A stretch of 64,000 nt of DNA from contig NZ_CP072648.1 of NCBI RefSeq assembly GCF_018304825.1, positions 2,277,501-2,341,500 of the forward strand. The letters are read 5' to 3'. This stretch comes from Chloracidobacterium validum. Lineage in GTDB: Bacteria > Acidobacteriota > Blastocatellia > Chloracidobacteriales > Chloracidobacteriaceae. A model generated the notes under the pieces. The model had not been told where the DNA came from. It worked only from the letters and a program-made list of their open reading frames with translations, and did not search any database. Within the stretch, counting starts at the first letter, position 1, and every line of letters begins with the position of its first letter. Below are positions 1 through 64,000 of this stretch, piece after piece. The position numbers and the translations under genes were made by a program.

Positions 1-107
1 CCAGTAAAAAACTGCGGATCGAAGCCGAGCGGGAAGCCATTCAGCGCCGGATTCGAGAAGTCACCCCGGACATCATTGACGACGTGGCCCGCCGATTTGC
101 GCGCTAG
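1..107 (+). CDS. C-terminal end of an unidentified protein (partial)
   Basis: An open frame enters from the left edge at base 3 and stops at TAG 105-107, giving 34 residues. The tail is highly charged, rich in Arg, Glu and Ile, and probably helical (it contains REAIQRRIREV). This is too short to assign a family. The next gene starts only 8 bases downstream on the same strand, so the two may be co-transcribed. Confidence 0.5.
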   Translation, partial: SKKLRIEAEREAIQRRIREVTPDIIDDVARRFAR

Positions 108-115
108 GGTATCAT

Positions 116-1405
116 TTGACGCAACCGAACCTTTCTGCGTCATGGGATGAAACCCACATGGATGACTATGCCGACTTTGCCCACGCTGTCTATGCGACCG
201 GTGTGCTCTCCGACCCATGGTTGTGGGGCGAGCCGCGTTTTCGGTTGCAGGGAGCCATCATCTCACCGTCCCTTGCCAACCAGTTGGCCGAGGCGGCTGA
301 AGCTGTGACCTACCTTCACCAGGCGCTGGTTGAAATCTTGCTGGATAAGCCAGAGTTCATCGCATCGTTTTATCAGCTCACCCCCTTCCAGCGCATGATG
401 TGGCAGGCGGCTGGAGGGATGTGGCATGGCATGGCGCGGGCTGACCTGTTCCTGTGCGCCGATGGACGCATCCAGTGCTGTGAACTCAACAGCGATACGC
501 CCTCGGGCCAACCCGAGGCCGTCTGGCTCAACCACCTCCGCCAAGCTGCCCACCCCGGCTGTCTTGACCCAAATCTGAACTTTCCGGCGCGATTTCTTGA
601 ACTGCTGCGTGAAAGCCACGCCAAACGCACGGACACGCCACTGACCAAGGTCGGGATTGTCTATCCGACCGAGTTGACAGAAGACCTCTGCATGATCGCC
701 GCCTTCTCACGGTGGCTGGAAGCTGAAGGGATACACGTCGTCACTGGCTCACCCTACAATCTCTGTCGAACACCAACCGGTGTCGCTTTGCTGGGCCAGC
801 CGGTGGACTTAATTCTGCGCCATTACAAAACGGACTGGTGGGGGGAGCGCCTGCCGGTTTGGGCAGATGCCGAGGGCTACCCTGACGATGAACCACTCAC
901 CGAGCCGCTGTTGGCCCTGCTAGATGCCGATGTGCAGGAACAGGTGACGGTCGTCAACCCATTCGGCGCGGTTGTGACCCAAAACAAGCTTTCATTGGCG
1001 TTCTTCTGGGAAGAAATGGAGCGCTTCACACCCGAAGCCCAGCAGCTCATTCGCCGCTTCATCCCTGAAACCTATCGTTTGACCCAAATTTCGCTTGACC
1101 GGCTATGTGATGAGCGCGAGCAGTGGGTTCTCAAAAGTGACTACGGCTGCGAGGGCGCGGAAACGGTTTGCGGCCCCTTTGTCACGCCGGAAGTGTGGGA
1201 GAAAGCCATCGAACTGGCCCTGCCAGAACACTTCGTGGCGCAGCGTTTCTTCGAGGTTCAAGCTGACAATGAAGGCTGGTTGCCTAACTATGGCGTGTTT
1301 GTGTTGGGCGGTGGGGCGGCCGGTTTCTTCACCCGCCTGTCGAAAAAGAGTACGGAATACAACGCGGTAACCGCGCCAACGTACATCAGTGGCACGCCAG
1401 CTTAG
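116..1405 (+). CDS. Glutathionylspermidine synthase-like ATP-grasp protein
   Basis: The protein has 429 residues and resembles the C-terminal amidase-free synthetase half of glutathionylspermidine synthase (GSP_synth family). Enzymes of this fold use ATP to join a carboxylate to an amine. The C-terminal block with VFVLGGGAAGFFTRLS and the upstream LKSDYGCEGAETV segment look like the ATP-grasp core. The start is a TTG at 116 with AGGG about 6 bases upstream. No glutathione or spermidine pathway gene lies nearby, so the real substrate is unknown. Many bacterial homologues of this fold are annotated only by similarity. The family call is fairly safe and the substrate is not. Confidence 0.7.
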   Translation: MTQPNLSASWDETHMDDYADFAHAVYATGVLSDPWLWGEPRFRLQGAIISPSLANQLAEAAEAVTYLHQALVEILLDKPEFIASFYQLTPFQRMMWQAAGGMWHGMARADLFLCADGRIQCCELNSDTPSGQPEAVWLNHLRQAAHPGCLDPNLNFPARFLELLRESHAKRTDTPLTKVGIVYPTELTEDLCMIAAFSRWLEAEGIHVVTGSPYNLCRTPTGVALLGQPVDLILRHYKTDWWGERLPVWADAEGYPDDEPLTEPLLALLDADVQEQVTVVNPFGAVVTQNKLSLAFFWEEMERFTPEAQQLIRRFIPETYRLTQISLDRLCDEREQWVLKSDYGCEGAETVCGPFVTPEVWEKAIELALPEHFVAQRFFEVQADNEGWLPNYGVFVLGGGAAGFFTRLSKKSTEYNAVTAPTYISGTPA

Positions 1406-1413
1406 TCAGCGCT

Positions 1414-2853
1414 TTAGTCAGCGCTGGGCGCACGATTGGCGAAATATCGCAAGATGGAGACCCCATCGACCGGCGGGCAGTTCAGTACCTGACAGGCATC
1501 GGCCACGTACTGGGGCCGGCGCATGCCAACGAGCACACAACTCAACTCCGGCAGGCTGCGCAACGTATTGATGGCCATTTGGCTGAGGGATTGCTCCCGG
1601 CTTTCATAGCCAGCGCTAGAGAGCTGCTTCCGCACGGCGTCCGACTGGTGCTGGGCCTGTGCTGCGGCAAACTCGGCTACTGACGCCAGCGCAGCATTGG
1701 CCAACGCCATAAACTGTTCCTGCCAGGCAGTGAAAGCCACCGCATGGGGAGGTGCTGGTGGCGTAAGCTGCTCCAGCCATCGGCGAACCGGCAGGACGAC
1801 CAGCCGGTAGGCGTTCTGCTCCCAGGCAAACGGGGAGTCAAGCCGTGGCGCAAGCTGAAGCAGCCAATCGGTTAAGCCACCTTCGCCCATGAGCGGCAGC
1901 TTGAAATCAGCCGTCAGCCGCGTCTCGTGCTCACGCAGTGGTGACAACGCCGCCGCCAAGGCGTCGAGCGATGGTCGGCTGCCTGGGGGCAGGAAGTCGG
2001 CCAACCGTACCATGCGCTGCTGTGTAAAGGCATTGAGGGGCCGGTTGGCCAGCGTGCCGATGCCCTTTGCCGTACACAATGCAAGTGGTGTCAAACCGGC
2101 ATTATTGATTTCTGTCACGGCCCCGGTCTCAAACAGGTTGAGTGGAAATTGCACCACCTTGAAGTGGTGATGCGGCGTGATGGACTCCGCCTGGGCCAAA
2201 CAGCGCGCAAGACTGGTGTGGGTTGGGTCGCGCTGTGGTAGCGGAAAGTTGTTTGAGGAAATGCCGTAGAAACGAAGCGTACCGGCAGCAACCTGCGCTT
2301 CGAGAAAGACAAAGGCTTCACGAATGCGGCGGTAGAACTCATCGTGATCGGCGTCCGTGACGCCATGCTTGGCACGAGCGTTGAGAAAGTATTCGGGATT
2401 ATGGAGCAAAAAGACATCCAGCGTGGCGACACCTAGGCGCTCCCGGCTGCGTTCAATCTGGGTTGCCAGAAAGTCTGGGTGGATGCAGTGCCAAAGACCT
2501 GGGCCGTACTTGACTACTTCGGGAAAGTGGCGACGCTGGGCCAAGCGCATGTTGTCGCCCTGGATGTACCCACCTTTTGTGACGATGATAACAGAAGCGC
2601 GATCAATGTCGCGGAGAACACGTCCGACGGTGCGTTCAGACCCACCGTCAGTGTAGTTGGCACTGGTGTCAATCAAATTCCCGCCTTGCGCCAGATAAGC
2701 ACGCAGCGCTGCCTCATGGGTTGGATCGTCTTCTTCGATGCGATAGCAGCCGAAGCCTAATGGATGACACCACAGCCCGGTCTGACCAAGCGGTTTGAAA
2801 TGTGGCGGGATCTCCTTTGGCGTGTGCGCGCTCCCTGCAATGGTGCTGGTCAT
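1414..2853 (-). CDS. Aldo/keto reductase family oxidoreductase
   Basis: The 479-residue protein has an aldo/keto reductase (TIM-barrel, NAD(P)H-dependent) N-terminal part. The catalytic tetrad is visible: Asp62 and Tyr67 in IDTSANYTDGG, Lys93 in IIVTKGGYI and His151 in LDVFLLHNPEY. Typical family members have 300-350 residues. This one carries a long extra middle and C-terminal region before a closing segment (LSCVLVGMRRPQYVADA) like the usual AKR cofactor-binding end. ATG 2853 follows a GGAGG ribosome site. It is convergent with the gene at 116-1405, with an 8-base gap between their stops. It lies downstream of the pil operon but behind that operon's terminator. The substrate cannot be predicted. 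Confidence 0.85.
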   Translation of the reverse strand: MTSTIAGSAHTPKEIPPHFKPLGQTGLWCHPLGFGCYRIEEDDPTHEAALRAYLAQGGNLIDTSANYTDGGSERTVGRVLRDIDRASVIIVTKGGYIQGDNMRLAQRRHFPEVVKYGPGLWHCIHPDFLATQIERSRERLGVATLDVFLLHNPEYFLNARAKHGVTDADHDEFYRRIREAFVFLEAQVAAGTLRFYGISSNNFPLPQRDPTHTSLARCLAQAESITPHHHFKVVQFPLNLFETGAVTEINNAGLTPLALCTAKGIGTLANRPLNAFTQQRMVRLADFLPPGSRPSLDALAAALSPLREHETRLTADFKLPLMGEGGLTDWLLQLAPRLDSPFAWEQNAYRLVVLPVRRWLEQLTPPAPPHAVAFTAWQEQFMALANAALASVAEFAAAQAQHQSDAVRKQLSSAGYESREQSLSQMAINTLRSLPELSCVLVGMRRPQYVADACQVLNCPPVDGVSILRYFANRAPSAD

Positions 2854-2882
2854 TCCCCCGACCTCCAGCGTGAACCGACAAC

Positions 2883-2909
2883 AAAAAAGCCTCCGCCACG
2901 CGAAGGCTT
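2883..2909 (-). terminator. Intrinsic terminator of the pil/roadblock operon
   Basis: On the minus strand AAGCCT pairs with AGGCTT (2904-2909 with 2887-2892). After one mismatch, three more pairs (2894-2896 with 2900-2902) close a 3-base loop. A run of six T follows on the minus strand. It sits 27 bases after the roadblock stop codon and before the aldo/keto reductase start, so it would end the pilM-to-roadblock transcript. Confidence 0.85.
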
Positions 2910-2935
2910 GTGACGAACTGCCCGAAGCTCATCAC

Positions 2936-3307
2936 CTAAACAAACTCTTTTTCAAGTAGCAGATGGGCTTTGCGTAATTCAAATCGCGCGCGCCCAATGT
3001 TACCGCCCGGCCCAAGCGTGAGGATGATGAAGTACTCGCGTCCAATCAAGCGCACCACAAGCCGGAAGTCATCCGACACCAGTGTTAGTTCATTCAACAG
3101 GCCTACGCCCGTGTCGGATGACATTCGCATCGTGTTACGCAACAGGGTCGCGTGTGACGTGGCAATCAGTGCAACATGCTCACCGAGTTCCATTTTCGAT
3201 GGGACTTGGGCTTGTTCGATAGCTAAGCCGTCAAGTCCCATAATGGCAATACCGATGCTGCCCTCGACCCGCTCCAGGATACCCTTGAGCAGCTCTGAAA
3301 ACGTCAC
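2936..3307 (-). CDS. Roadblock/LC7 domain protein
   Basis: A single roadblock/LC7 domain of 123 residues fills the protein. The fold is known from MglB-type regulators of small Ras-like GTPases and from other dimeric scaffolds. The start is GTG 3307, whose GTGA overlaps the stop of pilQ, with GGAGGG 5 bases upstream. The gene is therefore translationally coupled to the secretin and ends the pil operon. In Myxococcus, MglB acts with MglA to set type IV pilus polarity. A comparable pilus-linked role here is inference. No MglA-like GTPase is present in the window. Confidence 0.8.
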   Translation of the reverse strand: MTFSELLKGILERVEGSIGIAIMGLDGLAIEQAQVPSKMELGEHVALIATSHATLLRNTMRMSSDTGVGLLNELTLVSDDFRLVVRLIGREYFIILTLGPGGNIGRARFELRKAHLLLEKEFV

Positions 3308-6045
3308 GGCTGCCCTCCACTGGTGGCGGGCTGGGGAGAGACTGGTGGTTCACCACCAGAGAGAATGTTTTCGCCACGCCCAATACGGGGGGTAATAAAG
3401 AACAGGAGCTCACCAGTTGAACGTGACAACTCCCGCCGCTTGAAAAGTTCACCCAACAACGGCAAGCTGGAGATGCCTGGCGTTCGGAAGACATTTGTCG
3501 TTTCCGTATCATTGAGCACGCCACCGATGATCGTCGTACCACCATCGGGGACAATCACCTGGGTTGTTGCCGAGCGGCGGCTGATACTTGTGAACCCATT
3601 GATAACCTGTCCTGGAGCATCATTCGTCACAGATACGTTCAGAAGCACATTCCCCTCCGTCGTGATCTGAGGCGTAATGTTCAGGCCAATCGTTGCATTG
3701 ACAAATGTAACCGTCTGCGCCACCCCAACGCCGGCCGTAGCAATGAAGGGAATCTGTGTTCCAGAGGCAATCGTGGCTTGAGCGTTGTTGAGGACGGTGA
3801 CGCGCGGCGCGGCAATGGCCTTGGCTACCCCTTTCTGTTCGTTAGCCGTTAGGGTGGCAGCTAGTAACGCCGTTCCAATCGGCCCGGTTGTCAGGCCTAG
3901 GACGGACGAGCCGCCGCCGGAAATGCCTGGTGCTGCAACGGGGCCAATGAGAAGCCCCGGCGCCAGTGATGCCCCAGTTCCTCCACCCTCTGCAGCAGTG
4001 TCCAAAAACGTTCCGGCTGAAGTTGAGAACGCGGCCGCTCGTCCCTGACGGGTTGTAGCAGCCGCAAAGAGTTGAACACCTAGCTCACGTGAGAAGTTAC
4101 GTGAAGCAAACACAATCCGGGCTTCAATCTCAACTTGAGGTTCTGGCACATCGAGGCGGGCAATGACATCCCGAACTTGCTCTAGGGAGGAAGGAATATC
4201 CGTGATAATCACCGTGTTGGTTCGTGGATTGATCGAAATCCGCCCAGCCGGAGAAAGTGACTGCTGAACAATCGAGACAAACCCAATCCCACCCAGCAAA
4301 CCACCAAGCGGCTGCCCTGAAGGACTTTGGAGTGCAACCCCACCCGCTGCCTGCTGCTGAGCAGCATTTTGATCAACACGTTCGTACTTCAGCTTGAAGT
4401 ATTCGGTCACGGTCGGAGCGCTGTAAATCTCTTGAAGGCGCTGGTTTCGGCGATTTTGCTCCTCAGCCGTGATAGCCGCCACCGTCGCCACTCGCACGAT
4501 CATCCCCTCACGGCGATACGTAAGCTGGTTTGCGCGCAGGATGGATTCAAGCACTTGTGTCCAGGGCACCTGGTTGACCTTGAGGGTTACCGGAACCTTG
4601 CCAACTGATTTGTCGAGAACAAAGTTCACATCATAGTTATCAGAAATAAACCGGAGAATGTCGGAGAGATCAACATTGGTAATATCCAGACTCACCGGAT
4701 CGCCTTGATAGGACGGGTCACCAAACTGCGCGCCACGCCCCCCTTGCGGTCGCCGTCCTGTCGTGGGCGACGGGGCATGCGCCGGCGCGGACGAAGCCGC
4801 TTCAGATGTTGGCTTGACCTTTGCGGCTTTCTCTTTTGCCGATGTTTCGGTACTAGCACCAGCGCTCGCACTACGTGCTGGCGGAACCGTCAGCGCCGCC
4901 GGCTCTGGACGCGCGCTTGTCAGGCGCTTTGGCGTCGGTGCTTCCGAAGCATCTGCTTTGGAAGCCGGTGAAGCTGATGCTGTCGGCTGCAGTGTGGGTG
5001 TGCCGACGGACTTTTCAACCGAAGCATCCGTAACCACCCCATTTGCAGCCGGCATGGCCGAACTAGACGACGTCGACGCTCCAGGCTCACTGGCGACGGC
5101 TGCGCCGACCGATGCGCGGGCTGGTGACCCGGCGAAACGCACGACCAAACCGGACTCCGACTCACTCACGGTATATGGTACCGACTGCCTCAAGTCGAAA
5201 ACGACCCGAGTGGTACGCCCGTCTGGTTCGCCGACCCTGACTCTGGACACGAGGCTGTCGTCGCCAGAGATTGTCCGTTTTTCAACTGCTGCGGCTGCAT
5301 CAAAAAGGTCTATCACCAATCGAGAAGGATTCTGCAGGACAAAATGATTGTACTTTGGCCTGGCCGTGAGTCCCAACTCGGCAATTGTTGCATCATCCAA
5401 CTTGGCCAAGGTCACGGATTTGAGAGACGGCAACTTGGCGTTCGTTGACTTCGTTGCGCGGGATGCGCCTGTCCGGCTAAAGGTTACTGGTTGAACCACA
5501 GATGGCAAGGCTTCGCGCGCCGCCGGCGGGCCAGCAACGACGGACTCAGAAGATGGGCTTGCCTTGGGTTGAACGCCGCCCTCTCCAGCAAAAACCCCAG
5601 CCGCAGGGGCCTTCGTCGCCGGTTCAAACTCGATCACGAGCGATCTGGCGTCATTGCGCAAGTAGGAGCGCACTTCACAAGGCTCACGCAAGGTAATCTC
5701 AAGCCGCGACGTGGCCTGTCCAATCAATCCAGATTTGACGACAACTGAAGCAACCAGTCCCTGTTCAGCACGGTATTCAGGCTGTAATGCCGATGTGTCC
5801 GCGCCGTACAGGTCAATGGAAACCAAGTGTGGTTCAGGCTTTGACACATTATAATCAAGACGAGCCGTGCTCTGTAACTGGACACGTGTTACGGACGGCG
5901 AATCAGAGCGTACATCCAGCGTCGAGACGATGACGGTTTCCGGCGCAGCCGCAAGGCCCCGGATTGGCCTTGCCTCACACAACCCGAATCCACAGAGCAG
6001 GACGAGTGCCACGCTGACATATGAGCGTTTCGGCAGGGATTTCAT
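3304..6045 (-). CDS. pilQ: Type IV pilus secretin PilQ
   Basis: PilQ forms the outer-membrane pore through which the type IV pilus passes. The product of about 913 residues starts at ATG 6045, which has a strong GGAGGAG site 5 bases upstream; an ATG seven codons earlier lacks one. A signal peptide (SYVSVALVLLCGFGLC) is followed by two AMIN-type domains (about residues 45-135 and 205-305), a long Ala/Ser/Pro linker, an STN/secretin-N domain (about 445-530, VSLDITNVDLSDILRFIS) and the secretin domain ending near residue 890. AMIN domains usually bind peptidoglycan. The gene follows pilP and overlaps the roadblock gene by 4 bases. Confidence 0.95.
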   Translation of the reverse strand: MKSLPKRSYVSVALVLLCGFGLCEARPIRGLAAAPETVIVSTLDVRSDSPSVTRVQLQSTARLDYNVSKPEPHLVSIDLYGADTSALQPEYRAEQGLVASVVVKSGLIGQATSRLEITLREPCEVRSYLRNDARSLVIEFEPATKAPAAGVFAGEGGVQPKASPSSESVVAGPPAAREALPSVVQPVTFSRTGASRATKSTNAKLPSLKSVTLAKLDDATIAELGLTARPKYNHFVLQNPSRLVIDLFDAAAAVEKRTISGDDSLVSRVRVGEPDGRTTRVVFDLRQSVPYTVSESESGLVVRFAGSPARASVGAAVASEPGASTSSSSAMPAANGVVTDASVEKSVGTPTLQPTASASPASKADASEAPTPKRLTSARPEPAALTVPPARSASAGASTETSAKEKAAKVKPTSEAASSAPAHAPSPTTGRRPQGGRGAQFGDPSYQGDPVSLDITNVDLSDILRFISDNYDVNFVLDKSVGKVPVTLKVNQVPWTQVLESILRANQLTYRREGMIVRVATVAAITAEEQNRRNQRLQEIYSAPTVTEYFKLKYERVDQNAAQQQAAGGVALQSPSGQPLGGLLGGIGFVSIVQQSLSPAGRISINPRTNTVIITDIPSSLEQVRDVIARLDVPEPQVEIEARIVFASRNFSRELGVQLFAAATTRQGRAAAFSTSAGTFLDTAAEGGGTGASLAPGLLIGPVAAPGISGGGSSVLGLTTGPIGTALLAATLTANEQKGVAKAIAAPRVTVLNNAQATIASGTQIPFIATAGVGVAQTVTFVNATIGLNITPQITTEGNVLLNVSVTNDAPGQVINGFTSISRRSATTQVIVPDGGTTIIGGVLNDTETTNVFRTPGISSLPLLGELFKRRELSRSTGELLFFITPRIGRGENILSGGEPPVSPQPATSGGQP

Positions 6046-6198
6046 AGCTCTCCTCCGATGAAGCATTCACTATTGACCTAGAGAATCTAAACCTGACCAA
6101 ATCACTTGATGAACTTTATGTTGAGCCGGAAGACTGCCTTCCCGAAAAGCCAGTCACCAGCCGCGTGCCAGCCGGCCCAAAAAACTGGTCTCTTTTCG

Positions 6199-6915
6199 CT
6201 ACTGACCCGCCGTCGGCGCCCCCCCGGGCGGAGCTTTTGGAACATAATCCAAGAAGCGCTGCTTGGTGACGAGCTGTCCATTGCTCCGAACAATGATTTC
6301 CGAACAAGTTATGCGCCCCACAACTTGGGTATCTGACACACCAAATGAACGCGGCGTACGCTGGATACTGATAACCGAGCCATTCCAAAACTTTGATCCC
6401 TCACGCACGAACACGGTCGTCCCCGAACGACGCTCCTTGAGCAACGCGCCCAGTCCACGCTCAGTTGAGTAAATGCCCATGACGAGTAACTCTTCCACTA
6501 GGTATTTCTCCGACTCCGCTGGTGGTGGCTGCCCCTGGTCCAAACGACGGTCCCGAATTTCACGCCACTTTGCCTCGCGGGTCGGAAAGTCAGGATAAGG
6601 CAAATCAGTTACCGGCGGACGAAACGGCTCACGAATCTTGGTACTATCTCTGAAAGGGTCGTTGGATGGACGCCGAAATGGATCCCTCCCCGTGCCAGTG
6701 TAAGTCATGGGGATCGTGTCGGCCGTGGGACCCTTTGCCGGGGCCGCCCCTCCCTGACTACCAGAGGGCGCTTGCGGCAATCCAGCCGTCGCCTTCTGCG
6801 CAGTTGCCGACGGCGACTGTGCCCATGAAGGAACAATGACCATCGGCGTTAGCAACCCTGCCGCGCCAATGAGTATAGATAATTGACAGGTGCGGTTGAA
6901 AATATAGGCATTCAT
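6199..6915 (-). CDS. pilP: Type IV pilus assembly protein PilP-like
   Basis: PilP links the inner-membrane PilMNO complex to the PilQ secretin. The start is ATG 6915, 8 bases after GAGGA. An upstream in-frame GTG at 7038 lacks a ribosome site and would add an improbable leader. A hydrophobic N-terminal segment (LSILIGAAGLLTPMVIV) serves as signal or anchor. A Pro/Arg-rich low-complexity stretch follows, then a C-terminal beta domain with LLVMGIYSTERGLGALL and the usual closing SEIIVRSNGQLV. The call relies partly on position between pilO and pilQ, because PilP is poorly conserved. Confidence 0.85.
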   Translation of the reverse strand: MNAYIFNRTCQLSILIGAAGLLTPMVIVPSWAQSPSATAQKATAGLPQAPSGSQGGAAPAKGPTADTIPMTYTGTGRDPFRRPSNDPFRDSTKIREPFRPPVTDLPYPDFPTREAKWREIRDRRLDQGQPPPAESEKYLVEELLVMGIYSTERGLGALLKERRSGTTVFVREGSKFWNGSVISIQRTPRSFGVSDTQVVGRITCSEIIVRSNGQLVTKQRFLDYVPKAPPGGAPTAGQ

Positions 6916-7050
6916 TGGTATCGTCCTCGATTCCAGCTTACTTCCCTCTAGCTCGGCGCTTCCGAGTGCGATGCACCAGTCGGCAGCGGAATGAAGTCGT
7001 AAGCACGACGCAACGGAGTGAGATCCGTCCAGAATCACGCTGGCAGGGTG

Positions 7051-7632
7051 TCACTTTTGTTCTCCCTCGTCACCGAGAATGTCTTTCTCCGAAGCAAAAA
7101 ACGTCGTGAGTTGGTAGGTTGCCTCGATGGTTAACTTCGGGGTTTGAGCGCTGGCTTGACGAATTTCGACGTCTGAAACTTTGACAATGCGCTGAAGGGC
7201 AGCAATATCGGCAAAGAGCTGCCCAATTTGATCGTAGGTTGTGCCAGCTTTCACATTGACAGTTTTCTCGTAATAAAAGTCTCGCTTCTGAACATTACCC
7301 GGGCGAAACTCTCGGACCACCGCCGAACGTGAACGCGCAATGTTTTGAAGTTGAGCGAGCGTCTCCGATAAGCGCACTTCTTCCGGAATATTGACGCGAT
7401 AGGCTTGCAGGTCTCGCATGTATTCTTCGATCTTCTTTTTGTAATCATTGAGTTGCACGCGGACATTTTCCAATTCACGCACTTCAACATCTATTTTCTG
7501 GGCTTCTTTCTCGTCGCGCTCCGCCTGCGTCCGTATGTCACTGAACATCAACAAATCAATGAGGAAGCAGAAGACGCCAACGCCAACGATGACAATAAGA
7601 ATTTGGGCCCACAAAGGAACTCGCTCAAGCAT
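7051..7632 (-). CDS. pilO: Type IV pilus assembly protein PilO
   Basis: PilO is an inner-membrane bitopic protein that pairs with PilN in the pilus alignment complex. ATG 7632 is preceded by a strong GAGGAGGT site. The first residues of the longer open frame (to 7719) overlap pilN and are not needed. One transmembrane helix (about residues 8-28, AQILIVIVGVGVFCFLIDLL) is followed by a coiled coil (QAERDEKEAQKIDVEVRELE). A ferredoxin-like periplasmic domain with a YDQIGQLFADIAALQRIVKV core follows. The length of 194 residues is normal for the family. Confidence 0.92.
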   Translation of the reverse strand: MLERVPLWAQILIVIVGVGVFCFLIDLLMFSDIRTQAERDEKEAQKIDVEVRELENVRVQLNDYKKKIEEYMRDLQAYRVNIPEEVRLSETLAQLQNIARSRSAVVREFRPGNVQKRDFYYEKTVNVKAGTTYDQIGQLFADIAALQRIVKVSDVEIRQASAQTPKLTIEATYQLTTFFASEKDILGDEGEQK

Positions 7633-7645
7633 GCCGTGACCTCCT

Positions 7646-8302
7646 CTATTTTCCAGCCTGCGCAGCCTGCGCCGTACCAGGCGGCGCGGCTGGCTGAGGG
7701 GGATTATAGTCACACACAATCGTAAACTTCAGTGACTGCTGCTCAGTTGCGTCTGGAAGCGTTTGCCCAGTTTCTTGGAAAGTTGGATTGACGTTCGTGA
7801 AGAGTCCATTTGAGCGCAGTTCGAGCTGCTGGGCAAACTCGGTGATGATGTCCCGATTTTTCTTTTCGCGGTCTTTCTCGGCCCGATCAACCACACCTTC
7901 AATTGTCACTGAATTACCGCGCAGGAGAATTCTGTCTAACCGCACCCCAGCCGGAATGCGGGCGTTGACCTGAGACATAACGCCAACTGGGCCACGCCGC
8001 TCTGCATCAAGCTTCCTAATGATTTCAAGGCGGGTTTCGAGTAACTTCTTTCTTTTCTCGTATTCGTCCCGCTCTTTCTTGACCTGTTCCAATTCAGCTT
8101 TTTGCTTTTTAGCTTGTTCGAGGTGAGCCTTGGCATCCTTCGCCAGCTTGTCACTGTAAAAGCTGTCACCAACATAGAAGACGATGATCGCCATTGCTCC
8201 AAGTACAAGTAAGATGATTTGAGCCGTACCACGAACTGGAGCAGGCGCAGTTGTCGGTATCGGCTCACTAACGGCACTCGTGGCAAGATTGATTTTTGGC
8301 AT
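7646..8302 (-). CDS. pilN: Type IV pilus assembly protein PilN
   Basis: The short cytoplasmic N-terminus (MPKINLAT) resembles the PilN motif that docks into the groove of PilM. One transmembrane helix (about residues 28-48) follows, then a Lys/Glu-rich coiled coil and a periplasmic domain (VTIEGVVDRAEKD). ATG 8302 is chosen. A TTG two codons upstream (8308) is also possible, since neither has a strong ribosome site. The stop lies 13 bases before the pilO start. The C-terminal Pro/Ala/Gln-rich tail looks disordered. Confidence 0.92.
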   Translation of the reverse strand: MPKINLATSAVSEPIPTTAPAPVRGTAQIILLVLGAMAIIVFYVGDSFYSDKLAKDAKAHLEQAKKQKAELEQVKKERDEYEKRKKLLETRLEIIRKLDAERRGPVGVMSQVNARIPAGVRLDRILLRGNSVTIEGVVDRAEKDREKKNRDIITEFAQQLELRSNGLFTNVNPTFQETGQTLPDATEQQSLKFTIVCDYNPPQPAAPPGTAQAAQAGK

Positions 8303-8450
8303 ATTCAAAGTTGCTACTCAGCCGGCTTCAACAGGTTTGTCTTTGACCACCGACTGACCAGCTCTCCTCACAAGGACTGTGCAACGAGTGGTATAGGCAA
8401 ACAAGATAAATGTCCAATAGCCAAGTTGCCCACACCGGCATTACTGTTCG

Positions 8451-9530
8451 TTACTGTCCGGGCTGACGCGCTGCCAATCCGACAGCAACTGCCATCGTAG
8501 GTGACATTTCACGAATATACTCTTCGTCAAATTTTTTTGGATTCACAATAATCCGGGATGGATTGAAGGCATTGAAACGCTCTACGGGAATACCAAATCG
8601 CTCTGAAAACGCTGATGTCAAGCCAGACACTTTTGAACTTCCCCCAGCGATCAACACCCGATCCACCGGCGCGACATCCGATGGTGATCCAGCAGCACGC
8701 CAGAAATCCAGCGTTTTCTGAACTTCCATCGCCATCATATCCGTCACAGAATCAATGAGCGATTGAGCATCACTCGGCTGCAGGCCGTTATCTGTCGGCA
8801 CGCCGCGCTTCAAGGCTTCAGCTTGTTCAAACGTCAAGCCGAGCTCCTTCTGAAGTAAGTCAGTATATTGATTTCCACCAGCCGAAATATCGCGGGTGAA
8901 AACCGAATTGCTACCTCGAACGATGTTGATACTGGTCACACACGCTCCGACATCCAGAAGCGCTACCGTCGCCGTAGGCATAGGTTGGTAGTTGACTTCA
9001 TAAGCGTTTTGCAGGGCAAAAGCATCTACGTCAATAACCACTGGATTGCGACCAGCTTGAGAGATGACGGTCGTGTACTGGGCAATCTTGTCGCGCTTAC
9101 AGGCAACCAGTAAAACTTGCATCACACCGCTGGCTGGATCGCGTCCAACCACCGAATAATCCAAGTTGACATCCATAATATCAAAGGGGATGTGTTGGTC
9201 GGCTTCCCATTGAATCCGTTCCGCCAACTCATCGTCGGTCATATAGGAAACTTCGATTTTCTTGACAATCACAGAGTGCCCAGAAACCGACGTATTGACA
9301 TCTTTTGCCTTGATGTTGTGCTCTCCCAAAAGGCGACCAATGGCATCGCTGACGTGATTGAGGTCAATGATGTGACCGTCCACAATCGCGTCAGGAATCA
9401 AGTTCGCGTGACCGATTGCCAGTAACTCAAATCCATTCTTCAAAGGTTTGAGTTCAACTGCCTTGACCGCGCTCGAACCAATGTCAATGCCCACAACGGT
9501 TTTGGAACCGCTTAAACCGAACAGGCCCAT
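8451..9530 (-). CDS. pilM: Type IV pilus assembly ATPase-fold protein PilM
   Basis: PilM is an actin/FtsA-fold cytoplasmic protein that binds ATP and the PilN N-terminus, coupling the pilus motor to the envelope complex. The phosphate-1 loop VGIDIGSSAVKAVEL lies at the N-terminus, and VALLDVGACVTSINIV and VLIAGGSSKVSGL supply the second phosphate and adenosine motifs. The length of 359 residues is typical. It is the first gene of the minus-strand operon pilM-N-O-P-Q-roadblock, so the operon promoter should lie in 9531-10037. Confidence 0.95.
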   Translation of the reverse strand: MGLFGLSGSKTVVGIDIGSSAVKAVELKPLKNGFELLAIGHANLIPDAIVDGHIIDLNHVSDAIGRLLGEHNIKAKDVNTSVSGHSVIVKKIEVSYMTDDELAERIQWEADQHIPFDIMDVNLDYSVVGRDPASGVMQVLLVACKRDKIAQYTTVISQAGRNPVVIDVDAFALQNAYEVNYQPMPTATVALLDVGACVTSINIVRGSNSVFTRDISAGGNQYTDLLQKELGLTFEQAEALKRGVPTDNGLQPSDAQSLIDSVTDMMAMEVQKTLDFWRAAGSPSDVAPVDRVLIAGGSSKVSGLTSAFSERFGIPVERFNAFNPSRIIVNPKKFDEEYIREMSPTMAVAVGLAARQPGQ

Positions 9531-10037
9531 GGCAAGCCTATCGCCTCCGTTTCAAACAAGAATGGGATGCACACACGGCGAGAGCGGGCAAGACGAACAT
9601 TCGCACACCAAGAATCGGAGGTCGTGGACCCAGCCAGCAGCAGTCTGGGCGCCATCCCATCCGAACGAGTCCTTTCGCATCACCGCGCCGTGCATTCCAT
9701 CGCACTCGTCGTTTCTGGAGAAGTTAACCTGGCTGTGGAAAACGCGCCCTCACGCAGTGCAAGCGATGTAAATCTTGGAGCCATTCGACGCACGCCCCTT
9801 GATTGACGACTGCCCTGTACTTTTGCGTGCTGTATGGTTATCACCGCACTCCAAGCACGTCAACATCTTTTTCAGAGCTGGTGGCGTGAATACAAGACAA
9901 ACATCTGCACTTTCAATCATGTTCAGCCCATTGCATCCTGGCACTAGCAGTGAACTAGCTGTTTTCAGCCATCTGTCATCCATGGGGCCTAAATCTGGTC
10001 ATTGCGCGAACTTCCAAAACTCACTACATTCGCAGAC
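9531..10037. other. Divergent intergenic region between pilM and an unknown gene
   Basis: About 500 bases separate two divergent genes. Short open frames on both strands (such as 9750-9983 minus) have no family resemblance or good ribosome sites. Promoters for the pil operon and for the gene at 10038 are expected here, but I could not fix a convincing -35/-10 pair. No tRNA or strong hairpin was seen. Confidence 0.5.
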
Positions 10038-11837
10038 GTGAACGCACGGCCGACCACGCACATCGCACGACGCACTGGATGGCTCATCCTCGGCTTGGTA
10101 TTGGCTGGGGGACTACTCTGGGTATGGCCGCGGTCGCGGACGGTGCCACCGGACCTTGCCCGCTACAGTCCGCGCGAAGCGTTGGTATTCGTTGAAACCG
10201 ACTCGTTGCCGAACGCGCTTCGTCGCCTTGAAACCCTTTCGTTTTGGAAAGCGATCAAGCCAGCGATTGGCGTTCCAGGCCAGTTCGACGACGTTCTCAC
10301 CAGTGCGCGTGTGCTAGCGTGGTTGGATGTTGGACCGGCGGAGGCCAAGCTACTGGCGCGCGCGCGCTGGGGATTGATCATCACTGGATTGACGGCCGAA
10401 GTTGCCGCGCCTGAATCACCAAGCAGCGACCCGCTGAACACGACATCCACCCCAGCCAAAGCAGAAACGCCACCTGGAGCGGCACTTGATGTGACCCCCC
10501 AACTCACGGTATGTCTTGCCACCGGGCTTTCTGCCGAACAAACCCTGCGAGTTGGGCAGGAGCGGCTGCCGCTTATTGCGCGAAAGCTCTTTGGTTGCGC
10601 GCCGCTGCCACCAGAGCAAGCGGATCAAACCGTTCAGCTCATGCGCTTCCGCCACCCAGAGCGCCCAGAAACCTCGCTCTGGGCGGCAGCTCGCGGCGAC
10701 CTGCTCTTTCTGGCCAATGACGAAGCCGCCATTCGAGCTTGCCTCGAGGCTACCGACGGCCGCCGTGCCACGCTTGCCGATCTGCCGGCCTTCAAGCGCG
10801 CCCGTCAGTCCATTCACCCTGACCAAGCCTTGCTCTTTGCTTTTGTCAATCCGGCTGGACTGGAGGCGGCATTGCGGCTACGGCAAGGAAACCTTGGCCA
10901 CAACAACGTGGTATCCCAGGACGGCAAGGAACAATCACTCCTGGCTTCCATGCTGGCCGGGCTTTCGGATGGCTTAGGCTACAGCCTTGATGTTCAAGAA
11001 GGGCAGGTTGTGGACCGCTACTACCTTGCCCTTCATCCGAGTATTGTGACCGAGCTTCGTCCACATGTGCGCCCAGCCCTTGGCGCATCCGCACCTCAAC
11101 GTTTTCTTCCCAAACAGGGTAGCCTCATCAGCTTTGGATGGTCACGCCCATTGACGGCGCTTGATCGGGTACAAACTGCACTTGCGGCCCGCAGCAATGC
11201 GGCAGTTGCCTTTCTCAGCCGCGAACTCCTCGATGGCCTCCGCGAACGCTATGGCATTCGCCCCCGCGAGCCACTCGACGACGCCCTGGGCGACCAGTGG
11301 CTGGCTATTCACCCTGGGGACGAAGCAGAAACGGAAACCATTTGGGGCATTTCGGTTCGTGAGCGCGCCCGACTCCTACCGACCCTCGACCGCTATCTAC
11401 GGGCCGATGGCGCAAGCATCACAAACGTGAATGTGGCCGGTTCGGATGTTCCCCTAGCGGCTTCGACCCACCGGGACGGGCGCGCAGCCTGCTTTCTCGA
11501 CAACTGGCTCCTGCTTGGCAATCGCCCCACGCTTGAACGCTTTCTTGCGCAGCCGCCCCAGCCGCCCGTGGCTTTTCCCCCAGTGGCGGACGCTTTTCTG
11601 TATCGGCACACCTGCCCGCAGGAAGACCTCAGCCAGGCGACACTGGCACTCATCAAACTGACGCGCGCTGGCGAAGCCACCCCGCTGCGCCTGACAGAAC
11701 CGGCCATTCGACAGGCCATCGAGCAGCAGCCCGTAGCCACCGGCTACTTCCGGCTTGGCGATGATGGTTGTCTTGGCGAAATGCGCTCACCGATTGGAAA
11801 TCTCGCGTACTTGACTTCGTTCATCAGCAACTTGTGA
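10038..11837 (+). CDS. Membrane-anchored protein of unknown function (DUF3352-like)
   Basis: The product of about 599 residues has a short basic N-terminus and one transmembrane segment (GWLILGLVLAGGLLWVW), so most of it should lie outside the cytoplasm. The body alternates phrases such as REALVFVETDSLPNALRRLE and LLFLANDEAAIRACLEA. These recall DUF3352-type proteins, which repeat 'value-like' beta-rich modules, but the match is from memory and weak. GTG 10038 is preferred over a TTG at 10002; neither has a clear ribosome site. It precedes rimO by 52 bases on the same strand and may share its transcript. Confidence 0.6.
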   Translation: MNARPTTHIARRTGWLILGLVLAGGLLWVWPRSRTVPPDLARYSPREALVFVETDSLPNALRRLETLSFWKAIKPAIGVPGQFDDVLTSARVLAWLDVGPAEAKLLARARWGLIITGLTAEVAAPESPSSDPLNTTSTPAKAETPPGAALDVTPQLTVCLATGLSAEQTLRVGQERLPLIARKLFGCAPLPPEQADQTVQLMRFRHPERPETSLWAAARGDLLFLANDEAAIRACLEATDGRRATLADLPAFKRARQSIHPDQALLFAFVNPAGLEAALRLRQGNLGHNNVVSQDGKEQSLLASMLAGLSDGLGYSLDVQEGQVVDRYYLALHPSIVTELRPHVRPALGASAPQRFLPKQGSLISFGWSRPLTALDRVQTALAARSNAAVAFLSRELLDGLRERYGIRPREPLDDALGDQWLAIHPGDEAETETIWGISVRERARLLPTLDRYLRADGASITNVNVAGSDVPLAASTHRDGRAACFLDNWLLLGNRPTLERFLAQPPQPPVAFPPVADAFLYRHTCPQEDLSQATLALIKLTRAGEATPLRLTEPAIRQAIEQQPVATGYFRLGDDGCLGEMRSPIGNLAYLTSFISNL

Positions 11838-11889
11838 CGTATGCTACTGGCTTTGACTCAACTTTCGGTGATCGGAGACAGCGTACGGC

Positions 11890-13311
11890 ATGACCGCCCA
11901 TCAACCCAGCCTTGGCATGGTTAGCCTTGGTTGCCCTAAGAATCTCGTTGACAGTGAAGTGATGCTTGGTCTGGCGGCGCAGGCTGGCTACGCTATCACC
12001 GACACCGCCGGCGACGCGGATGTGATCGTCGTCAACACCTGCGGGTTCATTGAGGCGGCCAAGCAAGAATCCATCGAGACGATTCTTGAGATGGCAGCCC
12101 TCAAGGCCGCCCAACCGGGAAGACGTTTGATTGTCGCTGGCTGTCTCGTCGAACGCTACCGCGATGAGCTGCGCACCGAACTGCCCGAAGTTGATGCCTT
12201 CATCGGCACGAATGAACTGGAGCAACTTCCGCGCCTCCTGCGCAGTCCGGGGACGACGATTGCCCCGCACCCGGTAGCGCTGCGACCGCGTGGTGGTATT
12301 CCGGCGCGTGAACGCACTCGTCCCGACGCTGACTACCTTTACAGCGAAACAACCCCACGGATTCGCACCACGCCCAGGCACTACGCCTATGTCAAAATTG
12401 CTGAAGGCTGCGACCATCCCTGCGCGTTTTGTTCGATTCCGCAGATGCGCGGCAACCTGCGGAGTCGGCGCGTTGGCTCGATTCTGGCCGAAGTCGAACG
12501 CCTGGCAGCCGAGGGCGTCCGTGAAATCATCCTGATCGGGCAGGATACGACGAGCTATGGTGAAGATTTGGGCCTGAAGCATGGGTTGGCCACCTTGCTG
12601 CGCGCCTTGGCGCAAGTCCAGGGCATCACCTGGATTCGCTTTCTGTATGCCTACCCGACCCGCATCAGTGATGCCCTGCTCGACGTGCTGGCAAGCGAAC
12701 CCAAGCTGTGCCGGTACATAGACATGCCGCTCCAGCACGCCGCCACACGCATGCTGCATGCCATGCGGCGGCCCGGGTCACGTGAGTTTATGGAAAAGCT
12801 CATCGCCCGTATCCGCGAGCGGGTTCCGGGCGTCGCGCTGCGGACAACGTTCATCGTTGGCTACCCAGGCGAAACGCAAGCCGACTTTGACGTTTTGCTG
12901 GATTTCTGCGCGTCCCAAAGTTTCGACTGGGTCGGGGCATTCGTCTATTCGGACGAAGAAGGCACGCCGGCCTTCGACTTGCCCGACAAGGTCCCGGCCC
13001 GGACGGCGGAAGCGCGCCGAGCGAAGCTCATGCGGCTCCAGGCGCGCATTTCCAAGCAGCGGCTCAAGCGATTCAAACGGCAAGTCGTTGATGTTCTGTT
13101 TGAAGGGCCGTCCGAGGACAGCGATCTCATCTGGCAGGGACGTCTGGCGACGCAAGCGCCAGGCATTGATGGAAGAGTCCTGATCACGGATGCTCCGGCC
13201 GACATGCCATCTCCACAGCCAGGCGATTTGGTCCAGGTCGAAATTACTGCCACCCACACCTATGATCTCGTTGGGCGAATCGTTGCCAACCGTACGCCGC
13301 CAAGCGCATGA
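11890..13311 (+). CDS. rimO: Ribosomal protein S12 methylthiotransferase RimO
   Basis: RimO is a radical-SAM enzyme that adds a methylthio group to the conserved Asp of ribosomal protein S12. The N-terminal UPF0004 domain opens with MVSLGCPKNLVDSE (Cys15) and VVNTCGF (Cys51). The radical-SAM cluster motif is CDHPCAFC, and a C-terminal TRAM domain ends the protein. The length of 473 residues and the SLGCPKN signature separate it from the tRNA enzyme MiaB. Its stop overlaps the start of the asparaginase gene by 4 bases (ATGA). Confidence 0.96.
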   Translation: MTAHQPSLGMVSLGCPKNLVDSEVMLGLAAQAGYAITDTAGDADVIVVNTCGFIEAAKQESIETILEMAALKAAQPGRRLIVAGCLVERYRDELRTELPEVDAFIGTNELEQLPRLLRSPGTTIAPHPVALRPRGGIPARERTRPDADYLYSETTPRIRTTPRHYAYVKIAEGCDHPCAFCSIPQMRGNLRSRRVGSILAEVERLAAEGVREIILIGQDTTSYGEDLGLKHGLATLLRALAQVQGITWIRFLYAYPTRISDALLDVLASEPKLCRYIDMPLQHAATRMLHAMRRPGSREFMEKLIARIRERVPGVALRTTFIVGYPGETQADFDVLLDFCASQSFDWVGAFVYSDEEGTPAFDLPDKVPARTAEARRAKLMRLQARISKQRLKRFKRQVVDVLFEGPSEDSDLIWQGRLATQAPGIDGRVLITDAPADMPSPQPGDLVQVEITATHTYDLVGRIVANRTPPSA

Positions 13312-14339
13312 GCGAAGCTGACCCGTCTTCCGTTCCGGTTTTGGTCGAGGTTCGGCGTGGTGCCGTTGTGGAGTCGCGCCACCGTGGGGCGATTGCCGTC
13401 GCGACGGCTACGGGGCGGACGGTTGCCGCCGTTGGCGACCCGGACTGGATTTGCTTTCTTCGTTCGGCCGCCAAGCCCTTCCAGGCCATTGCCGTCATCC
13501 GTACCGGGGCGCTCGAACGCTTTACCATCACCGACCAGGAACTGGCCATCATCACGGCCTCACACAACGGTGAGCCGGAGCATGTTACGACGGTTGCCGG
13601 TCTGCTTGACCGCTTGGGGCTGACACCTGCGATGCTGCGGTGCGGCATTCACCCACCGTTCAATCAGGCGGCAGCCCGCCGGTTGGAAGGGACGCCACCC
13701 ACCGTCCTACACAACAACTGCTCTGGCAAGCATGCTGGTCTGCTCGCTGGCTGTCTGGCGGCCGGTTTCTCGACGAGCGATTACGACCAGTCCGACCATC
13801 CCCTGCAGACAGCTATTGCCCAGGTGATTGCGGCTATGTGTGACGTTGCTGCCACAGCGATGCCGGCCGGGCTGGACGGCTGCACAATACCCACTTGGGC
13901 TGTCCCACTGCGGGCCATGGCAGTCGGTTATGCTCGGCTCTTTGCCCATTCACCCTATCCAGAAGAAAGCCGCCGGGTTGCCGAAGCGATGCTGGCGCAT
14001 CCCGAACTGGTTGGCGGCACGGAGCGGATTGACACCGACTTGATGCGCGCCGCACAAGGGAAACTGTTGTCGAAAGTTGGGGCGGAAGGTGTGCATGTTG
14101 TTGCCGTGCCGCCTTGTGACCGTTTCCCGGAAGCCCTTGGGATTGCGGTCAAGGTTGAGGATGGAGACAGTTTTCGGGCGCGTAACACGGTCATGCTGGC
14201 AGCCCTTCGACAACTAGGACTCCTCAGCGCCGAGGCTTACACGGACTTGGCCGCCCGATACAGCCGCCCGATATTGACGCACCGAAAGCAGATCGCTGGC
14301 GGTCTGCGCGCCGTGTTTTCTCTAGCGTCAGACAGGTAA
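13308..14339 (+). CDS. Asparaginase II (Rhizobium etli type)
   Basis: This is a 343-residue member of the asparaginase II family, which hydrolyses L-asparagine to aspartate and ammonia and is unrelated to the E. coli enzymes. The Ser-x-x-Lys motif of the serine-beta-lactamase-like active site is seen in FLRSAAKPFQA. Further conserved blocks are SHNGEPEHV, HNNCSGKHAG and DGCTIPTWA. The gene is coupled to rimO by an ATGA overlap. No signal peptide is visible, so it should be cytoplasmic. Confidence 0.9.
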   Translation: MSEADPSSVPVLVEVRRGAVVESRHRGAIAVATATGRTVAAVGDPDWICFLRSAAKPFQAIAVIRTGALERFTITDQELAIITASHNGEPEHVTTVAGLLDRLGLTPAMLRCGIHPPFNQAAARRLEGTPPTVLHNNCSGKHAGLLAGCLAAGFSTSDYDQSDHPLQTAIAQVIAAMCDVAATAMPAGLDGCTIPTWAVPLRAMAVGYARLFAHSPYPEESRRVAEAMLAHPELVGGTERIDTDLMRAAQGKLLSKVGAEGVHVVAVPPCDRFPEALGIAVKVEDGDSFRARNTVMLAALRQLGLLSAEAYTDLAARYSRPILTHRKQIAGGLRAVFSLASDR

Positions 14340-14737
14340 GTGCCTGGCGACAAGGACTCGGTGTCTGTGGCGGAGAACCCAACGGCGAGGTAACTGCTAC
14401 CAGCTTTTTGTTGGCGCGGTAGCCACTGGCACGGAGCGTCGTTGGGGTTGTGTCCGTGCCAGCGTGAGGGGGGCTGGGGTCGCCAGGGAGCAGTCCGGCA
14501 AGGAGCTGCCCGTGGAGGTTGGGGCTTAGGAATGCCTACTGATATTTCCTGATAACTATTGCTTTTTTACAACAAAATAAGCTTACCATACGACACTTTA
14601 TCGGCAATAGTTGCGGCGCTGTCACTATGCAACCACAACTCAATCAAGACCCAGTGCGGTGTTCCAGCGGTTACACCGGAGGGCCTCTCAGGCGCAAGGT
14701 GAGGCAACGGCGCACTGGTCAGGAAGCGGGAGTTTTT
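14340..14737. other. Structured leader region upstream of the rhs gene
   Basis: This 398-base gap has two inverted repeats (14396-14423 and 14426-14462), followed by an A/T-rich stretch (about 14540-14600) that is unusual for this G+C-rich sequence and is the likeliest place for the rhs promoter. No convincing gene was seen in it. Confidence 0.5.
14426..14462. other. Ten-base perfect inverted repeat between asparaginase and rhs
   Basis: CTGGCACGGA (14426-14435) is exactly complementary to TCCGTGCCAG (14453-14462) across a 17-base loop. There is no T run after it, so a classical intrinsic terminator is not clear. It could be a leader structure, a protein-binding site or the folded end of the upstream transcript. 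Confidence 0.55.
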
Positions 14738-17700
14738 ATGCTGCGTCACGCCGTCACACCGATTGTCCACGGTTTCCTTATCGCTGGTGCGCCCATCGCG
14801 GCACAGCTTGTCATGTCACTCCAAAGCCTTGGTCAATGCGCGGCGCGCCTGCGGGGTCTGCGTCTGTGGAGTTTCCGGCTGCTGTGCGGCGTCCTGAGCG
14901 GGCTGCTGGTGATGGGCAGTCTGCCGGTGGGCGTCCTGGCCCAGGGGAGGGGTGGGGTTCGCCCCGATGACCTGCGCTACCCGTACCGGGGCGTCCCGCT
15001 CAACCTGCCCTCGACGCCGCCGATGCAGGCTGCGCCGATGCATCCGACGCCAAGCCGGGCGGAGTTGCTGGCGCGGGTGCAGGCGCTGGATGTGCCGTAT
15101 GCGCGGGGCGTGATTGGCGTTGGACAGGTGGGCGCGATGCTGACGACGGTGGTTGGCGCGCGGGAGTGGTTCACCGCCGTGCCGCGCGATGCGGCTGGGG
15201 GCGTCGTGAACGGGTTGGCCCCGGTGTGGCGGTCGTCAGACGCGACGGTGGTGCGGGTCACAGCACAGGGGTTGGCGGAGATGCGTGCGCCTGGTCGGGC
15301 GGAAGTGACCGGGCAGGTTGGGACGGTGACGGTGACGGTGACGGTGATAGTGGAGCGCGGTGGGCGGCGGATGGGCGAGCCGGTGGCGTGGTTGAAGCGG
15401 TCGGGGCGGGTGGTGCCGGCCGTGTGGCGGCGTGAGCCGTGGGCTGGCGAGCGGTCGGCGGTCGGTGGGACAGAGGGCAGTAGTTTAGGGTTGGTCAGGA
15501 AGCTGACGACGGGGCAGGGTGGTGGGTGGCAGTACAGCCCGGATGATCCGCTGCCGGACGAGGTGACGGGACAGTTATTTGAGGCGCGCAACACGGTCGG
15601 GACTCCGGTGGGGCGGGTGGTGCCGGGAGGCGGGCGGTCCGCGACCGGGAGCGCGGAAACCAACGGGAACGCCAACTATGCGTTTGGGATGCCGCTGGTG
15701 GAGTTGCCTGGGCGGGGAGACGTCAGCCTGGCGGTTGGGCTCAGCTACAACAGTGCCGTGTGGGCGGCGACGGACGAATGGAGCGGGTCGGTACTGACGT
15801 CGGTACTGACGTACGATCCGGACGTGGCCTACCCCGCGCCTGGGTTTCGGCTTGGGTACGGTCACGTCGAAGACAAAGGGGCGCAGTTGGTGCAGGTGAC
15901 GGGGAGCGGGACACGGCGGGGGTTTCGGTTTGAGCGGACGGATGGGAGCGCGGAGGTGTGGGCGGCCCAGGATGGGAGCTTTGACCGGGTGGTGGTGTAT
16001 GCCCGGAGTGGTGATGGGCAAATTACCTCGGCGGTGGTGCAGAGCACGAGCGGGGTGGAACTTGGGCTTGGCGCGCGGGCTGGGGATCGGCTGTATGTAA
16101 CCGGGGTGGCGGATCGGCACGGGAACTACCTCAACGTTGGGTATGTCAACAACGCCGGGCCGCGACTGGCATACATCGTGGACGGGCTGCAGCGGTACGT
16201 GGTGTTTGAATATGACGAGCATGGGTGTCTGTGGCGGATACTCGCGCCGGACTTTGGGGGCGCTGGACAGCGGGAAGTGGCGCGGTTGGCGTACGAACCA
16301 CTGACGTTTGGGAGCGGTTTGTTTGCGGCTGGGCGGACGGTACGGCATCCGGCGACGGTACGGGTGCTGCGGGCGGTACTAACCCCGACCGATGGGCAGG
16401 CTGGGACGTATCGCGGGCAGCAGTATGCCTACACCGCCTACGGGCAGGTGTGGCGGGTGCGGAACGTGATTGGGGTGAATGTGAACGCGCCGGTCGCGAG
16501 TGGGACGGAGGTAGCGTGGACGGCCTACAACTACCCGCAGGCGGCGGCTGGGTTGAGCGGGATGCCGAAGTACACGGCACGGACGGAGAACTGGATTGGA
16601 CGGGCGGCTGGAGCGAACGGGGTGGTGACAACGCAGTATGCGGAACGTGAGCAGTGGGATGGTGGGCGACTGTACCGGGTGACGCAGGTGACACAGCCGG
16701 ATGGGGCGATGCTGGAGACATGGCAGAACGTTGGGACGGGGTATGTGGAGCGGCAGCGGGTACTGACGGGTGGGGTGTCCCGGACGGAAACGCGAACCAC
16801 GTGGGAAGTGGTGGAGGGCAATCCGCGGGTCACGGAGGTGCAGGTTGGGACGGAGACTGGGGAAAGCAACGGGGTGCTGGAATGGCGGCGGGTGGCGTAT
16901 GCGTACGGGGCGTTCAACACCGTGACGGAGGTGCGGGAGTACGGATATGGGGGCGAGTTGCTGCGCCGGACGGCGACGAGTTACGTGACGGACAGCGGGT
17001 ACACGGGGCGGCAGTTGGTGCGCTTACCGAGTCAGGTGGATGTGTTTGACGGGGCAACAGGGCGGCACGTGGCACGGACAGAGTGGACGTACGACGAAGG
17101 GGCGTTGGTGGCTTGCCCTGGAATCGAGGGGATGCAGCACCGGGTGGACTACAACCCTTATCACCCGGGGTATGTGGCTGCAACGGCCAAGCGCGGGAAT
17201 GTGACACGGGTGACCCGGCGGGCGCGGCCTGGGCTGGTGAGCGAAAACGATGAGGTGACAACGGCGAGTTATGACGTGGCCGGGAATGTACGGGTGCAGT
17301 CGGTTGGGTGCTGTCGGCAGGTGGAGGCGGTGTATGGGGAGGGGACGAAGTACACGTACGCGACGACGGTGAAGCGGGGTGCCGTTGGGCAATTGGAGAC
17401 GCAGCGGGCGTACGACTTGGCGAGTGGGCTGGTGGTGAGCGAGACGGATGCCAACGGACAGGTGACGCAGTATGCGTATCAGGCGGTATCGCTGCGGTGG
17501 CTGCGGACGCTGTGGGCGGATGGGGGCGAGGTGCGGGCGACGTATTACGATGCCCATGTGTGGGAGTATGCGGGGCGCGCGGTGCTGCTGGGGCAGGTGG
17601 AGCGGAAGGTTGCGAGCGGACAGTTTGTGCTCACGCTGAGGTTGACGGACGGACGTGGGGGTGCGGTGCGGACGGCGACACATACGCCGGATGGGTGGCT

Positions 17701-20482
17701 GGTGGAGGATGTGGAGTACGATGGGCTTGGGCGGTGGTGGCGAGAGGATGCGCCGTACTACACAGAGACGTGGGCGGCGCAGGTTGGGAAGGCAAATCAG
17801 TGGACGACGGTGACGGTGTACGACAACCTGAGTCGGGCGCGCGTGACGCAGGCGCCAGACGGGGGGACGGTGCGGCTGGATTATGCGGGGCGGTGGACGA
17901 CGGTGACGGATGGGGTGCAGCGGTCACGGCGATGGGCGACGGACGCGCTGGGGCGGGTCGTGGTGGTAGAAGAGCCGGATGCGGTGAGTGGAGCGTTTAC
18001 GGGGCAGCAGACCGAGTATCGCTACGACGTGCTGGGGCATCTGGTGGCGGTGGAGCAGGGGGTACAGCGGCGGTATTTTCGGTATGACGGGATTGGGCGG
18101 ATGACGCATGCGAGGCATCCGGAGATGAGTGCGCCGCACGGTTTCAGTGATGCGCAGACGGGGAATGGGCAGTGGTCCGAGGTAACGAGCTATGACCAGC
18201 GGGGTCTGGTGGTGAGCCGGGTGGATGGGCGCGGGGTGACGACGAGCTACAGCTATGACGGGCTGAATCGGGTGGTGCAGATTGGGTACAGCGACGGGAC
18301 GCCGGCAAAGCGGTTTGTGTATGGGGACGCGCCGGTAGGCGGGGCGACGCCACCGGCGAACGGGCGTGGGCGGCTGATGTGGGCGGTGACGGAGGGCGGG
18401 CATCCAGATCAGCAGATGTGGCTGGCGGTGGAGAGCTACGACGCGGTAGGGCGGGTGACGAGTCAGGTGCAGCGGTACAAGAACGCGGCTGGGACAGATT
18501 GGGATTATGAGAATGAGTATCGGGTGGGGCGGAGCTACAACGTAGGTGGGCAGGTGGTGAGTGAGACGTATCCGAGCGGCCGGGTGGTGACGACGGGGTA
18601 TGACAGTGTGGGGCGGGTGGCGCATGTGGAAGGGACGCTGGGGGGCGTGAGTCGGACGTATGTGAGCGGGCTTCAGTACACGGCGCGGCAGGCGGTGACG
18701 CGGGAGGCGCTGGGGACGGGGACGGTGCAGTGGCGGAATTACCGCTACGACGCGCTGGGGCGGTTGGTGGACCTGCGGGTAGGGAGCGAGGATGCGGCGT
18801 GGGGACGGAATCAGGGGGCGTGGCAGTGGAGTTGGTCGGTGGCTGGGCAAGCAACGAGCCACCGGACGTTTGTGCCGCTGGACGAGGCGGCGGCGGTGTC
18901 GGAGGTCTATCGGGAGCAGTACACGTATGATCGGCTTGGGCGGCTGAAGCGGGTGGAGGGCGATGCGCATCAGTTGAGTGGGCCGTGGTGGGCGCCGGTG
19001 GAGACAAACCAGCGGGGGCAGTATGTGCAGGAGAACGAGTACGACCGGTATGGGAACCGGACGGTGGGGACTGGGAGTTGGGGTCTGAGTGGGAAGGCGT
19101 ACGTGGTGGACGCACAGACGAACCGGCTTGGGGTTCCGGCGGGCGAGGCTGGGGAGATGGTGTACGACGGGGCTGGGCAGTTGGTGCGGGACACGTACAC
19201 CCGGGGCGGGGTTGGGGATGGACAGCGGGAGTATGACGCCGAGGGGCGGGTGGTGGCAGCGCAGGTTAGTGGTGGGGTGTGGGAAAGGAGCAGCTACGAT
19301 GCGTATGGCAGGCGGGTACGGGTGCGGCTGGAGGGGAGTGGGGAGACGAGGTATGTGTATGGGATTGGGGGCGAAGTGTTGGCGGAGTATGGAGGTGGGG
19401 TGAGTGGGGCGAGCGCGCCGCGTGTGGAGTACGGGTATCGGTTTGGGGAAGTGGTGGTGGAAGCGCGTGGGAGTGAGGTGGTGTGGCGTGTGAGCGATGT
19501 GGTGGGGAGTACGCGGGCGGTCGTGGACGGGAGCGGGCATTTTGGCGGGACGCGGCGACTGGATTATGCGCCGTTTGGGGAGGAGTTGGTAACGCAGGGT
19601 GGGCGGAGTGCGGCGCAAGGGTATGCGCCGACGAGTACGACGCACCGGTACACGGGTCACGAGCGGGATATGGCGAGCGGGTACGACCACACGCTGTACC
19701 GGAAGCTGGATAGTCGGCAAGGGCGGTGGACGAGGCCTGACCCGTACCTTGGGAGCGCGGAGGTTGGGCATCCGCAGAGCTGGAATCGGTATGCCTATGT
19801 GAACAATGACCCCGTCAACGCCATGGACCCACTGGGGTTGCATAGCTTGTTCATCGTCGATTCCATGACGGTGTACGGAAACCTCAATAGCCATTTCATT
19901 TGGTATGGGGCGGCATTTAGTCATGAAACGAGGCTGTTTGTGGAAGCCGACATTGGGGTTGTGGCTGGAGGCAGTGATGGGGGCTGGTTTTCTGATCCGA
20001 ATCGGAATCTGGATTGGTTGCAGACGGGGTTAGACATTTGTGGTATGGTTCCGGCGGTCGGGGAACCGTTTGACGCGGTGAACGCGCTGATCAGCCTCCT
20101 GCGTGGCGACATAGCCGGGGCGGGGTTCTCGGCTGGGGCGATGGTCCCGTGGCTCGGGATCGGGGCGACCGTGCTAAAGTGGCTCAAGAAAGCCGACAAG
20201 GCGAGTCAGGCTGCAACCTGCGCCGTAAAGGCGGGAGGGTCAAAGGTTGATGATCTAGTTCGGCAGATCGATCAGTCAGGCGCCAAGGTTAAGCTGAATC
20301 CCAAGACCACGAATCAGGAGGGCAACGTTACACTGGATTTTGGTCAACAGGGGCGCGTGAACCTTCGTATCGAGACCCATCCTTTGACTCCTGGTGGACC
20401 ACCGGTCCGGCATGCCAACATAGAAACCGTCAGACAGGTTGGTTCCAAAAAAGTCACCAAGAATATTCACATCACGGAGTGA
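14738..20482 (+). CDS. RHS/YD-repeat polymorphic toxin with C-terminal effector tip
   Basis: A very large RHS protein (about 1,914 residues). ATG 14738 has GGGAG 5 bases upstream; a longer frame begins at 14627. A hydrophobic segment (LWSFRLLCGVLSGLLVMG) ending in VLAQG looks like a signal peptide. Dozens of YD repeats (YDALGR, YDGLNR type) build the cocoon, closed by the RHS core HERDMASGYDHTLYRKLDSR and DPLGL (19826-19840). The variable tip of 213 residues begins at 19841. A hydrophobic pre-toxin segment (GLDICGMVPAVGEPFDAVNA) leads to the shared junction at 20173-20224 and then an unidentified toxin domain ending KNIHITE. The coding strand is strikingly G-rich. The immunity gene follows 3 bases later. 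Confidence 0.9.
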   Translation: MLRHAVTPIVHGFLIAGAPIAAQLVMSLQSLGQCAARLRGLRLWSFRLLCGVLSGLLVMGSLPVGVLAQGRGGVRPDDLRYPYRGVPLNLPSTPPMQAAPMHPTPSRAELLARVQALDVPYARGVIGVGQVGAMLTTVVGAREWFTAVPRDAAGGVVNGLAPVWRSSDATVVRVTAQGLAEMRAPGRAEVTGQVGTVTVTVTVIVERGGRRMGEPVAWLKRSGRVVPAVWRREPWAGERSAVGGTEGSSLGLVRKLTTGQGGGWQYSPDDPLPDEVTGQLFEARNTVGTPVGRVVPGGGRSATGSAETNGNANYAFGMPLVELPGRGDVSLAVGLSYNSAVWAATDEWSGSVLTSVLTYDPDVAYPAPGFRLGYGHVEDKGAQLVQVTGSGTRRGFRFERTDGSAEVWAAQDGSFDRVVVYARSGDGQITSAVVQSTSGVELGLGARAGDRLYVTGVADRHGNYLNVGYVNNAGPRLAYIVDGLQRYVVFEYDEHGCLWRILAPDFGGAGQREVARLAYEPLTFGSGLFAAGRTVRHPATVRVLRAVLTPTDGQAGTYRGQQYAYTAYGQVWRVRNVIGVNVNAPVASGTEVAWTAYNYPQAAAGLSGMPKYTARTENWIGRAAGANGVVTTQYAEREQWDGGRLYRVTQVTQPDGAMLETWQNVGTGYVERQRVLTGGVSRTETRTTWEVVEGNPRVTEVQVGTETGESNGVLEWRRVAYAYGAFNTVTEVREYGYGGELLRRTATSYVTDSGYTGRQLVRLPSQVDVFDGATGRHVARTEWTYDEGALVACPGIEGMQHRVDYNPYHPGYVAATAKRGNVTRVTRRARPGLVSENDEVTTASYDVAGNVRVQSVGCCRQVEAVYGEGTKYTYATTVKRGAVGQLETQRAYDLASGLVVSETDANGQVTQYAYQAVSLRWLRTLWADGGEVRATYYDAHVWEYAGRAVLLGQVERKVASGQFVLTLRLTDGRGGAVRTATHTPDGWLVEDVEYDGLGRWWREDAPYYTETWAAQVGKANQWTTVTVYDNLSRARVTQAPDGGTVRLDYAGRWTTVTDGVQRSRRWATDALGRVVVVEEPDAVSGAFTGQQTEYRYDVLGHLVAVEQGVQRRYFRYDGIGRMTHARHPEMSAPHGFSDAQTGNGQWSEVTSYDQRGLVVSRVDGRGVTTSYSYDGLNRVVQIGYSDGTPAKRFVYGDAPVGGATPPANGRGRLMWAVTEGGHPDQQMWLAVESYDAVGRVTSQVQRYKNAAGTDWDYENEYRVGRSYNVGGQVVSETYPSGRVVTTGYDSVGRVAHVEGTLGGVSRTYVSGLQYTARQAVTREALGTGTVQWRNYRYDALGRLVDLRVGSEDAAWGRNQGAWQWSWSVAGQATSHRTFVPLDEAAAVSEVYREQYTYDRLGRLKRVEGDAHQLSGPWWAPVETNQRGQYVQENEYDRYGNRTVGTGSWGLSGKAYVVDAQTNRLGVPAGEAGEMVYDGAGQLVRDTYTRGGVGDGQREYDAEGRVVAAQVSGGVWERSSYDAYGRRVRVRLEGSGETRYVYGIGGEVLAEYGGGVSGASAPRVEYGYRFGEVVVEARGSEVVWRVSDVVGSTRAVVDGSGHFGGTRRLDYAPFGEELVTQGGRSAAQGYAPTSTTHRYTGHERDMASGYDHTLYRKLDSRQGRWTRPDPYLGSAEVGHPQSWNRYAYVNNDPVNAMDPLGLHSLFIVDSMTVYGNLNSHFIWYGAAFSHETRLFVEADIGVVAGGSDGGWFSDPNRNLDWLQTGLDICGMVPAVGEPFDAVNALISLLRGDIAGAGFSAGAMVPWLGIGATVLKWLKKADKASQAATCAVKAGGSKVDDLVRQIDQSGAKVKLNPKTTNQEGNVTLDFGQQGRVNLRIETHPLTPGGPPVRHANIETVRQVGSKKVTKNIHITE
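15325..15348 (+). repeat. GGTGAC hexamer run inside rhs
   Basis: About four tandem copies of a GGTGAC/ACGGTG hexamer encode alternating Val-Thr. Since the unit is two codons, slippage here would change length without breaking the frame. Confidence 0.6.
20173..20224 (+). repeat. 52-bp tip junction, copy 1 (in the full rhs gene)
   Basis: A 52-base block encodes the LKWLKKADKASQAATCA segment between the hydrophobic pre-toxin part and the toxin. The same block recurs at 21001, 21781 and 22717 and is almost base-for-base identical. Beyond it the sequences diverge completely into different toxin domains. Confidence 0.9.
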
Positions 20483-20485
20483 TTT

Positions 20486-20770
20486 ATGGAAACAAAGCTA
20501 CGGTTTGAATGTGAGTTTGAAGACCAGGGCCCTACCCAGATAACGTATGAGATTTCCGGTTATCCAACTGACAAAGCTAAGCTTGTAATCGAGGATCAAA
20601 CTCCCGTGTTGTATGTCAACAAAAGTGCCTGCCACGTTCTTGCTGAAATCTTCGCAAAGCTCGCCATTGGAGCTTACAAGCCCGGCTTCCACATCCACTT
20701 AAAGGAGAACTTTGATTCGGATGACAAGGAGATGTTGCGGATCGTTCTTGCTCCGGATGCCACGACGTGA
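20486..20770 (+). CDS. Probable immunity protein for the rhs tip
   Basis: A 94-residue acidic cytoplasmic protein starts 3 bases after the rhs stop, with GGAG inside the end of rhs acting as its ribosome site. Such tight placement after an RHS toxin is the hallmark of the cognate immunity gene. The C-terminal phrase FHIHLKENFDSDDKEMLRIV recalls Imm32-type immunity proteins, but only weakly. No signal or membrane segment is visible, which fits neutralising a toxin that acts in the cytoplasm. Confidence 0.75.
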   Translation: METKLRFECEFEDQGPTQITYEISGYPTDKAKLVIEDQTPVLYVNKSACHVLAEIFAKLAIGAYKPGFHIHLKENFDSDDKEMLRIVLAPDATT

Positions 20771-20795
20771 AATCCCCATCGCCCCGCTATTGCAT

Positions 20796-20852
20796 GTGGC
20801 GACGAACGCCAAACCCATGTCAACCACTGATGAACACTTCGTCAGACTGCCG
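20796..20852 (+). repeat. Copied fragment of the island's 3' flank
   Basis: This block resembles 23663-23720 at roughly three-quarters of positions and, in frame, encodes VATNAKPMSTTDEHF against VATSAKPSSTADEPL. It sits just after the first immunity gene. The right-hand flank of the island was apparently also present here once, which suggests module insertion by duplication. Confidence 0.65.
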
Positions 20853-20941
20853 GCTGATGGGGCGGAATAGAGCGGTCGCTGGTTTGACACGCCGGCAGGT
20901 ATGCGCTGTCGCCTGCGAAGAAAGAGTTTGGTGAGGCGTGG

Positions 20942-21343
20942 TTGTCGGCGTGGGCGATGGTCCCGGGGGCTGGGATCGGGGTGACCGCGGTAAAGTGGGT
21001 GCTAAAGTGGCTCAAGAAAGCCGACAAGGCGAGTCAGGCTGCAACCTGTGCCGCAAAGACGCCACTGTGGACTTCCACGAAATCGACAACAGCAGTCGAG
21101 AATGCCTTCGAGCACTGGAAAAAGCATGGAGCGGAGTTCCCTGAATTCCAAAATGCCAAGCAATACGTCGAAGGCGCGAAGAGCTTCTTCAACGATCCGC
21201 CTGCCGGAACTCTGCCAAAGGTCAGGCCGAATGGAGACAAGCTTTTTTACAATCCTGCAAACGACAGCGTGCAGGCCGCCGATGGCGCACCGCGAACCAT
21301 GTTTCGTCCGGCTGACGGGATCAACTACTGGAACAAGCAATGA
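20942..21343 (+). CDS. Displaced rhs toxin tip, module 1
   Basis: This frame has no RHS repeats. It begins within the pre-toxin segment (open in frame from about 20888), passes through the 52-bp junction and continues into a toxin domain of about 95 residues with the pattern PPAGTLPKVRPNGDKLFYNP and ending PRTMFRPADGINYWNKQ. That ending is common among CdiA/filamentous-haemagglutinin toxin tips, possibly RNases of the BECR fold, but the activity is inference. No good ribosome site or export signal is present, so it is probably silent unless recombined onto rhs. Its stop overlaps the next gene by ATGA. Confidence 0.75.
   Translation: MSAWAMVPGAGIGVTAVKWVLKWLKKADKASQAATCAAKTPLWTSTKSTTAVENAFEHWKKHGAEFPEFQNAKQYVEGAKSFFNDPPAGTLPKVRPNGDKLFYNPANDSVQAADGAPRTMFRPADGINYWNKQ
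21001..21052 (+). repeat. 52-bp tip junction, copy 2
   Basis: This matches copy 1 with one visible C-to-T change near the 3' end. Just upstream, this copy and copies 3 and 4 carry an extra partial repeat (KW-LKWLKK) that the full rhs gene lacks. Confidence 0.9.
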
Positions 21344-21552
21344 GCACCGCCAAAACGAACTACGATTTGAAGCCGTGCCCTTGCTGCGGTTCACAAGTGC
21401 TTACCACGCTGGGTGAATATGAAATCTGTGAAGTGTGTGGCTGGGAAGACGACCCGGTTCAGTCGGCTGAGCCAGATTACGCCGGTGGCGCCAACAAGTT
21501 GAGTTTGAACGAAGCCAGAAAGGGGTGGGTAACCAGAAGACCGAAGCCCTGA
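21340..21552 (+). CDS. CPCC-type cysteine-rich probable immunity protein, module 1
   Basis: A 70-residue protein has CPCCGSQVLTTLGEYEICEV followed by CGWEDDPVQ, the signature of the cysteine-rich CPCC family. That family is a small zinc-ribbon-like group often found beside toxins. It overlaps the module 1 toxin by ATGA, giving translational coupling and strong support for an immunity role. Four cysteines (CPCC and CEVC) could hold one metal ion. Confidence 0.8.
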   Translation: MSTAKTNYDLKPCPCCGSQVLTTLGEYEICEVCGWEDDPVQSAEPDYAGGANKLSLNEARKGWVTRRPKP

Positions 21553-21721
21553 CACAGCTTTTGATTTGCCTGCTGACACTGTTCTTTTCGCTCACAGCCT
21601 AGCGATGGGATTAGTCCTCCAATGCCGCAAAGACAGTAGGACGGTTGGGATGCGAGGGCGAAGCTCTTCTTGACGGGGCGAACGGCTCAGCCTCGCGCGT
21701 GGCGACATAACCGGGGCGGGG
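21553..21721 (+). pseudogene. Leader and pre-toxin remnant of module 2
   Basis: The 5' part of module 2 aligns with that of module 3. It holds a hydrophobic leader-like stretch (LTQLLICLLTLFFSLTA) ending in a stop. After that comes the shared block TCCTCCAATGCCGCAAAG and a damaged copy of the pre-toxin region with a different reading frame. The leader starts right at the stop of the preceding immunity gene. Confidence 0.55.
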
Positions 21722-22111
21722 TTGTCGGCGGGGGCGATGGTTCCGTGGTTCGGGATCGGGGCGACCGCGGTAAAGTGGTGGCTAAAGTGGCTCAAGAAAG
21801 CCGACAAGGCGAGTCAGGCTGCAACCTGCGCCGCAAGGACGGTAGGCGGTGCCGCGGATGATGTAGTGATTCAGTTCGGCAAGAACGCCAACCAAGTCCA
21901 ACATGCTTTTCGGCACACTGACGCACTCGGTCTTGATCGTATGGTCGTTCAGTCTGGAGTTCAAAGTCACCTCAAAACAGTTGCTTCGCAGATCACTCCT
22001 GGAAAAGCGTTCAATCAGATTATCGAAGTTGGTGGTCAACGAATCCAATATACTGCTTTCAAACTTCCGGACGGAACCATCAATGTGGGGAGGATCCATG
22101 GTGCTCCGTAA
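21722..22111 (+). CDS. Displaced rhs toxin tip, module 2
   Basis: The frame starts in the pre-toxin segment (GAMVPWFGIGATAVKW), crosses the 52-bp junction (21781-21832) and then encodes a toxin domain of about 85 residues: VQHAFRHTDALGLD, then GKAFNQIIEVGGQRIQYTA, then a DGTINVGRIHG ending. The His-containing N-terminal motif and beta-rich end suggest an RNase of the BECR type, which is inference. There is no RHS part and no clear start signal. The immunity gene begins inside its last codons. Confidence 0.72.
   Translation: MSAGAMVPWFGIGATAVKWWLKWLKKADKASQAATCAARTVGGAADDVVIQFGKNANQVQHAFRHTDALGLDRMVVQSGVQSHLKTVASQITPGKAFNQIIEVGGQRIQYTAFKLPDGTINVGRIHGAP
21781..21832 (+). repeat. 52-bp tip junction, copy 3
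   Basis: This appears identical to copy 1 over the 52 bases and precedes the module 2 toxin domain. Confidence 0.9.
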
Positions 22112-22454
22112 TCCATCGCCAAAAGAGTTCATGCTTCTGGAGTTCCTCGTTGGTGAAGCTGACCTTTCTGAAGCCTCTGAAGTAATCCTCGAAGGTCTGA
22201 AAGTTGCCGACATGGATGATGGCGGGATGGGAAGTTTGAGGTTGTTCCCAAAGGGTTCTGATGATCGAGATAAAAAGATCGGGAAATGTGCCAGCACCTG
22301 TCACTTCACAGATGAGGATGGAGTCGAAGTTGTCGCTTCCCTGAATCTGGATCAGCACGGAAACTTGTACGAACTGGACATGTGGAAAACAGACTTTGGG
22401 AAACTGATTCGGATTCCAGACAACAGAAAGCAATTACGACGGGAGGAGATGTGA
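22098..22454 (+). CDS. Probable immunity protein of module 2 (DUF6984-like)
   Basis: The start is ATG 22098 with GGGGAGG 4 bases upstream, inside the end of the module 2 toxin, so the two genes overlap. ATG 22083 is an alternative. The 118-residue protein opens RNPSPKEFMLLEFLV and contains MDDGGMGSLRLFP, the pattern of DUF6984 proteins found in immunity positions elsewhere. It is soluble and acidic. The immunity role is inferred from the pairing. Confidence 0.75.
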   Translation: MVLRNPSPKEFMLLEFLVGEADLSEASEVILEGLKVADMDDGGMGSLRLFPKGSDDRDKKIGKCASTCHFTDEDGVEVVASLNLDQHGNLYELDMWKTDFGKLIRIPDNRKQLRREEM

Positions 22455-22463
22455 CCTGACCGT

Positions 22464-22613
22464 ATGACGAGACTGTTTTTGTTGCTGCTGGCGCTGCTTT
22501 TTCCGCTGAGCGGCCCGGCGATGGGGAATACAGCGATGTTGGGCAGTCCTCCAATGCCGCAAAGAGAGCAGGACGGTTGGGATCAGAGGGCGAAGCTCTT
22601 CTTGATGGCGTGA
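22464..22613 (+). pseudogene. Signal-peptide-like leader frame of module 3
   Basis: ATG 22464 opens 49 codons that begin with an excellent export-type sequence (MTRLFLLLLALLFPLSG) and then run out of frame into the pre-toxin block, stopping at TGA 22611. The toxin frame downstream is shifted relative to it. This looks like a secreted or anchored leader separated from its toxin by a frameshift. The matching stretch in module 2 is degraded further. Confidence 0.55.
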
Positions 22614-23053
22614 ACGCGCTGATCAGCCTCGCGCGTGGCGACACGACCGGGGCGTGGTTGTCGGCGTGGGCGATGCTCCCGGTGGCTGGGGTTGGGGCGA
22701 CCACGCTAAAGTGGTTGCTAAAGTGGCTCAAGAAAGCCGACAAGGCGAGTCAGGCTGCAACCTGCGCCACAAGGGGGGGATCATCACTGTATGACGATGT
22801 AACCCGCGCAGGAAGTCGTGTTGCAAATAGAGCAACAGATGTCACCAAGTCGCAGTTTGAGAAGAATCTCATCGATTCTGGCTTTACACGATCTCTGAGC
22901 AAAGATGGCAAAGCCATTATCCTTGAGAAGGATGGAGCTAAATACATTCTGCGGGACGGTGCGAAGTCCACTGGCGGACCAACGGCTGATTTTTACAAGG
23001 CCGGCAGCACTTCTGCTGATCTGAAAATCAGGCTTGAGCAAGGAGCGCCCTAA
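22577..23053 (+). CDS. Displaced rhs toxin tip, module 3
   Basis: This module keeps the longest pre-toxin part: LLDGVNALISLARGDTTGAW corresponds to FDAVNALISLLRGDIAGAG in the full rhs protein. The 52-bp junction and a toxin domain of about 95 residues follow (QFEKNLIDSGFTRSLSKDGK, then AKYILRDGAKSTGGPTADFY, then an IRLEQG ending). I have seen such endings on other RHS and CDI tips but cannot name the activity. The nominal TTG start has no ribosome site. Its stop TAA shares one base with the next ATG. Confidence 0.75.
   Translation: MGSEGEALLDGVNALISLARGDTTGAWLSAWAMLPVAGVGATTLKWLLKWLKKADKASQAATCATRGGSSLYDDVTRAGSRVANRATDVTKSQFEKNLIDSGFTRSLSKDGKAIILEKDGAKYILRDGAKSTGGPTADFYKAGSTSADLKIRLEQGAP
22717..22768 (+). 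repeat. 52-bp tip junction, copy 4
   Basis: This appears identical to copy 1 over the 52 bases. Upstream homology to the full rhs gene is longest in this copy and extends back roughly 100 bases through the pre-toxin region. Confidence 0.9.
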
Positions 23054-23646
23054 TGAAACGAGTTGCTTTTTTAGACGATTTTGAGCGGTTTGCCATCCGC
23101 AAGCGTGATGTCGAAGCTTGCTTCTGCATCGGGAAGTCTCTTCCAGAAAGGGTTTTTAACGAGAGTCTGAGCTACTTTCGCTTTGAGGAGTTTGATTGGG
23201 CAATGTCCGCTGAATTCTGGCCGTCTGTTCAAACACTTTGTCAGAGTTCCGGAGATGCTTCGATACTGATTGCAGTTCTTGAGCCTGATCCATTGAATTA
23301 CTACAAAAAAGAGTTCGGCTATTTCAACTGGGCAGAGTTACCGATTGTGGCGTCCAGCGAAGACTACTGGGCGCTGCTTAACCATTGCCCTGATGAGAGT
23401 CCTGCCGATTCGCTCCTAGCGAACTCTGAAAAGGTCGTGTGGCTTCCTCCTTCGAAGAAGTGGGCTATTTGGGGGGAAAGGAGCTTCGAAGTTTGTGTGC
23501 TGGGCGGCCAGGAGCCAACGACTTTGGATTTGTGGAATGATATCGAGTGGGCATTAGAGACGGGAATGCCAAATGCCTTTGCGCACAGGATTTTGCCAGT
23601 GGGCTTTGGAGAACAGCTTCGACAAAATTATGGAGTCGTAACGTGA
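23053..23646 (+). CDS. Probable immunity protein of module 3
   Basis: A 197-residue soluble protein starts on the last base of the module 3 toxin stop (TAATG). No family is recognised. It is Trp- and Phe-rich (WAMSAEFWPSVQ, WAIWGERSFEVC) and acidic, as many immunity proteins are. Base composition is clearly lower in G+C than in the surrounding core genes, consistent with recent acquisition. The role is inferred from position. Confidence 0.7.
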   Translation: MKRVAFLDDFERFAIRKRDVEACFCIGKSLPERVFNESLSYFRFEEFDWAMSAEFWPSVQTLCQSSGDASILIAVLEPDPLNYYKKEFGYFNWAELPIVASSEDYWALLNHCPDESPADSLLANSEKVVWLPPSKKWAIWGERSFEVCVLGGQEPTTLDLWNDIEWALETGMPNAFAHRILPVGFGEQLRQNYGVVT

Positions 23647-23968
23647 ATCCATGCCGAGCCGCGTGTAGCAACGTCCGCCAAACCCTCGTCAACCGCCGAT
23701 GAACCGCTCGGTCAGATTCCTATCTACCTTGACACCGAAGCCCAGACGGTTGAGCGGTATGGCCCGCGGGCGTGGGTGGGCTATGCCATGCCCCGGATGC
23801 AGTTGCGTGAATTGGAGACCTTGACCGGCGGGCGTAGGTTCTACGCCAAAGCCGTTGGGGATTTAGAGGACTGCTACGCGGCGGTCGCGGCTACACCCTG
23901 CTCAAGTAATTGCCTTCGATCTCAGCTTGGGAAGACAGCCTGCCGGCTTTCTACCGCAGCCAACGGGA
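23647..23968 (+). pseudogene. Broken fragment of a VWFA-type protein
   Basis: After the last immunity stop, the frame reads through PLGQIPIYLDTEAQTVERYG and LRELETLTGGRRFYAKAVGD, then LEDCYAAVA. This is the typical end of a von Willebrand factor A domain in acidobacterial 'VWFA-related' proteins, which usually continues with an ELRSQYTLGY-like motif. Here GYTLLK is found in another frame right after, so a small deletion broke it. No start codon or N-terminal half is present. This is probably the original right flank of the island. Confidence 0.55.
23663..23720 (+). repeat. Source copy of the duplicated 3' flank
   Basis: The 5' part of the broken VWFA-like frame resembles 20796-20852, located after the first immunity gene. 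Confidence 0.65.
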
Positions 23969-24134
23969 TTCGGTTCTCTTGACGCCACAGTGCGCAAGCG
24001 AGGGGAGGCATTCGATGTTGATTCAGGTCGGCCCTCTACCGTAGCAAGTATGTTATGCTGCCTGTACCAGTCACCACCCTGTCTCAAACTAAACGGCTCG
24101 CTGACCATGCAGCCAACCCCAAAGCGAGCAAGCT

Positions 24135-24761
24135 ATGGCGCATATCCTCATTGTTGAAGATGAAGCTGCCCTCCGCGATTTCATCCGTGAGGCGTTGATG
24201 GAGCAAGGTCATACGACAGTAGCCGTTTCCGATGGCATTGAAGCCATGGTGCGGCTCCGGGACGCTGAACTCAGCCAACCCTTTCAGCTCATTATCTGCG
24301 ATATTAACCTGCCCGGACTGCCTGGATGGTCCGTTTGCGACCTCGTCCGGCTCGATCCCCGCTTGGCTCACATCCCATTTCTCTTCCTGAGCGGGCTGGG
24401 GGAAATCGAGCAGCGGCTGGATGGGATTGCCCGGGGGGCCAACGATTACCTAGCCAAGCCTTTCTCACTCAATGAACTCCTTGAACGAATCACTTGGCTG
24501 CTCAGTCAGGCGGCCCAGGCGTCTGACATCGAAGTCGCGCCCAACCCGCTCGAGCAACAAACGCTGACCGACCTGCTGCGGGATATTGTCCATAATGCCC
24601 GCAACGGCACGTTGCATTTCCTGCTCGGCGATGGCTCGCAGGGACACATTGCCTTTCGGGAAGGCAAGTCCGCCGTCGTGGTAGGCGATGGGTCAGCCCC
24701 CCTTGAAGACCAGCTACGCCGCCTGTTTACCGGTCACGCTAGGTCATTTCATTTTGCATAA
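24135..24761 (+). CDS. Response regulator with receiver and DUF4388-like domain
   Basis: Residues 1-120 form a CheY-type receiver with acidic residues in VEDE, phospho-acceptor Asp56 (LIICDINLPG), Ser86 and Lys108 (YLAKPF). The C-terminal part (about 140-205, LTDLLRDIVHNARNGTLHFL and GHIAFREGKSAVV) resembles DUF4388/PATAN domains, which mediate protein contacts rather than DNA binding. No histidine kinase lies nearby, so it is an orphan regulator. The last 13 bases overlap rlmH convergently. Confidence 0.85.
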   Translation: MAHILIVEDEAALRDFIREALMEQGHTTVAVSDGIEAMVRLRDAELSQPFQLIICDINLPGLPGWSVCDLVRLDPRLAHIPFLFLSGLGEIEQRLDGIARGANDYLAKPFSLNELLERITWLLSQAAQASDIEVAPNPLEQQTLTDLLRDIVHNARNGTLHFLLGDGSQGHIAFREGKSAVVVGDGSAPLEDQLRRLFTGHARSFHFA

Positions 24762-25219
24762 GGCACGTTGGCCAACCGCGCCAGCGCACGATAGACCTGC
24801 TCGGCGGCTAGAACGCGCGCCATCTCATGGGTAAAGGTCAGCTTCGATAGTGACCACCGCCAGTCGGCGCGCTGCCGTACGGCTTCCGTCACCCCCCAGT
24901 GTCCGCCAGTCACAAAGCAGAGGTCACGGACGCCGGTGTCGCGCCACTTGCGCATTTTTTCGGCCAAGGCTTCGGATGAAACGACTTCCCCGGCCACGTC
25001 GAGCAGCACGACATAAGCGCTGGCCGGCAGCGCAGCCAGCAGATGTTTGGCCTCGCGCGCGCGAGCAAGTTCAGGATTGGCAGCCAATGCTGGCTCAGCC
25101 TCGCGTACGACCTGGATGCTGCCTGGAACGAAGCGTCGAATGCGCTCGCCGTAATCATGCGCAAGGGCGTCCCAGTGCGCCGATTTGGTTTTGCCCACGA
25201 CGAAAAACGTCACTCTCAT
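24749..25219 (-). CDS. rlmH: 23S rRNA pseudouridine-1915 N3-methyltransferase RlmH
   Basis: RlmH is a small SPOUT methyltransferase that modifies pseudouridine 1915 of 23S rRNA in the assembled 70S ribosome. The 156-residue length and the motifs MRVTFFVVGKTK, YVVLLDVAGEVVSSEALAEK, FVTGGHWGV and LAAEQVYRAL are diagnostic of the family. The usual Gly-Gly-Pro/Ala step of the SAM-binding knot reads GGHWG. It follows rapZ on the minus strand, 51 bases downstream. Confidence 0.93.
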   Translation of the reverse strand: MRVTFFVVGKTKSAHWDALAHDYGERIRRFVPGSIQVVREAEPALAANPELARAREAKHLLAALPASAYVVLLDVAGEVVSSEALAEKMRKWRDTGVRDLCFVTGGHWGVTEAVRQRADWRWSLSKLTFTHEMARVLAAEQVYRALARLANVPYAK

Positions 25220-25270
25220 GTGGCGTTGCCTTCAGGTGGATTGACACTGAAAACCGGGCTCGGCAGTCGC

Positions 25271-26161
25271 TTACTTGGCAATGTCCCGATGCCGGACGCG
25301 CACGGCAAAACGCAACTTGCGAACTTCCTTTGCCAAGGCCTCGGCCATCATCACCGAACGGTGCTTGCCACCCGTACACCCAATCGCAATGGTCAAGTAA
25401 CTCCGCCCATCGCGGGCATAGCGCGGCACGACAAACGCCAGCAGCTCGGCAAAGCGGTTTCGGGTTTCCACAACCTCATCATCGGCCAGGAGGAAATCAG
25501 TCACTGCCGCATCCTTGCCGGTCAGCGGACGCAAATCAGGCACGTAATGCGGGTTTTTGAGAAAGCGAACATCTAGCACCAAGTCAGCTTCGGTCGGCAA
25601 GCCATGTTTGAAACCAAAACTAAGCAACAGGACGCGCATGCGCGTGACCCGCCCAGCCCCAATCGCCTCGCCAAGTTGCCGCCGCAAGTCGTAAATGGTC
25701 AGGGCGGACGTGTCAATCACGCGGTCGGCCAGTTCCCGAATCGGCATCAACAGCGTTCGCTCGGACTGAATAGATGCCCGTAACCCACGGGTTTGCCGCC
25801 CCGCTGCATCCAGTGGATGCGGCCGCCGCGTCTCACTGTAACGGCGCATGAGGACGTCGTCCGTCGCCTCGAAAAAAAGCAAACGCACTTCCCCAATCAG
25901 CTCACGCAACCGCGCATAAGCGGCCGGAAAGGCGGCGACGAAGGCCGGCTCACGGGCATCCACAACCACGGCGGCCCGGGCAATGCCACCTTCCGAGCGG
26001 CGGCATAACTCGGCAAAGGTCGGGACGAGAGCGACTGGGAGATTGTCCACCCCGAAGTAGCCCAAATCTTCCAAAGCATTGAGCGCCGACTGTTTACCAG
26101 AGCCGCTGAGGCCGGTGATGACAACCAGACGGGGCGTGGACGCAGAAGCACGGGGAGGCAT
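25271..26161 (-). CDS. rapZ: RapZ-family nucleotide-binding protein
   Basis: RapZ is a P-loop protein, known in E. coli as an RNase adapter controlling GlmS synthesis; in most other phyla its role is open. ATG 26161 follows no strong ribosome site, but the longer frame to 26296 adds an unlikely leader that covers a terminator hairpin. The P-loop is ITGLSGSGKQSALNALEDLG, with Gln where Ser/Thr usually follows the Lys. The C-terminal domain carries FKHGLPTEADLVLDVRFL and the metabolite-binding CTGGKHRSV motif. The length of 296 residues is typical. Confidence 0.93.
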   Translation of the reverse strand: MPPRASASTPRLVVITGLSGSGKQSALNALEDLGYFGVDNLPVALVPTFAELCRRSEGGIARAAVVVDAREPAFVAAFPAAYARLRELIGEVRLLFFEATDDVLMRRYSETRRPHPLDAAGRQTRGLRASIQSERTLLMPIRELADRVIDTSALTIYDLRRQLGEAIGAGRVTRMRVLLLSFGFKHGLPTEADLVLDVRFLKNPHYVPDLRPLTGKDAAVTDFLLADDEVVETRNRFAELLAFVVPRYARDGRSYLTIAIGCTGGKHRSVMMAEALAKEVRKLRFAVRVRHRDIAK

Positions 26162-26257
26162 CGCAGACCGGACATCCGCACAGCAGTCAAAGCTTACAAG
26201 TTGATTGTGCGCGGCCAACCGAAAGCTGGCAAACAGAAAAGTGTTAGGCCACAAAAG

Positions 26258-26291
26258 TTTTGGGATGTGCGCCATCACGCACATCCCAAAA
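26258..26291 (-). terminator. Strong intrinsic terminator after nuoI
   Basis: TTTTGGGATGTGCG (26258-26271) is perfectly complementary to CGCACATCCCAAAA (26278-26291), giving 14 pairs around a 6-base loop. Read on the minus strand it is followed by CTTTTG, so it should end the nuoI transcript 44 bases after that gene's stop. It lies just upstream of rapZ. Confidence 0.85.
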
Positions 26292-26334
26292 ACCACTCCA
26301 ATCGAGACCGCAGGCCAGGTGTTAGCACCCCAGC

Positions 26335-26886
26335 TTAGTTGAGTTGCTTGCCATAGCGAACGATTTCACGGCCCTTTTCCAAGTGCTCACGGTCCCAGAC
26401 CATCCCGGCTCGGTTGTAGCTTGCCAGCTCAAACTCCTGCGTCAGCTCGATACAGTCTGTCGGGCAGGCTTCAACGCATAGGTCGCAGAACATACAGCGT
26501 GACGTGTCGTAGACATACGCCGCCAGGACTTTCTTTTTCTTGGGCTTGCCATCTTCCATGACGACTCGGTTCACGGCCCCGACATTGATGCAGTTTTCCG
26601 GGCAGGCCAGGGCGCACAGGTTGCACGCAATGCACAGGGTATCGCCGGTCGCGGGATCAAGGTTGAGGCGTGGCGCACCCCGAAACCGCTCACTCACCTT
26701 GGGCCGTTCTTCCGGGTAGAACTCCGTGTAGGCCCCACGCAGTGGGTCACCACCTGTTCCACGGGATTCGGTCAGCACTTTTCTGGTGTACTTGAAGGTG
26801 AGAGCAAACCCCTTGAGTAAATCCAGCATGAAGAAGCGCTCAAGGGTCTGCTTCCAGTTGCGTTTGGCAGGCGCGGTTGTCGTCAT
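26335..26886 (-). CDS. nuoI: NADH-quinone oxidoreductase subunit I
   Basis: NuoI carries two [4Fe-4S] clusters (N6a and N6b) that pass electrons through the hydrophilic arm of respiratory complex I. Both ferredoxin motifs are intact: CIACNLCALACPENCI and CMFCDLCVEACPTDCI. The length of 183 residues is normal. The gene stands alone here, with no other nuo gene within the window, so it is split from any main nuo operon. It ends at the 26258-26291 terminator. Confidence 0.93.
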   Translation of the reverse strand: MTTTAPAKRNWKQTLERFFMLDLLKGFALTFKYTRKVLTESRGTGGDPLRGAYTEFYPEERPKVSERFRGAPRLNLDPATGDTLCIACNLCALACPENCINVGAVNRVVMEDGKPKKKKVLAAYVYDTSRCMFCDLCVEACPTDCIELTQEFELASYNRAGMVWDREHLEKGREIVRYGKQLN

Positions 26887-27090
26887 AAGTATTTTGCCTC
26901 GTCTAAGTTGCGGTTACGGCATCGTCCCCGGTGTTGAGTCAAGTGGAAAGCCTAGTGTAACCTTCTGAGAGTTTTTGGTGGTTGAGCGACCGTCACCTGC
27001 CCGCAGGTGCTCGCTTGGCCTGCAACATTGAATAGGCGAAAACGCTTTCAAACTGTTTGTAGGCACACATTTCACGGGAGGTACTCGGTA

Positions 27091-27795
27091 ATGCACAAAT
27101 TGCTTTGCGCAGCGCTGGCCGGATTGCTGACTGGCGCGCCGCTGCTACTGGAAGGCGTGTCAGCCAGCGCGGCAGTTTCTAAAATTGACCGCAAAGTTCG
27201 TGAGCGGCTTGATCGTTCGGCTGAAATCCTGACCGAAGTCATGCGCGCTCCCGACCAAGGCATCTCGCCCGACTTCTTACGCAAGTGTGAAGGTTTGGTT
27301 TTTATTCCAGGCGTCAAAAAAGGCGCGCTCATTGTGGGCGGACAGTTTGGGCGCGGTCTCATGGTGGTGCGCCAGCCCAATCGTCAGTGGGGTCCGCCCG
27401 GCTTCGTCACGCTGGGCGGTGGGAGCTTCGGACTGCAAGTTGGTGGTCAAAGCAGTGACATCATTTTACTTGTCATGAATCGGCGTGGCATCGAAAAACT
27501 CGCCTCAAACAAGTTCCAACTTGGCGCGGATGCTTCCGTGGCGGCCGGCCCGGTTGGGCGCAATCTCAAAGCTGGAACTGACCTCAAGATGCAGGCCGAG
27601 ATTCTCTGCTATTCCCGCTCACAGGGGGTGTTTGCGGGACTTTCCCTGGAAGGAGCAACGCTCCAAGTCGATGATGACGCCAACCAAGCCATTTACGGAC
27701 GCACGGTCGCCAGTCGGGAAGTGGTCGAAGGGACGCTTCCCAGACCGAAAGAAGCAGCGCGGTTGTACGCCGTACTGCGGCGCTATGCCGGTTGA
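27091..27795 (+). CDS. Secreted SYLF (Ysc84-type) domain protein
   Basis: ATG 27091 has GGGAGG 9 bases upstream; the longer frame from 27007 has none. A signal peptide (KLLCAALAGLLTGAPLLL) ends near VSASA. The SYLF domain spans most of the 234 residues: CEGLVFIPGVKKGALIVGGQ, then RGLMVV, GGGSFGLQVGGQSSDIILLV and a C-terminal SLEGATLQVDDDANQAIYG. SYLF proteins bind lipids, and eukaryotic members bind actin. Bacterial members are exported and of uncertain role. The cysteine desulfurase starts 15 bases further on. Confidence 0.9.
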   Translation: MHKLLCAALAGLLTGAPLLLEGVSASAAVSKIDRKVRERLDRSAEILTEVMRAPDQGISPDFLRKCEGLVFIPGVKKGALIVGGQFGRGLMVVRQPNRQWGPPGFVTLGGGSFGLQVGGQSSDIILLVMNRRGIEKLASNKFQLGADASVAAGPVGRNLKAGTDLKMQAEILCYSRSQGVFAGLSLEGATLQVDDDANQAIYGRTVASREVVEGTLPRPKEAARLYAVLRRYAG

Positions 27796-27810
27796 CCACA
27801 GTTTTATCCA

Positions 27811-28995
27811 GTGACCACGACGCCACGGCTTTATCTCGACCATGCCGCCACGACGCCAGTCTTACCAGAGGTCGTGGCGGCGTTTCTGCCCTATCTGACC
27901 GAGCAGTTTGGCAATGCCTCGTCCGTGCATGCCTTTGGGCAGCGCGCGCGCGCGGCAGTCGAGCAATCCCGCCGGCACGTGGCAGCGCTGTTCGGCGCGG
28001 AACCAACCGAAGTCACCTTCCTCAGCGGCGGCACCGAAGCCAACAACTTGGCGATTCGTGGCGTGGCGGAAGCCTACGGCGACGCCAGCCGCCGCAACCA
28101 CATCATCACGACCTCATTCGAGCATCCGGCTGTCTTAGCACCTTGCCAGGCGCTTGAGGCGGCTGGGTTTCGGGTGACGTACCTACCGGTCAGCTTGGCC
28201 GGGCGCGTGAGCGCCGCAGAGGTGGCTCAGGCGCTGACCGATGAAACTTTGCTGGTAACGGTCATGCTGGCCAACAACGAGGTCGGAACGCTCCAGCCAA
28301 TCGCGGAAATCGGCGCGCTGGTTGCCGAACGCCGGCGGCGTGGTCAGACACTGTTTTTTCATACCGATGCCGTGCAGGCCGTGGGCAAGGTTCCGGTCAA
28401 CGTCCGCGACTTGGGCGTGGATTTGCTCTCCCTGTCCGGTCACAAAATCCATGCGCCCAAGGGTATTGGCGCGCTCTACGTCGCCAAGCACGTCCGGCTG
28501 GCGCCCCAGCAACTTGGCGGACACCAAGAACGTGACCGCCGCGCCGGAACGGAAGCCGTCGCCAACATCGTGGCGCTCGGCTGCGCCGCCCAGCTTGCCG
28601 CGCAACGCCTCGACCAGATGGCGCAAGTGCGAAACCTGCGTGATACACTGGAACACGAACTCCAGGCGCGCCTGCCGTGGATGGCGGTCAATGGCGGCGC
28701 GTCGCCGCGCTTGCCGAACATTTCAAATCTGGCGTTTGACGGCCTCGACGCGAATCGGCTCGTGATTGCCCTCGACCTGGCCGGCATCGCCATCTCAACG
28801 GGTTCAGCGTGCTCGTCCGGCTCAACCGAACCCAGTCACGTCCTGCGTGCGATGGGGCTGCCGCCGGAGCGGGTACGCGGCTCGATTCGCATCAGCTTGA
28901 GTCATACCACCGCGCCGTCAGACATCGCGCGCGTGATTGATCTGTTACCGAAGACCGTCGAGCGTCTGGCGCGTCTTCAAAACCCAACGGACTAG
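27811..28995 (+). CDS. Cysteine desulfurase (NifS/IscS family)
   Basis: A PLP enzyme that takes sulfur from cysteine for Fe-S clusters or thiolation. The fold signature begins with LYLDHAATTPVLPEV. The PLP lysine is in LLSLSGHKIHAPKGIGALYV, and the catalytic cysteine lies in the flexible loop ISTGSACSSGSTEPSHVL. The short SGS loop and overall order fit the NifS/IscS class rather than SufS. The start is GTG 27811. No IscU partner is adjacent; threonine synthase follows after 6 bases. Confidence 0.92.
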   Translation: MTTTPRLYLDHAATTPVLPEVVAAFLPYLTEQFGNASSVHAFGQRARAAVEQSRRHVAALFGAEPTEVTFLSGGTEANNLAIRGVAEAYGDASRRNHIITTSFEHPAVLAPCQALEAAGFRVTYLPVSLAGRVSAAEVAQALTDETLLVTVMLANNEVGTLQPIAEIGALVAERRRRGQTLFFHTDAVQAVGKVPVNVRDLGVDLLSLSGHKIHAPKGIGALYVAKHVRLAPQQLGGHQERDRRAGTEAVANIVALGCAAQLAAQRLDQMAQVRNLRDTLEHELQARLPWMAVNGGASPRLPNISNLAFDGLDANRLVIALDLAGIAISTGSACSSGSTEPSHVLRAMGLPPERVRGSIRISLSHTTAPSDIARVIDLLPKTVERLARLQNPTD

Positions 28996-29001
28996 CACAC
29001 C

Positions 29002-30384
29002 ATGGAACGCTTTCCGCGCGCCAGCGCCTACCTCAAGTGTATCGAACCAACTTGTCGCGCAACCTACGATGCTGGCGAGCAACTCTATGCCTGTGAACGA
29101 TGTGGCGGGCTGCTCGATGTGTGCTATGAGTGGTCGCCGGCAGCCCTACACGACATTTTGGCCACTTTTGATGCCCGCCGCGCTTCTTATCATCCCTATG
29201 ATCAAAGCGGTGTCTGGCGCTTCCGCGAACTCTTTCCATTTGCCACCTCGCCAAGCCAGGTCGTCACTTTGGGCGAAGGCAACACACCACTTTGGGATGC
29301 CCCACGCAGCGCCCACTACGCCGGACTCAAACGGCTGACGGTCAAGCATCAGGGCCTGAACCCAACCGGCTCGTTCAAGGACAACGGCATGACGACCGGT
29401 ATCGCCCAGGCGCGTCGGCTTGGCGCGCGGGCTGTTGCCTGCGCCAGCACTGGCAACACGTCGGCATCGCTTGCCGCCTATGCCGCCCGGGCCGGCATGC
29501 ATGGCATTGTCTTTATTCCAGGCGGCCGCATTGCTTACGGAAAGCTGGCGCAAAGCCTTGATTACGGCGCGGTAACGCTCCAAATTGAAGGCAACTTCGA
29601 CGACGCGATGCGCCTGGTGCGCGACCTAGCCCGCACAACGCCACTTTATCTGCTCAATTCGGTCAATCCCTTCCGGCTGGAAGGCCAGAAGACCATCGCA
29701 TTCGAACTCCTACAACAACGCCGGTGGCAAGTCCCCGATCGCGTAGTTGTCCCTGGCGGCAACCTAGGCAATGTCTCCGCACTCGGGAAAGGGTTTAAAG
29801 AGCTGCATGACCTGGGACTTATCCCACGCTTGCCCAAGCTGACAGTCGTACAAGCCGAGGGCGCAGCCCCTCTTGTCCGGTGGTATGCCGCCCACCGGGT
29901 GGGTAACCTGTTGCCGGTCAACCGCCCCAAAACCTTGGCAACTGCCATCCAAATCGGCAATCCGGTGTCCTGGCTCAAAGCAGTGCGGGCACTTGACTGG
30001 ACAGACGGTATCTGCACGACAGTTTCAGAACAAGAGATAGCCGACGCCAAGGCAATCATCGGACGTGACGGCATCGGCTGCGAACCGGCCAGCGCGGCAA
30101 CGGTCGCCGGATTGCGACGACTCGTTAGCGAAGGACTGGTGCATCCCGAAGAAGACGTCGTGGCCATTCTCACCGGCAGCGCGCTCAAAGACCCAGACTT
30201 CACCGTGCAATACCACACCGGACAACTTTTTACCGATGCCGAACGCGAGACTCACCTTGCCTATGCCGAAGGCCACCTTATGTCCACGTTCGCCAATGCC
30301 CCACGTCAGGTGCCAGGCAAGCCCGACGTGTTGCGGCAAATCATTCTCGACCTACTTGCCGAACCATCCTGTCCGACAGCATGA
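29002..30384 (+). CDS. thrC: Threonine synthase
   Basis: Converts O-phosphohomoserine to threonine with PLP. The 460-residue protein opens with a four-cysteine segment (CIEPTC and CERCGG) typical of one threonine synthase class. The PLP-lysine motif follows in NPTGSFKDNGMT. The phosphate-binding region VVVPGGNLGNVSALGKGF and the GCEPASAATVAGLRRL C-terminal block are also present. It is 6 bases after the desulfurase and overlaps the next gene by ATGA, forming an operon of at least three genes. Confidence 0.94.
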   Translation: MERFPRASAYLKCIEPTCRATYDAGEQLYACERCGGLLDVCYEWSPAALHDILATFDARRASYHPYDQSGVWRFRELFPFATSPSQVVTLGEGNTPLWDAPRSAHYAGLKRLTVKHQGLNPTGSFKDNGMTTGIAQARRLGARAVACASTGNTSASLAAYAARAGMHGIVFIPGGRIAYGKLAQSLDYGAVTLQIEGNFDDAMRLVRDLARTTPLYLLNSVNPFRLEGQKTIAFELLQQRRWQVPDRVVVPGGNLGNVSALGKGFKELHDLGLIPRLPKLTVVQAEGAAPLVRWYAAHRVGNLLPVNRPKTLATAIQIGNPVSWLKAVRALDWTDGICTTVSEQEIADAKAIIGRDGIGCEPASAATVAGLRRLVSEGLVHPEEDVVAILTGSALKDPDFTVQYHTGQLFTDAERETHLAYAEGHLMSTFANAPRQVPGKPDVLRQIILDLLAEPSCPTA

Positions 30385-31166
30385 ACGACATACGCTTCCG
30401 GCCACATGGTTTTATCCGGCGCAGCAGGCCGTGGGTGTCTCAAATCCTCCTCATTGGGCTGCTGCTCCTGGGTGGCGGGATCGCCGCCGCCCAAGAGGAC
30501 GTCCCGGACGAGCCGCCTGAAGAAAAGCCAAGCTGGACGGCCCGAACCGGTGCGCGGGCGGCGTTCGTCGCTGATGCTGGGTTGGCGGCTTTGCGCATCA
30601 CACCAAGCGCCACCGGTGACCTCAAGCAGCGGCTGCGGGTTGGGCGGCGCGTCTATGTGCTCGGTCAGCGTCGGATCGTTGACGGGCGAACCTATGTGTT
30701 TGTCGCCGTCACCCGGCGCACCCGTGGCTGGCTTGACCAACGGGCGGTCGTGCGGGCAAACGCGCGCGGTGACGACACGCGCCTCTTGGCGCTGGCGCGG
30801 GTGGAAACTGCTGGTTATGAACGGTTGCGCCTCTGCCGGTTGTTTGAAACGCTGTTTCGGTCATCACCGCAGTTGCCAACGGCGCTGCTCCTGCTCGGAG
30901 AAACCGCCGATGCGGAAGCCGAAGCCATGCAGCGGCGCGCCGTCCGGCGCGTTCAACAACGAGTTGTCGCCGGCAATGCCGATGAAGCGTCCTACTTTGA
31001 TAATGATCCGGGCTTGGATCGCTATAACCGACTCGGCGTGAAGTTTCGTTACGATTCGGCAAAGAAGCGGTATCGCTACGACGGCGCGGCCTATCGCCGC
31101 CTGGCGCGGCAATATCCCCAGACTCCCGAAGCCGACAAGGCGCGGCAGTGGCTCTCCAACCAGTGA
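30381..31166 (+). CDS. Exported protein with SH3-like domain, unknown function
   Basis: The 261-residue product starts at an ATG that overlaps the stop of thrC (ATGA). A hydrophobic signal or anchor (PWVSQILLIGLLLLGGGIAA) is followed by an acidic Pro-rich linker. A bacterial SH3-like stretch comes next (ALRITPSATGDLKQRLRVGR, then RTYVFVAVTRRTRGWLDQ). The C-terminal half is helical and Arg-rich, ending with YRRLARQYPQTPEADKARQW, like a tetratricopeptide-type tail. A cell-envelope role is likely. Confidence 0.75.
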   Translation: MNDIRFRPHGFIRRSRPWVSQILLIGLLLLGGGIAAAQEDVPDEPPEEKPSWTARTGARAAFVADAGLAALRITPSATGDLKQRLRVGRRVYVLGQRRIVDGRTYVFVAVTRRTRGWLDQRAVVRANARGDDTRLLALARVETAGYERLRLCRLFETLFRSSPQLPTALLLLGETADAEAEAMQRRAVRRVQQRVVAGNADEASYFDNDPGLDRYNRLGVKFRYDSAKKRYRYDGAAYRRLARQYPQTPEADKARQWLSNQ

Positions 31167-31208
31167 TAGCTTTCCCACCCAGTCATGACTGTCGCCCAGA
31201 AAACTCGA

Positions 31209-31469
31209 CTAGCGACAAGTGCAGGGCGCGCCGCTCCCGCCACGGCGTTCGGCGGCCGCTTCGGCTTGGGCGCGGGTGTCGAACTCGCCCAGCAGGCAGG
31301 CTTCGCCGCGGGCTCGCTGCATCTGCTCCGGCGTGCGCGTGTCCACTTCGATTTTTCCATTTGCGCAATAGACCCGGTACTTTACATCCGCGCTGACGAG
31401 GTTAGCCGCAAGCAAACTCATCAGCCCCAGCACCAGCCCTCCGGCCAAAGGTAAACGGACTGCCATCAT
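31209..31469 (-). CDS. Small secreted protein, unknown function
   Basis: An 86-residue protein with a clear signal peptide (LPLAGGLVLGLMSLLAANLVSA) after ATG 31469, which has GGAGAG 9 bases upstream. The mature part holds KYRVYCANGKIEVDTRT and ends in an Arg/Gly-rich stretch closing with CTCR, with four cysteines after the signal that could form disulfides. No family is recognised. The good ribosome site and signal sequence argue that it is real despite its size. Confidence 0.65.
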   Translation of the reverse strand: MMAVRLPLAGGLVLGLMSLLAANLVSADVKYRVYCANGKIEVDTRTPEQMQRARGEACLLGEFDTRAQAEAAAERRGGSGAPCTCR

Positions 31470-31618
31470 GGTCTTGTCTCTCCAGGTTCAGTGGCGTCAG
31501 GTGGATGGGCACCAAGCAACACAGCTTAGGTGCGCATTGCGCGCGCCGGGTTGCTTGCGCCATAGTGCCGCACACCATCCGGCGTCGCAATCATGCCTGA
31601 CTGATTCGGCTTGGCACA

Positions 31619-32830
31619 ATGCTCAAACTGACTGAACGCGAACTGCGCCGACTAGCGGAAACACTCGATACACTGCATTTGCGAGGCGTCTTGGGCGCGG
31701 AGGCTCGCCCGGCCGGCAAGCGAGCCGACCTCTTGCGCCAAGTTGTTGAAAAGGCGCAGGAACATGCCGCAACGGCCCATCGCCTGTACGAGGCGGCCCG
31801 CCTCTCACCTGAACAAATTCACGACTGGCTGGCTGAGACTGCCCCGGACCTTCCATCCGATGCGCGCGCGCGCATCCTCCGCCTCTTGACCGCGTCTCGT
31901 GAGCCTGGCGAGCGCATCCCGGCGCAACAGGTCGTCAGCTTGCTGACGCTTGGGCTGGCAACGGTTCTGGATGAACTGCGTGAGATCGAACGCCGGCGGC
32001 CCCGCCCAACCCTCGACTATCACGACTTCCAGGTGGAACGCCACCGCCGTGCGGCCCTCAAAAAACTCCTCGACGGTATCGGAACGCCCGAACCTCAGCC
32101 GTTCGTGCCCGATCCGTTTCAGTTGGCGGCCGTTGCGATTGTCACCGAACAGGGGCTGGATGCGATGGTGGCCGCGCCGACCGGGTCGGGCAAGACCTGG
32201 ATTGCCGAACAAGCCATCCGCCGAACACTCGAACGGGGCGGCACCGCCTGGTACACCTCACCCCTCAAAGCCCTCTCCAACGACAAATTTCGTGAGTTTG
32301 GGCGAACGTTCGGACCCGACGCGGTTGGGCTGATCACCGGCGACCGGCGCGTGAACCCTGACGCGCCGCTCAAGATTGCCACCACCGAGATTTACCGCAA
32401 TGGTTTATACGACGCCATGACCTCGGAGGGGGTGGTTGGCGCGCCGGATTTGGTGGTCTTCGACGAAGTCCACTACCTCGGCGACCGGCACCGTGGCGTG
32501 GTGTGGGAAGAATCCATTATTTACACACCAGCTTCGACGCGCTTGCTCCTGCTCTCAGCTACGGTTGGCAACGCCAGGGAGTTGGCAGAATGGGTGACGT
32601 GGACGCGCGGCGTCGAGTGCCGACTGGTTGCCCACCCACAGCGTCCAGTGCCGCTCCGAACGGCGTTTATCCACCCCGATGGACGCCTCCAGCCACTTTT
32701 TGAGGATGACGCCACCGGACGGCTGCAAGCGGACGTTGAAGCCCTGTACGTCCAAGCCAAGCAGCAAGAGGCCGCCGCTCAGGCCAGGCGGCGGCGACCA
32801 CCGTTTTATCGGCGCCGGCGGCGACGCTGA
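31619..32830 (+). CDS. Ski2-like DExH helicase lacking the second RecA domain
   Basis: The first RecA domain is complete: Walker A AAPTGSGKTWIAEQA, motif Ia TSPLKALSNDKFREF, Ib TTEIYRNGLYD, motif II DLVVFDEVHYLGD and motif III LLLLSATVGNARE. A helical N-terminal region (about residues 1-150) precedes it. The frame ends with an Arg-rich linker (RRRRPPFYRRRRRR), just where the second RecA domain with motifs IV-VI should begin. The other frames downstream carry no helicase motifs. The protein therefore seems C-terminally truncated and probably cannot unwind nucleic acid alone. Confidence 0.8.
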   Translation: MLKLTERELRRLAETLDTLHLRGVLGAEARPAGKRADLLRQVVEKAQEHAATAHRLYEAARLSPEQIHDWLAETAPDLPSDARARILRLLTASREPGERIPAQQVVSLLTLGLATVLDELREIERRRPRPTLDYHDFQVERHRRAALKKLLDGIGTPEPQPFVPDPFQLAAVAIVTEQGLDAMVAAPTGSGKTWIAEQAIRRTLERGGTAWYTSPLKALSNDKFREFGRTFGPDAVGLITGDRRVNPDAPLKIATTEIYRNGLYDAMTSEGVVGAPDLVVFDEVHYLGDRHRGVVWEESIIYTPASTRLLLLSATVGNARELAEWVTWTRGVECRLVAHPQRPVPLRTAFIHPDGRLQPLFEDDATGRLQADVEALYVQAKQQEAAAQARRRRPPFYRRRRRR

Positions 32831-32905
32831 ACGTGCCTCTGAAAAGTTTCTTTGATGGCCTGAAACCGGTCGTTCACAGGCCAGGAATGCCGATGCCACG
32901 CTTGT

Positions 32906-33015
32906 AACACTCTGGCTTGCCCAAGTTGACGTACAGGCAGGAATGCCTGTGCTACTTTGCAACACTCTGGCTTGCCCAAGTTGACGCACAGGCAGGAATG
33001 CCTGTGCTACCTTTT
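32906..33015. repeat. Two tandem 55-bp REP-like units
   Basis: Two 55-base copies start at 32906 and 32961 (AACACTCTGGCTTGCCCAAG...). Each contains the imperfect palindrome ACAGGCAGGAATGCCTGT. Partial copies flank them (32874-32905 and 33016-33030), and a related fragment lies at 42820-42850. They lie between the helicase fragment and the convergent SMP-30 gene. Confidence 0.85.
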
Positions 33016-33026
33016 CAAGCTCTGGC

Positions 33027-34100
33027 TTACGGATTGAGCGGCAGGACGCCAATCCCCCGATCTTCCAGCGTTCCCAAGTAAAGTCGCCCATCGTGCTCGA
33101 CAACGTTGGTCACCGGCGCAAAGGCCGTTGGCGCCGGGTCTTGTAAATTCTTGACGACTTCGCTGCGCTCATTCACCGCGATGACAAAACCATAGTGATC
33201 CGGTTTGGGCTGAAAGAGGCGTGGCAGCCGAAGAACCATCTTGCGCCAGAACGGTTGCGGTAGCAGCCGGTCAAGAACAACGTTGCGCCGCGCGAAAAGC
33301 GCCACCCAAAAGACCCCATCCCGTCCGGCCGAAATGCCATCGGGAAAGCCCGGCAGGTTTTCAATCAATGGCTCAACCTGGCCGCGCCGTTCACCAGCCA
33401 ACCAGTAGCGAAGCACCCGATACTTTGCCGTTTCCGTCACGACCAAAAACTGCTGATCAGGGCTGACCGCAACGCCATTGGCAAAATACAGGTTATCCAG
33501 AATGACGCGCGTGGTCTTGGTTGCCGGGTCGTAAGCCAGCAAGCGCCCATTCGGACGGTGTTCAAGAAAGTCAAGCCGGTATTCAGGCTGGCTAAACTTC
33601 CACGAGGCATCGGTGAAATAAATCGTCCCGTCGGCTGCAATGTCGAGATCGTCGGTGAACTTGAACGGCTTGCCGCCCGCTTCAACGCTGAGGACATTCA
33701 CCGTCCCATCCGGCGCGACCTCCAGCAGTCCGCGCTGACAATCCGCAACGATCAGATAGCCGCGCCGGTCAAACTTGAGTCCGAGCGGTCGCCCGTTGGT
33801 GACGGCGAATCGTTCGGGAGCGCCACCCGCAATCGGCATGCGGTAAATGACGCCATCCTTTGCGCCGGCATAGATGCGCCCATCCGGGCCAATCGCCACG
33901 TCTTCCGATCCCACGATGGCTTCCGCCCCACGGCGCTCGACGCCGGACAGCACGCTGTTGACGGCATATACGCCTTCAAGTTTTGGGGTTGGTGGCGGCG
34001 TCCAGGCAGCAGCGTCAATGCTGACCGGATAGAAAAGCAGGTAGAGTATGCCAAGCAACGTGATGACGGCCAGTCCGATGACGAAGTTCCACAGCTTCAA
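33027..34100 (-). CDS. SMP-30/strictosidine-synthase-like beta-propeller protein
   Basis: A membrane-anchored six-bladed propeller. TTG 34100 is preferred because GGGAGG lies 6 bases upstream; a GTG at 34142 has no such site. A transmembrane segment (FVIGLAVITLLGILYLLFYP) opens the protein, and propeller motifs follow: GPDGRIYAGAKDGVIYRM, LGLKFDRRGYLIVADCQRG, IAADGTIYFTDAS and LPGFPDGISAGRDGVFWVA. Relatives are lactonases, strictosidine synthases or arylesterase-like proteins, so the substrate is unknown. It is likely exported and tethered to the outer face of the inner membrane. Confidence 0.85.
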   Translation of the reverse strand: MKLWNFVIGLAVITLLGILYLLFYPVSIDAAAWTPPPTPKLEGVYAVNSVLSGVERRGAEAIVGSEDVAIGPDGRIYAGAKDGVIYRMPIAGGAPERFAVTNGRPLGLKFDRRGYLIVADCQRGLLEVAPDGTVNVLSVEAGGKPFKFTDDLDIAADGTIYFTDASWKFSQPEYRLDFLEHRPNGRLLAYDPATKTTRVILDNLYFANGVAVSPDQQFLVVTETAKYRVLRYWLAGERRGQVEPLIENLPGFPDGISAGRDGVFWVALFARRNVVLDRLLPQPFWRKMVLRLPRLFQPKPDHYGFVIAVNERSEVVKNLQDPAPTAFAPVTNVVEHDGRLYLGTLEDRGIGVLPLNP

Positions 34101-34166
34101 ATTTCGCCTCCCTTCAAGTGGCGACAGGTAAGACCTCACCACAGTTAAGACCTAACCACACACCGC

Positions 34167-35330
34167 CTACTGTCCCAGCGCGACGATGATGCGCCGCGCC
34201 TCGGATCGCGCCCACTCGTCAGCCGCCAAGATGGTTTCCAACGCCGTCGTCGGTTGTTGGGCATGCCGCGCCATGGTCGTCTCAAGCACGTAGGGAATGT
34301 CCACAAACCGTATGCGTTCCTCAAGAAATGCCGCCACGGCCTCTTCGTTGGCGGCGTTGAGGACGGCCGGGAGCGTACCGCCGGCGCGTAACGCTTCGTA
34401 AGCCAACCGCAAGCAGGGAAACTTTTCCAAGTCAGGCGGATAGAACTCCAGCTTGGCCACGGCGGTCAGGTCGAGACGCTCAACCGGCGAAGGTTTCCGC
34501 TCCGGGTACGTCAGCGCATATTGGATTGGATGCCGCATGTCAGCCACGCCCAACTGCGCCATCGTTGAGCCATCCACAAAGGCGACCAGGGAATGCACGA
34601 CCGACTGGGGATGAATCACGACCTCGATGCGCTCCGGCGCGATGTCATAGAGCCACCGCGCTTCGATCACTTCAAGCCCCTTGTTCATCAGCGTAGCCGA
34701 ATCAATCGTGATTTTGCGGCCCATCGTCCAGGTGGGATGCCGAAGCGCCTGCGCCACCGTAATCTGTGAAAAGGCTTCAGCCGGCAGCGTCCGAAACGGT
34801 CCACCGCTAGCCGTCAGCACCAGGCGCTGCACTTCGGCGAGCGCATTGCCCCGCAGGCATTGATGAAGCGCGTTGTGCTCACTGTCCACCGGCAACACCT
34901 CTGCGCCGCACTCGCGCGCCCGGCGCATCATGAGTTCGCCCGCCATGACAAGTGGTTCTTTGTTGGCGATGCAGACGCGGCGGCCAAGCTCAATAGCGCG
35001 CAGCGTCGGCTGTAGCCCACGCCCTCCAACCACCGCCGACATCACTGTTGCGGCGGCCGGATGGGCGGCCACCGCCAGCATCCCCTCCATCCCAACGGCA
35101 AGCTCCCCTTGCCAGTCTGACCCGATGTGGTGCCGGAATGCGCGCCGCGCGTCTTCATCGGCAACGGCGACGAGCTGCGGCCGGTGCCGCCGAACCTGTT
35201 CGGCCAGCCGCTCGACGTTGCGCCCAGCGGCGAGCGCCACCACGGTGAAGCGCGGAGCCAAACGCTCGACGACATCCAGTGTGTTGCACCCAATCGAGCC
35301 GGTCGAGCCGAGAATTGCCAATCCTGTCAT
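34167..35330 (-). CDS. dxr: 1-deoxy-D-xylulose 5-phosphate reductoisomerase
   Basis: Catalyses the first committed step of the MEP pathway, making 2-C-methyl-D-erythritol 4-phosphate with NADPH. The N-terminal dinucleotide motif LAILGSTGSIGCNTLDVV, the CIANKEPLVMAGELMM block, metal site residues in VLPVDSEHNALHQCL and the substrate loop RHPTWTMGRKITIDSATLMN are all present. The length of 387 residues is normal. It is divergent from fabD across a 183-base gap that should hold both promoters. Confidence 0.96.
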   Translation of the reverse strand: MTGLAILGSTGSIGCNTLDVVERLAPRFTVVALAAGRNVERLAEQVRRHRPQLVAVADEDARRAFRHHIGSDWQGELAVGMEGMLAVAAHPAAATVMSAVVGGRGLQPTLRAIELGRRVCIANKEPLVMAGELMMRRARECGAEVLPVDSEHNALHQCLRGNALAEVQRLVLTASGGPFRTLPAEAFSQITVAQALRHPTWTMGRKITIDSATLMNKGLEVIEARWLYDIAPERIEVVIHPQSVVHSLVAFVDGSTMAQLGVADMRHPIQYALTYPERKPSPVERLDLTAVAKLEFYPPDLEKFPCLRLAYEALRAGGTLPAVLNAANEEAVAAFLEERIRFVDIPYVLETTMARHAQQPTTALETILAADEWARSEARRIIVALGQ

Positions 35331-35513
35331 GCAAGGTTGTTCCAGTCGTTGAAAAAGTGCGCCGGTGGTGGCACGGACTTGACGCTAGTCTATCGGTTCC
35401 AGGAACGTAATCAATCACGAGGTTTGAATCTACTCGTAGCAATGACTTGGTCGGAGTGATTGCCTGGCGCTGTGGTGTGAGGCAGTCGCCGATTCCATAC
35501 GCTTGGATGGTTT

Positions 35514-36446
35514 ATGCTGGCATTTCTTTTTCCTGGACAAGCTTCGCAATACGTCGGCATGGGGCGCGACCTGGCCGACACCTTTCCAGAAGCCCGCGCA
35601 ACGTTTCAAGAAGCGGACGAGGCGCTTGGCTTCACCCTGAGCCGACTCTGCTTTGACGGACCGGAAGCCGATCTCAACCTAACCACCAATACCCAACCGG
35701 CCGTCCTGACGCATGCGGTGGCAACGTGGCGCGTACTGCACCGACAGGGGTTCGCGCCGGGCATTGTCGCGGGTCATTCACTGGGCGAGTATGGCGCCCT
35801 GGTGGCGGCTGGCGCGTTGGATTTTGCCGACGCCGTGCGAATCGTGCGGCGGCGCGGACAGTACATGCAGGAAGCCGTGCCGCCGGGCGTTGGGGCGATG
35901 GCGGCCATTCTCAAGGCGGACGCCCCGACCGTCACGGCGCTGTGCGCGGAAGCCGAGCGGGACGGCGAAATCTGTCGCCCGGCCAACTTCAATGCCCCGC
36001 AACAAACGGTCATTGCCGGCCACCGCCCCGCCGTCCAACGCGCCATGGAGGCTGCGCGTGGGCGCAAGGCGCGCGCAATTGAACTCCCGGTCAGCGCGCC
36101 GTTCCACTGCCCACTGATGAAGCCGGCCGAAACGCGATTGGCACAAGACCTGGCAACCGTGAACTTTCGGCCACTTCAACGGGCGCTCGTCGCCAACGTC
36201 ACCGCCCAGCCAACGACTGACGCCGAACAAGCCCGCGCCAACCTGATTGCGCAAGTTTGCGCACCCGTCCGCTGGGTTGACTCGGTCCAAGCACTGGCGG
36301 CGCTAGGTGTCACAGCCTTTGTCGAAGTCGGGCCGAAAACGGTTCTGACCGGATTGGTGCGGCAAATCTTGCCCGAAGCCATCACGTTCAACGTGGAATC
36401 CCCACAGACCCTCGAAAGCTTTGTCGCCGGGATGCGACTGCCTTGA
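35514..36446 (+). CDS. fabD: ACP S-malonyltransferase
   Basis: Loads malonyl groups from CoA onto acyl-carrier protein for fatty-acid synthesis. Key motifs are FLFPGQASQYVGMG, the nucleophile elbow GHSLGEYGAL with the active-site Ser, and the catalytic His in APFHCPLMKPAE. The length of 310 residues is typical. No other fab gene lies nearby, so it is apart from a fatty-acid gene cluster. Confidence 0.95.
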   Translation: MLAFLFPGQASQYVGMGRDLADTFPEARATFQEADEALGFTLSRLCFDGPEADLNLTTNTQPAVLTHAVATWRVLHRQGFAPGIVAGHSLGEYGALVAAGALDFADAVRIVRRRGQYMQEAVPPGVGAMAAILKADAPTVTALCAEAERDGEICRPANFNAPQQTVIAGHRPAVQRAMEAARGRKARAIELPVSAPFHCPLMKPAETRLAQDLATVNFRPLQRALVANVTAQPTTDAEQARANLIAQVCAPVRWVDSVQALAALGVTAFVEVGPKTVLTGLVRQILPEAITFNVESPQTLESFVAGMRLP

Positions 36447-36586
36447 GCAAAGCTCTGGCTTGTGCCAAAGTCAAGCGCACCGTACTTTCAACCGTTCAGT
36501 TGCCAGTTTCTCCAGTGGGGTTCTCAAACTGTGGCAAGGCGCTCGTGTGGATAAGCCATCTGCAACACACCAACATATAAACGCTT

Positions 36587-37801
36587 ATGGAAAAGAAAAT
36601 CCTTGATCGCATTCTCACCATGGCCGTCAAAAGCGGCGTCTCTGACATTCACTTCCAAGCCGGAAGCGTTCCTCTTTTCCGCTACAATGGAACGCTCATG
36701 GATGTGAAGTACGATGTCCTAACACCGCAGGACACTGAGCTTATCGCTCAAATCCTGCTCAAAAATGATCGCCTGCACGCCTATGAGGACTTTGTTGAGA
36801 AGGACGTTTCGTATGGTGTTGACAATGCCGGTCGCTTCCGGGCCAACATCTTTAAGCAACGCAACAGCTTTGCAATTGTGCTGCGGGCAATCTCCATCGA
36901 GGCGCGGACCTTTGAGCAACTCAACCTGCCACCGACGCTTGCCCACATTGCCGACCTGGGGCGTGGACTTGTGCTGGTGACCGGCGCGACCGGCAACGGC
37001 AAATCCACAACGATGTCGGCGATGATTGAGCATATCAACCGCACCCGGAAGCTTCACATCATCACCATCGAAGACCCAATTGAGTTTCTCTATAAAAACG
37101 ACCGCAGCGTGATCACTCAGCGGGAGATCGGTCAAGATACGCGCTCATTTCCAGAAGCGCTGCATGCGGCACTGCGGCAGGACCCAGATGTGATTCTCGT
37201 GGGTGAAATCCGGGATGGCGTCACATTCGACACCGCGCTGCGCGCGGCGGAAACCGGCCACCTAGTGTTTAGTGCGATCCATACCACCGATGCCCAAAAA
37301 ACCATTTCCCGCGTCCTGGGCTTTTACCCGCCGGAGGAACAAGCCACGGCGCGCGCCCGCCTAGCCGACAATCTGGCCGCGATCATTTCGCTGCGACTCC
37401 TGCCAATGTCCAACCAGCAAGTACGGATTCCGGCCGTGGAAATTTTGCGCATGTCCAGCGCCGTGCAGGAATGCTTACGCAATCCCGACAAGCTCAATGA
37501 CCTTGGGTTCATCATCGCGCGCAGCCGGGAATACGGCATGATGACGTTTGACCAACACCTCATTGACCTGTGCAAAGCTGGCAAAATCACGTTGGAAGTT
37601 GCGCGGGCTGCCGCCACCAATCGCCTGGAGTTCGATAAGGCCCTGGCTGCCGAACGCATGGCAGCGGGCGCCACTACCGAAGACAACGCATCAGGCGCAG
37701 GATCCGCTTCGGCGATAACCACCCCGCCACCGGCCGCTGACCAACCGGCACCTAAACCAGAAGCGGATGACAGCGGCAACAAGACCTATTCCTTCGTTTG
37801 A
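36587..37801 (+). CDS. Type IV pilus retraction ATPase (PilT/PilU family)
   Basis: A hexameric secretion-type ATPase that powers pilus retraction. Walker A is GATGNGKSTTMSAMIEH; Asp and His boxes follow in HIITIEDPIEFLYKN and in PDVILVGEIRDGVTFDTALR with SAIHTTDA. The C-terminal region (REYGMMTFDQHLIDLCKAGK) and lack of the AIRNLIRE signature place it nearer PilU than PilT. A Pro/Ala-rich tail ends the 404 residues. It is far from the pilMNOPQ operon and overlaps the chromate transporter by 4 bases (TTGA). Confidence 0.9.
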   Translation: MEKKILDRILTMAVKSGVSDIHFQAGSVPLFRYNGTLMDVKYDVLTPQDTELIAQILLKNDRLHAYEDFVEKDVSYGVDNAGRFRANIFKQRNSFAIVLRAISIEARTFEQLNLPPTLAHIADLGRGLVLVTGATGNGKSTTMSAMIEHINRTRKLHIITIEDPIEFLYKNDRSVITQREIGQDTRSFPEALHAALRQDPDVILVGEIRDGVTFDTALRAAETGHLVFSAIHTTDAQKTISRVLGFYPPEEQATARARLADNLAAIISLRLLPMSNQQVRIPAVEILRMSSAVQECLRNPDKLNDLGFIIARSREYGMMTFDQHLIDLCKAGKITLEVARAAATNRLEFDKALAAERMAAGATTEDNASGAGSASAITTPPPAADQPAPKPEADDSGNKTYSFV

Positions 37802-39090
37802 GTGACACGGCTGCCAAGCTGAGCAACACTGCTGGCAAGCACAAGCCAGCCTGGGGCAGCACTGAACCGGCACCTCCGACGCTGCGCCAGTTTGGGCTGT
37901 CCTGCTTGGCACTCGGCAGCACGGCCTTTGGCGGCGGCGCCATGATTGCGCTGCTCAAGGACGCCTTTGTGCGCCGGCGTGGCTGGCTGCGCGACGCGGA
38001 CTTTCTTGAGGCAGTTACGCTTGCGCAAAGTCTGCCGGGCGCGATTGCAACCAACACCGTCGCTTTCGTTGGGTATCGGCTCCACGGCCCCGCAGGCGCC
38101 AGTTTGGGGATGGCGCTCTATGCCCTCCCCTCATTTACGCTCATGCTTATGTTGGCGGCCCTTTATGAGCGCATCCGGGAAATTCCCTCAGCGACGGCTG
38201 TGTTCACCGGACTCAATGCCGCCGCTGCCGGACTTGTCGCCGTAACGGCCATCCAGCTCGGACGCCAGGCCGTCACCACCCATGGGCAACGGCTCCAAGC
38301 GGTCGTTGTCTTTGGGTCGGCCGTACTCTTCCCATCCCTTACCTTGTACTTGATTCTACTTTCTCTGCTTGGTGGGCTGCTGATGCTTAGGCAATCGTGC
38401 CAGCGCCACCCAACCGCTCCGACTGACTTGGCTGAAGCGCCATCTGCCACGTGGACCGGAGCAACCTACGCCCTCCTGGCGCTGGCCAGTGGGGGCGTCG
38501 TGGCTGGTATCTGGGTGGTGGGGCACTACGTAACCGAATCCAGTTTGCAACGCGCGGCGCAGCTTGCGCTGGTCACGCTCAAGGTCGGCGGACTCACCTT
38601 CGGCGGGGGCTTTGTCATCATTCCCCTGCTGGGACACGAAGTCGTTGACGTTCACGGCTGGCTGACGCCCAAGGAAGTTGCCGACGCCGCCGCGCTGGGT
38701 CTCTTGACGCCAGGCCCCTTCGTCATTGCCGCGACGTTTATCGGGTATCGTGTCGCGGGCCTGCTTGGCGCGGGGGCGGCAACGCTGGGAATTTTTGGGC
38801 TGCCACTCTTACTTGTGATTGGCGTGTCGGGCGCGGTCGAACGCTTCCGCCAAAATCCCTGGGCGCAAGGCGCGCTCCAGGGGGTGATGCCAACCGGCAT
38901 CGCCCTCCTTGCGGCAGCGGCCGTCACGATTGGGAAGGGAGCCTACGGTCAAGCCCTCCACACTTGGTTGCTTGCGCCGTGGCTGGGCATCCTGAGCGCC
39001 TGGCTGGCCGGGCGCTACCACGTCAACCCGGTGTTTATTCTCTTTGGCGGTGCTTTGCTTGGTCTGGCTGGCGGCTGGCTCTGGCCGTGA
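37798..39090 (+). CDS. Chromate transporter, ChrA family
   Basis: A polytopic membrane protein with two homologous halves, as in full-length ChrA. Each half has the Gly-rich entry motif: FGGGAMIALLKDAFVRRRGW in the first and LTFGGGFVIIPLLGHEVVD in the second. Both continue with the LAQSLPGAIATNT or LGLLTPGPFVIAATF block. Family members export chromate or related anions; the physiological substrate here is uncertain. The start is TTG 37798, overlapping the pilus ATPase stop, so expression is likely coupled. Confidence 0.9.
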   Translation: MSDTAAKLSNTAGKHKPAWGSTEPAPPTLRQFGLSCLALGSTAFGGGAMIALLKDAFVRRRGWLRDADFLEAVTLAQSLPGAIATNTVAFVGYRLHGPAGASLGMALYALPSFTLMLMLAALYERIREIPSATAVFTGLNAAAAGLVAVTAIQLGRQAVTTHGQRLQAVVVFGSAVLFPSLTLYLILLSLLGGLLMLRQSCQRHPTAPTDLAEAPSATWTGATYALLALASGGVVAGIWVVGHYVTESSLQRAAQLALVTLKVGGLTFGGGFVIIPLLGHEVVDVHGWLTPKEVADAAALGLLTPGPFVIAATFIGYRVAGLLGAGAATLGIFGLPLLLVIGVSGAVERFRQNPWAQGALQGVMPTGIALLAAAAVTIGKGAYGQALHTWLLAPWLGILSAWLAGRYHVNPVFILFGGALLGLAGGWLWP

Positions 39091-39228
39091 GGAGGTTGGC
39101 GACGCATTCGACCTGCACTATGCTTGTGTCAGTAAGCTTACATTAAACTACATCATCAGTTTCAGGTTCTTGCCTCGAGGTCAAATCCTCACATCGAGAT
39201 TTGGCTCACCTATCAGCTTGGTAGCTCC

Positions 39229-42200
39229 TTGAGGCTTCCTCCGGGCTCCGCGTTTCTCCGGTTTATGTGGTTGGTCGCGCGCGTCCTCATTTTTCTGACC
39301 CTGTGGAGCGCCATGCAGCTCGGTGCGTTGGCGCGTGACCCGGACTTTGCCGCGGCGGTTTTTGAGCACATTACCCAAGACCAGGGACTCTCTAACAACG
39401 CTGTCAACTGCTTGCTCCAGGACCGTCGTGGCTTCCTCTGGGTTGGCACCGACGACGGGCTTAATCGCTATGACGGACACACGTTCGTTGTTTATCGCCA
39501 CCAGCCGGACGATCCACATTCGCTGCCAGGAAACTTTGTCCAAACGATCTACGAAAGCCCGGATGGCGTCCTGTGGATTGCAGCCGTCGGTTCTACCTTT
39601 TGTCGCTATGATGCTCAACGAGACGCCTTCATCCGTTACGACCTGTCCGCTCTAAAAGAGCGAGAGCGGGATTACTACATCTCAAGCATCTATCAGGATC
39701 GGAATGGGCTATTGTGGCTGGGCAGCGGTTACGGACTCGTTTGCCTCGATCCTGAGACTCGAATTAGCGCGCTCTACTTCCCTGGCGATGACTTGCGGAG
39801 CCAAGGCATTCAGGCATTGCGAAGCAATTACACGCACACGGTGTTTGAAGATGCCTCTGGGCGACTGTTTGTTGGAAGCGAGCAGGGCATCCTGGTATTT
39901 GATCGCCAAACCAAACACTTCTCGGTAGTTCTTTCCGCGCCGCTACCCATCGAAAAAAACAACGTACGACACTTCAGCTTCAACGGTACTCCGCTGGGGC
40001 AACTCAGCGATGGGCGGCTTTGTGTTGCTTTAATCAACTGGGGGGTGTTTTTACTCGACCCACAGACCTTGCGCGTCGTAGCCGGTTATGACCTCCAGGG
40101 CCGGCACATCCAGAGCGATACGCCACCGCGCTCCGTTGATCCGTTATCCCGTGGTTCAGTGCTAGGACTTCATCCATCAGGGTCGGTTTGGTTTTCCCAA
40201 CGCGACCTCGGCCTAACGCGCCTCCACCTGGAGACCGGCCATTGCGCACCTTTGTATCGCAAGGCGTGGACTTCGCTTGGCTTTAGTCTGGAAAGCATCA
40301 TGGCCGCATTCTGGGATCGGTCTGGTGTCCTATGGATTGGCGACCGCGTCCATGGACTGCTGAAGTTTTCCCCGAGTCGCAACCGTTTTGAATGTTATCG
40401 CCACCGGCCTTTTGACAACACATCACTGGCGAATAGTTACATCCGGGGCATTCTGGAAGATCGGCAAGGAAGACTCTGGGTTGGCTCACAGTTTGGCGGT
40501 CTGTGCCGCCTGGATCGCCAAACGGGGCAAGCTGAACGCTTCAACACCTATCTTACCCACCGTGACCGGACGCCACCGAGAGGCGTTTTGGCCATCGGCG
40601 AGGATCACCGTGGGACGCTTTGGATCGGCACAGACCAAGGACTCTACCAGTTTGATCCGATACGAAAGCGGATGCGGGAAGGTCCATGGCCCGAGCTACC
40701 GAGCCTCCCAACCCAAGTGGTTTATGAAGACGCGCGTCGCCATCTCTGGATTGGCATGGCGGAACGGCTTTTCGAGATTGCACCTGACCGAAAGACGATC
40801 ACGGATCATACCCAATCCTTCCCAATCTTTCGCGTGCCAAGCGCCGGGCAACTGGGCCATGACGTACAGTGCATCTATGAAGACCGGCAGGATGGGGCGT
40901 TGTGGATTGGCGTCAACTTTGGCGTCGTGCGGTATGATCCACGGCGCAAAACGCACCGCGCATACGTCATCGAGCGCCGGCCCGAATATGGCATCCCCTA
41001 CGTCACCCACCTTACCGAAGACGCCGACGGAACGCTGTGGATGACAACCAAAGGCGCCGGACTTTGCCGCTTTGACCCACAGCGTGAAACCTTTACCCAC
41101 ATCCTCGAAAAAGACGGACTGCCCCATAACAATTGCTATGCCTTGTTCCCGGACGCCACCGGTGTCCTCTGGCTCAGTAGCGACGCCGGCATCGCGCGCT
41201 TCGAGCCACAGCGCCGGCACTTCCGCACGTACACCACGACGGATGGACTCCAGGGACGGGAGTTCAACCGCTTTGCAGCGTTTCAGAACGGGCGTGGTGA
41301 AATCTTTTTTGGCGGCACAAACGGACTCAACATCTTTCACCCAGCCGACCTCACCGACAACATCCCCCCACCACTGGTTGCCATCACCAATCTGAAGGTC
41401 AACGGAACGGCGCGTCTCGCCAGGGAAGGGATGTTTTTTTCATTGTCACACGAAGAAACATCACTCGACATTGGCTATGCCGGGCTGGATTTCAATGCTC
41501 CTGGTGACACTCGTTATCGCTACTGGCTTGAAGGTTTTGATGCAACGTGGCGGGACGTTGGCGCGCGCCGCGAAGCGAACTACACCAACCTGCCGCCGGG
41601 TCAGTATCGGTTTTGGGTCATGGCGGCCAATCACGATGGTGTATGGAGCACCGGTAAACTGTTGCTCCGGATCGTTATTCAGCCGCCGTGGTGGCGAACC
41701 TGGCCGGCCTATGTAGGGTTTGCGCTCGTTGGGGGGCTGGTACTGTATGGCGGCGTGCGGCTCAGGCTGCGTCAGTTGGTTGCGCGGAATCGGCTGTTGG
41801 AAGCGAAGGTGAGCGAGCGGACACAGGAGGTGCGGCGTAAAAACGAAGAGTTGATTGGCCGCAACATCGAAATCGCCGCTCGCACCCGTGAAGCCGAGGA
41901 GCAGCGGCGCAATATGGTGGAGAGTCTCACCTATGCACGAATGATTCAGCAGGCAACCCTACCAACCGAGCCTGAAGTCAGTCACGCCCTCGGCGAGCAT
42001 TTCATCCTGTGGAAGCCCAAGGACATTGTGTCAGGGGACTTTTACTGGGTTTGCCGACGGGACGGCATCGTCATTCTCGTGGTGGCGGACTGCACCGGAC
42101 ACGGCGTACCGGGTGCGTTCATGTCCATGATTGGAAACGATTTGCTGGGGCAAATCGCGCTTGAGCAAAGCCGGCTCGAGCCAGCGCGGATTCTGCTCAA

Positions 42201-42699
42201 GTTGCATCATGGGATTCGGCGTGCACTCAAGCAACAGGATGAAACACAACTGCCGGATGGGATGGACGCCGCAGTGTGCCGATTTGACCAGCGGGCGCAA
42301 ACCGTCACCTTTGCCGGGGCGCGGCGACCGCTTTACTTGGTGGCGGATGGGATCTTGACCGAGATCAAAGGGGATCGATATACGCTTGGTGGGGGTGGTC
42401 GGGAGCGACAGCCACGAGTTTTTACCAACCATGAAGTGGTGGTAACGCCAGGCGCGACGCTGTACCTGACAACCGACGGCTTTGCCGACCAGCCGGATGA
42501 GCAGGGGAAAAAGTTTGGGACACAACGGTTGAAGAACTTGCTGCTTCAGGTCGCACCGTTGCCGCTGGACCAGCAGCAGACACGGTTGGAGATGGCCTTA
42601 TTCGCCCACATGGGAGGCGAGCTACAGCGTGATGACATTACTGTCGTGGGCGTACGGTGGAACAACGGCAAGGCCGACTCACGGCAGGTTCCCACCTAA
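39229..42699 (+). CDS. Propeller sensor protein with SpoIIE/PP2C phosphatase output
   Basis: A 1,156-residue membrane sensor. After an N-terminal signal segment (LVARVLIFLTLWSAMQLG), two-component-regulator propeller repeats (LLQDRRGFLWVGTDDGLNRY type) fill residues 50-720. A Y_Y_Y domain follows (about 733-815, YRYWLEGFDATWRDVG), then one transmembrane helix (about 821-845) and a coiled coil. The SpoIIE domain (about 925-1145) has metal-binding aspartates in VADCTGHGVPGAFM and DDITVVGV. The output is a PP2C-type phosphatase, not a histidine kinase, so it probably acts on an anti-anti-sigma factor. TTG 39229 is the assumed start; ATG 39265 is possible. Confidence 0.9.
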   Translation: MRLPPGSAFLRFMWLVARVLIFLTLWSAMQLGALARDPDFAAAVFEHITQDQGLSNNAVNCLLQDRRGFLWVGTDDGLNRYDGHTFVVYRHQPDDPHSLPGNFVQTIYESPDGVLWIAAVGSTFCRYDAQRDAFIRYDLSALKERERDYYISSIYQDRNGLLWLGSGYGLVCLDPETRISALYFPGDDLRSQGIQALRSNYTHTVFEDASGRLFVGSEQGILVFDRQTKHFSVVLSAPLPIEKNNVRHFSFNGTPLGQLSDGRLCVALINWGVFLLDPQTLRVVAGYDLQGRHIQSDTPPRSVDPLSRGSVLGLHPSGSVWFSQRDLGLTRLHLETGHCAPLYRKAWTSLGFSLESIMAAFWDRSGVLWIGDRVHGLLKFSPSRNRFECYRHRPFDNTSLANSYIRGILEDRQGRLWVGSQFGGLCRLDRQTGQAERFNTYLTHRDRTPPRGVLAIGEDHRGTLWIGTDQGLYQFDPIRKRMREGPWPELPSLPTQVVYEDARRHLWIGMAERLFEIAPDRKTITDHTQSFPIFRVPSAGQLGHDVQCIYEDRQDGALWIGVNFGVVRYDPRRKTHRAYVIERRPEYGIPYVTHLTEDADGTLWMTTKGAGLCRFDPQRETFTHILEKDGLPHNNCYALFPDATGVLWLSSDAGIARFEPQRRHFRTYTTTDGLQGREFNRFAAFQNGRGEIFFGGTNGLNIFHPADLTDNIPPPLVAITNLKVNGTARLAREGMFFSLSHEETSLDIGYAGLDFNAPGDTRYRYWLEGFDATWRDVGARREANYTNLPPGQYRFWVMAANHDGVWSTGKLLLRIVIQPPWWRTWPAYVGFALVGGLVLYGGVRLRLRQLVARNRLLEAKVSERTQEVRRKNEELIGRNIEIAARTREAEEQRRNMVESLTYARMIQQATLPTEPEVSHALGEHFILWKPKDIVSGDFYWVCRRDGIVILVVADCTGHGVPGAFMSMIGNDLLGQIALEQSRLEPARILLKLHHGIRRALKQQDETQLPDGMDAAVCRFDQRAQTVTFAGARRPLYLVADGILTEIKGDRYTLGGGGRERQPRVFTNHEVVVTPGATLYLTTDGFADQPDEQGKKFGTQRLKNLLLQVAPLPLDQQQTRLEMALFAHMGGELQRDDITVVGVRWNNGKADSRQVPT

Positions 42700-42789
42700 A
42701 ACCCGACGAGCGCTTGCCCTAGGCGGCTGAAACGTCATCGCTGACCCGTCGTGGGGCAGTTCCGGCGCGCGGCCCAGGCACAACGTGCC

Positions 42790-42813
42790 GCCGCTTTGAC
42801 CCGCGAAAGCGGC
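42790..42813. terminator. Hairpin between convergent genes
   Basis: GCCGCTTT (42790-42797) pairs perfectly with AAAGCGGC (42806-42813). It sits between the sensor phosphatase and the convergent mgtE gene. A shorter hairpin (GGCAC aac GTGCC) lies just upstream. There is no long T run, so a terminator role is likely only from location. Confidence 0.5.
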
Positions 42814-42819
42814 CCGCCA

Positions 42820-42850
42820 CAGGCAGGACTGCCAATGCCACCCTTCCACG
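42820..42850. repeat. REP-like fragment
   Basis: CAGGCAGGACTGCCAATGCC resembles the core of the 55-bp units at 32906-33015 but is a single diverged copy. Confidence 0.45.
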
Positions 42851-42880
42851 ACGGTTCCGGTGCCGGCGACTCCTGCGCCA

Positions 42881-44254
42881 TCACAGCCCCAGCAGCCAGC
42901 GTGCGGTGAAGAAGTAAATCAATAGTCCCGTAATATCCACGATGGTCGTCAAGGCCGGACTCGCCACAACGGCCGGGTCAAGCTTCAGGCGCGCCGCCGC
43001 CAGCGGCAACAGCGCGCCAATCAGCGTCGCCGTCACAACCTGCCCCGTAAGCGCCGCGGCAATGACCAGCGCCACGTTTGACAGCGTGATTCCCGGTGGC
43101 AACGCCGTGTCCTGAGAAAGCCACACGACCTTGGCCCACGCCAAACATCCCAGTACCGCCGCCAAAAAGACGCTGACTTGAAATTCTTTGAGCAGCACCC
43201 GCCAGGCGTCGCGTGGCGCAATCTCACGCAGGGCAAGCGCCCGAACAACCACCGTCGCCGACTGGCTGCCAGTATTGCCGCCCGTATCGGCAACCATTGG
43301 CATGTAAAGCGCCAAAATGATGACCTGCGTCAACGTCGCCTCAAACTCATGGATAATCAGCCCCGACACCAGACCCAACGCGGCCAGTCCGACCAACCAC
43401 CCAACCCGTTGCTGGACATGCTTCCAGAAGGGCGTCCGCAGGTAGCCCTCCGTTCCGGCGCTCCCGGCAATCGCCATGAAACGCCGCATGTCTTCCGTAT
43501 GCTCCTGGGTGATGATGTCAATGGCGTCATCGTGCGTAATGATCCCAACCAACGCCCCGTCCTCGTTGACGATGGGCAGAGCGATCAGGTCGTACTTTTG
43601 AATGAGACGCGCCGCGTCTTCCTGGTCATCACTGGCGCGGGCAAAAATGACATCCTCGTGCATGATGTCGCGGATGGTGGCATCACGGCGTGCCAGTATG
43701 AGGTCTTTGAGTGACACGAACCCCAGCAGTTTGCGCTCATCATCCACCACGTAGGAGTAGTAGATTGTCTCTTTGTCGGGGGCAATTTCGCGCAGGCGCT
43801 CAATGGCGTCAGTCACCGTCAAATCTGGCGGCAAGGTGGCATATTCCGAGGTCATCACCGCGCCGGACGTGCCATCTTCATAATCGGTCAAGCGGCGAAT
43901 ATCCTCACGCTCGGCCTCGGCCAGAGCCGGGAGTACCGCATCGCGGGATTCCTCTGGCAAGCGACGGAACAGATCGGCCCGGTCATCGGGTGGCATGTCC
44001 GAAAGCAGCCGCGCCATATCCGCGCGCGGCAGCGTACCGACCATCTCAACCTGTAGGCTCGGCGTCAAGTGACTGAAAATTTCGGTGCGAATGCTCGGTG
44101 TCACATCCCGGAGGATGTCCCAAGCCGCGGCCACATCGAGCGCGGAGAGGGCTTCCGCGGCAACGGCCGGATGGCTTTTCTCACACAGTGTTCGCAACGC
44201 CTCTGCCGGGTTGACGTTGTTTGCAGTCTGAGGGTTTGGCTGTTTTGTCGTCAC
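42881..44254 (-). CDS. mgtE: Magnesium transporter MgtE
   Basis: A Mg2+ channel with cytoplasmic gating domains. GTG 44254 has GAGG 8 bases upstream; a longer frame to 44353 adds an unlikely leader. The order is an MgtE N-domain (superhelix, LPRADMARLLSDMPPDDRAD), a CBS pair (IMHEDVIFARASDDQEDAAR and IALPIVNEDGALVGIITHDD) and a five-helix membrane domain. The membrane domain has LALYMPMVADTGGNTGSQSA lining the pore. The acidic residues of the cytoplasmic domain that bind Mg2+ seem intact. Confidence 0.94.
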   Translation of the reverse strand: MTTKQPNPQTANNVNPAEALRTLCEKSHPAVAAEALSALDVAAAWDILRDVTPSIRTEIFSHLTPSLQVEMVGTLPRADMARLLSDMPPDDRADLFRRLPEESRDAVLPALAEAEREDIRRLTDYEDGTSGAVMTSEYATLPPDLTVTDAIERLREIAPDKETIYYSYVVDDERKLLGFVSLKDLILARRDATIRDIMHEDVIFARASDDQEDAARLIQKYDLIALPIVNEDGALVGIITHDDAIDIITQEHTEDMRRFMAIAGSAGTEGYLRTPFWKHVQQRVGWLVGLAALGLVSGLIIHEFEATLTQVIILALYMPMVADTGGNTGSQSATVVVRALALREIAPRDAWRVLLKEFQVSVFLAAVLGCLAWAKVVWLSQDTALPPGITLSNVALVIAAALTGQVVTATLIGALLPLAAARLKLDPAVVASPALTTIVDITGLLIYFFTARWLLGL

Positions 44255-44405
44255 TGAACGCGCCTCACCGAAACAGGATCGTGCGGGGCTGGCAGTGCCC
44301 GGGTACACCGCGCAAAAGGCGCGATTGTCTGTTTCGTCCAGGCGGCGCGTCAAGCGAAAAAAACCAGTGCGATGTCAGCTACCAAAGGCGCGAAGCGCCA
44401 ACACA

Positions 44406-45374
44406 TCACTCACTAAAACCGGCTAGGCAGGGCATGGCGTCCACATCCACCGCTGCCATCTGGCAAGGCAGGAGCCACTTCCCGTAGTGACGTACGCGCC
44501 CGCGAACAACATCGCCATAAAGCGCCTGCAAGCGGCGTGTCACGGGGCCAACCTGTCCGCTCCCAACGGGGCGGCGGTCCACCGAGCCAATCGCGGCAAT
44601 CTGCGCACCTGTGCCGCAGAAAAACACTTCGTCGGCAATGTACAGCTCGGAGCGGTCAATCGGGCGAAACTCCGTTTCGATGCCCAACTCCCAGCGCGCC
44701 AGCTCAACGACCGTGTGCCGGGTAATCCCCTCCAGGATGTCGGCGTAAACTGGCGTCGTCACGAGCTTCCCGTCCCGCACAATGAACACATTCATTGCCG
44801 CGCCTTCAGCTACCTTGCCAGCCGAGTTGAGCACAATTGCTTCATCATAGCCGTTATCGCGGGCCTCGGTCGCCGCCAGCGCCGAGTTGACATAAGCGCC
44901 GCAAATCTTTCCGCGCGCCGGAATCGCATTATCCTCAACCCGCCGCCATGACGACACGCTAACCGCCAGCGGGCGGCTCGTATCTACGTAATCACGCATG
45001 GGCACGACAAACATCGTAACATCATCACCAGGTGAGAGTTTTGTGCCAATCTGACGCGCCGTTTTGTAAACCAAGGGGCGAATGTAGACATCCTCACGGT
45101 AGCCATTACGACGCACCATTTCGGTGGCCAGCTCACACAGCATATCTGCGTCATAAGGCAGCTTCATTTTGAGCAGCGAGGCATTTTGTATGAGCCGAAC
45201 AAAGTGCTCGCGTGGACGAAAAAGGTAAATTTCCTGGTCATCCTCGCTCCAGTAGCCGCGAATACCTTCAAAAACGGCCGTCCCGTAGTTGAAGGCATGC
45301 GTCATGACGTTGATGTTGGCTTCGGCCAGGGGCACGAAGCTTCCCTCGAAAAAGGCAATTTCACGATGGCGCAT
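44406..45374 (-). CDS. ilvE: Branched-chain amino acid aminotransferase
   Basis: A fold-type IV PLP aminotransferase for leucine, isoleucine and valine. ATG 45374 follows AGGGAGAG; the longer frame to 45413 is not needed. Diagnostic parts are MTHAFNYGTAVFEGIRGYW, the PLP-lysine region GKICGAYVNSALAATEA, EGAAMNVFIV and VFFCGTGAQIAAIGSVD. The length of 322 residues is normal. A MocR-type regulator lies just upstream on the same strand, 96 bases away. Confidence 0.92.
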   Translation of the reverse strand: MRHREIAFFEGSFVPLAEANINVMTHAFNYGTAVFEGIRGYWSEDDQEIYLFRPREHFVRLIQNASLLKMKLPYDADMLCELATEMVRRNGYREDVYIRPLVYKTARQIGTKLSPGDDVTMFVVPMRDYVDTSRPLAVSVSSWRRVEDNAIPARGKICGAYVNSALAATEARDNGYDEAIVLNSAGKVAEGAAMNVFIVRDGKLVTTPVYADILEGITRHTVVELARWELGIETEFRPIDRSELYIADEVFFCGTGAQIAAIGSVDRRPVGSGQVGPVTRRLQALYGDVVRGRVRHYGKWLLPCQMAAVDVDAMPCLAGFSE

Positions 45375-45470
45375 GATCTGTCTCTCCCTTGATGATGAAC
45401 TGGCTTGAACCAATCTACAGGACTGGCGGCGTTGGTCGGTTCGGAAATTTCATGACGCACTGAATCTAGG

Positions 45471-47009
45471 CTACACAAGCGGGACGGTCTGGGTGTGAAA
45501 ACGCTCGGCCGCGCGACTTGCGCCACGGCCGAGCATCGCTTTGGCGGTTGTTCCAATGACGCGCATGCCGCGCTCGATTTGCTCCAGCGTGACGTGGCCG
45601 TAACTGAGGCGAAGCGTGTTTCGCTTCGGATTGTCACTGTAAAACAAGCGACCGCGACTAAAGACGACCCCTTGTTGGCGAACCTGATAAAGCAGTTCCG
45701 TGGCGTCCAGAGCCGTGGGCAGTGTCACCCAGAGGAACAACCCACCGGCCGGGCGTGTCCAGACGGTTCCGCTGGGGAAATCCGCCTCTAGCCGCTTCAG
45801 CATCACATCCCGCCGCGCGTGATAAATCGGACGAATCTTTTGCAAGTGCGCGTCATACCGTTTGCGTCGGCAGAAATCCCAGAGCGCCGACTGAAGCAGC
45901 GGGGAGGTCGTGATGTCGCTGTTTTGCTTGAAGGCCATCAGGCGCGTAATCACTGGACGCGCCGCGGCGCACCACCCAATCCGCAGGCCCGGCAGGAGGC
46001 TTTTCGAGAAGTTGCTCACGTAGATGACGTGTTCGGTATCATCCAACGCCTTGAGGTGCGGCAGCGCGTCACCATCAAAGCGCAGGTGCGAGCCGTAATC
46101 ATCTTCGACAATCGGGAGGTTGTGTTCCCGCGCCAGCGCCAGCAAGCGCCGCCGGCGCTCCCAGCTCAGGCAAGCACCAGTTGGATTCTGAAAACTGGGC
46201 ACGACATAGACCAGCTTGGGACGCTGGACCCGGAGCACGTTTTCCAGCACCTCGACGCACAGCCCATCCTCGTCCACCGGAATGGGCAGCAGGCGCGCCC
46301 CGGCCAAGGCAAAGGCGGTCATCGCGCCAGGGTACGTCGGGTTTTCAATGGCCACCGTATCGCCCGGCGAAATGAGCGCCCGAGCGATGAGGTCCAGGGC
46401 CTGCTGCGAGCCACTGGTTACAATGATGTTTTCAGCCGTCACATCTGACCCGCCCTCACGCATGCGCTGGGCAAGGTACTCGCGCAGCCGCTCGTAGCCG
46501 GCGACCGGACCATAGCGATAGACTTCATCGCCAAGCGTTCGCTCGGCAAAATGCAATGAGTTGCGAAAATCGCGCGTCGGAAACGAGCCGGCGTCCGGGA
46601 AAGAACCAGAAAACGAAATGACATCGCGCAGCGTGCTGACTTGGTAGAGATCCAGGAGTGACTCAACCACCGGGCTTTGCGCGCGCTCGGAAAACACGCC
46701 TTCCCACACCATCTTGCGATTTGGCGGCTGACGGGAGGCGCGCCCCTCCAGGGCCGTCACTTCGGCCAGGGTTTGCCGGGCCACGAATGTGCCGCGTCCG
46801 ACAAATGACTCAACCACCCCATCCGCCAGCAACTCGTCGTAGGCCATCGCCACCGTGCTGCGGTTGACGCCAAGCTGCTGCGCCAACTCGCGTGTCGCCA
46901 GCAGCCGCGCGCCTGGAACCAGCTTGCCGTCACGGATGGCAGCCAGGATAGCCTGCTTAATTTGCAGGTACACTGGTGTTTTGGCGCTGTGGTCAATGGT
47001 GATACGCAT
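45471..47009 (-). CDS. MocR/GntR-family transcription regulator with aminotransferase fold
   Basis: A 512-residue fusion of an N-terminal winged helix (residues 1-75, SAKTPVYLQIKQAILAAIRD and LGVNRSTVAMAYDELLADG) to a fold-type I aminotransferase domain. The PLP lysine is in YVSNFSKSLLPGLRIGW. MocR proteins use PLP or an amino compound as ligand to control nearby metabolic genes. It may act on ilvE downstream or on the divergent deacetylase-fold gene; both are inference. The upstream region (47010-47184) is A/T-rich. Confidence 0.9.
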   Translation of the reverse strand: MRITIDHSAKTPVYLQIKQAILAAIRDGKLVPGARLLATRELAQQLGVNRSTVAMAYDELLADGVVESFVGRGTFVARQTLAEVTALEGRASRQPPNRKMVWEGVFSERAQSPVVESLLDLYQVSTLRDVISFSGSFPDAGSFPTRDFRNSLHFAERTLGDEVYRYGPVAGYERLREYLAQRMREGGSDVTAENIIVTSGSQQALDLIARALISPGDTVAIENPTYPGAMTAFALAGARLLPIPVDEDGLCVEVLENVLRVQRPKLVYVVPSFQNPTGACLSWERRRRLLALAREHNLPIVEDDYGSHLRFDGDALPHLKALDDTEHVIYVSNFSKSLLPGLRIGWCAAARPVITRLMAFKQNSDITTSPLLQSALWDFCRRKRYDAHLQKIRPIYHARRDVMLKRLEADFPSGTVWTRPAGGLFLWVTLPTALDATELLYQVRQQGVVFSRGRLFYSDNPKRNTLRLSYGHVTLEQIERGMRVIGTTAKAMLGRGASRAAERFHTQTVPLV

Positions 47010-47184
47010 ACGAAAGACCGGCCGAGGACAAAAAGGATGGTTTGATTTTTAGCGCTTGGCACGTCATATTAGAGCGACTTGACTATAAGGAAACAGCCAA
47101 TTCGTATTTTCATACCAGCCATTTCCCTACCGAGTAAGCAGCTTGGAACAGGCTCAACGGGGGGATAACAGCTTTTCGTTAGAC

Positions 47185-48141
47185 ATGTCAGCTACTTGGC
47201 TCTTCGCGCCTTCGACCAATGCCCTGCACGACACCGGCCATCACCCTGAAACGGCGGCGCGCGCAACGGCCGCAACGCAAGCCCTGCGGCAAGACCCGCG
47301 CCTGCGCGAAGCCTGTCACTGGGGAACGGCGCGGGCAGCCCGAACCGAAGAGCTGGCGCGCGTGCATGCCGTTGACTACATCGCCCAAATCAACGCGGCG
47401 AGCGACACGGCTCGCCGTCAGCAACGGCGACTGGCGCTTGATCCTGACACGGTGGTTTCAGCCGGTTCCTACGAAGCGGCGCTTCACGCAGCCGGGGCCG
47501 TCCTCACGGCCGTCGAAGTCGTAGGCCGTGGCGAGGCGCGGCACGCCTTTGTCGTTGCGCGTCCACCCGGACATCACGCTCTGGAAAACCGCGCGATGGG
47601 CTTTTGCCTGTTCAATCAAGTGGCGATTGCCGCCCGCCATGCCCAACACCTGGGGTTCGCGCGCATCCTGATTGTGGACTGGGACGTTCACCACGGCAAC
47701 GGCACACAAGCCATGTTTTATACCGACCCCTCGGTTTTTTTCTTTTCGGCCCATCAGTTTCCCCACTATCCGGGCACGGGTAGTCGGTGGGAATGCGGAG
47801 CCGGTGATGGTGAAGGCTACACGCTCAACATTCCACTTGCCGCCGGGACATCGGCGACGGAGTACCTCCGCGCCTTTGAAGCCGGTCTGACGGCCGTAAC
47901 CGATCGGTTTCACCCGGATTTCGTCTTGATTTCAGCCGGGTTTGACGCCCATGTGACCGACCCACTTGGGCAGTTGCAGCTTACCGATGCCGACTTCGTC
48001 CGTCTGACGCACTTGGTCAAGGCCGTGGCCACAACCTATTGTGCCGGACGGCTAGTCTCGGTGCTCGAAGGCGGTTATAATTTAGCAACACTCCCGCAGA
48101 CGATTTGTAGCCATGTGGCGGCCCTGGCCGACCAAGGTTGA
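47185..48141 (+). CDS. Histone deacetylase superfamily protein (deacetylase fold)
   Basis: A 318-residue arginase/deacetylase-fold enzyme. The zinc and catalytic motifs are present: VARPPGHHALENRAMGFCLF, ILIVDWDVHHGNGTQAMFYT and LISAGFDAHVTDPLG. Bacterial relatives act on acetylpolyamines, acetoin-pathway enzymes or protein lysines. The substrate here is unknown. ATG 47185 is preferred to a TTG at 47143. Its stop lies 5 bases before the ATG of the next gene, so the two are probably co-transcribed. Confidence 0.88.
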   Translation: MSATWLFAPSTNALHDTGHHPETAARATAATQALRQDPRLREACHWGTARAARTEELARVHAVDYIAQINAASDTARRQQRRLALDPDTVVSAGSYEAALHAAGAVLTAVEVVGRGEARHAFVVARPPGHHALENRAMGFCLFNQVAIAARHAQHLGFARILIVDWDVHHGNGTQAMFYTDPSVFFFSAHQFPHYPGTGSRWECGAGDGEGYTLNIPLAAGTSATEYLRAFEAGLTAVTDRFHPDFVLISAGFDAHVTDPLGQLQLTDADFVRLTHLVKAVATTYCAGRLVSVLEGGYNLATLPQTICSHVAALADQG

Positions 48142-48146
48142 AAGCT

Positions 48147-48842
48147 ATGAAAAACCGGCGCGACCGTTTACGGATTGGACACTGGCGAACGTCTCGGCGG
48201 ATAAGCTCGGGCACATCGGGCAACCTTGCGCACGCCGCGGCCCTGACTCGGCTGCGGCAGATCAAGCAACGCTTTGCGCGCTACATCGGCCGCACCTACG
48301 GCCACCTTGCCGCCGACTGCGCCGTTTGCCCGACGCCCTGCTGCGCCGACGCGCAGTTTGTCAATGTCAACATTGTCCGGCTGGAAGCGGAAGCCATGCT
48401 GGAGACGCTGGGCCGAAGCCAGAAACACGGACCTGGCACAATCCAGGCCGTCATCACCCGCGCCCGGGCCGCCATTACGAAGTACGGACTGACCGAGCAT
48501 GGCGACACCTTTGCCACAACCTACGCTTGTCCGCTCTTTGAGCCTGGCGTTGGCTGCCTTGTTCACTGGAAAGCCAAACCGGCAGCCTGCATTCAGCATG
48601 GGTGCTATGAGCGTTGGGAAGACTTGCCGGAAACCAAAACACAACGGGCCGTCGAGCGGCAGGTAGCGGCGCTTGACGAGGCAGTTCACGGCACACCATC
48701 GGTATGGCTGCCCATTCCCTTGTGGCTGGTTCGCCTTGTGGATGACGGGCTGCCAGCGGCTGACATCACCACCTCGACGGACGAGGTGACGGACATTCGC
48801 CCAACCTCTTGCTCGGTTGAAACAGCACGCACGCTAAAGTGA
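48147..48842 (+). CDS. Cysteine-rich putative metal-binding protein
   Basis: A 231-residue protein with a basic N-terminus and a cysteine pattern like the YkgJ/zinc-iron-chelating group: DCAVCPTPCC, then CPLFEPGVGC and ACIQHGCYERW. These could hold an Fe-S cluster or zinc. No signal or membrane helix is seen. It is tightly linked to the deacetylase-fold gene; TTG 48138 overlapping that gene's stop is an alternative start. No function can be named. Confidence 0.65.
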   Translation: MKNRRDRLRIGHWRTSRRISSGTSGNLAHAAALTRLRQIKQRFARYIGRTYGHLAADCAVCPTPCCADAQFVNVNIVRLEAEAMLETLGRSQKHGPGTIQAVITRARAAITKYGLTEHGDTFATTYACPLFEPGVGCLVHWKAKPAACIQHGCYERWEDLPETKTQRAVERQVAALDEAVHGTPSVWLPIPLWLVRLVDDGLPAADITTSTDEVTDIRPTSCSVETARTLK

Positions 48843-48880
48843 GGTAACAAGGCCCCCACCTAACAGTCTGGAAGGTCGTT

Positions 48881-50551
48881 ATGCTAACCATCTGGTGCCC
48901 CCAGCACGCCACGCGTTTTCCCTTCAGATCGTCCACTTCGCCAGCTGAGTCGTCTGACGCGCGGTTTGACCCATCTTCAGATGAGCAACTGTGTCCAGGC
49001 GGTCACCACCTGCGGCTTGAGGGCATCTATGGCTACTGTCCCACGTGCGAATTGCTCTGGGATGTCCAGCAGGTTGAACATCCTGATGTTTGCCCGTATT
49101 GCCAGACGCCAGACATCCAGCGTCGGTTGTGTCCTGCGTGCCAGCGCCTGACATACGTCCCGGTGGCTACGGAAGAGCCGGTGTCAACGTGCGGCGGTTG
49201 CAGAACACCGTTTGACAGCGCGGACGCCATCTCACATACCTGCCGTGTATTGCAAACGACCGTACTTACTCAGCGGCAGCAGTGCCCGGCGTGCCAGGAC
49301 CGAATCCAGTGGTCCAACCATACCGTACCGGCCACAGCCAGCGCAGGCCCCGCCGTCAAGGTTGTCATTAGCCACTCGCCTGCGACAAAGGTGGTGTCCC
49401 TTTCCGAGCCCAAAGAAATTGCTCTGGCCGCACCGGTTCGTGCCCGCGAGCTCTATCAGCAGTACTCGTCCAAGCTCATCCGAGTCCATTTTGATTACAA
49501 TTCACATTGCTTTCTCAAAAACGAACGCGGGCTCTTCTATGCCTACCCCGTGGGCAACCCACCGGCGCACTACCAAGTCATCCCGAGTTGGGGACGCTTT
49601 GGCGTGGCAGGTGATTTCATACATTGGTTTTCAGGAATTTTTGACTGTGACCACCCACGCGGGGGAGAAATTTGGGTTCATCTGCCGGCAATAGCCGACG
49701 CGGAAGGAAAACTCATCCGCAAAGGACGGCTTGCAATCGACCCTGCGCCAAATCCGTCCAAGGAGTCAAATGCGCCACCACTCGTGAGTTCTCCAGCGCC
49801 AGAGCCAGCCCAGACGCCAGTGGAAACCAGCCCGGTCAGACGAATGCCGCCCGTGCGTGTGGCGACGGACGCAAATGTTGTCGTGCTCCCGTTGCCACCG
49901 AACGCATCTAAGGTGCCGCACGCCCAATCCTCCTCCAAGTCATCCGCTGCCAAGCGCCTACGTCGGCACCTGTTGCTGTGGCCATTTATCCTGGTGGTCA
50001 TCCTGATAGTCAGGATACTTCCCTGGAAAGTTTTCTTTGATCCAGCCCACTCGCTGAAGTCGCCCAAGAAGACGGTCACCCAAGTCAGATCTTCGTACCC
50101 AAACCAACCTCAAGGTCAGCGTCAAACCGATCAGGAGGCACTCCAGGCTGTGCTGAACGGCTTGGCGCTGACCTTTAGTCAATCAGATCCAGCCAATTAC
50201 GCAACCTATTTCAACGCCACCCTCAGTCCCTACTATGGGCGCCGGACAGCGACGGTCGAGCAGGTTGTTGGTGATATGCAGTCGCTGACAAACGCTTATG
50301 AGGGACTGGTCATGACACTTGGCAACTTCCAGATCCAAGTCAATACCCGCAGCCAGTCGGCAACTGTCATCACCGACCAACGGCTCACCGGCAAACACCG
50401 CACAACCGGGGAGGGGCTGGATAGCACGACCCGCATTGCATACCGCTTCGTCAAGCTCAGGGGCTACTGGGTGGTAGCCGGCATGCAAGTAGTAGCGCCG
50501 GACACCAGAGCCAGGCCAAAATCAAGGACCTCCAAAGCTACCTCACGGTAG
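48881..50551 (+). CDS. Membrane protein with zinc-ribbon-like N-terminus, unknown function
   Basis: ATG 48881 has GGAAGG 5 bases upstream. The N-terminal 150 residues hold many CxxC pairs (CPTCELLWD, CPYCQTPDIQRRLCPAC, CGGCRTPF, CPACQDRIQ), so several zinc ribbons are likely. A Pro-rich linker precedes one transmembrane helix (HLLLWPFILVVILIVRIL, about residues 365-385). The C-terminal part (about 415-535) looks like an NTF2/SnoaL-like domain (FSQSDPANYATYFNATLSPY). The layout of cytoplasmic ribbons and an external domain resembles a sensor or scaffold. Confidence 0.7.
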   Translation: MLTIWCPQHATRFPFRSSTSPAESSDARFDPSSDEQLCPGGHHLRLEGIYGYCPTCELLWDVQQVEHPDVCPYCQTPDIQRRLCPACQRLTYVPVATEEPVSTCGGCRTPFDSADAISHTCRVLQTTVLTQRQQCPACQDRIQWSNHTVPATASAGPAVKVVISHSPATKVVSLSEPKEIALAAPVRARELYQQYSSKLIRVHFDYNSHCFLKNERGLFYAYPVGNPPAHYQVIPSWGRFGVAGDFIHWFSGIFDCDHPRGGEIWVHLPAIADAEGKLIRKGRLAIDPAPNPSKESNAPPLVSSPAPEPAQTPVETSPVRRMPPVRVATDANVVVLPLPPNASKVPHAQSSSKSSAAKRLRRHLLLWPFILVVILIVRILPWKVFFDPAHSLKSPKKTVTQVRSSYPNQPQGQRQTDQEALQAVLNGLALTFSQSDPANYATYFNATLSPYYGRRTATVEQVVGDMQSLTNAYEGLVMTLGNFQIQVNTRSQSATVITDQRLTGKHRTTGEGLDSTTRIAYRFVKLRGYWVVAGMQVVAPDTRARPKSRTSKATSR

Positions 50552-50575
50552 TGAAGGTTGCACCAAGGAAACAAA

Positions 50576-50600
50576 CGGCGTATCGGAAACCGATACGCCG
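50576..50600 (-). terminator. Intrinsic terminator of glnA (bidirectional position)
   Basis: An 11-base perfect stem (CGGCGTATCGG with CCGATACGCCG) closes a 3-base loop. On the minus strand TTTGTTTCC follows, so it should terminate glnA 22 bases after its stop. It also lies just after the plus-strand gene ending at 50551. Confidence 0.85.
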
Positions 50601-50622
50601 CGCCGCGAAACTGTCTCCCAGG

Positions 50623-52032
50623 TTATACGTCAAAGTACAGTTGAAACTCGATGGGGTGCGGACGCAAGCGCAGGGCATTCACCTCACGCTTGCGCTTGTA
50701 CTCGATGTGGCGTGCAATGAGCGCCTCCGTAAACACGCCGCCCTTAAGGAGAAACTCATGGTCGGCCTCGAGCGCGTCAAGCGCGTCTTCCAGCGACGCC
50801 GGCAAGTGCGGAATGTGCAGCTTTTCATCGTCACTCATCTCGTAGATGTCTTTCTCAAGTGGCTCGCCAGGATGAATTTTATTCAAAACGCCATCCAGCC
50901 CGGCCATCAGCATGGCTGACATCGCAAGATACGGATTACAGCTTGGGTCCGGCGGGCGAAACTCCAGCCGCTTTGCCTTCGGATTCTTTGAAAACATCGG
51001 AATCCGAATCGCCGCTGACCGATTGCGCGCCGAATAGGCCAGATTGACCGGTGCTTCATAGCCCGGCACAAGCCGCTTGTAGCTGTTCGTGGTTGGCGCC
51101 GCGAAGGCAATGATGGCCGGGGCGTGCTTGAGCAGACCGCCAATGTAGTAGAGCGCCATTTCAGAAAGATCGGCATACTGATCGCCGCCAAAAAGTGGCT
51201 GCCCATTCTTCCACAGGGACTGGTGACAATGCATGCCGGAGCCGTTGTCGCCATAGAGGGGCTTTGGCATAAACGTCGCCGACTTGCCATACTGGAGTGC
51301 CGTGTTGCGCACGATGTACTTGAACAGCATCAAGTTATCGGCAGTCGTCACCATCGAGGCAAAGCGAAAGTCTATTTCGCACTGTCCGCCGGAGGCGACT
51401 TCGTGGTGATGGCATTCGGGCGAAATGCCGACCGCTTCCAGGTTGAGCGCGATTTCGGAGCGCAAGTCTTGCAGGGTGTCAAAGGGTGGAACCGGGACGT
51501 ACCCTTCCTTGGTGCGAATGCGAAAACCCAGGTTCTCGTCTGGATTATCACTCGTCCAGTTGCCCTCCTCGCTTTCAAAGCGGAAGAAAGCGTGGTGGGG
51601 TTCGTTGCGAAAACTGACGTGATCAAAAACAAAGAACTCAGCTTCTGGGCCGAAATAAGCGACATCCGCCACCCCAGTCGAGCGCAGATAATCCTCGGCG
51701 CGCTCGGCAACCGACCGTGGGTCATAGACGTAGCCCGTATGGGTTATGGGATCGATGGCGTCGGCAAAGAGGCAGAGCGTCGGTTCTTCAAAGAAGGGGT
51801 CAATCCAGAACCGCGATGGGTCCGGCACGAGTAGCATGTCACTTTCACTGATGTTGGCCCAACCCCGAATGCTCGAAGCATCAAAGCCAAAGCCCTCAGT
51901 AAAGCTGTCTTCGGTCAACTGGGAGATAGGGAAAGAGATGTGTTGCCACGAACCGGGGAGGTCAGTGAAACGCAGGTCAACGAACTTCACCCCTTCATCG
52001 TTGGCGAAGTTCAGTACGGATTTGGGATCCAT
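50623..52032 (-). CDS. glnA: Glutamine synthetase type I
   Basis: Makes glutamine from glutamate, ammonia and ATP. ATG 52032 with AAAGG 8 bases upstream gives 469 residues, the exact size of GS type I. Conserved parts include the [19 protein letters not shown] beta-grasp, the metal site in [22 protein letters not shown], the ammonia-site region [16 protein letters not shown] and the [16 protein letters not shown]-like block. Tyr in [12 protein letters not shown] matches the E. coli adenylylation site, suggesting control by GlnE-type modification. Glutaminase is the next gene upstream on the same strand. Confidence 0.97.
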
Positions 52033-52160
52033 GTGGATACCTTTCGACGTGAAAGACTTGGGACATTGTTGAACAAGTTGCCGTGGGGGGCGGCACAGGT
52101 TCATAAACCTTTTCAGGAATCCTTACACCATAGGTCTAGGCTCGGGGGAGGCATGTCACG

Positions 52161-53267
52161 TCACGCCGTGCGGTGTGGTTCGAGTTGGGGGGATGGCGTG
52201 TGGCCATTGCGTGTATCAGAGGCCAGCGCCGGACGCTCAGGCGGAGCCTCCCGCAACGGATTCGTCCCGATGGGCGATGAGCAGAACGCGACGTCAAAAA
52301 TATGCGCGCCAAAGGCTTCGGTGATGCCCTCACAAACTTTGATAGCGCGCACGCTGTTGCCCCGTTCATCGAGCGGAGGTGAAAAGACGCCAATCCCAAA
52401 CCGACCGGGCACCACGGCCAGCATGCCGCCTCCGACGCCACTCTTGGCCGGCAGCCCAATGCGATAGGCCCACTCCCCAGCATAGTCATACAGACCACAG
52501 GTAAACATCACACTGAGAATGTCGCGGACGTACTCCGCTGGAATGGCCCGTTTGCCAGTCAACGGATTGACGCCGTGGTTGGCGAGCGTAGCCCCCATCA
52601 CGGCCAGGTCACGACAGGACACCATCAAGGAACACTGCTGGAAATACAAATCAAGCGCTTCATCCACGTTGCCGTCAATCATGCCGAAGTTGAGCATGAG
52701 GTGGGCAATGGCGCGGTTGCGGTGGCCAGTCGTGCGCTCGGACATAAACACCGACATATCGGCCAGGATACCGTGCCCGGTGTAACGCTGAAACAGGTCC
52801 AGAATGCGGTTGAGCTTGTCGGTCGGGTCGGTTCCCTTGATGATGCTCGTCATGGCAATCGCGCCGGCATTGACCAGCGGATTGTGCGGACGCTTTGAAC
52901 GCTCATCAAGCTTGATGATCGAGTTGAAAGCGTCGCCGGTCGGCTCAACCCCAACCCGCGTCCGAACGTATTCGCGGCCGTGGTCTTCCAGGGCCAGTCC
53001 ATAGACAAAGGGCTTTGAGATGGACTGAATGGTAAACAGATAGTCATAGTCCCCGACCTCGAAGACCTGCCCATCCGCAGTGGCAATGCAGATCCCGAAC
53101 AAGTCCGGCGACACCTTGGCCAACTGCGGAATGTAGTCGGCAACTTTTCCGTCCGTGAGCGGTTTGTACTTGAGATGCAAATCATTCAGAACCGAGAGGA
53201 TACGCAACTGCTCCGCGCTCTGACGAACCGATACGGCCCCGGCCGAAACGTTGACTTGAAGGCTCAT
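52161..53267 (-). CDS. glsA: Glutaminase
   Basis: Hydrolyses glutamine to glutamate and ammonia by a serine-beta-lactamase-like mechanism. The Ser-x-x-Lys motif is in [18 protein letters not shown]. Other conserved parts are [31 protein letters not shown] and [23 protein letters not shown] 53267 has GGGAG 6-7 bases upstream. The 368-residue length includes a C-terminal extension of about 50 residues (ending LEPHRTA). It precedes glnA by 128 bases on the same strand, so synthesis and breakdown of glutamine are neighbours. Confidence 0.95.
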
Positions 53268-53621
53268 ACATCACTCCCAATGGTAAAAAAGGCCTACCTT
53301 GGTCAAACGATGGGCGGTGGTTAGCTCACAAAGCCGGCAGGCTTCTGAAAAAACCAGCGTGCTTGCGCGGCATCCACGGTTTCTGGTGGGTGAGGCTATT
53401 CTACGTATCATTCCAGCCACGCTGTGCGTTCCTACCGGAACCGCCATGCGATGTCAAATAGCACCAAACCTGCCTCACCCCCTTGAGGACGTGCCTGAAA
53501 AGTCAGATGTGACGGGTTGTCAGGATGGGGCTGGCAGGAGCGTTCGCAAACCATCACAAGCCAGCCGCAACCCGCCTTTTATTTGGTCGCTAGCTGGTTA
53601 TTTGGCGCTAGCTGGGGGCGT
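53268..53621. other. Intergenic region between glsA and the Rpn-like gene
   Basis: This 354-base gap probably holds the glsA promoter. Near its right end two direct copies of CGCTAGCTGG (about 53588-53597 and 53606-53615), each with the palindrome GCTAGC, lie just after the Rpn-like stop and could form a terminator-like structure. A plus-strand open frame across it is only the shadow of the next gene. Confidence 0.5.
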
Positions 53622-54575
53622 TTACGGTGTGTCTGGTTTTCGCTCCTGCAGTAGTTTGGCCAGATACGCTTGGATTTCGTCGGCTGATAAACCCTTCAGC
53701 CTTTCCTCTGGGGCTAACCCCTTGAGTCGCTCCTCGGTGGGAATGTCCCTGAGTCGCTCCTCGGTAGGAATCTGCTCGAGCAGTTTCTCCATCGGGAGCG
53801 CCTTGAGCAACTCTTCGTCCGGTAGCCCTTTGAGGCGTTCCTCCACAGGAATATCCCTGAGCAGTTCCTCAATCGGAATCTCCCGCAAGATTAACTCCCG
53901 CCGGAGTTTCCGAATGAACTCCGGCATCGTCTCCGCCACAAACTCTTCCACCGTGTACGGCATCGCCAATCCCTCCGACTGATAGTACAACCACAACCGA
54001 TCTAGTACCGAACTGGTATCCGACCGCTTCAGATGAAAACACCGGGCAGCGCGACGGACCTTGTCCGCTACCCCGCTGAACATCCCCCACAGCGCATTCT
54101 CCGGCGTGTCCCGAATCTCGCTCAACACAATCACCCGGATGCCAAGCGTCCCAAAGCCCAGATGGTAAACCCCTGGTTTGGTCGCATCAATCCGTTCCAA
54201 CTTGACTTGACCATCGAGCTTTTCGGGAAAGCGGGTACAGACGGCATAGAGCGCCAGTGCCGACTTGGGCAGCCAAGTATTCGTTGAAGAAACCTGCTTG
54301 CGGTAGTTGACGGCATGACCAACGAACTCTTCGATGGCATCGTCGTCGAGCGCCTCGCGCAATGACTTGTACGTGATGAGGTTGTGGTCGGCGAGGTGGT
54401 CGAGACCGTCAGGGAGTGGGACGTGGATGTCACCAGGGGCTTTGCGGACGACCACGACATCGAGGAGTTGCTGACGCAGGGAGAGGTCTTTTTCCAACTC
54501 GACGATGAAGGGAAGGTCGGAAAAGAAGTCGGCCAGCGCAACGCCGAACAGCCGATGCCACCTGAGATTGCTCAT
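53622..54575 (-). CDS. Rpn/YhgA-like PD-(D/E)XK nuclease-family protein
   Basis: A 317-residue protein like the Rpn ('recombination-promoting nuclease') and DUF4351-type proteins often labelled putative transposase. The N-terminal core (WHRLFGVALADFFSD, ELEKDLSLRQQLLDVVVVRK, ALYAVCTRFPEKLDGQV) fits the restriction-endonuclease-like fold. After residue 230 the tail is a run of eight 9-residue units (53664-53879). These families are found in many copies and are horizontally mobile, but no inverted repeats or partner gene mark a transposon here. Confidence 0.8.
   Translation of the reverse strand: MSNLRWHRLFGVALADFFSDLPFIVELEKDLSLRQQLLDVVVVRKAPGDIHVPLPDGLDHLADHNLITYKSLREALDDDAIEEFVGHAVNYRKQVSSTNTWLPKSALALYAVCTRFPEKLDGQVKLERIDATKPGVYHLGFGTLGIRVIVLSEIRDTPENALWGMFSGVADKVRRAARCFHLKRSDTSSVLDRLWLYYQSEGLAMPYTVEEFVAETMPEFIRKLRRELILREIPIEELLRDIPVEERLKGLPDEELLKALPMEKLLEQIPTEERLRDIPTEERLKGLAPEERLKGLSADEIQAYLAKLLQERKPDTP
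53664..53879 (-). repeat. Eight 27-bp units (9-residue periodic tail)
   Basis: Consecutive units read IPIEELLRD, IPVEERLKG, LPDEELLKA, LPMEKLLEQ, IPTEERLRD, IPTEERLKG, LAPEERLKG and LSADEIQAY. The period is exactly nine residues with no gaps. Two central DNA units differ at only a few bases, which allows slipped-strand change of tail length in frame. Confidence 0.92.
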
Positions 54576-55030
54576 AAGCGATTTACACTCCCTTGCCGGG
54601 AAGCCTTCATGCCTTTAGTGACCTTTGTGGTCAGCCAAGTGCGTGGCGTGGTGGTGATGAGAACGGCTCGCAGGCTTAGTAAGTATTCATAACAGGCGCA
54701 CCATGCCACCATCCATTCACAACCCACCCGTTGACTTGCCAGACATACCTTGCCCGGCACGCTGCCTTCGCCTATTGTCGCAGGTGGTCGTCGTCCGTTC
54801 TATGCCGCGCGTGCTGGGCGCAAGTGTTTGGGCCGATGCCGTTTGAACGGGAAGCCGCGGCGAACTCGCGCCCGCGCCCGGTGCTATGTGCGCTGAGCTA
54901 CGGCGCGACGCTAGGTTGCCCACCTGTCTATGCAGGTTCAAACGACGCGCCACGACGGCGGTGGTGGTTGGCGACGACCGCCTTCTCCTGTGCCGCGGCG
55001 GCTTTCGCGCCGCGTGGTTGGTTCTGCTCC
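54576..55030. other. Divergent intergenic region before coaX
   Basis: These 455 bases separate the Rpn-like gene and coaX. A plus-strand frame joins coaX from 54731, but its 100 extra residues resemble no protein and precede the true pantothenate-kinase start. No repeats or RNA genes were recognised. Confidence 0.5.
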
Positions 55031-55801
55031 ATGCTCCTTGTGATTGATGTTGGCAACACGAATACGACGCTGGGGGTCTATGCCGGCAGCAACTTGGTTG
55101 CGCACTGGCGGCTTACCACGGAACGGGAACGCACCGTGGATGAGTACGGCATCTTGTGTCGCAACCTGTTTACGTTCTCGCAACTCGACCCGCGTGACAT
55201 CGAGGGCATTGCCATCGCTTCGGTTGTGCCACCGCTGAACTTCACCTTTTTCCGCATGGCCCAGACCTACTTTGGACGCGAGCCGTTTTTTGTCAAACCG
55301 ACCGAAAACGTTGGGATGCCGATTCGCTATGACGCGCCGCAGGATGTCGGCGCAGACCGGATCGTGAACGCGGTCGCGGCCTACGCGCGCTACGGCGGGC
55401 CATGCGTCGTGGTGGACTTCGGAACGGCAACGACCTTTGACGCCATTTCCGAAGATGGGGCGTACTTGGGTGGCGTCATCGCGCCGGGGATTGTTATTTC
55501 TGCTGAGGCGTTGTTCCAGCGAGCGGCGCGCCTGCCCAGGGTGAGCATCGCCCATCCGGCACAGGTTGTCGGTCGCTCGACGATTGGTAGCATTCAATCT
55601 GGACTCTATTTCGGTTATATCGGTCTCGTAGAAGGTATCCTCCAGCGCATGCAGTCCGAGATGGGCAACTTGCAGGCGGTCATCGCCACCGGCGGACTGT
55701 CCCGGCTCATCGGCAAGGGATCGCCGCTGATTACTGAGATTGATGAAAACCTCACGCTGGAAGGCTTGCGCCTGATTTACCAACGGGCGACCCAGGCGTA
55801 A
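55031..55801 (+). CDS. coaX: Type III pantothenate kinase
   Basis: Phosphorylates pantothenate in the first step of coenzyme A synthesis. ATG 55031 opens directly at the phosphate-binding motif MLLVIDVGNTNTTLGVYAGS, exactly as in the family. GADRIVNAVAAYARYGGPCV, VVDFGTATTFDAISEDG and YLGGVIAPG follow. The length of 256 residues is typical. Type III enzymes are not feedback-inhibited by CoA. The asparaginase-like gene starts 48 bases downstream. Confidence 0.96.
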   Translation: MLLVIDVGNTNTTLGVYAGSNLVAHWRLTTERERTVDEYGILCRNLFTFSQLDPRDIEGIAIASVVPPLNFTFFRMAQTYFGREPFFVKPTENVGMPIRYDAPQDVGADRIVNAVAAYARYGGPCVVVDFGTATTFDAISEDGAYLGGVIAPGIVISAEALFQRAARLPRVSIAHPAQVVGRSTIGSIQSGLYFGYIGLVEGILQRMQSEMGNLQAVIATGGLSRLIGKGSPLITEIDENLTLEGLRLIYQRATQA

Positions 55802-55849
55802 GCTGCCGCGCGCCGGTTGTTCCGCAAAGCCGCTGCCTGGTGGTTGCTT

Positions 55850-56359
55850 ATGTCGCCGACCTCTTCGCCAGTTCGTATCCTTTTGACCGGTGGCACGCTC
55901 GACAAGGTCTATGACGAGCGAACCGGCAATCTGGTCTTTTCCAGGACGCACCTGTTCGACATGCTCGACCAGGCGCGATGCTATCTGGTGAACATCACAA
56001 TCGAGCCGGTGATGCTCAAGGATAGCCTCGATATGACCGAGGCCGACCGCGCGGCCATTCGCGCCGCCGCGCAGCGGTCGCCTGAAACCCGCCTCCTCAT
56101 CACGCATGGCACGGATACCATGACCGAAACCGCCCATGACCTGGCCAACCACGTGACCGACAAGACGGTGGTGTTCGTCGGCGCGATGATTCCGTACTCG
56201 TTTGGCGGCTCGGACGCCCTGTTCAACCTTGGCTTTGCGTTGGCATCCGCCCGGGTCCTACCGCCCGGCGTTTACGTTGCGATGAACGGCACGGTTTTTG
56301 ACTGGCACAACGTGCGCAAAAACCGGGAGCGCGGCCGCTTTGAACCGCTTCACCCATGA
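55850..56359 (+). CDS. Asparaginase N-terminal-domain protein
   Basis: A 169-residue protein that matches only the N-terminal domain of classical L-asparaginases: RILLTGGTLDKVYDE has the first catalytic Thr, and RLLITHGTDTMTETAHDLA has the second Thr-Asp pair. The C-terminal dimerising domain is absent. Short single-domain proteins of this kind are widespread, so this is probably a family trait rather than a truncation. Whether it hydrolyses asparagine is unknown. ATG 55850 is preferred to an upstream in-frame start. Confidence 0.82.
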   Translation: MSPTSSPVRILLTGGTLDKVYDERTGNLVFSRTHLFDMLDQARCYLVNITIEPVMLKDSLDMTEADRAAIRAAAQRSPETRLLITHGTDTMTETAHDLANHVTDKTVVFVGAMIPYSFGGSDALFNLGFALASARVLPPGVYVAMNGTVFDWHNVRKNRERGRFEPLHP

Positions 56360-56483
56360 AGCGCATCCACCACCCTGACTGGCGACAGTCGCGTGTCACG
56401 GGAACCGTTCTCGGCTATAAACACCCTTTCGCGCTGGCTTACCAAGTCGGCGCTACCTTTGGGCGACTTCACCGCACCTGTCC

Positions 56484-58319
56484 ATGACTGCTTCCACCCA
56501 AACGACGGCCCTCGTGTCGTCGCGGCCGGACTCCCAAACCACCAGCCCAACCGTCCAACCCCTACCAACGCCTTGGCAACGCTTGCTGGGCTTCTGTGCG
56601 CCCTACTGGACGAGCTTTTTGCTTGGCGGACTGCTCATTCTGGCCAGCGCCTACGTGAACCTGCTGTCGCCGCAGGTCATTCGGACGGCCGTGGACGACC
56701 TCCGAACCGGCGTCACGCAGCAGAAGGTAGCCCGCTATGCGTTACTCGTGATTGGCATCGCGGCCGTTCGCGGGCTGTTTTTGTTTTGGCAACGGCGCAT
56801 TCTCATCAATCGCTCACGCGACATCGAATACGACCTCCGCAACGCTTTTTACGCCCACCTGCAACGGCAGCCGCCGGCCTTCTTCCACCGACAACGGATC
56901 GGCGATCTGATGTCACGCGCCACGAACGACATCGGCGCGGTGCGCATGCTGATCGGGCCGGCGGTGCTCTACGGACTCAACACGCTGTTCACCGTCGCGC
57001 TGGTTCTGCCGGCCATGGTGGCCGTCAATGCAACGCTCACGGCGTTTGCGCTCATCACCTTGCCACTGGCGGCGGCGGCCACGAAGTATTTCGGCGCGCG
57101 CATTCACGAGCGTTCGGAGGAGATTCAGGCATACTTTGGGCTGGTCACGGCCAAGGCGCAGGAGAACTTTTCTGGCGTGCGCGTCGTGCGCGCCTTTGCC
57201 CAGGAAGCGGCTGAAGAAGCCGCCTTTGATGCGATGAACCGGGAGTTCGTTCGGCGCAACCTGCGGCTGGTGCGCTTGTCGGCGTTGTTTCGTCCGGTGC
57301 TCGACATTCTGTTTGGCCTCGGCCCGGCCATTGTCCTGTGGTATGGCGGCCGGCTCGTGCTGCGTGGCGAGCTGACGCTCGGGCAGTTCGTGGAATTCAA
57401 CCTCTACTTGACCATGCTGGTCTGGCCGATGATTGCCCTGGGGTGGGTCGTCAACTTGACGCAGCGTGGGCTGGCCAGCATGGGGCGGCTCTCGGCCATC
57501 CTTGACGAATCCCCGGCCATTGCCGACCCGGCGCACCTCCCCACGCTGCCGCCGATTGCAGGTGACATCGAGTTTCGCCATCTCACCTTTGCCTACGCTG
57601 GCGCAGGCAGCGCCGCGTCATCACCGGTGCTGCGGGATGTTTCGCTTCGGATTCCGTGCGGCACGACGCTGGCCATCATCGGGCCGACCGGGGCCGGAAA
57701 AAGCACCCTGGCCAACCTCATCCCGCGACTGCTCGACGCCCCCCCTGGAACGCTCTTCATTGATGGCCGTCCCATCCAGGACTATCCCCTCCAGCAACTT
57801 CGGTCGGCAATTGGCTATGCCCAGCAGGAAAGCTTTCTGTTTAGCGATACCATTGCGGCCAACATTGCGTTTGGGGTCGAAACCGCCACGCCGGAAGCCA
57901 TCGCGCGGGTGGCCGAACAGGCCGGGCTGCGGCAGGATGTCGAACAGTTTCCCAAGGGCTTTGAAACCATCGTCGGAGAACGTGGCATCACGCTTTCCGG
58001 CGGCCAGAAACAACGTGCGGCACTGGCCCGGGCGCTGCTGCGCGATCCGCGGATCCTCATCCTGGACGATGCGCTGTCGGCAGTGGATACCGATACCGAA
58101 GCCCGTATCCTGGAACACCTGCGGCAGGTCATGCGTGGACGGACAACCATCCTCATCGCGCACCGGATTTCGACCGTCAAAGATGCCGATCACATCGTGT
58201 TTCTCGAAGATGGGCGGATTGTCGAGCAGGGAACCCATGCCCAACTGCTTGCCCTTGGCGGACGCTATGCCGCGCTTTACGAGCGGCAGAAGCTCGAAGC
58301 CGAGCTGGCGGCACTCTAA
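56484..58319 (+). CDS. ABC exporter, membrane and ATPase domains fused (MsbA-like)
   Basis: A half-transporter of 611 residues. Six transmembrane helices (about residues 30-330) are followed by an ATPase domain with Walker A IIGPTGAGKSTLANLIPRLL, a Q-loop (GYAQQESFLFS), the signature LSGGQKQRAALARALL, Walker B ILILDDALSAVD and the H-loop IAHRIST. It works as a dimer, and relatives export lipids or drugs. The next gene (murJ, 17 bases on) suggests a cell-envelope cargo such as lipid A precursor, which is inference. Confidence 0.93.
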   Translation: MTASTQTTALVSSRPDSQTTSPTVQPLPTPWQRLLGFCAPYWTSFLLGGLLILASAYVNLLSPQVIRTAVDDLRTGVTQQKVARYALLVIGIAAVRGLFLFWQRRILINRSRDIEYDLRNAFYAHLQRQPPAFFHRQRIGDLMSRATNDIGAVRMLIGPAVLYGLNTLFTVALVLPAMVAVNATLTAFALITLPLAAAATKYFGARIHERSEEIQAYFGLVTAKAQENFSGVRVVRAFAQEAAEEAAFDAMNREFVRRNLRLVRLSALFRPVLDILFGLGPAIVLWYGGRLVLRGELTLGQFVEFNLYLTMLVWPMIALGWVVNLTQRGLASMGRLSAILDESPAIADPAHLPTLPPIAGDIEFRHLTFAYAGAGSAASSPVLRDVSLRIPCGTTLAIIGPTGAGKSTLANLIPRLLDAPPGTLFIDGRPIQDYPLQQLRSAIGYAQQESFLFSDTIAANIAFGVETATPEAIARVAEQAGLRQDVEQFPKGFETIVGERGITLSGGQKQRAALARALLRDPRILILDDALSAVDTDTEARILEHLRQVMRGRTTILIAHRISTVKDADHIVFLEDGRIVEQGTHAQLLALGGRYAALYERQKLEAELAAL

Positions 58320-58336
58320 CCGAGGAACGTCCACGC

Positions 58337-59920
58337 ATGCCGATGCTCCCCAAGCTTCCGGCGTCCCTGCTCGTTGGACTGGGCATTCTCGCCAGCCGCC
58401 TGTCGGGGCTGATCCGCAATAAGGTTTTCGCCTATTACTTCGGCGACTCAGAGATTGCCGGGGTTTATCGCGCGGCGCAGCGGATTCCGAACGTCCTGCA
58501 AAACCTGCTCGGCGAAGGCGCGCTGTCGGCATCCTTCATTCCGGCTTACGCGCGGCTGCTGGCCGAAGGACGCGCGGACGATGCCGGACGCCTGGCCGGG
58601 GCCATCTTCGGGTTGCTCAGCCTGGCGGTCTCCGTCCTGGTTGCGGTTGGGATTGGACTTGCGCCCTGGCTGACGCGCGTGATTGCGCCGGGGTTCACCG
58701 GCGAACACTACGTGCTGACAGTCCGGTTGGTGCGGATTTTCTTCCCCGGCATCGGGATTCTGGTGCTTTCGGCCTGGTGTCTGGGCATCCTCAACAGCCA
58801 CCGGCGCTTTTTGTTGCCATATGCCGCGCCGGTGGCGCTCAACGCAGTCGTGGTCGTCACGCTGCTCGTCTTTGGCGGACAACCGCTCGACCGACTCGTC
58901 GTCTGGACGACTTGGGGCGCGGTCGTTGGTAGTCTGGTGATGTTTGGCATTCAACTGCCGACGGTTTGGCGTGTCGCGTCACCGTTGCGCCTGAGCTGGC
59001 GCGTTGATGGCGCTCCAACCCGCGAAGTCATCCGCAACTTCTTCCCGGCACTGGTCAGTCGCGGGGTAGCGCAAATCAGCAGTTACCTGGACAACCTCCT
59101 GGCCAGCTTGGTTTCTCCAAGCGCGGTTGGCGTATTGGGCTACGCGCAGGATGTTTACATGCTCCCGGTCAGCCTGTTTGGTATCGCCATTTCGGCCGCG
59201 GAGCTTCCGGCGCTGGCCAGCGCCACCGGCGCGCGCGAAACCGTTGCCGCCCAGATGCGCGACCGGCTCACCCGCGCCATCGGCCAGATGTCCTTTTTCG
59301 TCATCCCGTCGAGCGTGGCGTTTGTGGCGCTGGGCGGGAGTATCGTCGGTGTTTTGTACCGGGGCGGCCGCTTCGATGACCGGGCGGCAACCGCCGTCTG
59401 GCTCACGCTGGCCGCCGCGACGATTGGGCTGCGGGCTGCGACGCAGGCGCGACTCTATGCTTCGGGATTCTACGCGCTGGGCGATACCCGGACGCCGCTG
59501 CGTTATGCGCTGCTCCGGGTTGGGCTGGCGGCCGGCGGTGGCGCGCTGGCAGCGCTTTACGTCCCGACGTGGTTAGGCTGGCCGCCAATGTGGGGCGTGG
59601 CCGGTTTGGCCGCGGCGTCGGGGGTCGCCGCCTGGGTTGAGTTTTTCTTCCTGCGCCGGGCGCTACAGGCCGAGATCGGGCAACTGGCTTCCCACCACCT
59701 TGAATCTGCCGGACTCTGGCTCTGTGCACTGTTGGCCGCTGCCGGTGCCTGGGCCGGACTGGGGCCGATGCGCAGCGTCTTTCCTTCCTGGCTGGCAGAC
59801 CTAGGCGGACTGGCACTCTATGGAACGACCTACCTTGCCGCGGCAGTCATCCTGGGCCTGGCCCCGGTGGACATCCGCGCCCGGCTGCGGCGCTTGGGGC
59901 GACGGTCATCGGAGGAATAG
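58337..59920 (+). CDS. murJ: Lipid II flippase MurJ
   Basis: A 527-residue membrane protein of the MOP superfamily with about 14 helices, thought to flip the peptidoglycan precursor lipid II. The opening ILASRLSGLIRNKVFAYYFG and RIPNVLQNLLGEGALSASFI are classic MurJ/MviN sequence. Later Arg-lined cavity segments such as VARRF-type and FALGDTRTPLRYALLRVG-like parts match (YALGDTRTPLRYALLRVGLA). ATG 58337 has GAGGA upstream. It is co-directional and near-contiguous with the ABC exporter. Confidence 0.95.
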   Translation: MPMLPKLPASLLVGLGILASRLSGLIRNKVFAYYFGDSEIAGVYRAAQRIPNVLQNLLGEGALSASFIPAYARLLAEGRADDAGRLAGAIFGLLSLAVSVLVAVGIGLAPWLTRVIAPGFTGEHYVLTVRLVRIFFPGIGILVLSAWCLGILNSHRRFLLPYAAPVALNAVVVVTLLVFGGQPLDRLVVWTTWGAVVGSLVMFGIQLPTVWRVASPLRLSWRVDGAPTREVIRNFFPALVSRGVAQISSYLDNLLASLVSPSAVGVLGYAQDVYMLPVSLFGIAISAAELPALASATGARETVAAQMRDRLTRAIGQMSFFVIPSSVAFVALGGSIVGVLYRGGRFDDRAATAVWLTLAAATIGLRAATQARLYASGFYALGDTRTPLRYALLRVGLAAGGGALAALYVPTWLGWPPMWGVAGLAAASGVAAWVEFFFLRRALQAEIGQLASHHLESAGLWLCALLAAAGAWAGLGPMRSVFPSWLADLGGLALYGTTYLAAAVILGLAPVDIRARLRRLGRRSSEE

Positions 59921-60014
59921 ACCGCCAAATTATCCCGGCTCTAGTTTTGCTCGGAGCGCCAGCTATGAGAACGTTGCACTGTTTTTTGAATCCTTGTTTC
60001 CCGATGTTTTCAGT

Positions 60015-61682
60015 ATGTCTGACCTGACAATTGCCCGCTCGGTAAAACTGTCTCCCATCGTGGACGTGGCGGAACGCCTTGGCGTGTCGCCCGACGAGAT
60101 TGAACCCTACGGTCGCTACGCGGCGAAACTGCCGCTGTGGTTGAGCGCTCCCGATGCCCCCCGCCGCGGCAAGCTCATCCTGGTTTCGGCAATGACGCCA
60201 ACCCCGGCTGGCGAGGGCAAGACCACCGCCACGATTGGGCTGACGGATGCACTCAACCGGATTGGTCGCCGTGCCGTCGCGGTTCTGCGCGAACCATCCC
60301 TTGGGCCAGTTTTTGGGCTGAAGGGCGGCGCGACAGGTGGCGGGCGCGCGCAAGTCGCCCCAATGGACTTCATCAACTTGCACTTCACAGGCGATTTCGC
60401 GGCCGTGACGGCAGCGCACAACCTGCTGGCGGCGGTTGTGGACAACGACCTCCACCAGCGAAAATCCACCCACGGCCTCGACTTGACGAGTGTTCGCTGG
60501 AAGCGCGTCCTCGATGTCAATGACCGCGCCCTGCGGCAGATTGTCGTTGGTCTGGGTGGACGCACCAATGGGCTTCCCCGCGAATCCGGCTTCGACATTA
60601 CCGCCGCCTCGGAAGTCATGGCGGCAATGTGCCTGTGCGACTCGCTGGCCCACTTGAAGGAAAAACTTGGTGGCATTTTCGTTGGGCGCACCCAGGACAA
60701 GCGCCCGCTGTATGCGCGCGATTTCAACGTCCACGGGGCAATGACGGCGCTGCTCAGGGACGCGCTCAAGCCAAACTTGGCGCAGACGCTCGAAGGCAAT
60801 CCGGCCATCATTCACCTTGGACCCTTTGCCAACATTGCGCAGGGAACAAACTCGGTGATCGCCACGCGGGCGGGTTTGCGCCTGAGCGACTATGTCGTGA
60901 CCGAAGCCGGCTTTGGGTTCGACTTGGGTGGGGAAAAGTTCCTGCACATCAAGTGCCGGACATCCGGCCTCGCGCCGGCCGTCGTCGTTCTGGTGGCTAC
61001 CGTTCGGGGGCTGAAATATCAAGGCGGCGCAGCGCTCGAAGCCCTGCATGAGCCTGATCTGGCGGCCCTGGAACGTGGCTTCGACAACCTTGAAAAGCAC
61101 CTGGAAAACGTTCGCCGGTTTGGACTGGAGCCGGTCGTGGCAATCAATCGCTTCACCAGTGACACCAGTGCGGAACTGGATTGGGTTCAGGCGCGTTGCA
61201 CGGCTATGGGGACTGCCTCGGCGATTTCGGAGGCCTGGGCCTACGGCGGCGCGGGCGCGGAAACGCTGGCTCACGAGGTCGTCGCGGCGGTTGAGCGCGC
61301 AACCGGTCACTGGCAACCGCTTTACGCGCTTACCGACCCCATCGAGCGCAAAATCGAAACCGTGGCAACGCACATCTACGGCGCGAGCGATGTCCGGTTT
61401 CTGTCCAAGGCACGCGCTGACCTCCGCTTGATTGCTGAACTTGGACTGACGCAACTCCCCATCTGCATAGCCAAAACTCAAAAGTCGTTTTCAGACGATC
61501 CGACCCGACTGGGACGCCCACGGGATTTCACGTTGACCATTCGGGAAGTCGAAATTGCTGCCGGGGCGGGTTTTGTCATTCCGATTGCCGGTGATTTGGT
61601 ACGCATGCCTGGATTGCCGGCCGTTCCGGCTTCCGAGCGGATTGACATTGACGCCGAAGGCAACATTACGGGGCTGTCGTAG
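60015..61682 (+). CDS. fhs: Formate-tetrahydrofolate ligase
   Basis: Joins formate to tetrahydrofolate with ATP, feeding the one-carbon pool. ATG 60015 gives 555 residues, the normal size; a longer frame from 59820 overlaps the end of murJ and is not needed. The P-loop VSAMTPTPAGEGKTTATIGL, GPVFGLKGGATGGGRAQVAP, RESGFDITAASEVMA and the GFGFDLGGEKFLHIKCR block are conserved. The tetrahydrofolate site region (VAAGAGF-like EIAAGAGFVIPIAGDLVRMP) closes it. It lies 94 bases after murJ. Confidence 0.96.
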   Translation: MSDLTIARSVKLSPIVDVAERLGVSPDEIEPYGRYAAKLPLWLSAPDAPRRGKLILVSAMTPTPAGEGKTTATIGLTDALNRIGRRAVAVLREPSLGPVFGLKGGATGGGRAQVAPMDFINLHFTGDFAAVTAAHNLLAAVVDNDLHQRKSTHGLDLTSVRWKRVLDVNDRALRQIVVGLGGRTNGLPRESGFDITAASEVMAAMCLCDSLAHLKEKLGGIFVGRTQDKRPLYARDFNVHGAMTALLRDALKPNLAQTLEGNPAIIHLGPFANIAQGTNSVIATRAGLRLSDYVVTEAGFGFDLGGEKFLHIKCRTSGLAPAVVVLVATVRGLKYQGGAALEALHEPDLAALERGFDNLEKHLENVRRFGLEPVVAINRFTSDTSAELDWVQARCTAMGTASAISEAWAYGGAGAETLAHEVVAAVERATGHWQPLYALTDPIERKIETVATHIYGASDVRFLSKARADLRLIAELGLTQLPICIAKTQKSFSDDPTRLGRPRDFTLTIREVEIAAGAGFVIPIAGDLVRMPGLPAVPASERIDIDAEGNITGLS

Positions 61683-61752
61683 GCCACGGTGGGAGCGATG
61701 ACCGGCACAGCAGCGCAAGTACCAGGCGAACGTGTGAACAATGTGTGAAAAG

Positions 61753-61775
61753 GGAGGAACGCCGAGCATTCCTCC
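61753..61775 (-). terminator. Intrinsic terminator after the putative lipoprotein gene
   Basis: GGAGGAA (61753-61759) pairs with TTCCTCC (61769-61775). On the minus strand CTTTTC follows. It lies 28 bases after the stop of the 61804-62439 gene and between it and the convergent fhs gene. Confidence 0.7.
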
Positions 61776-61803
61776 GCCAAAGCTTATCAGGCCTGGTAGT
61801 GTG

Positions 61804-62439
61804 TCATCGTGGCAACTTGATCATTTTAGCCGTGAAGCTACCCTTGATGCTTTTCTTTCCATCGGTGACATCAATTTCACCGGAAACATCTTCGCCGGCG
61901 ACAGCGCTAATTTTGACCGATCCCGTCATCTTGCCCGAATCGAGGGACGTCAGAGTCTTTTTTGATTGCTGATAGCTGTGAAATCCCAAGCCATAGTCAC
62001 GGGTCACAGAAAACTGGAAAGGACCTGCGCCAGCGGTTGCCATCGGATAAACACCGGGGGCAAGGGGGGTCCCGGCCGGCTCATTTTCCTTGCCAATCAG
62101 TTCAAATACCACGAGGTAGCCGTCTGACGTAGGAGCTTCCCGCAGAGATAGTTGTCCCCGCTCTGGGTTCAAGTTGTAATCGGCCAGATGGAAGGCATAG
62201 GAAGAAGCTTTTTTGGTTTCCGTATTTTTGGAAAGCCCGATTGTGGATGGGTAAATGTAGCCAGATTTGAGGGCAACAGGCTGTGACTTGCCGTCAACAG
62301 TAAGAACAAGCTCCTGCGCTTTGCTGCCACAGGCGATGCTGGATGCCACGACCAACATCAACATCAGTCCGAATGAGCGCACTTGCGGAGCGGAATAACA
62401 ACTTAGCAGACAGCGCGTCTGACGCAACATGACAAACAT
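61804..62439 (-). CDS. Putative exported lipoprotein, unknown function
   Basis: A 211-residue protein. ATG 62439 has GGGAG 9 bases upstream. A hydrophobic export segment (FGLMLMLVVASSIACGSKAQ) contains a lipobox-like SSIAC, so it may be lipid-anchored. The mature region is beta-rich and repeats lysine/glycine motifs (VTDGKKSIKGSFTAKMIKL). No family is recognised. It is divergent from nothing near it and ends at the 61753-61775 hairpin. Confidence 0.7.
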   Translation of the reverse strand: MFVMLRQTRCLLSCYSAPQVRSFGLMLMLVVASSIACGSKAQELVLTVDGKSQPVALKSGYIYPSTIGLSKNTETKKASSYAFHLADYNLNPERGQLSLREAPTSDGYLVVFELIGKENEPAGTPLAPGVYPMATAGAGPFQFSVTRDYGLGFHSYQQSKKTLTSLDSGKMTGSVKISAVAGEDVSGEIDVTDGKKSIKGSFTAKMIKLPR

Positions 62440-62604
62440 CGAAGCAATCTCCCAACGGGTTAGGTGTGTGGAAGCAGCGCTTGATGAGAGTCACCGCTCG
62501 CCACAGAGGGGGGCGTCAGTGGCGAAAACATTTTGACGGTCTGGCAGCACGTTACCACGTCAAGGCCAGATTTTCTTGTGGTTGTGTTTTTTGTGGTCGT
62601 GTTT

Positions 62605-63480
62605 TTAGGCTGGCTCCGGCAGCCACAGTACGCCTTTGCGCAGAACCGTGATCTGACTCGGTTGCAGACCGATTTCAAAGGCGTCGCAGGCCGCCGCCGA
62701 TTCCAGGCAGCGCGTACACAACGCATTCAACTGGCGGCGCACATCGGCTTCGATATGCAGCAGCGTCTCGTGTAGATCGGGATCGCTGATGACGCCACTC
62801 AGCGGCTGGTTGTCATCGGCCGCAACGATCAGCCGTTCCCCACTGGAGAAAAGCGCTTCGAGGCGGGTAATCGAAGAGAAAAACTCCTGCCGCCGGTCGG
62901 TCAGAATCTCATTGAGCTTGGCTTCTGGGAGGTTCTGCCCAAGGCCCTTGCGCTCCGCTGCGGCCTGCACTTGCAAAAGCTTCAGGTTGACCCGCGCCGT
63001 GAGCGCCGCCAACTCGTCCTCGATGCTCTCCGCCGCCGACTCCGCCAGCCGATTGACAAAGCTTTCCCGGCTCTCACCCACGTCAGAAAAAGCATCGAAG
63101 TTCTGGTTGAACCACAACCGCAGCTTTTCCCGACGCGACAGCCAGTTCACCAACTCTTCGACGTGGTGGGTCAGCACAGCCGCACCGAGCAGGTAGTCTT
63201 GCGTTCGGTGCGGTAAGTCACGCGGCGGGGATTTCCACAACTGCGCGTCCGTCAAGCCAGACGGATCAAGCGGCGGGGACTCCCAATCGGGCGGACCTTC
63301 GCCACGGGCGGCCCAGGCTAGAAAGCGTCGCTCATCCGTGTGCTTGATCCGCGCCCGCAAGCTGTGAAACTTCAGACTACATTCCACGAACCACGCCGGA
63401 CGGTAGCCTGATGACGTATCCGGCACCGGCGCAAGCCAGTACTGCGGCACATCCAGTGTTGGCGGGGGCAAGGTTGTCAT
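62605..63480 (-). CDS. Unknown helical protein downstream of argS
   Basis: A 291-residue protein. ATG 63480 is preferred; a longer frame to 63594 overlaps argS. It has no signal peptide. Helical, charged stretches (ESAAESIEDELAALTARVNL, LLQVQAAAERKGLGQNLPEA) suggest coiled coils. Four cysteines cluster near the end (ALCTRCLESAAACDAFE). It starts 35 bases after the argS stop and may be co-transcribed. Function unknown. Confidence 0.6.
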   Translation of the reverse strand: MTTLPPPTLDVPQYWLAPVPDTSSGYRPAWFVECSLKFHSLRARIKHTDERRFLAWAARGEGPPDWESPPLDPSGLTDAQLWKSPPRDLPHRTQDYLLGAAVLTHHVEELVNWLSRREKLRLWFNQNFDAFSDVGESRESFVNRLAESAAESIEDELAALTARVNLKLLQVQAAAERKGLGQNLPEAKLNEILTDRRQEFFSSITRLEALFSSGERLIVAADDNQPLSGVISDPDLHETLLHIEADVRRQLNALCTRCLESAAACDAFEIGLQPSQITVLRKGVLWLPEPA

Positions 63481-63514
63481 GGCAGAGATACAGAGACGCA
63501 GGGCGCAAAGGGGG

Positions 63515-64000
63515 TCACATGCGCTCCGGGGCTTCGATGCCAAGGACGGCCAAAGACGCCCGAAGCCGGTTTTCCACCAGCCCCACCAGCGCAATCAGAA
63601 ACGTCCGCCGGACATCGTCCGACTCATGGCGGATGTTGTGCCGATTGTAAAACGTGCTGAACATTTGCGCGAGCTGAAAAGCGTACTTTGCCACGACCGC
63701 GGGTTCGAGCGATTCGCGCGCTTCATCCAACACCGTGTCATAACGCAGGAGCGTTACCGTCAGCGCCCAAAACTCGTTGGCGCGGTTGCCTTCGTCTTGA
63801 AGCCAAGTGGCAAGCCGTGGAAGGTGGTCACGGAGGATGCCGGCCGGGGCCGGGCAGTCCAGCCCAGCCTCGCGCAGCTTGCGGCGGATGCTGGCCATGC
63901 GCACCAGTGAGTAGAGCAAATAGACGCCGGTTTCCCCCTGTTCGGCCAGAGCATCGGCAAAATCAAAGGCAATGAGTGTCGTTCGCGCAAACTTGAGTAG
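63515..64000 (-). CDS. argS: Arginyl-tRNA synthetase, C-terminal part (partial)
   Basis: The frame enters from the right edge and ends at 63515, giving 161 residues of the protein's end. It is the anticodon-binding (DALR) domain of ArgRS. ALAEQGETGVYLLYSLVRMA matches the family's ETGPYLQYAHVR block, AQMFSTFYNRHNI and RTFLIALVGLVENRLRASLA match later blocks, and the end LGIEAPERM is the classic ArgRS C-terminus. The catalytic domain lies beyond the window. Confidence 0.93.
   Translation of the reverse strand, partial: LLKFARTTLIAFDFADALAEQGETGVYLLYSLVRMASIRRKLREAGLDCPAPAGILRDHLPRLATWLQDEGNRANEFWALTVTLLRYDTVLDEARESLEPAVVAKYAFQLAQMFSTFYNRHNIRHESDDVRRTFLIALVGLVENRLRASLAVLGIEAPERM

Follow-up and report, generated by a model that had tools for sequence, protein, structure and literature searches.

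The minus-strand gene at positions 53622-54575 of the window, the 64,000-nucleotide stretch of the Chloracidobacterium validum genome analyzed here, appears on balance to be a gene within a gene, in which a nuclease toxin is encoded together with a nested small partner that varies along with it. At the level of sequence, the gene begins with a domain of predicted nuclease-like fold, carries a conserved internal ribosome-binding site and start codon, and ends in an array of 9-residue repeats that varies stepwise in length among relatives, some of which are followed by stand-alone modules of the tail. The original prediction for this locus had recognized the repeat variation and, in part, the solenoid character of the tail, and had overlooked the internal ribosome-binding site and start.

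A nuclease-like domain and a 9-residue repeat array

The full-length gene (L form) is a 317-residue frame from the list of open reading frames, with a nuclease-like N-terminal domain followed by a tail of 9-aa repeats. Eight units of 27 bp, with the consensus (L/I)PxEERLKG, occupy positions 53664-53879 (minus strand) in phase with the reading frame and without gaps, exactly where they had originally been placed. The units read IPIEELLRD, IPVEERLKG, LPDEELLKA and LPMEKLLEQ (units 1-4), and IPTEERLRD, IPTEERLKG, LAPEERLKG and LSADEIQAY (units 5-8), the last of them degenerate, and a further 13 residues (LAKLLQERKPDTP) lead to the stop codon. Residue identity between units averages 0.44, whereas shuffling these 72 residues 20000 times never gave more than 0.22, and the self-matches of the tail at offsets 3 to 18 are most numerous at 9 (39 matches) and 18 (26). 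At the DNA level the units are on average 0.56 identical to one another (0.37-0.85), and the array is not reported by Tandem Repeats Finder; the periodicity first described as perfect is hence perfect in its gapless period of 9 aa, but not in its sequence. Within the window gene itself no copy-number change is visible. Scans of the window protein against Pfam, NCBIfam and PADLOC assigned it to no family, and relaxing the Pfam threshold to an E-value of 5 added one match, which lies on the tail and is a spurious repeat hit. Directly downstream of the stop codon (53579-53615), an 18-19 bp direct repeat (TTATTTGGTCGCTAGCTGG) occurs twice, and a scan of 53500-54700 for promoters of the sigma-70 type, the one type sought, found none.

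The N-terminal domain (residues about 6-166; 54078-54560, minus strand) has a PD-(D/E)XK-like fold as judged from AlphaFold2 modeling and VIA-align comparison, and a nuclease activity is predicted for it with modest support from the model and the sequence motif. In the full-length AlphaFold2 model (35 sequences, mean pLDDT 80), the domain comprises a helix (6-18), three strands (23-27, 40-45 and 64-70), a second helix (78-95) and a further strand (107-113), an order that contains the alpha-beta-beta-beta-alpha-beta core. The pLDDT of the domain is 83-96 by block, except for residues 1-10 (71) and 31-40 (60). Asp39 (54459-54461, minus strand), the putative catalytic acid ahead of the second core strand, is conserved in 35/35 relatives and lies where confidence in the modeled domain is lowest (pLDDT about 60). 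The half-motif (T/S)68-x-K70 (54366-54374, minus strand) closes the third core strand, with T or S in 35/35 and K in 35/35, and Glu83 (54327-54329, minus strand), a putative relocated carboxylate in the following helix, is likewise invariant (35/35), at a distance of 13 positions from K70 in all 35 sequences. A K-x12/13-E spacing is typical of Cfr10I-type enzymes, and Bse634I is a restriction enzyme with a PD-XXK-E site. The order of D39, K70 and E83 in the sequence fits the PD-XXK-E layout that PMC551604 describes for Cfr10I, NgoMIV and others, in which the carboxylate is relocated and the lysine kept, and the window family would share with Cfr10I and NgoMIV the relocated glutamate after the xxK strand.

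Structural comparison with the window model is consistent with this assignment at a modest level. Foldseek returned no match below an E-value of 0.001, the first being MspJI (0.021), and a profile search of solved structures retrieved epsin only, at an insignificant E-value of 0.035. The VIA-align matches, among them McrC, EndoMS, AF1548, LmuA, EcoT38I, MspJI, FokI, Cap4 and Bse634I, are mostly proteins that we take to be PD-(D/E)XK nucleases, and the best reaches a Z-score of 6.8 over 122 residues at 4.3 A, a modest value within the range that the tool calls common. Some matches are non-nucleases, such as an RNA polymerase I subunit and the rhomboid N-domain. Since all Z-scores remain below 8, the PD-(D/E)XK assignment rests also on the motif. 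The likeness to PD-XXK-E restriction enzymes is structurally weak (Z 4.2-4.7 for Bse634I, Cfr10I and BsaWI), and the variable repeat tail and the internal start are found on the side of the window family alone.

In the AlphaFold2 models the tail forms roughly one short helix per 9-aa unit, with block pLDDT values of 60-80 in the full-length model and of 43-74 in a tail-only model (pLDDT 63), and a fold search with the latter gave nothing significant, MgtE coming first at an E-value of 6.1. Among the four tails scored against MgtE_N (PF03448), those of relatives L019 and L020 reach 45.5 and 43.8 bits, above the Pfam cut-off of 25.9, which those of the window and of L010 do not attain; 5 of the 35 aligned family members match MgtE_N at an E-value of 5 or better. 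Pfam matches among the 35 relatives are repeat-like or single chance ones in the 25 of 45 families listed. The tails of L019 and L020 share with the MgtE_N domain units of the LxxLPPEER type, but the window tail does not match it, no transporter is present here and the repeat count varies. A superhelix of short helices is our best guess from the models for the structure of the tail; the solenoid initially proposed is thus backed by the helix-per-unit pattern, and weakened by the low pLDDT and by MgtE_N scores that pass the cut-off only in two relatives.

A probable internal start of translation

Internal starts from which RpnS antitoxins are made are described for the Rpn nucleases of E. coli by Zhong et al. 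(2023; PMC10327210), and because of this precedent the internal start of the window gene was tested for conservation. The minus-strand sequence just ahead of the tail is tcGGAGGGattggcgATG, that is, a Shine-Dalgarno sequence GGAGGG (53971-53976), which includes the GAG codon of Glu201, then seven bases and an in-frame ATG (Met205; 53961-53963). The ATG opens a nested in-frame frame (S form; 53622-53963, minus strand) that would encode an RpnS-like protein of 113 aa, a putative antitoxin. The matching stretch in L002, a paralogue from the same genome whose product is 74% identical to the window protein, reads ctGGAGGGcttggcgATG.

Relatives were collected by scanning genome contigs with two N-terminal peptide patterns, which sampled pattern carriers only and gave 53 loci. 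An alignment of 35 relatives shows E201 and M205 without exception, but all 35 had been picked with a regular expression that contains the methionine, as had the other early sets of 47 and 51 sequences. These 35 were retained from 44 sequences by leaving out three loci from the genome search, two copies with internal deletions and four close relatives. The methionine motif was also found in 63/63 distinct ORFs from several phyla selected by an N-domain profile; selection required an N-domain match to the profile end and at least 75 aa beyond it, a complete N-domain not being demanded, and a tail profile had served to fetch some of the loci, with duplicates removed on 100 aa of context only.

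The codon usage at Glu201 provides evidence beyond the amino acid itself. Its codon is GAG in 51/51 aligned relatives, where 28.9 would be expected from the codon usage of each gene, while the other 19 glutamate columns are mixed (modal codon 50-84%), and among 176 columns Glu201 is the only one fixed for a single codon. It ranks fourth of the 176 by column z-score, three other columns standing higher; relatedness inflates z. This test kept 51 sequences and the tail-length comparison 53, both by a laxer deduplication. In a wider set of 86 sites, which includes pieces of five further genomes, a glutamate lies four codons before the methionine in 68 sites, five in 10 and three in 5, and is absent from 3; wherever it is present it is encoded by GAG (83/83), indicating that this core of the ribosome-binding site is kept at sites with a shifted codon position. 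L011, for instance, lacks one codon between Glu and Met and retains the Met. The set derives from 89 distinct tail matches, three of which have no located methionine (two ORFs that end earlier and one that is decayed, L034 frame 4294).

Complementarity to the anti-Shine-Dalgarno sequence points in the same direction. At the 63 sites with an N-domain in the same ORF, a match of at least 4 bases occurs in 58 (36.9 expected from synonymous recoding) and one of at least 5 bases in 29 (16.9 expected), the other 34 having none of that length. In 25 representatives less than 60% identical, a subset of the 35 aligned relatives, a match of at least 4 bases is present in 23 (17.4 expected; equaled in 3/2000 simulations, p=0.002) and one of at least 5 bases in 16 (8.2 expected; 0/2000 simulations, p=0.0005), and the other internal Met codons of the same ORFs show such matches in 19/87 and 2/87 cases, respectively. 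The recoding test is underpowered for single genes: of the sites from 71 ORF matches, after 24 were left out (region absent or duplicate), 1/47 falls below p=0.05 alone. The Shine-Dalgarno signal is therefore a collective one, found across relatives in their sequences rather than gene by gene. Taken as sequence evidence, these patterns make an internal start of translation in the window gene well supported and highly probable.

Tail variation, stand-alone modules and the proposed function of the nested frame

The length of the tail module ranges from 57 to 153 aa over 53 rows, three of which (L006, L008 and L009) represent one gene. Among 77 pairs with >80% identity in the N-domain, tail length differs in 67, and in 62 it does so by a multiple of 9 aa; in a second set, deduplicated otherwise, 39/43 pairs differ, 36 of them by a multiple of 9, and identical tail sequences are found in 0/43 pairs, even at 99.5% upstream identity. 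The pairs share members and are not independent. The tail of L002 contains seven consecutive (I/L)PxEERLK(G/V) units with a DNA identity of 0.81-1.00 between neighbors, which looks like a recent expansion. The expectation that copy number could change without a frameshift, and that unit number would prove inconstant when relatives were compared, is hence borne out across the family and by L002. Lengths are equal in 2/11 close pairs within genomes and in 2/32 between genomes, so that paralogues are not shown to avoid equal lengths, and a ladder with a different length for each paralogue, suggested by the copies of Chromatiaceae ppb02 (76, 85, 94, 103, 112 and 121 aa), was not upheld, given the two equal pairs among the 11. 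At L033:2980-6700, two full-length copies are 99.5% identical upstream of the internal Met and differ in tail sequence.

Seven modules consisting of the tail only lie 2-204 nt behind a parent gene at six loci (L010, L012, L014 with two, L021, L033 and L034). Over the 20 nt that precede the ATG, the modules of L010, L033 and L034 match their parent at 90-100% identity, and the likeness fades within 60 nt; over these 20 nt, identity is 55% for L012 and L014 and 50% for L021, and less beyond. The L021 module is without a clear Shine-Dalgarno sequence, and its parent has an N-domain split between frames. The ATG of the L012 module stands 2 nt past the stop of the parent and that of the L014 module 9 nt; at L014 three modules follow one another, with nine bases between a TAG stop and the start of the second and of the third, and the Shine-Dalgarno sequences of its two stand-alone modules are weak. 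A third copy at L033 resembles the long protein at its beginning and passes from there straight into the tail, the nuclease part being absent. In a genus mate of the window organism (G003), a 67-aa ORF (L077:1420-1623) starts with MPY, is degenerate in the middle and ends in the C-terminal cap, and looks like a decayed stand-alone tail module.

In the mechanism proposed here, translation from the first ATG (54575) would yield the L form, a PD-(D/E)XK-type nuclease with a helical tail of 9-residue repeats, and translation from the second in-frame start (GGAGGG-N7-ATG, 53961-53976) would yield the S form, the tail alone, of 113 aa. The repeats would let the S form bind the L form at its tail and keep the nuclease inactive, as RpnS does with RpnL. 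The number and sequence of the units would serve as a matching code between cognate L and S forms, which are read from the same DNA and hence change together, and paralogues would drift apart in specificity through the gain or loss of 27-bp units. We infer that both proteins are made, that the L form is toxic and neutralized by the S form, and that the purpose of the arrangement is defense. Granted the internal start, inhibition of the large protein by the small one is likely by analogy with known systems. The tail had also been suggested to act in targeting; with an internal ribosome-binding site and start that would make the tail a protein of its own, a role of the repeats in antitoxin or oligomer specificity is the more likely.

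The evidence for the internal start would fit equally well if the small product were a structural or stoichiometric subunit of a nuclease complex, in the manner of Cas11d or the short form of McrB, instead of an inhibitor, and the tail may, with low confidence, be an oligomerization solenoid. However, the extra stand-alone copies and the third L033 copy without a nuclease part resemble the RpnS antitoxins reported in PMC10327210, and the fast variation in length also resembles RpnS and would not be expected of a purely structural subunit; we regard a subunit as unlikely. Still less probable is that no second product exists and that the tail is a solenoid that sets oligomer size or binds a partner, its copies changed by slippage, with Met205 and Glu201 constrained by the protein. 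The invariance of both residues and the variation of the tail by whole units agree with such a constraint, but it leaves unexplained both the use of GAG (51/51, and 83/83 with shifted positions) and the stand-alone modules that begin at the internal ATG.

The family is patchily distributed. Homologues occur in records titled Planctomycetota, Armatimonadetes, Chromatiaceae, Azospirillaceae, Lentisphaerae and others, and the family is present in 2/297 Acidobacteriota genomes and, as a full gene, in 1/7 genomes of the genus, that of the window itself. The glutaminase-coaX interval of genus mates G005, G002 and G001 is present and contains no match to the window protein, which implies a gain or a loss of the gene at this place. 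Tail matches number 6-28, fragments included, in each of five genomes of purple sulfur bacteria (reached through L013, L028, L037, L032 and L026), and several copies of the family are broken. The 7.6-Mb draft of ppb02 (G327) has 28 tail matches, again with fragments included, several of them at contig ends, which indicates that the family may cause assembly breaks. Horizontal spread of the family may be inferred from this distribution; a tblastn search of 72,556 plasmid records gave no match at 1e-5, and a scan of viral contigs gave 12 pattern matches with no relative among them. The ORFs adjoining the window gene are, as far as we recognize them, housekeeping genes, and the gene presumably does not lie in a defense island. 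Elsewhere in the window, at 32875-33028, nearly three tandem copies of 55 bp contain the palindrome CACAGGCAGGAATGCCTGTG; with 21 matches in the genome, 3 in the array and 18 elsewhere, several of them clustered, this is an interspersed palindromic repeat.

A mobile or selfish nuclease family, in which tail variability would be a by-product of recombination among copies without any toxin-antitoxin function, would agree with the patchy distribution, the empty interval, the multiple tail matches in the five Chromatiaceae-type genomes and the broken copies, but is very improbable as a full account, as by itself it leaves the conserved internal ribosome-binding site and start unexplained, and it is otherwise compatible with the toxin-antitoxin reading, rpn genes being themselves reported as patchy and horizontally mobile (PMC10327210).

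Relation to Rpn and other nested genes

The designation of the window protein as Rpn-like holds for its architecture, but not for detectable sequence kinship. In hhalign, a profile of 35 members compared with RpnA, B, C and E of E. coli K-12 obtained a probability of 0.2% (E-value 0.3), that is, no detectable kinship. TIGR01784 is matched by 0/35 members at an E-value of 1 and is absent from all 12 NCBIfam families matched, and the Rpn family is absent among the 25 of 45 Pfam families listed, the other 20 matching at most one member each. With RpnL-RpnS of the recombination-promoting nucleases (COG5464/TIGR01784/PF04754), as portrayed in PMC10327210, the window family would share an N-terminal PD-(D/E)XK-type domain, according to the model, and, according to the sequence, an in-frame start inside the gene from which the C-terminal part is made by itself, together with a variable number of repeats, extra downstream stand-alone copies of the small gene (reported there for RpnES and RpnCS) and a patchy distribution. 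The repeats of Rpn vary in number in units of 4 aa, however, whereas those of the window family vary in units of 9 aa and probably form short helices instead of one lengthened helix, as suggested by low-confidence models. Furthermore, the window family has the PD-XXK-E layout, unlike the E. coli Rpn proteins, in the four aligned members of which an EHQ half-motif is invariant. In the Rpn system, an extra repeat in one partner is reported to abolish neutralization (PMC10327210).

The genome of the window contains three matches to TIGR01784 below cut-off, and two of these, L064 (1384-2454) and L065, which both lie outside the window, have 4-aa repeats of the GLQQ/GLEQ type, with an ATG shortly before the repeats that is preceded by GGGAGGG or AGGAGGT. 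On their sequence features, these two are probably classical RpnL/RpnS genes, so that the 4-aa and 9-aa kinds would coexist in one genome. The short form of McrB is another small product from within a larger gene. Cas11d, made from inside cas10d and cited as an example in PMC10327210, is likewise a second protein from an internal start of the same gene, but it acts as a subunit on which CRISPR effector activity depends and not as an inhibitor. For the 9-aa repeat family, a literature search of open-licence papers found no description.

These comparisons raise the tentative possibility, which we place somewhat short of even, that a second nuclease family with no detectable kinship to Rpn has come to the same nested toxin-antitoxin arrangement as Rpn, using a repeat of 9 residues in place of one of 4, the number and sequence of the units being a recognition code copied into both proteins, and that lineages with many paralogues, such as the purple sulfur bacteria, build mutually insulated pairs. 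The family in question is represented in the window by a protein assigned to no Pfam, NCBIfam or PADLOC family, yet its tail is matched 28 times, fragments included, in one purple sulfur draft genome. If the proposal is correct, antitoxins nested in nuclease genes would not be peculiar to Rpn but would exist also in a family without detectable kinship to it, and fast-changing repeat tails would serve as a marker by which further cases could be found. It would then also become testable how a repeat array holds specificity between two proteins read from the same DNA.
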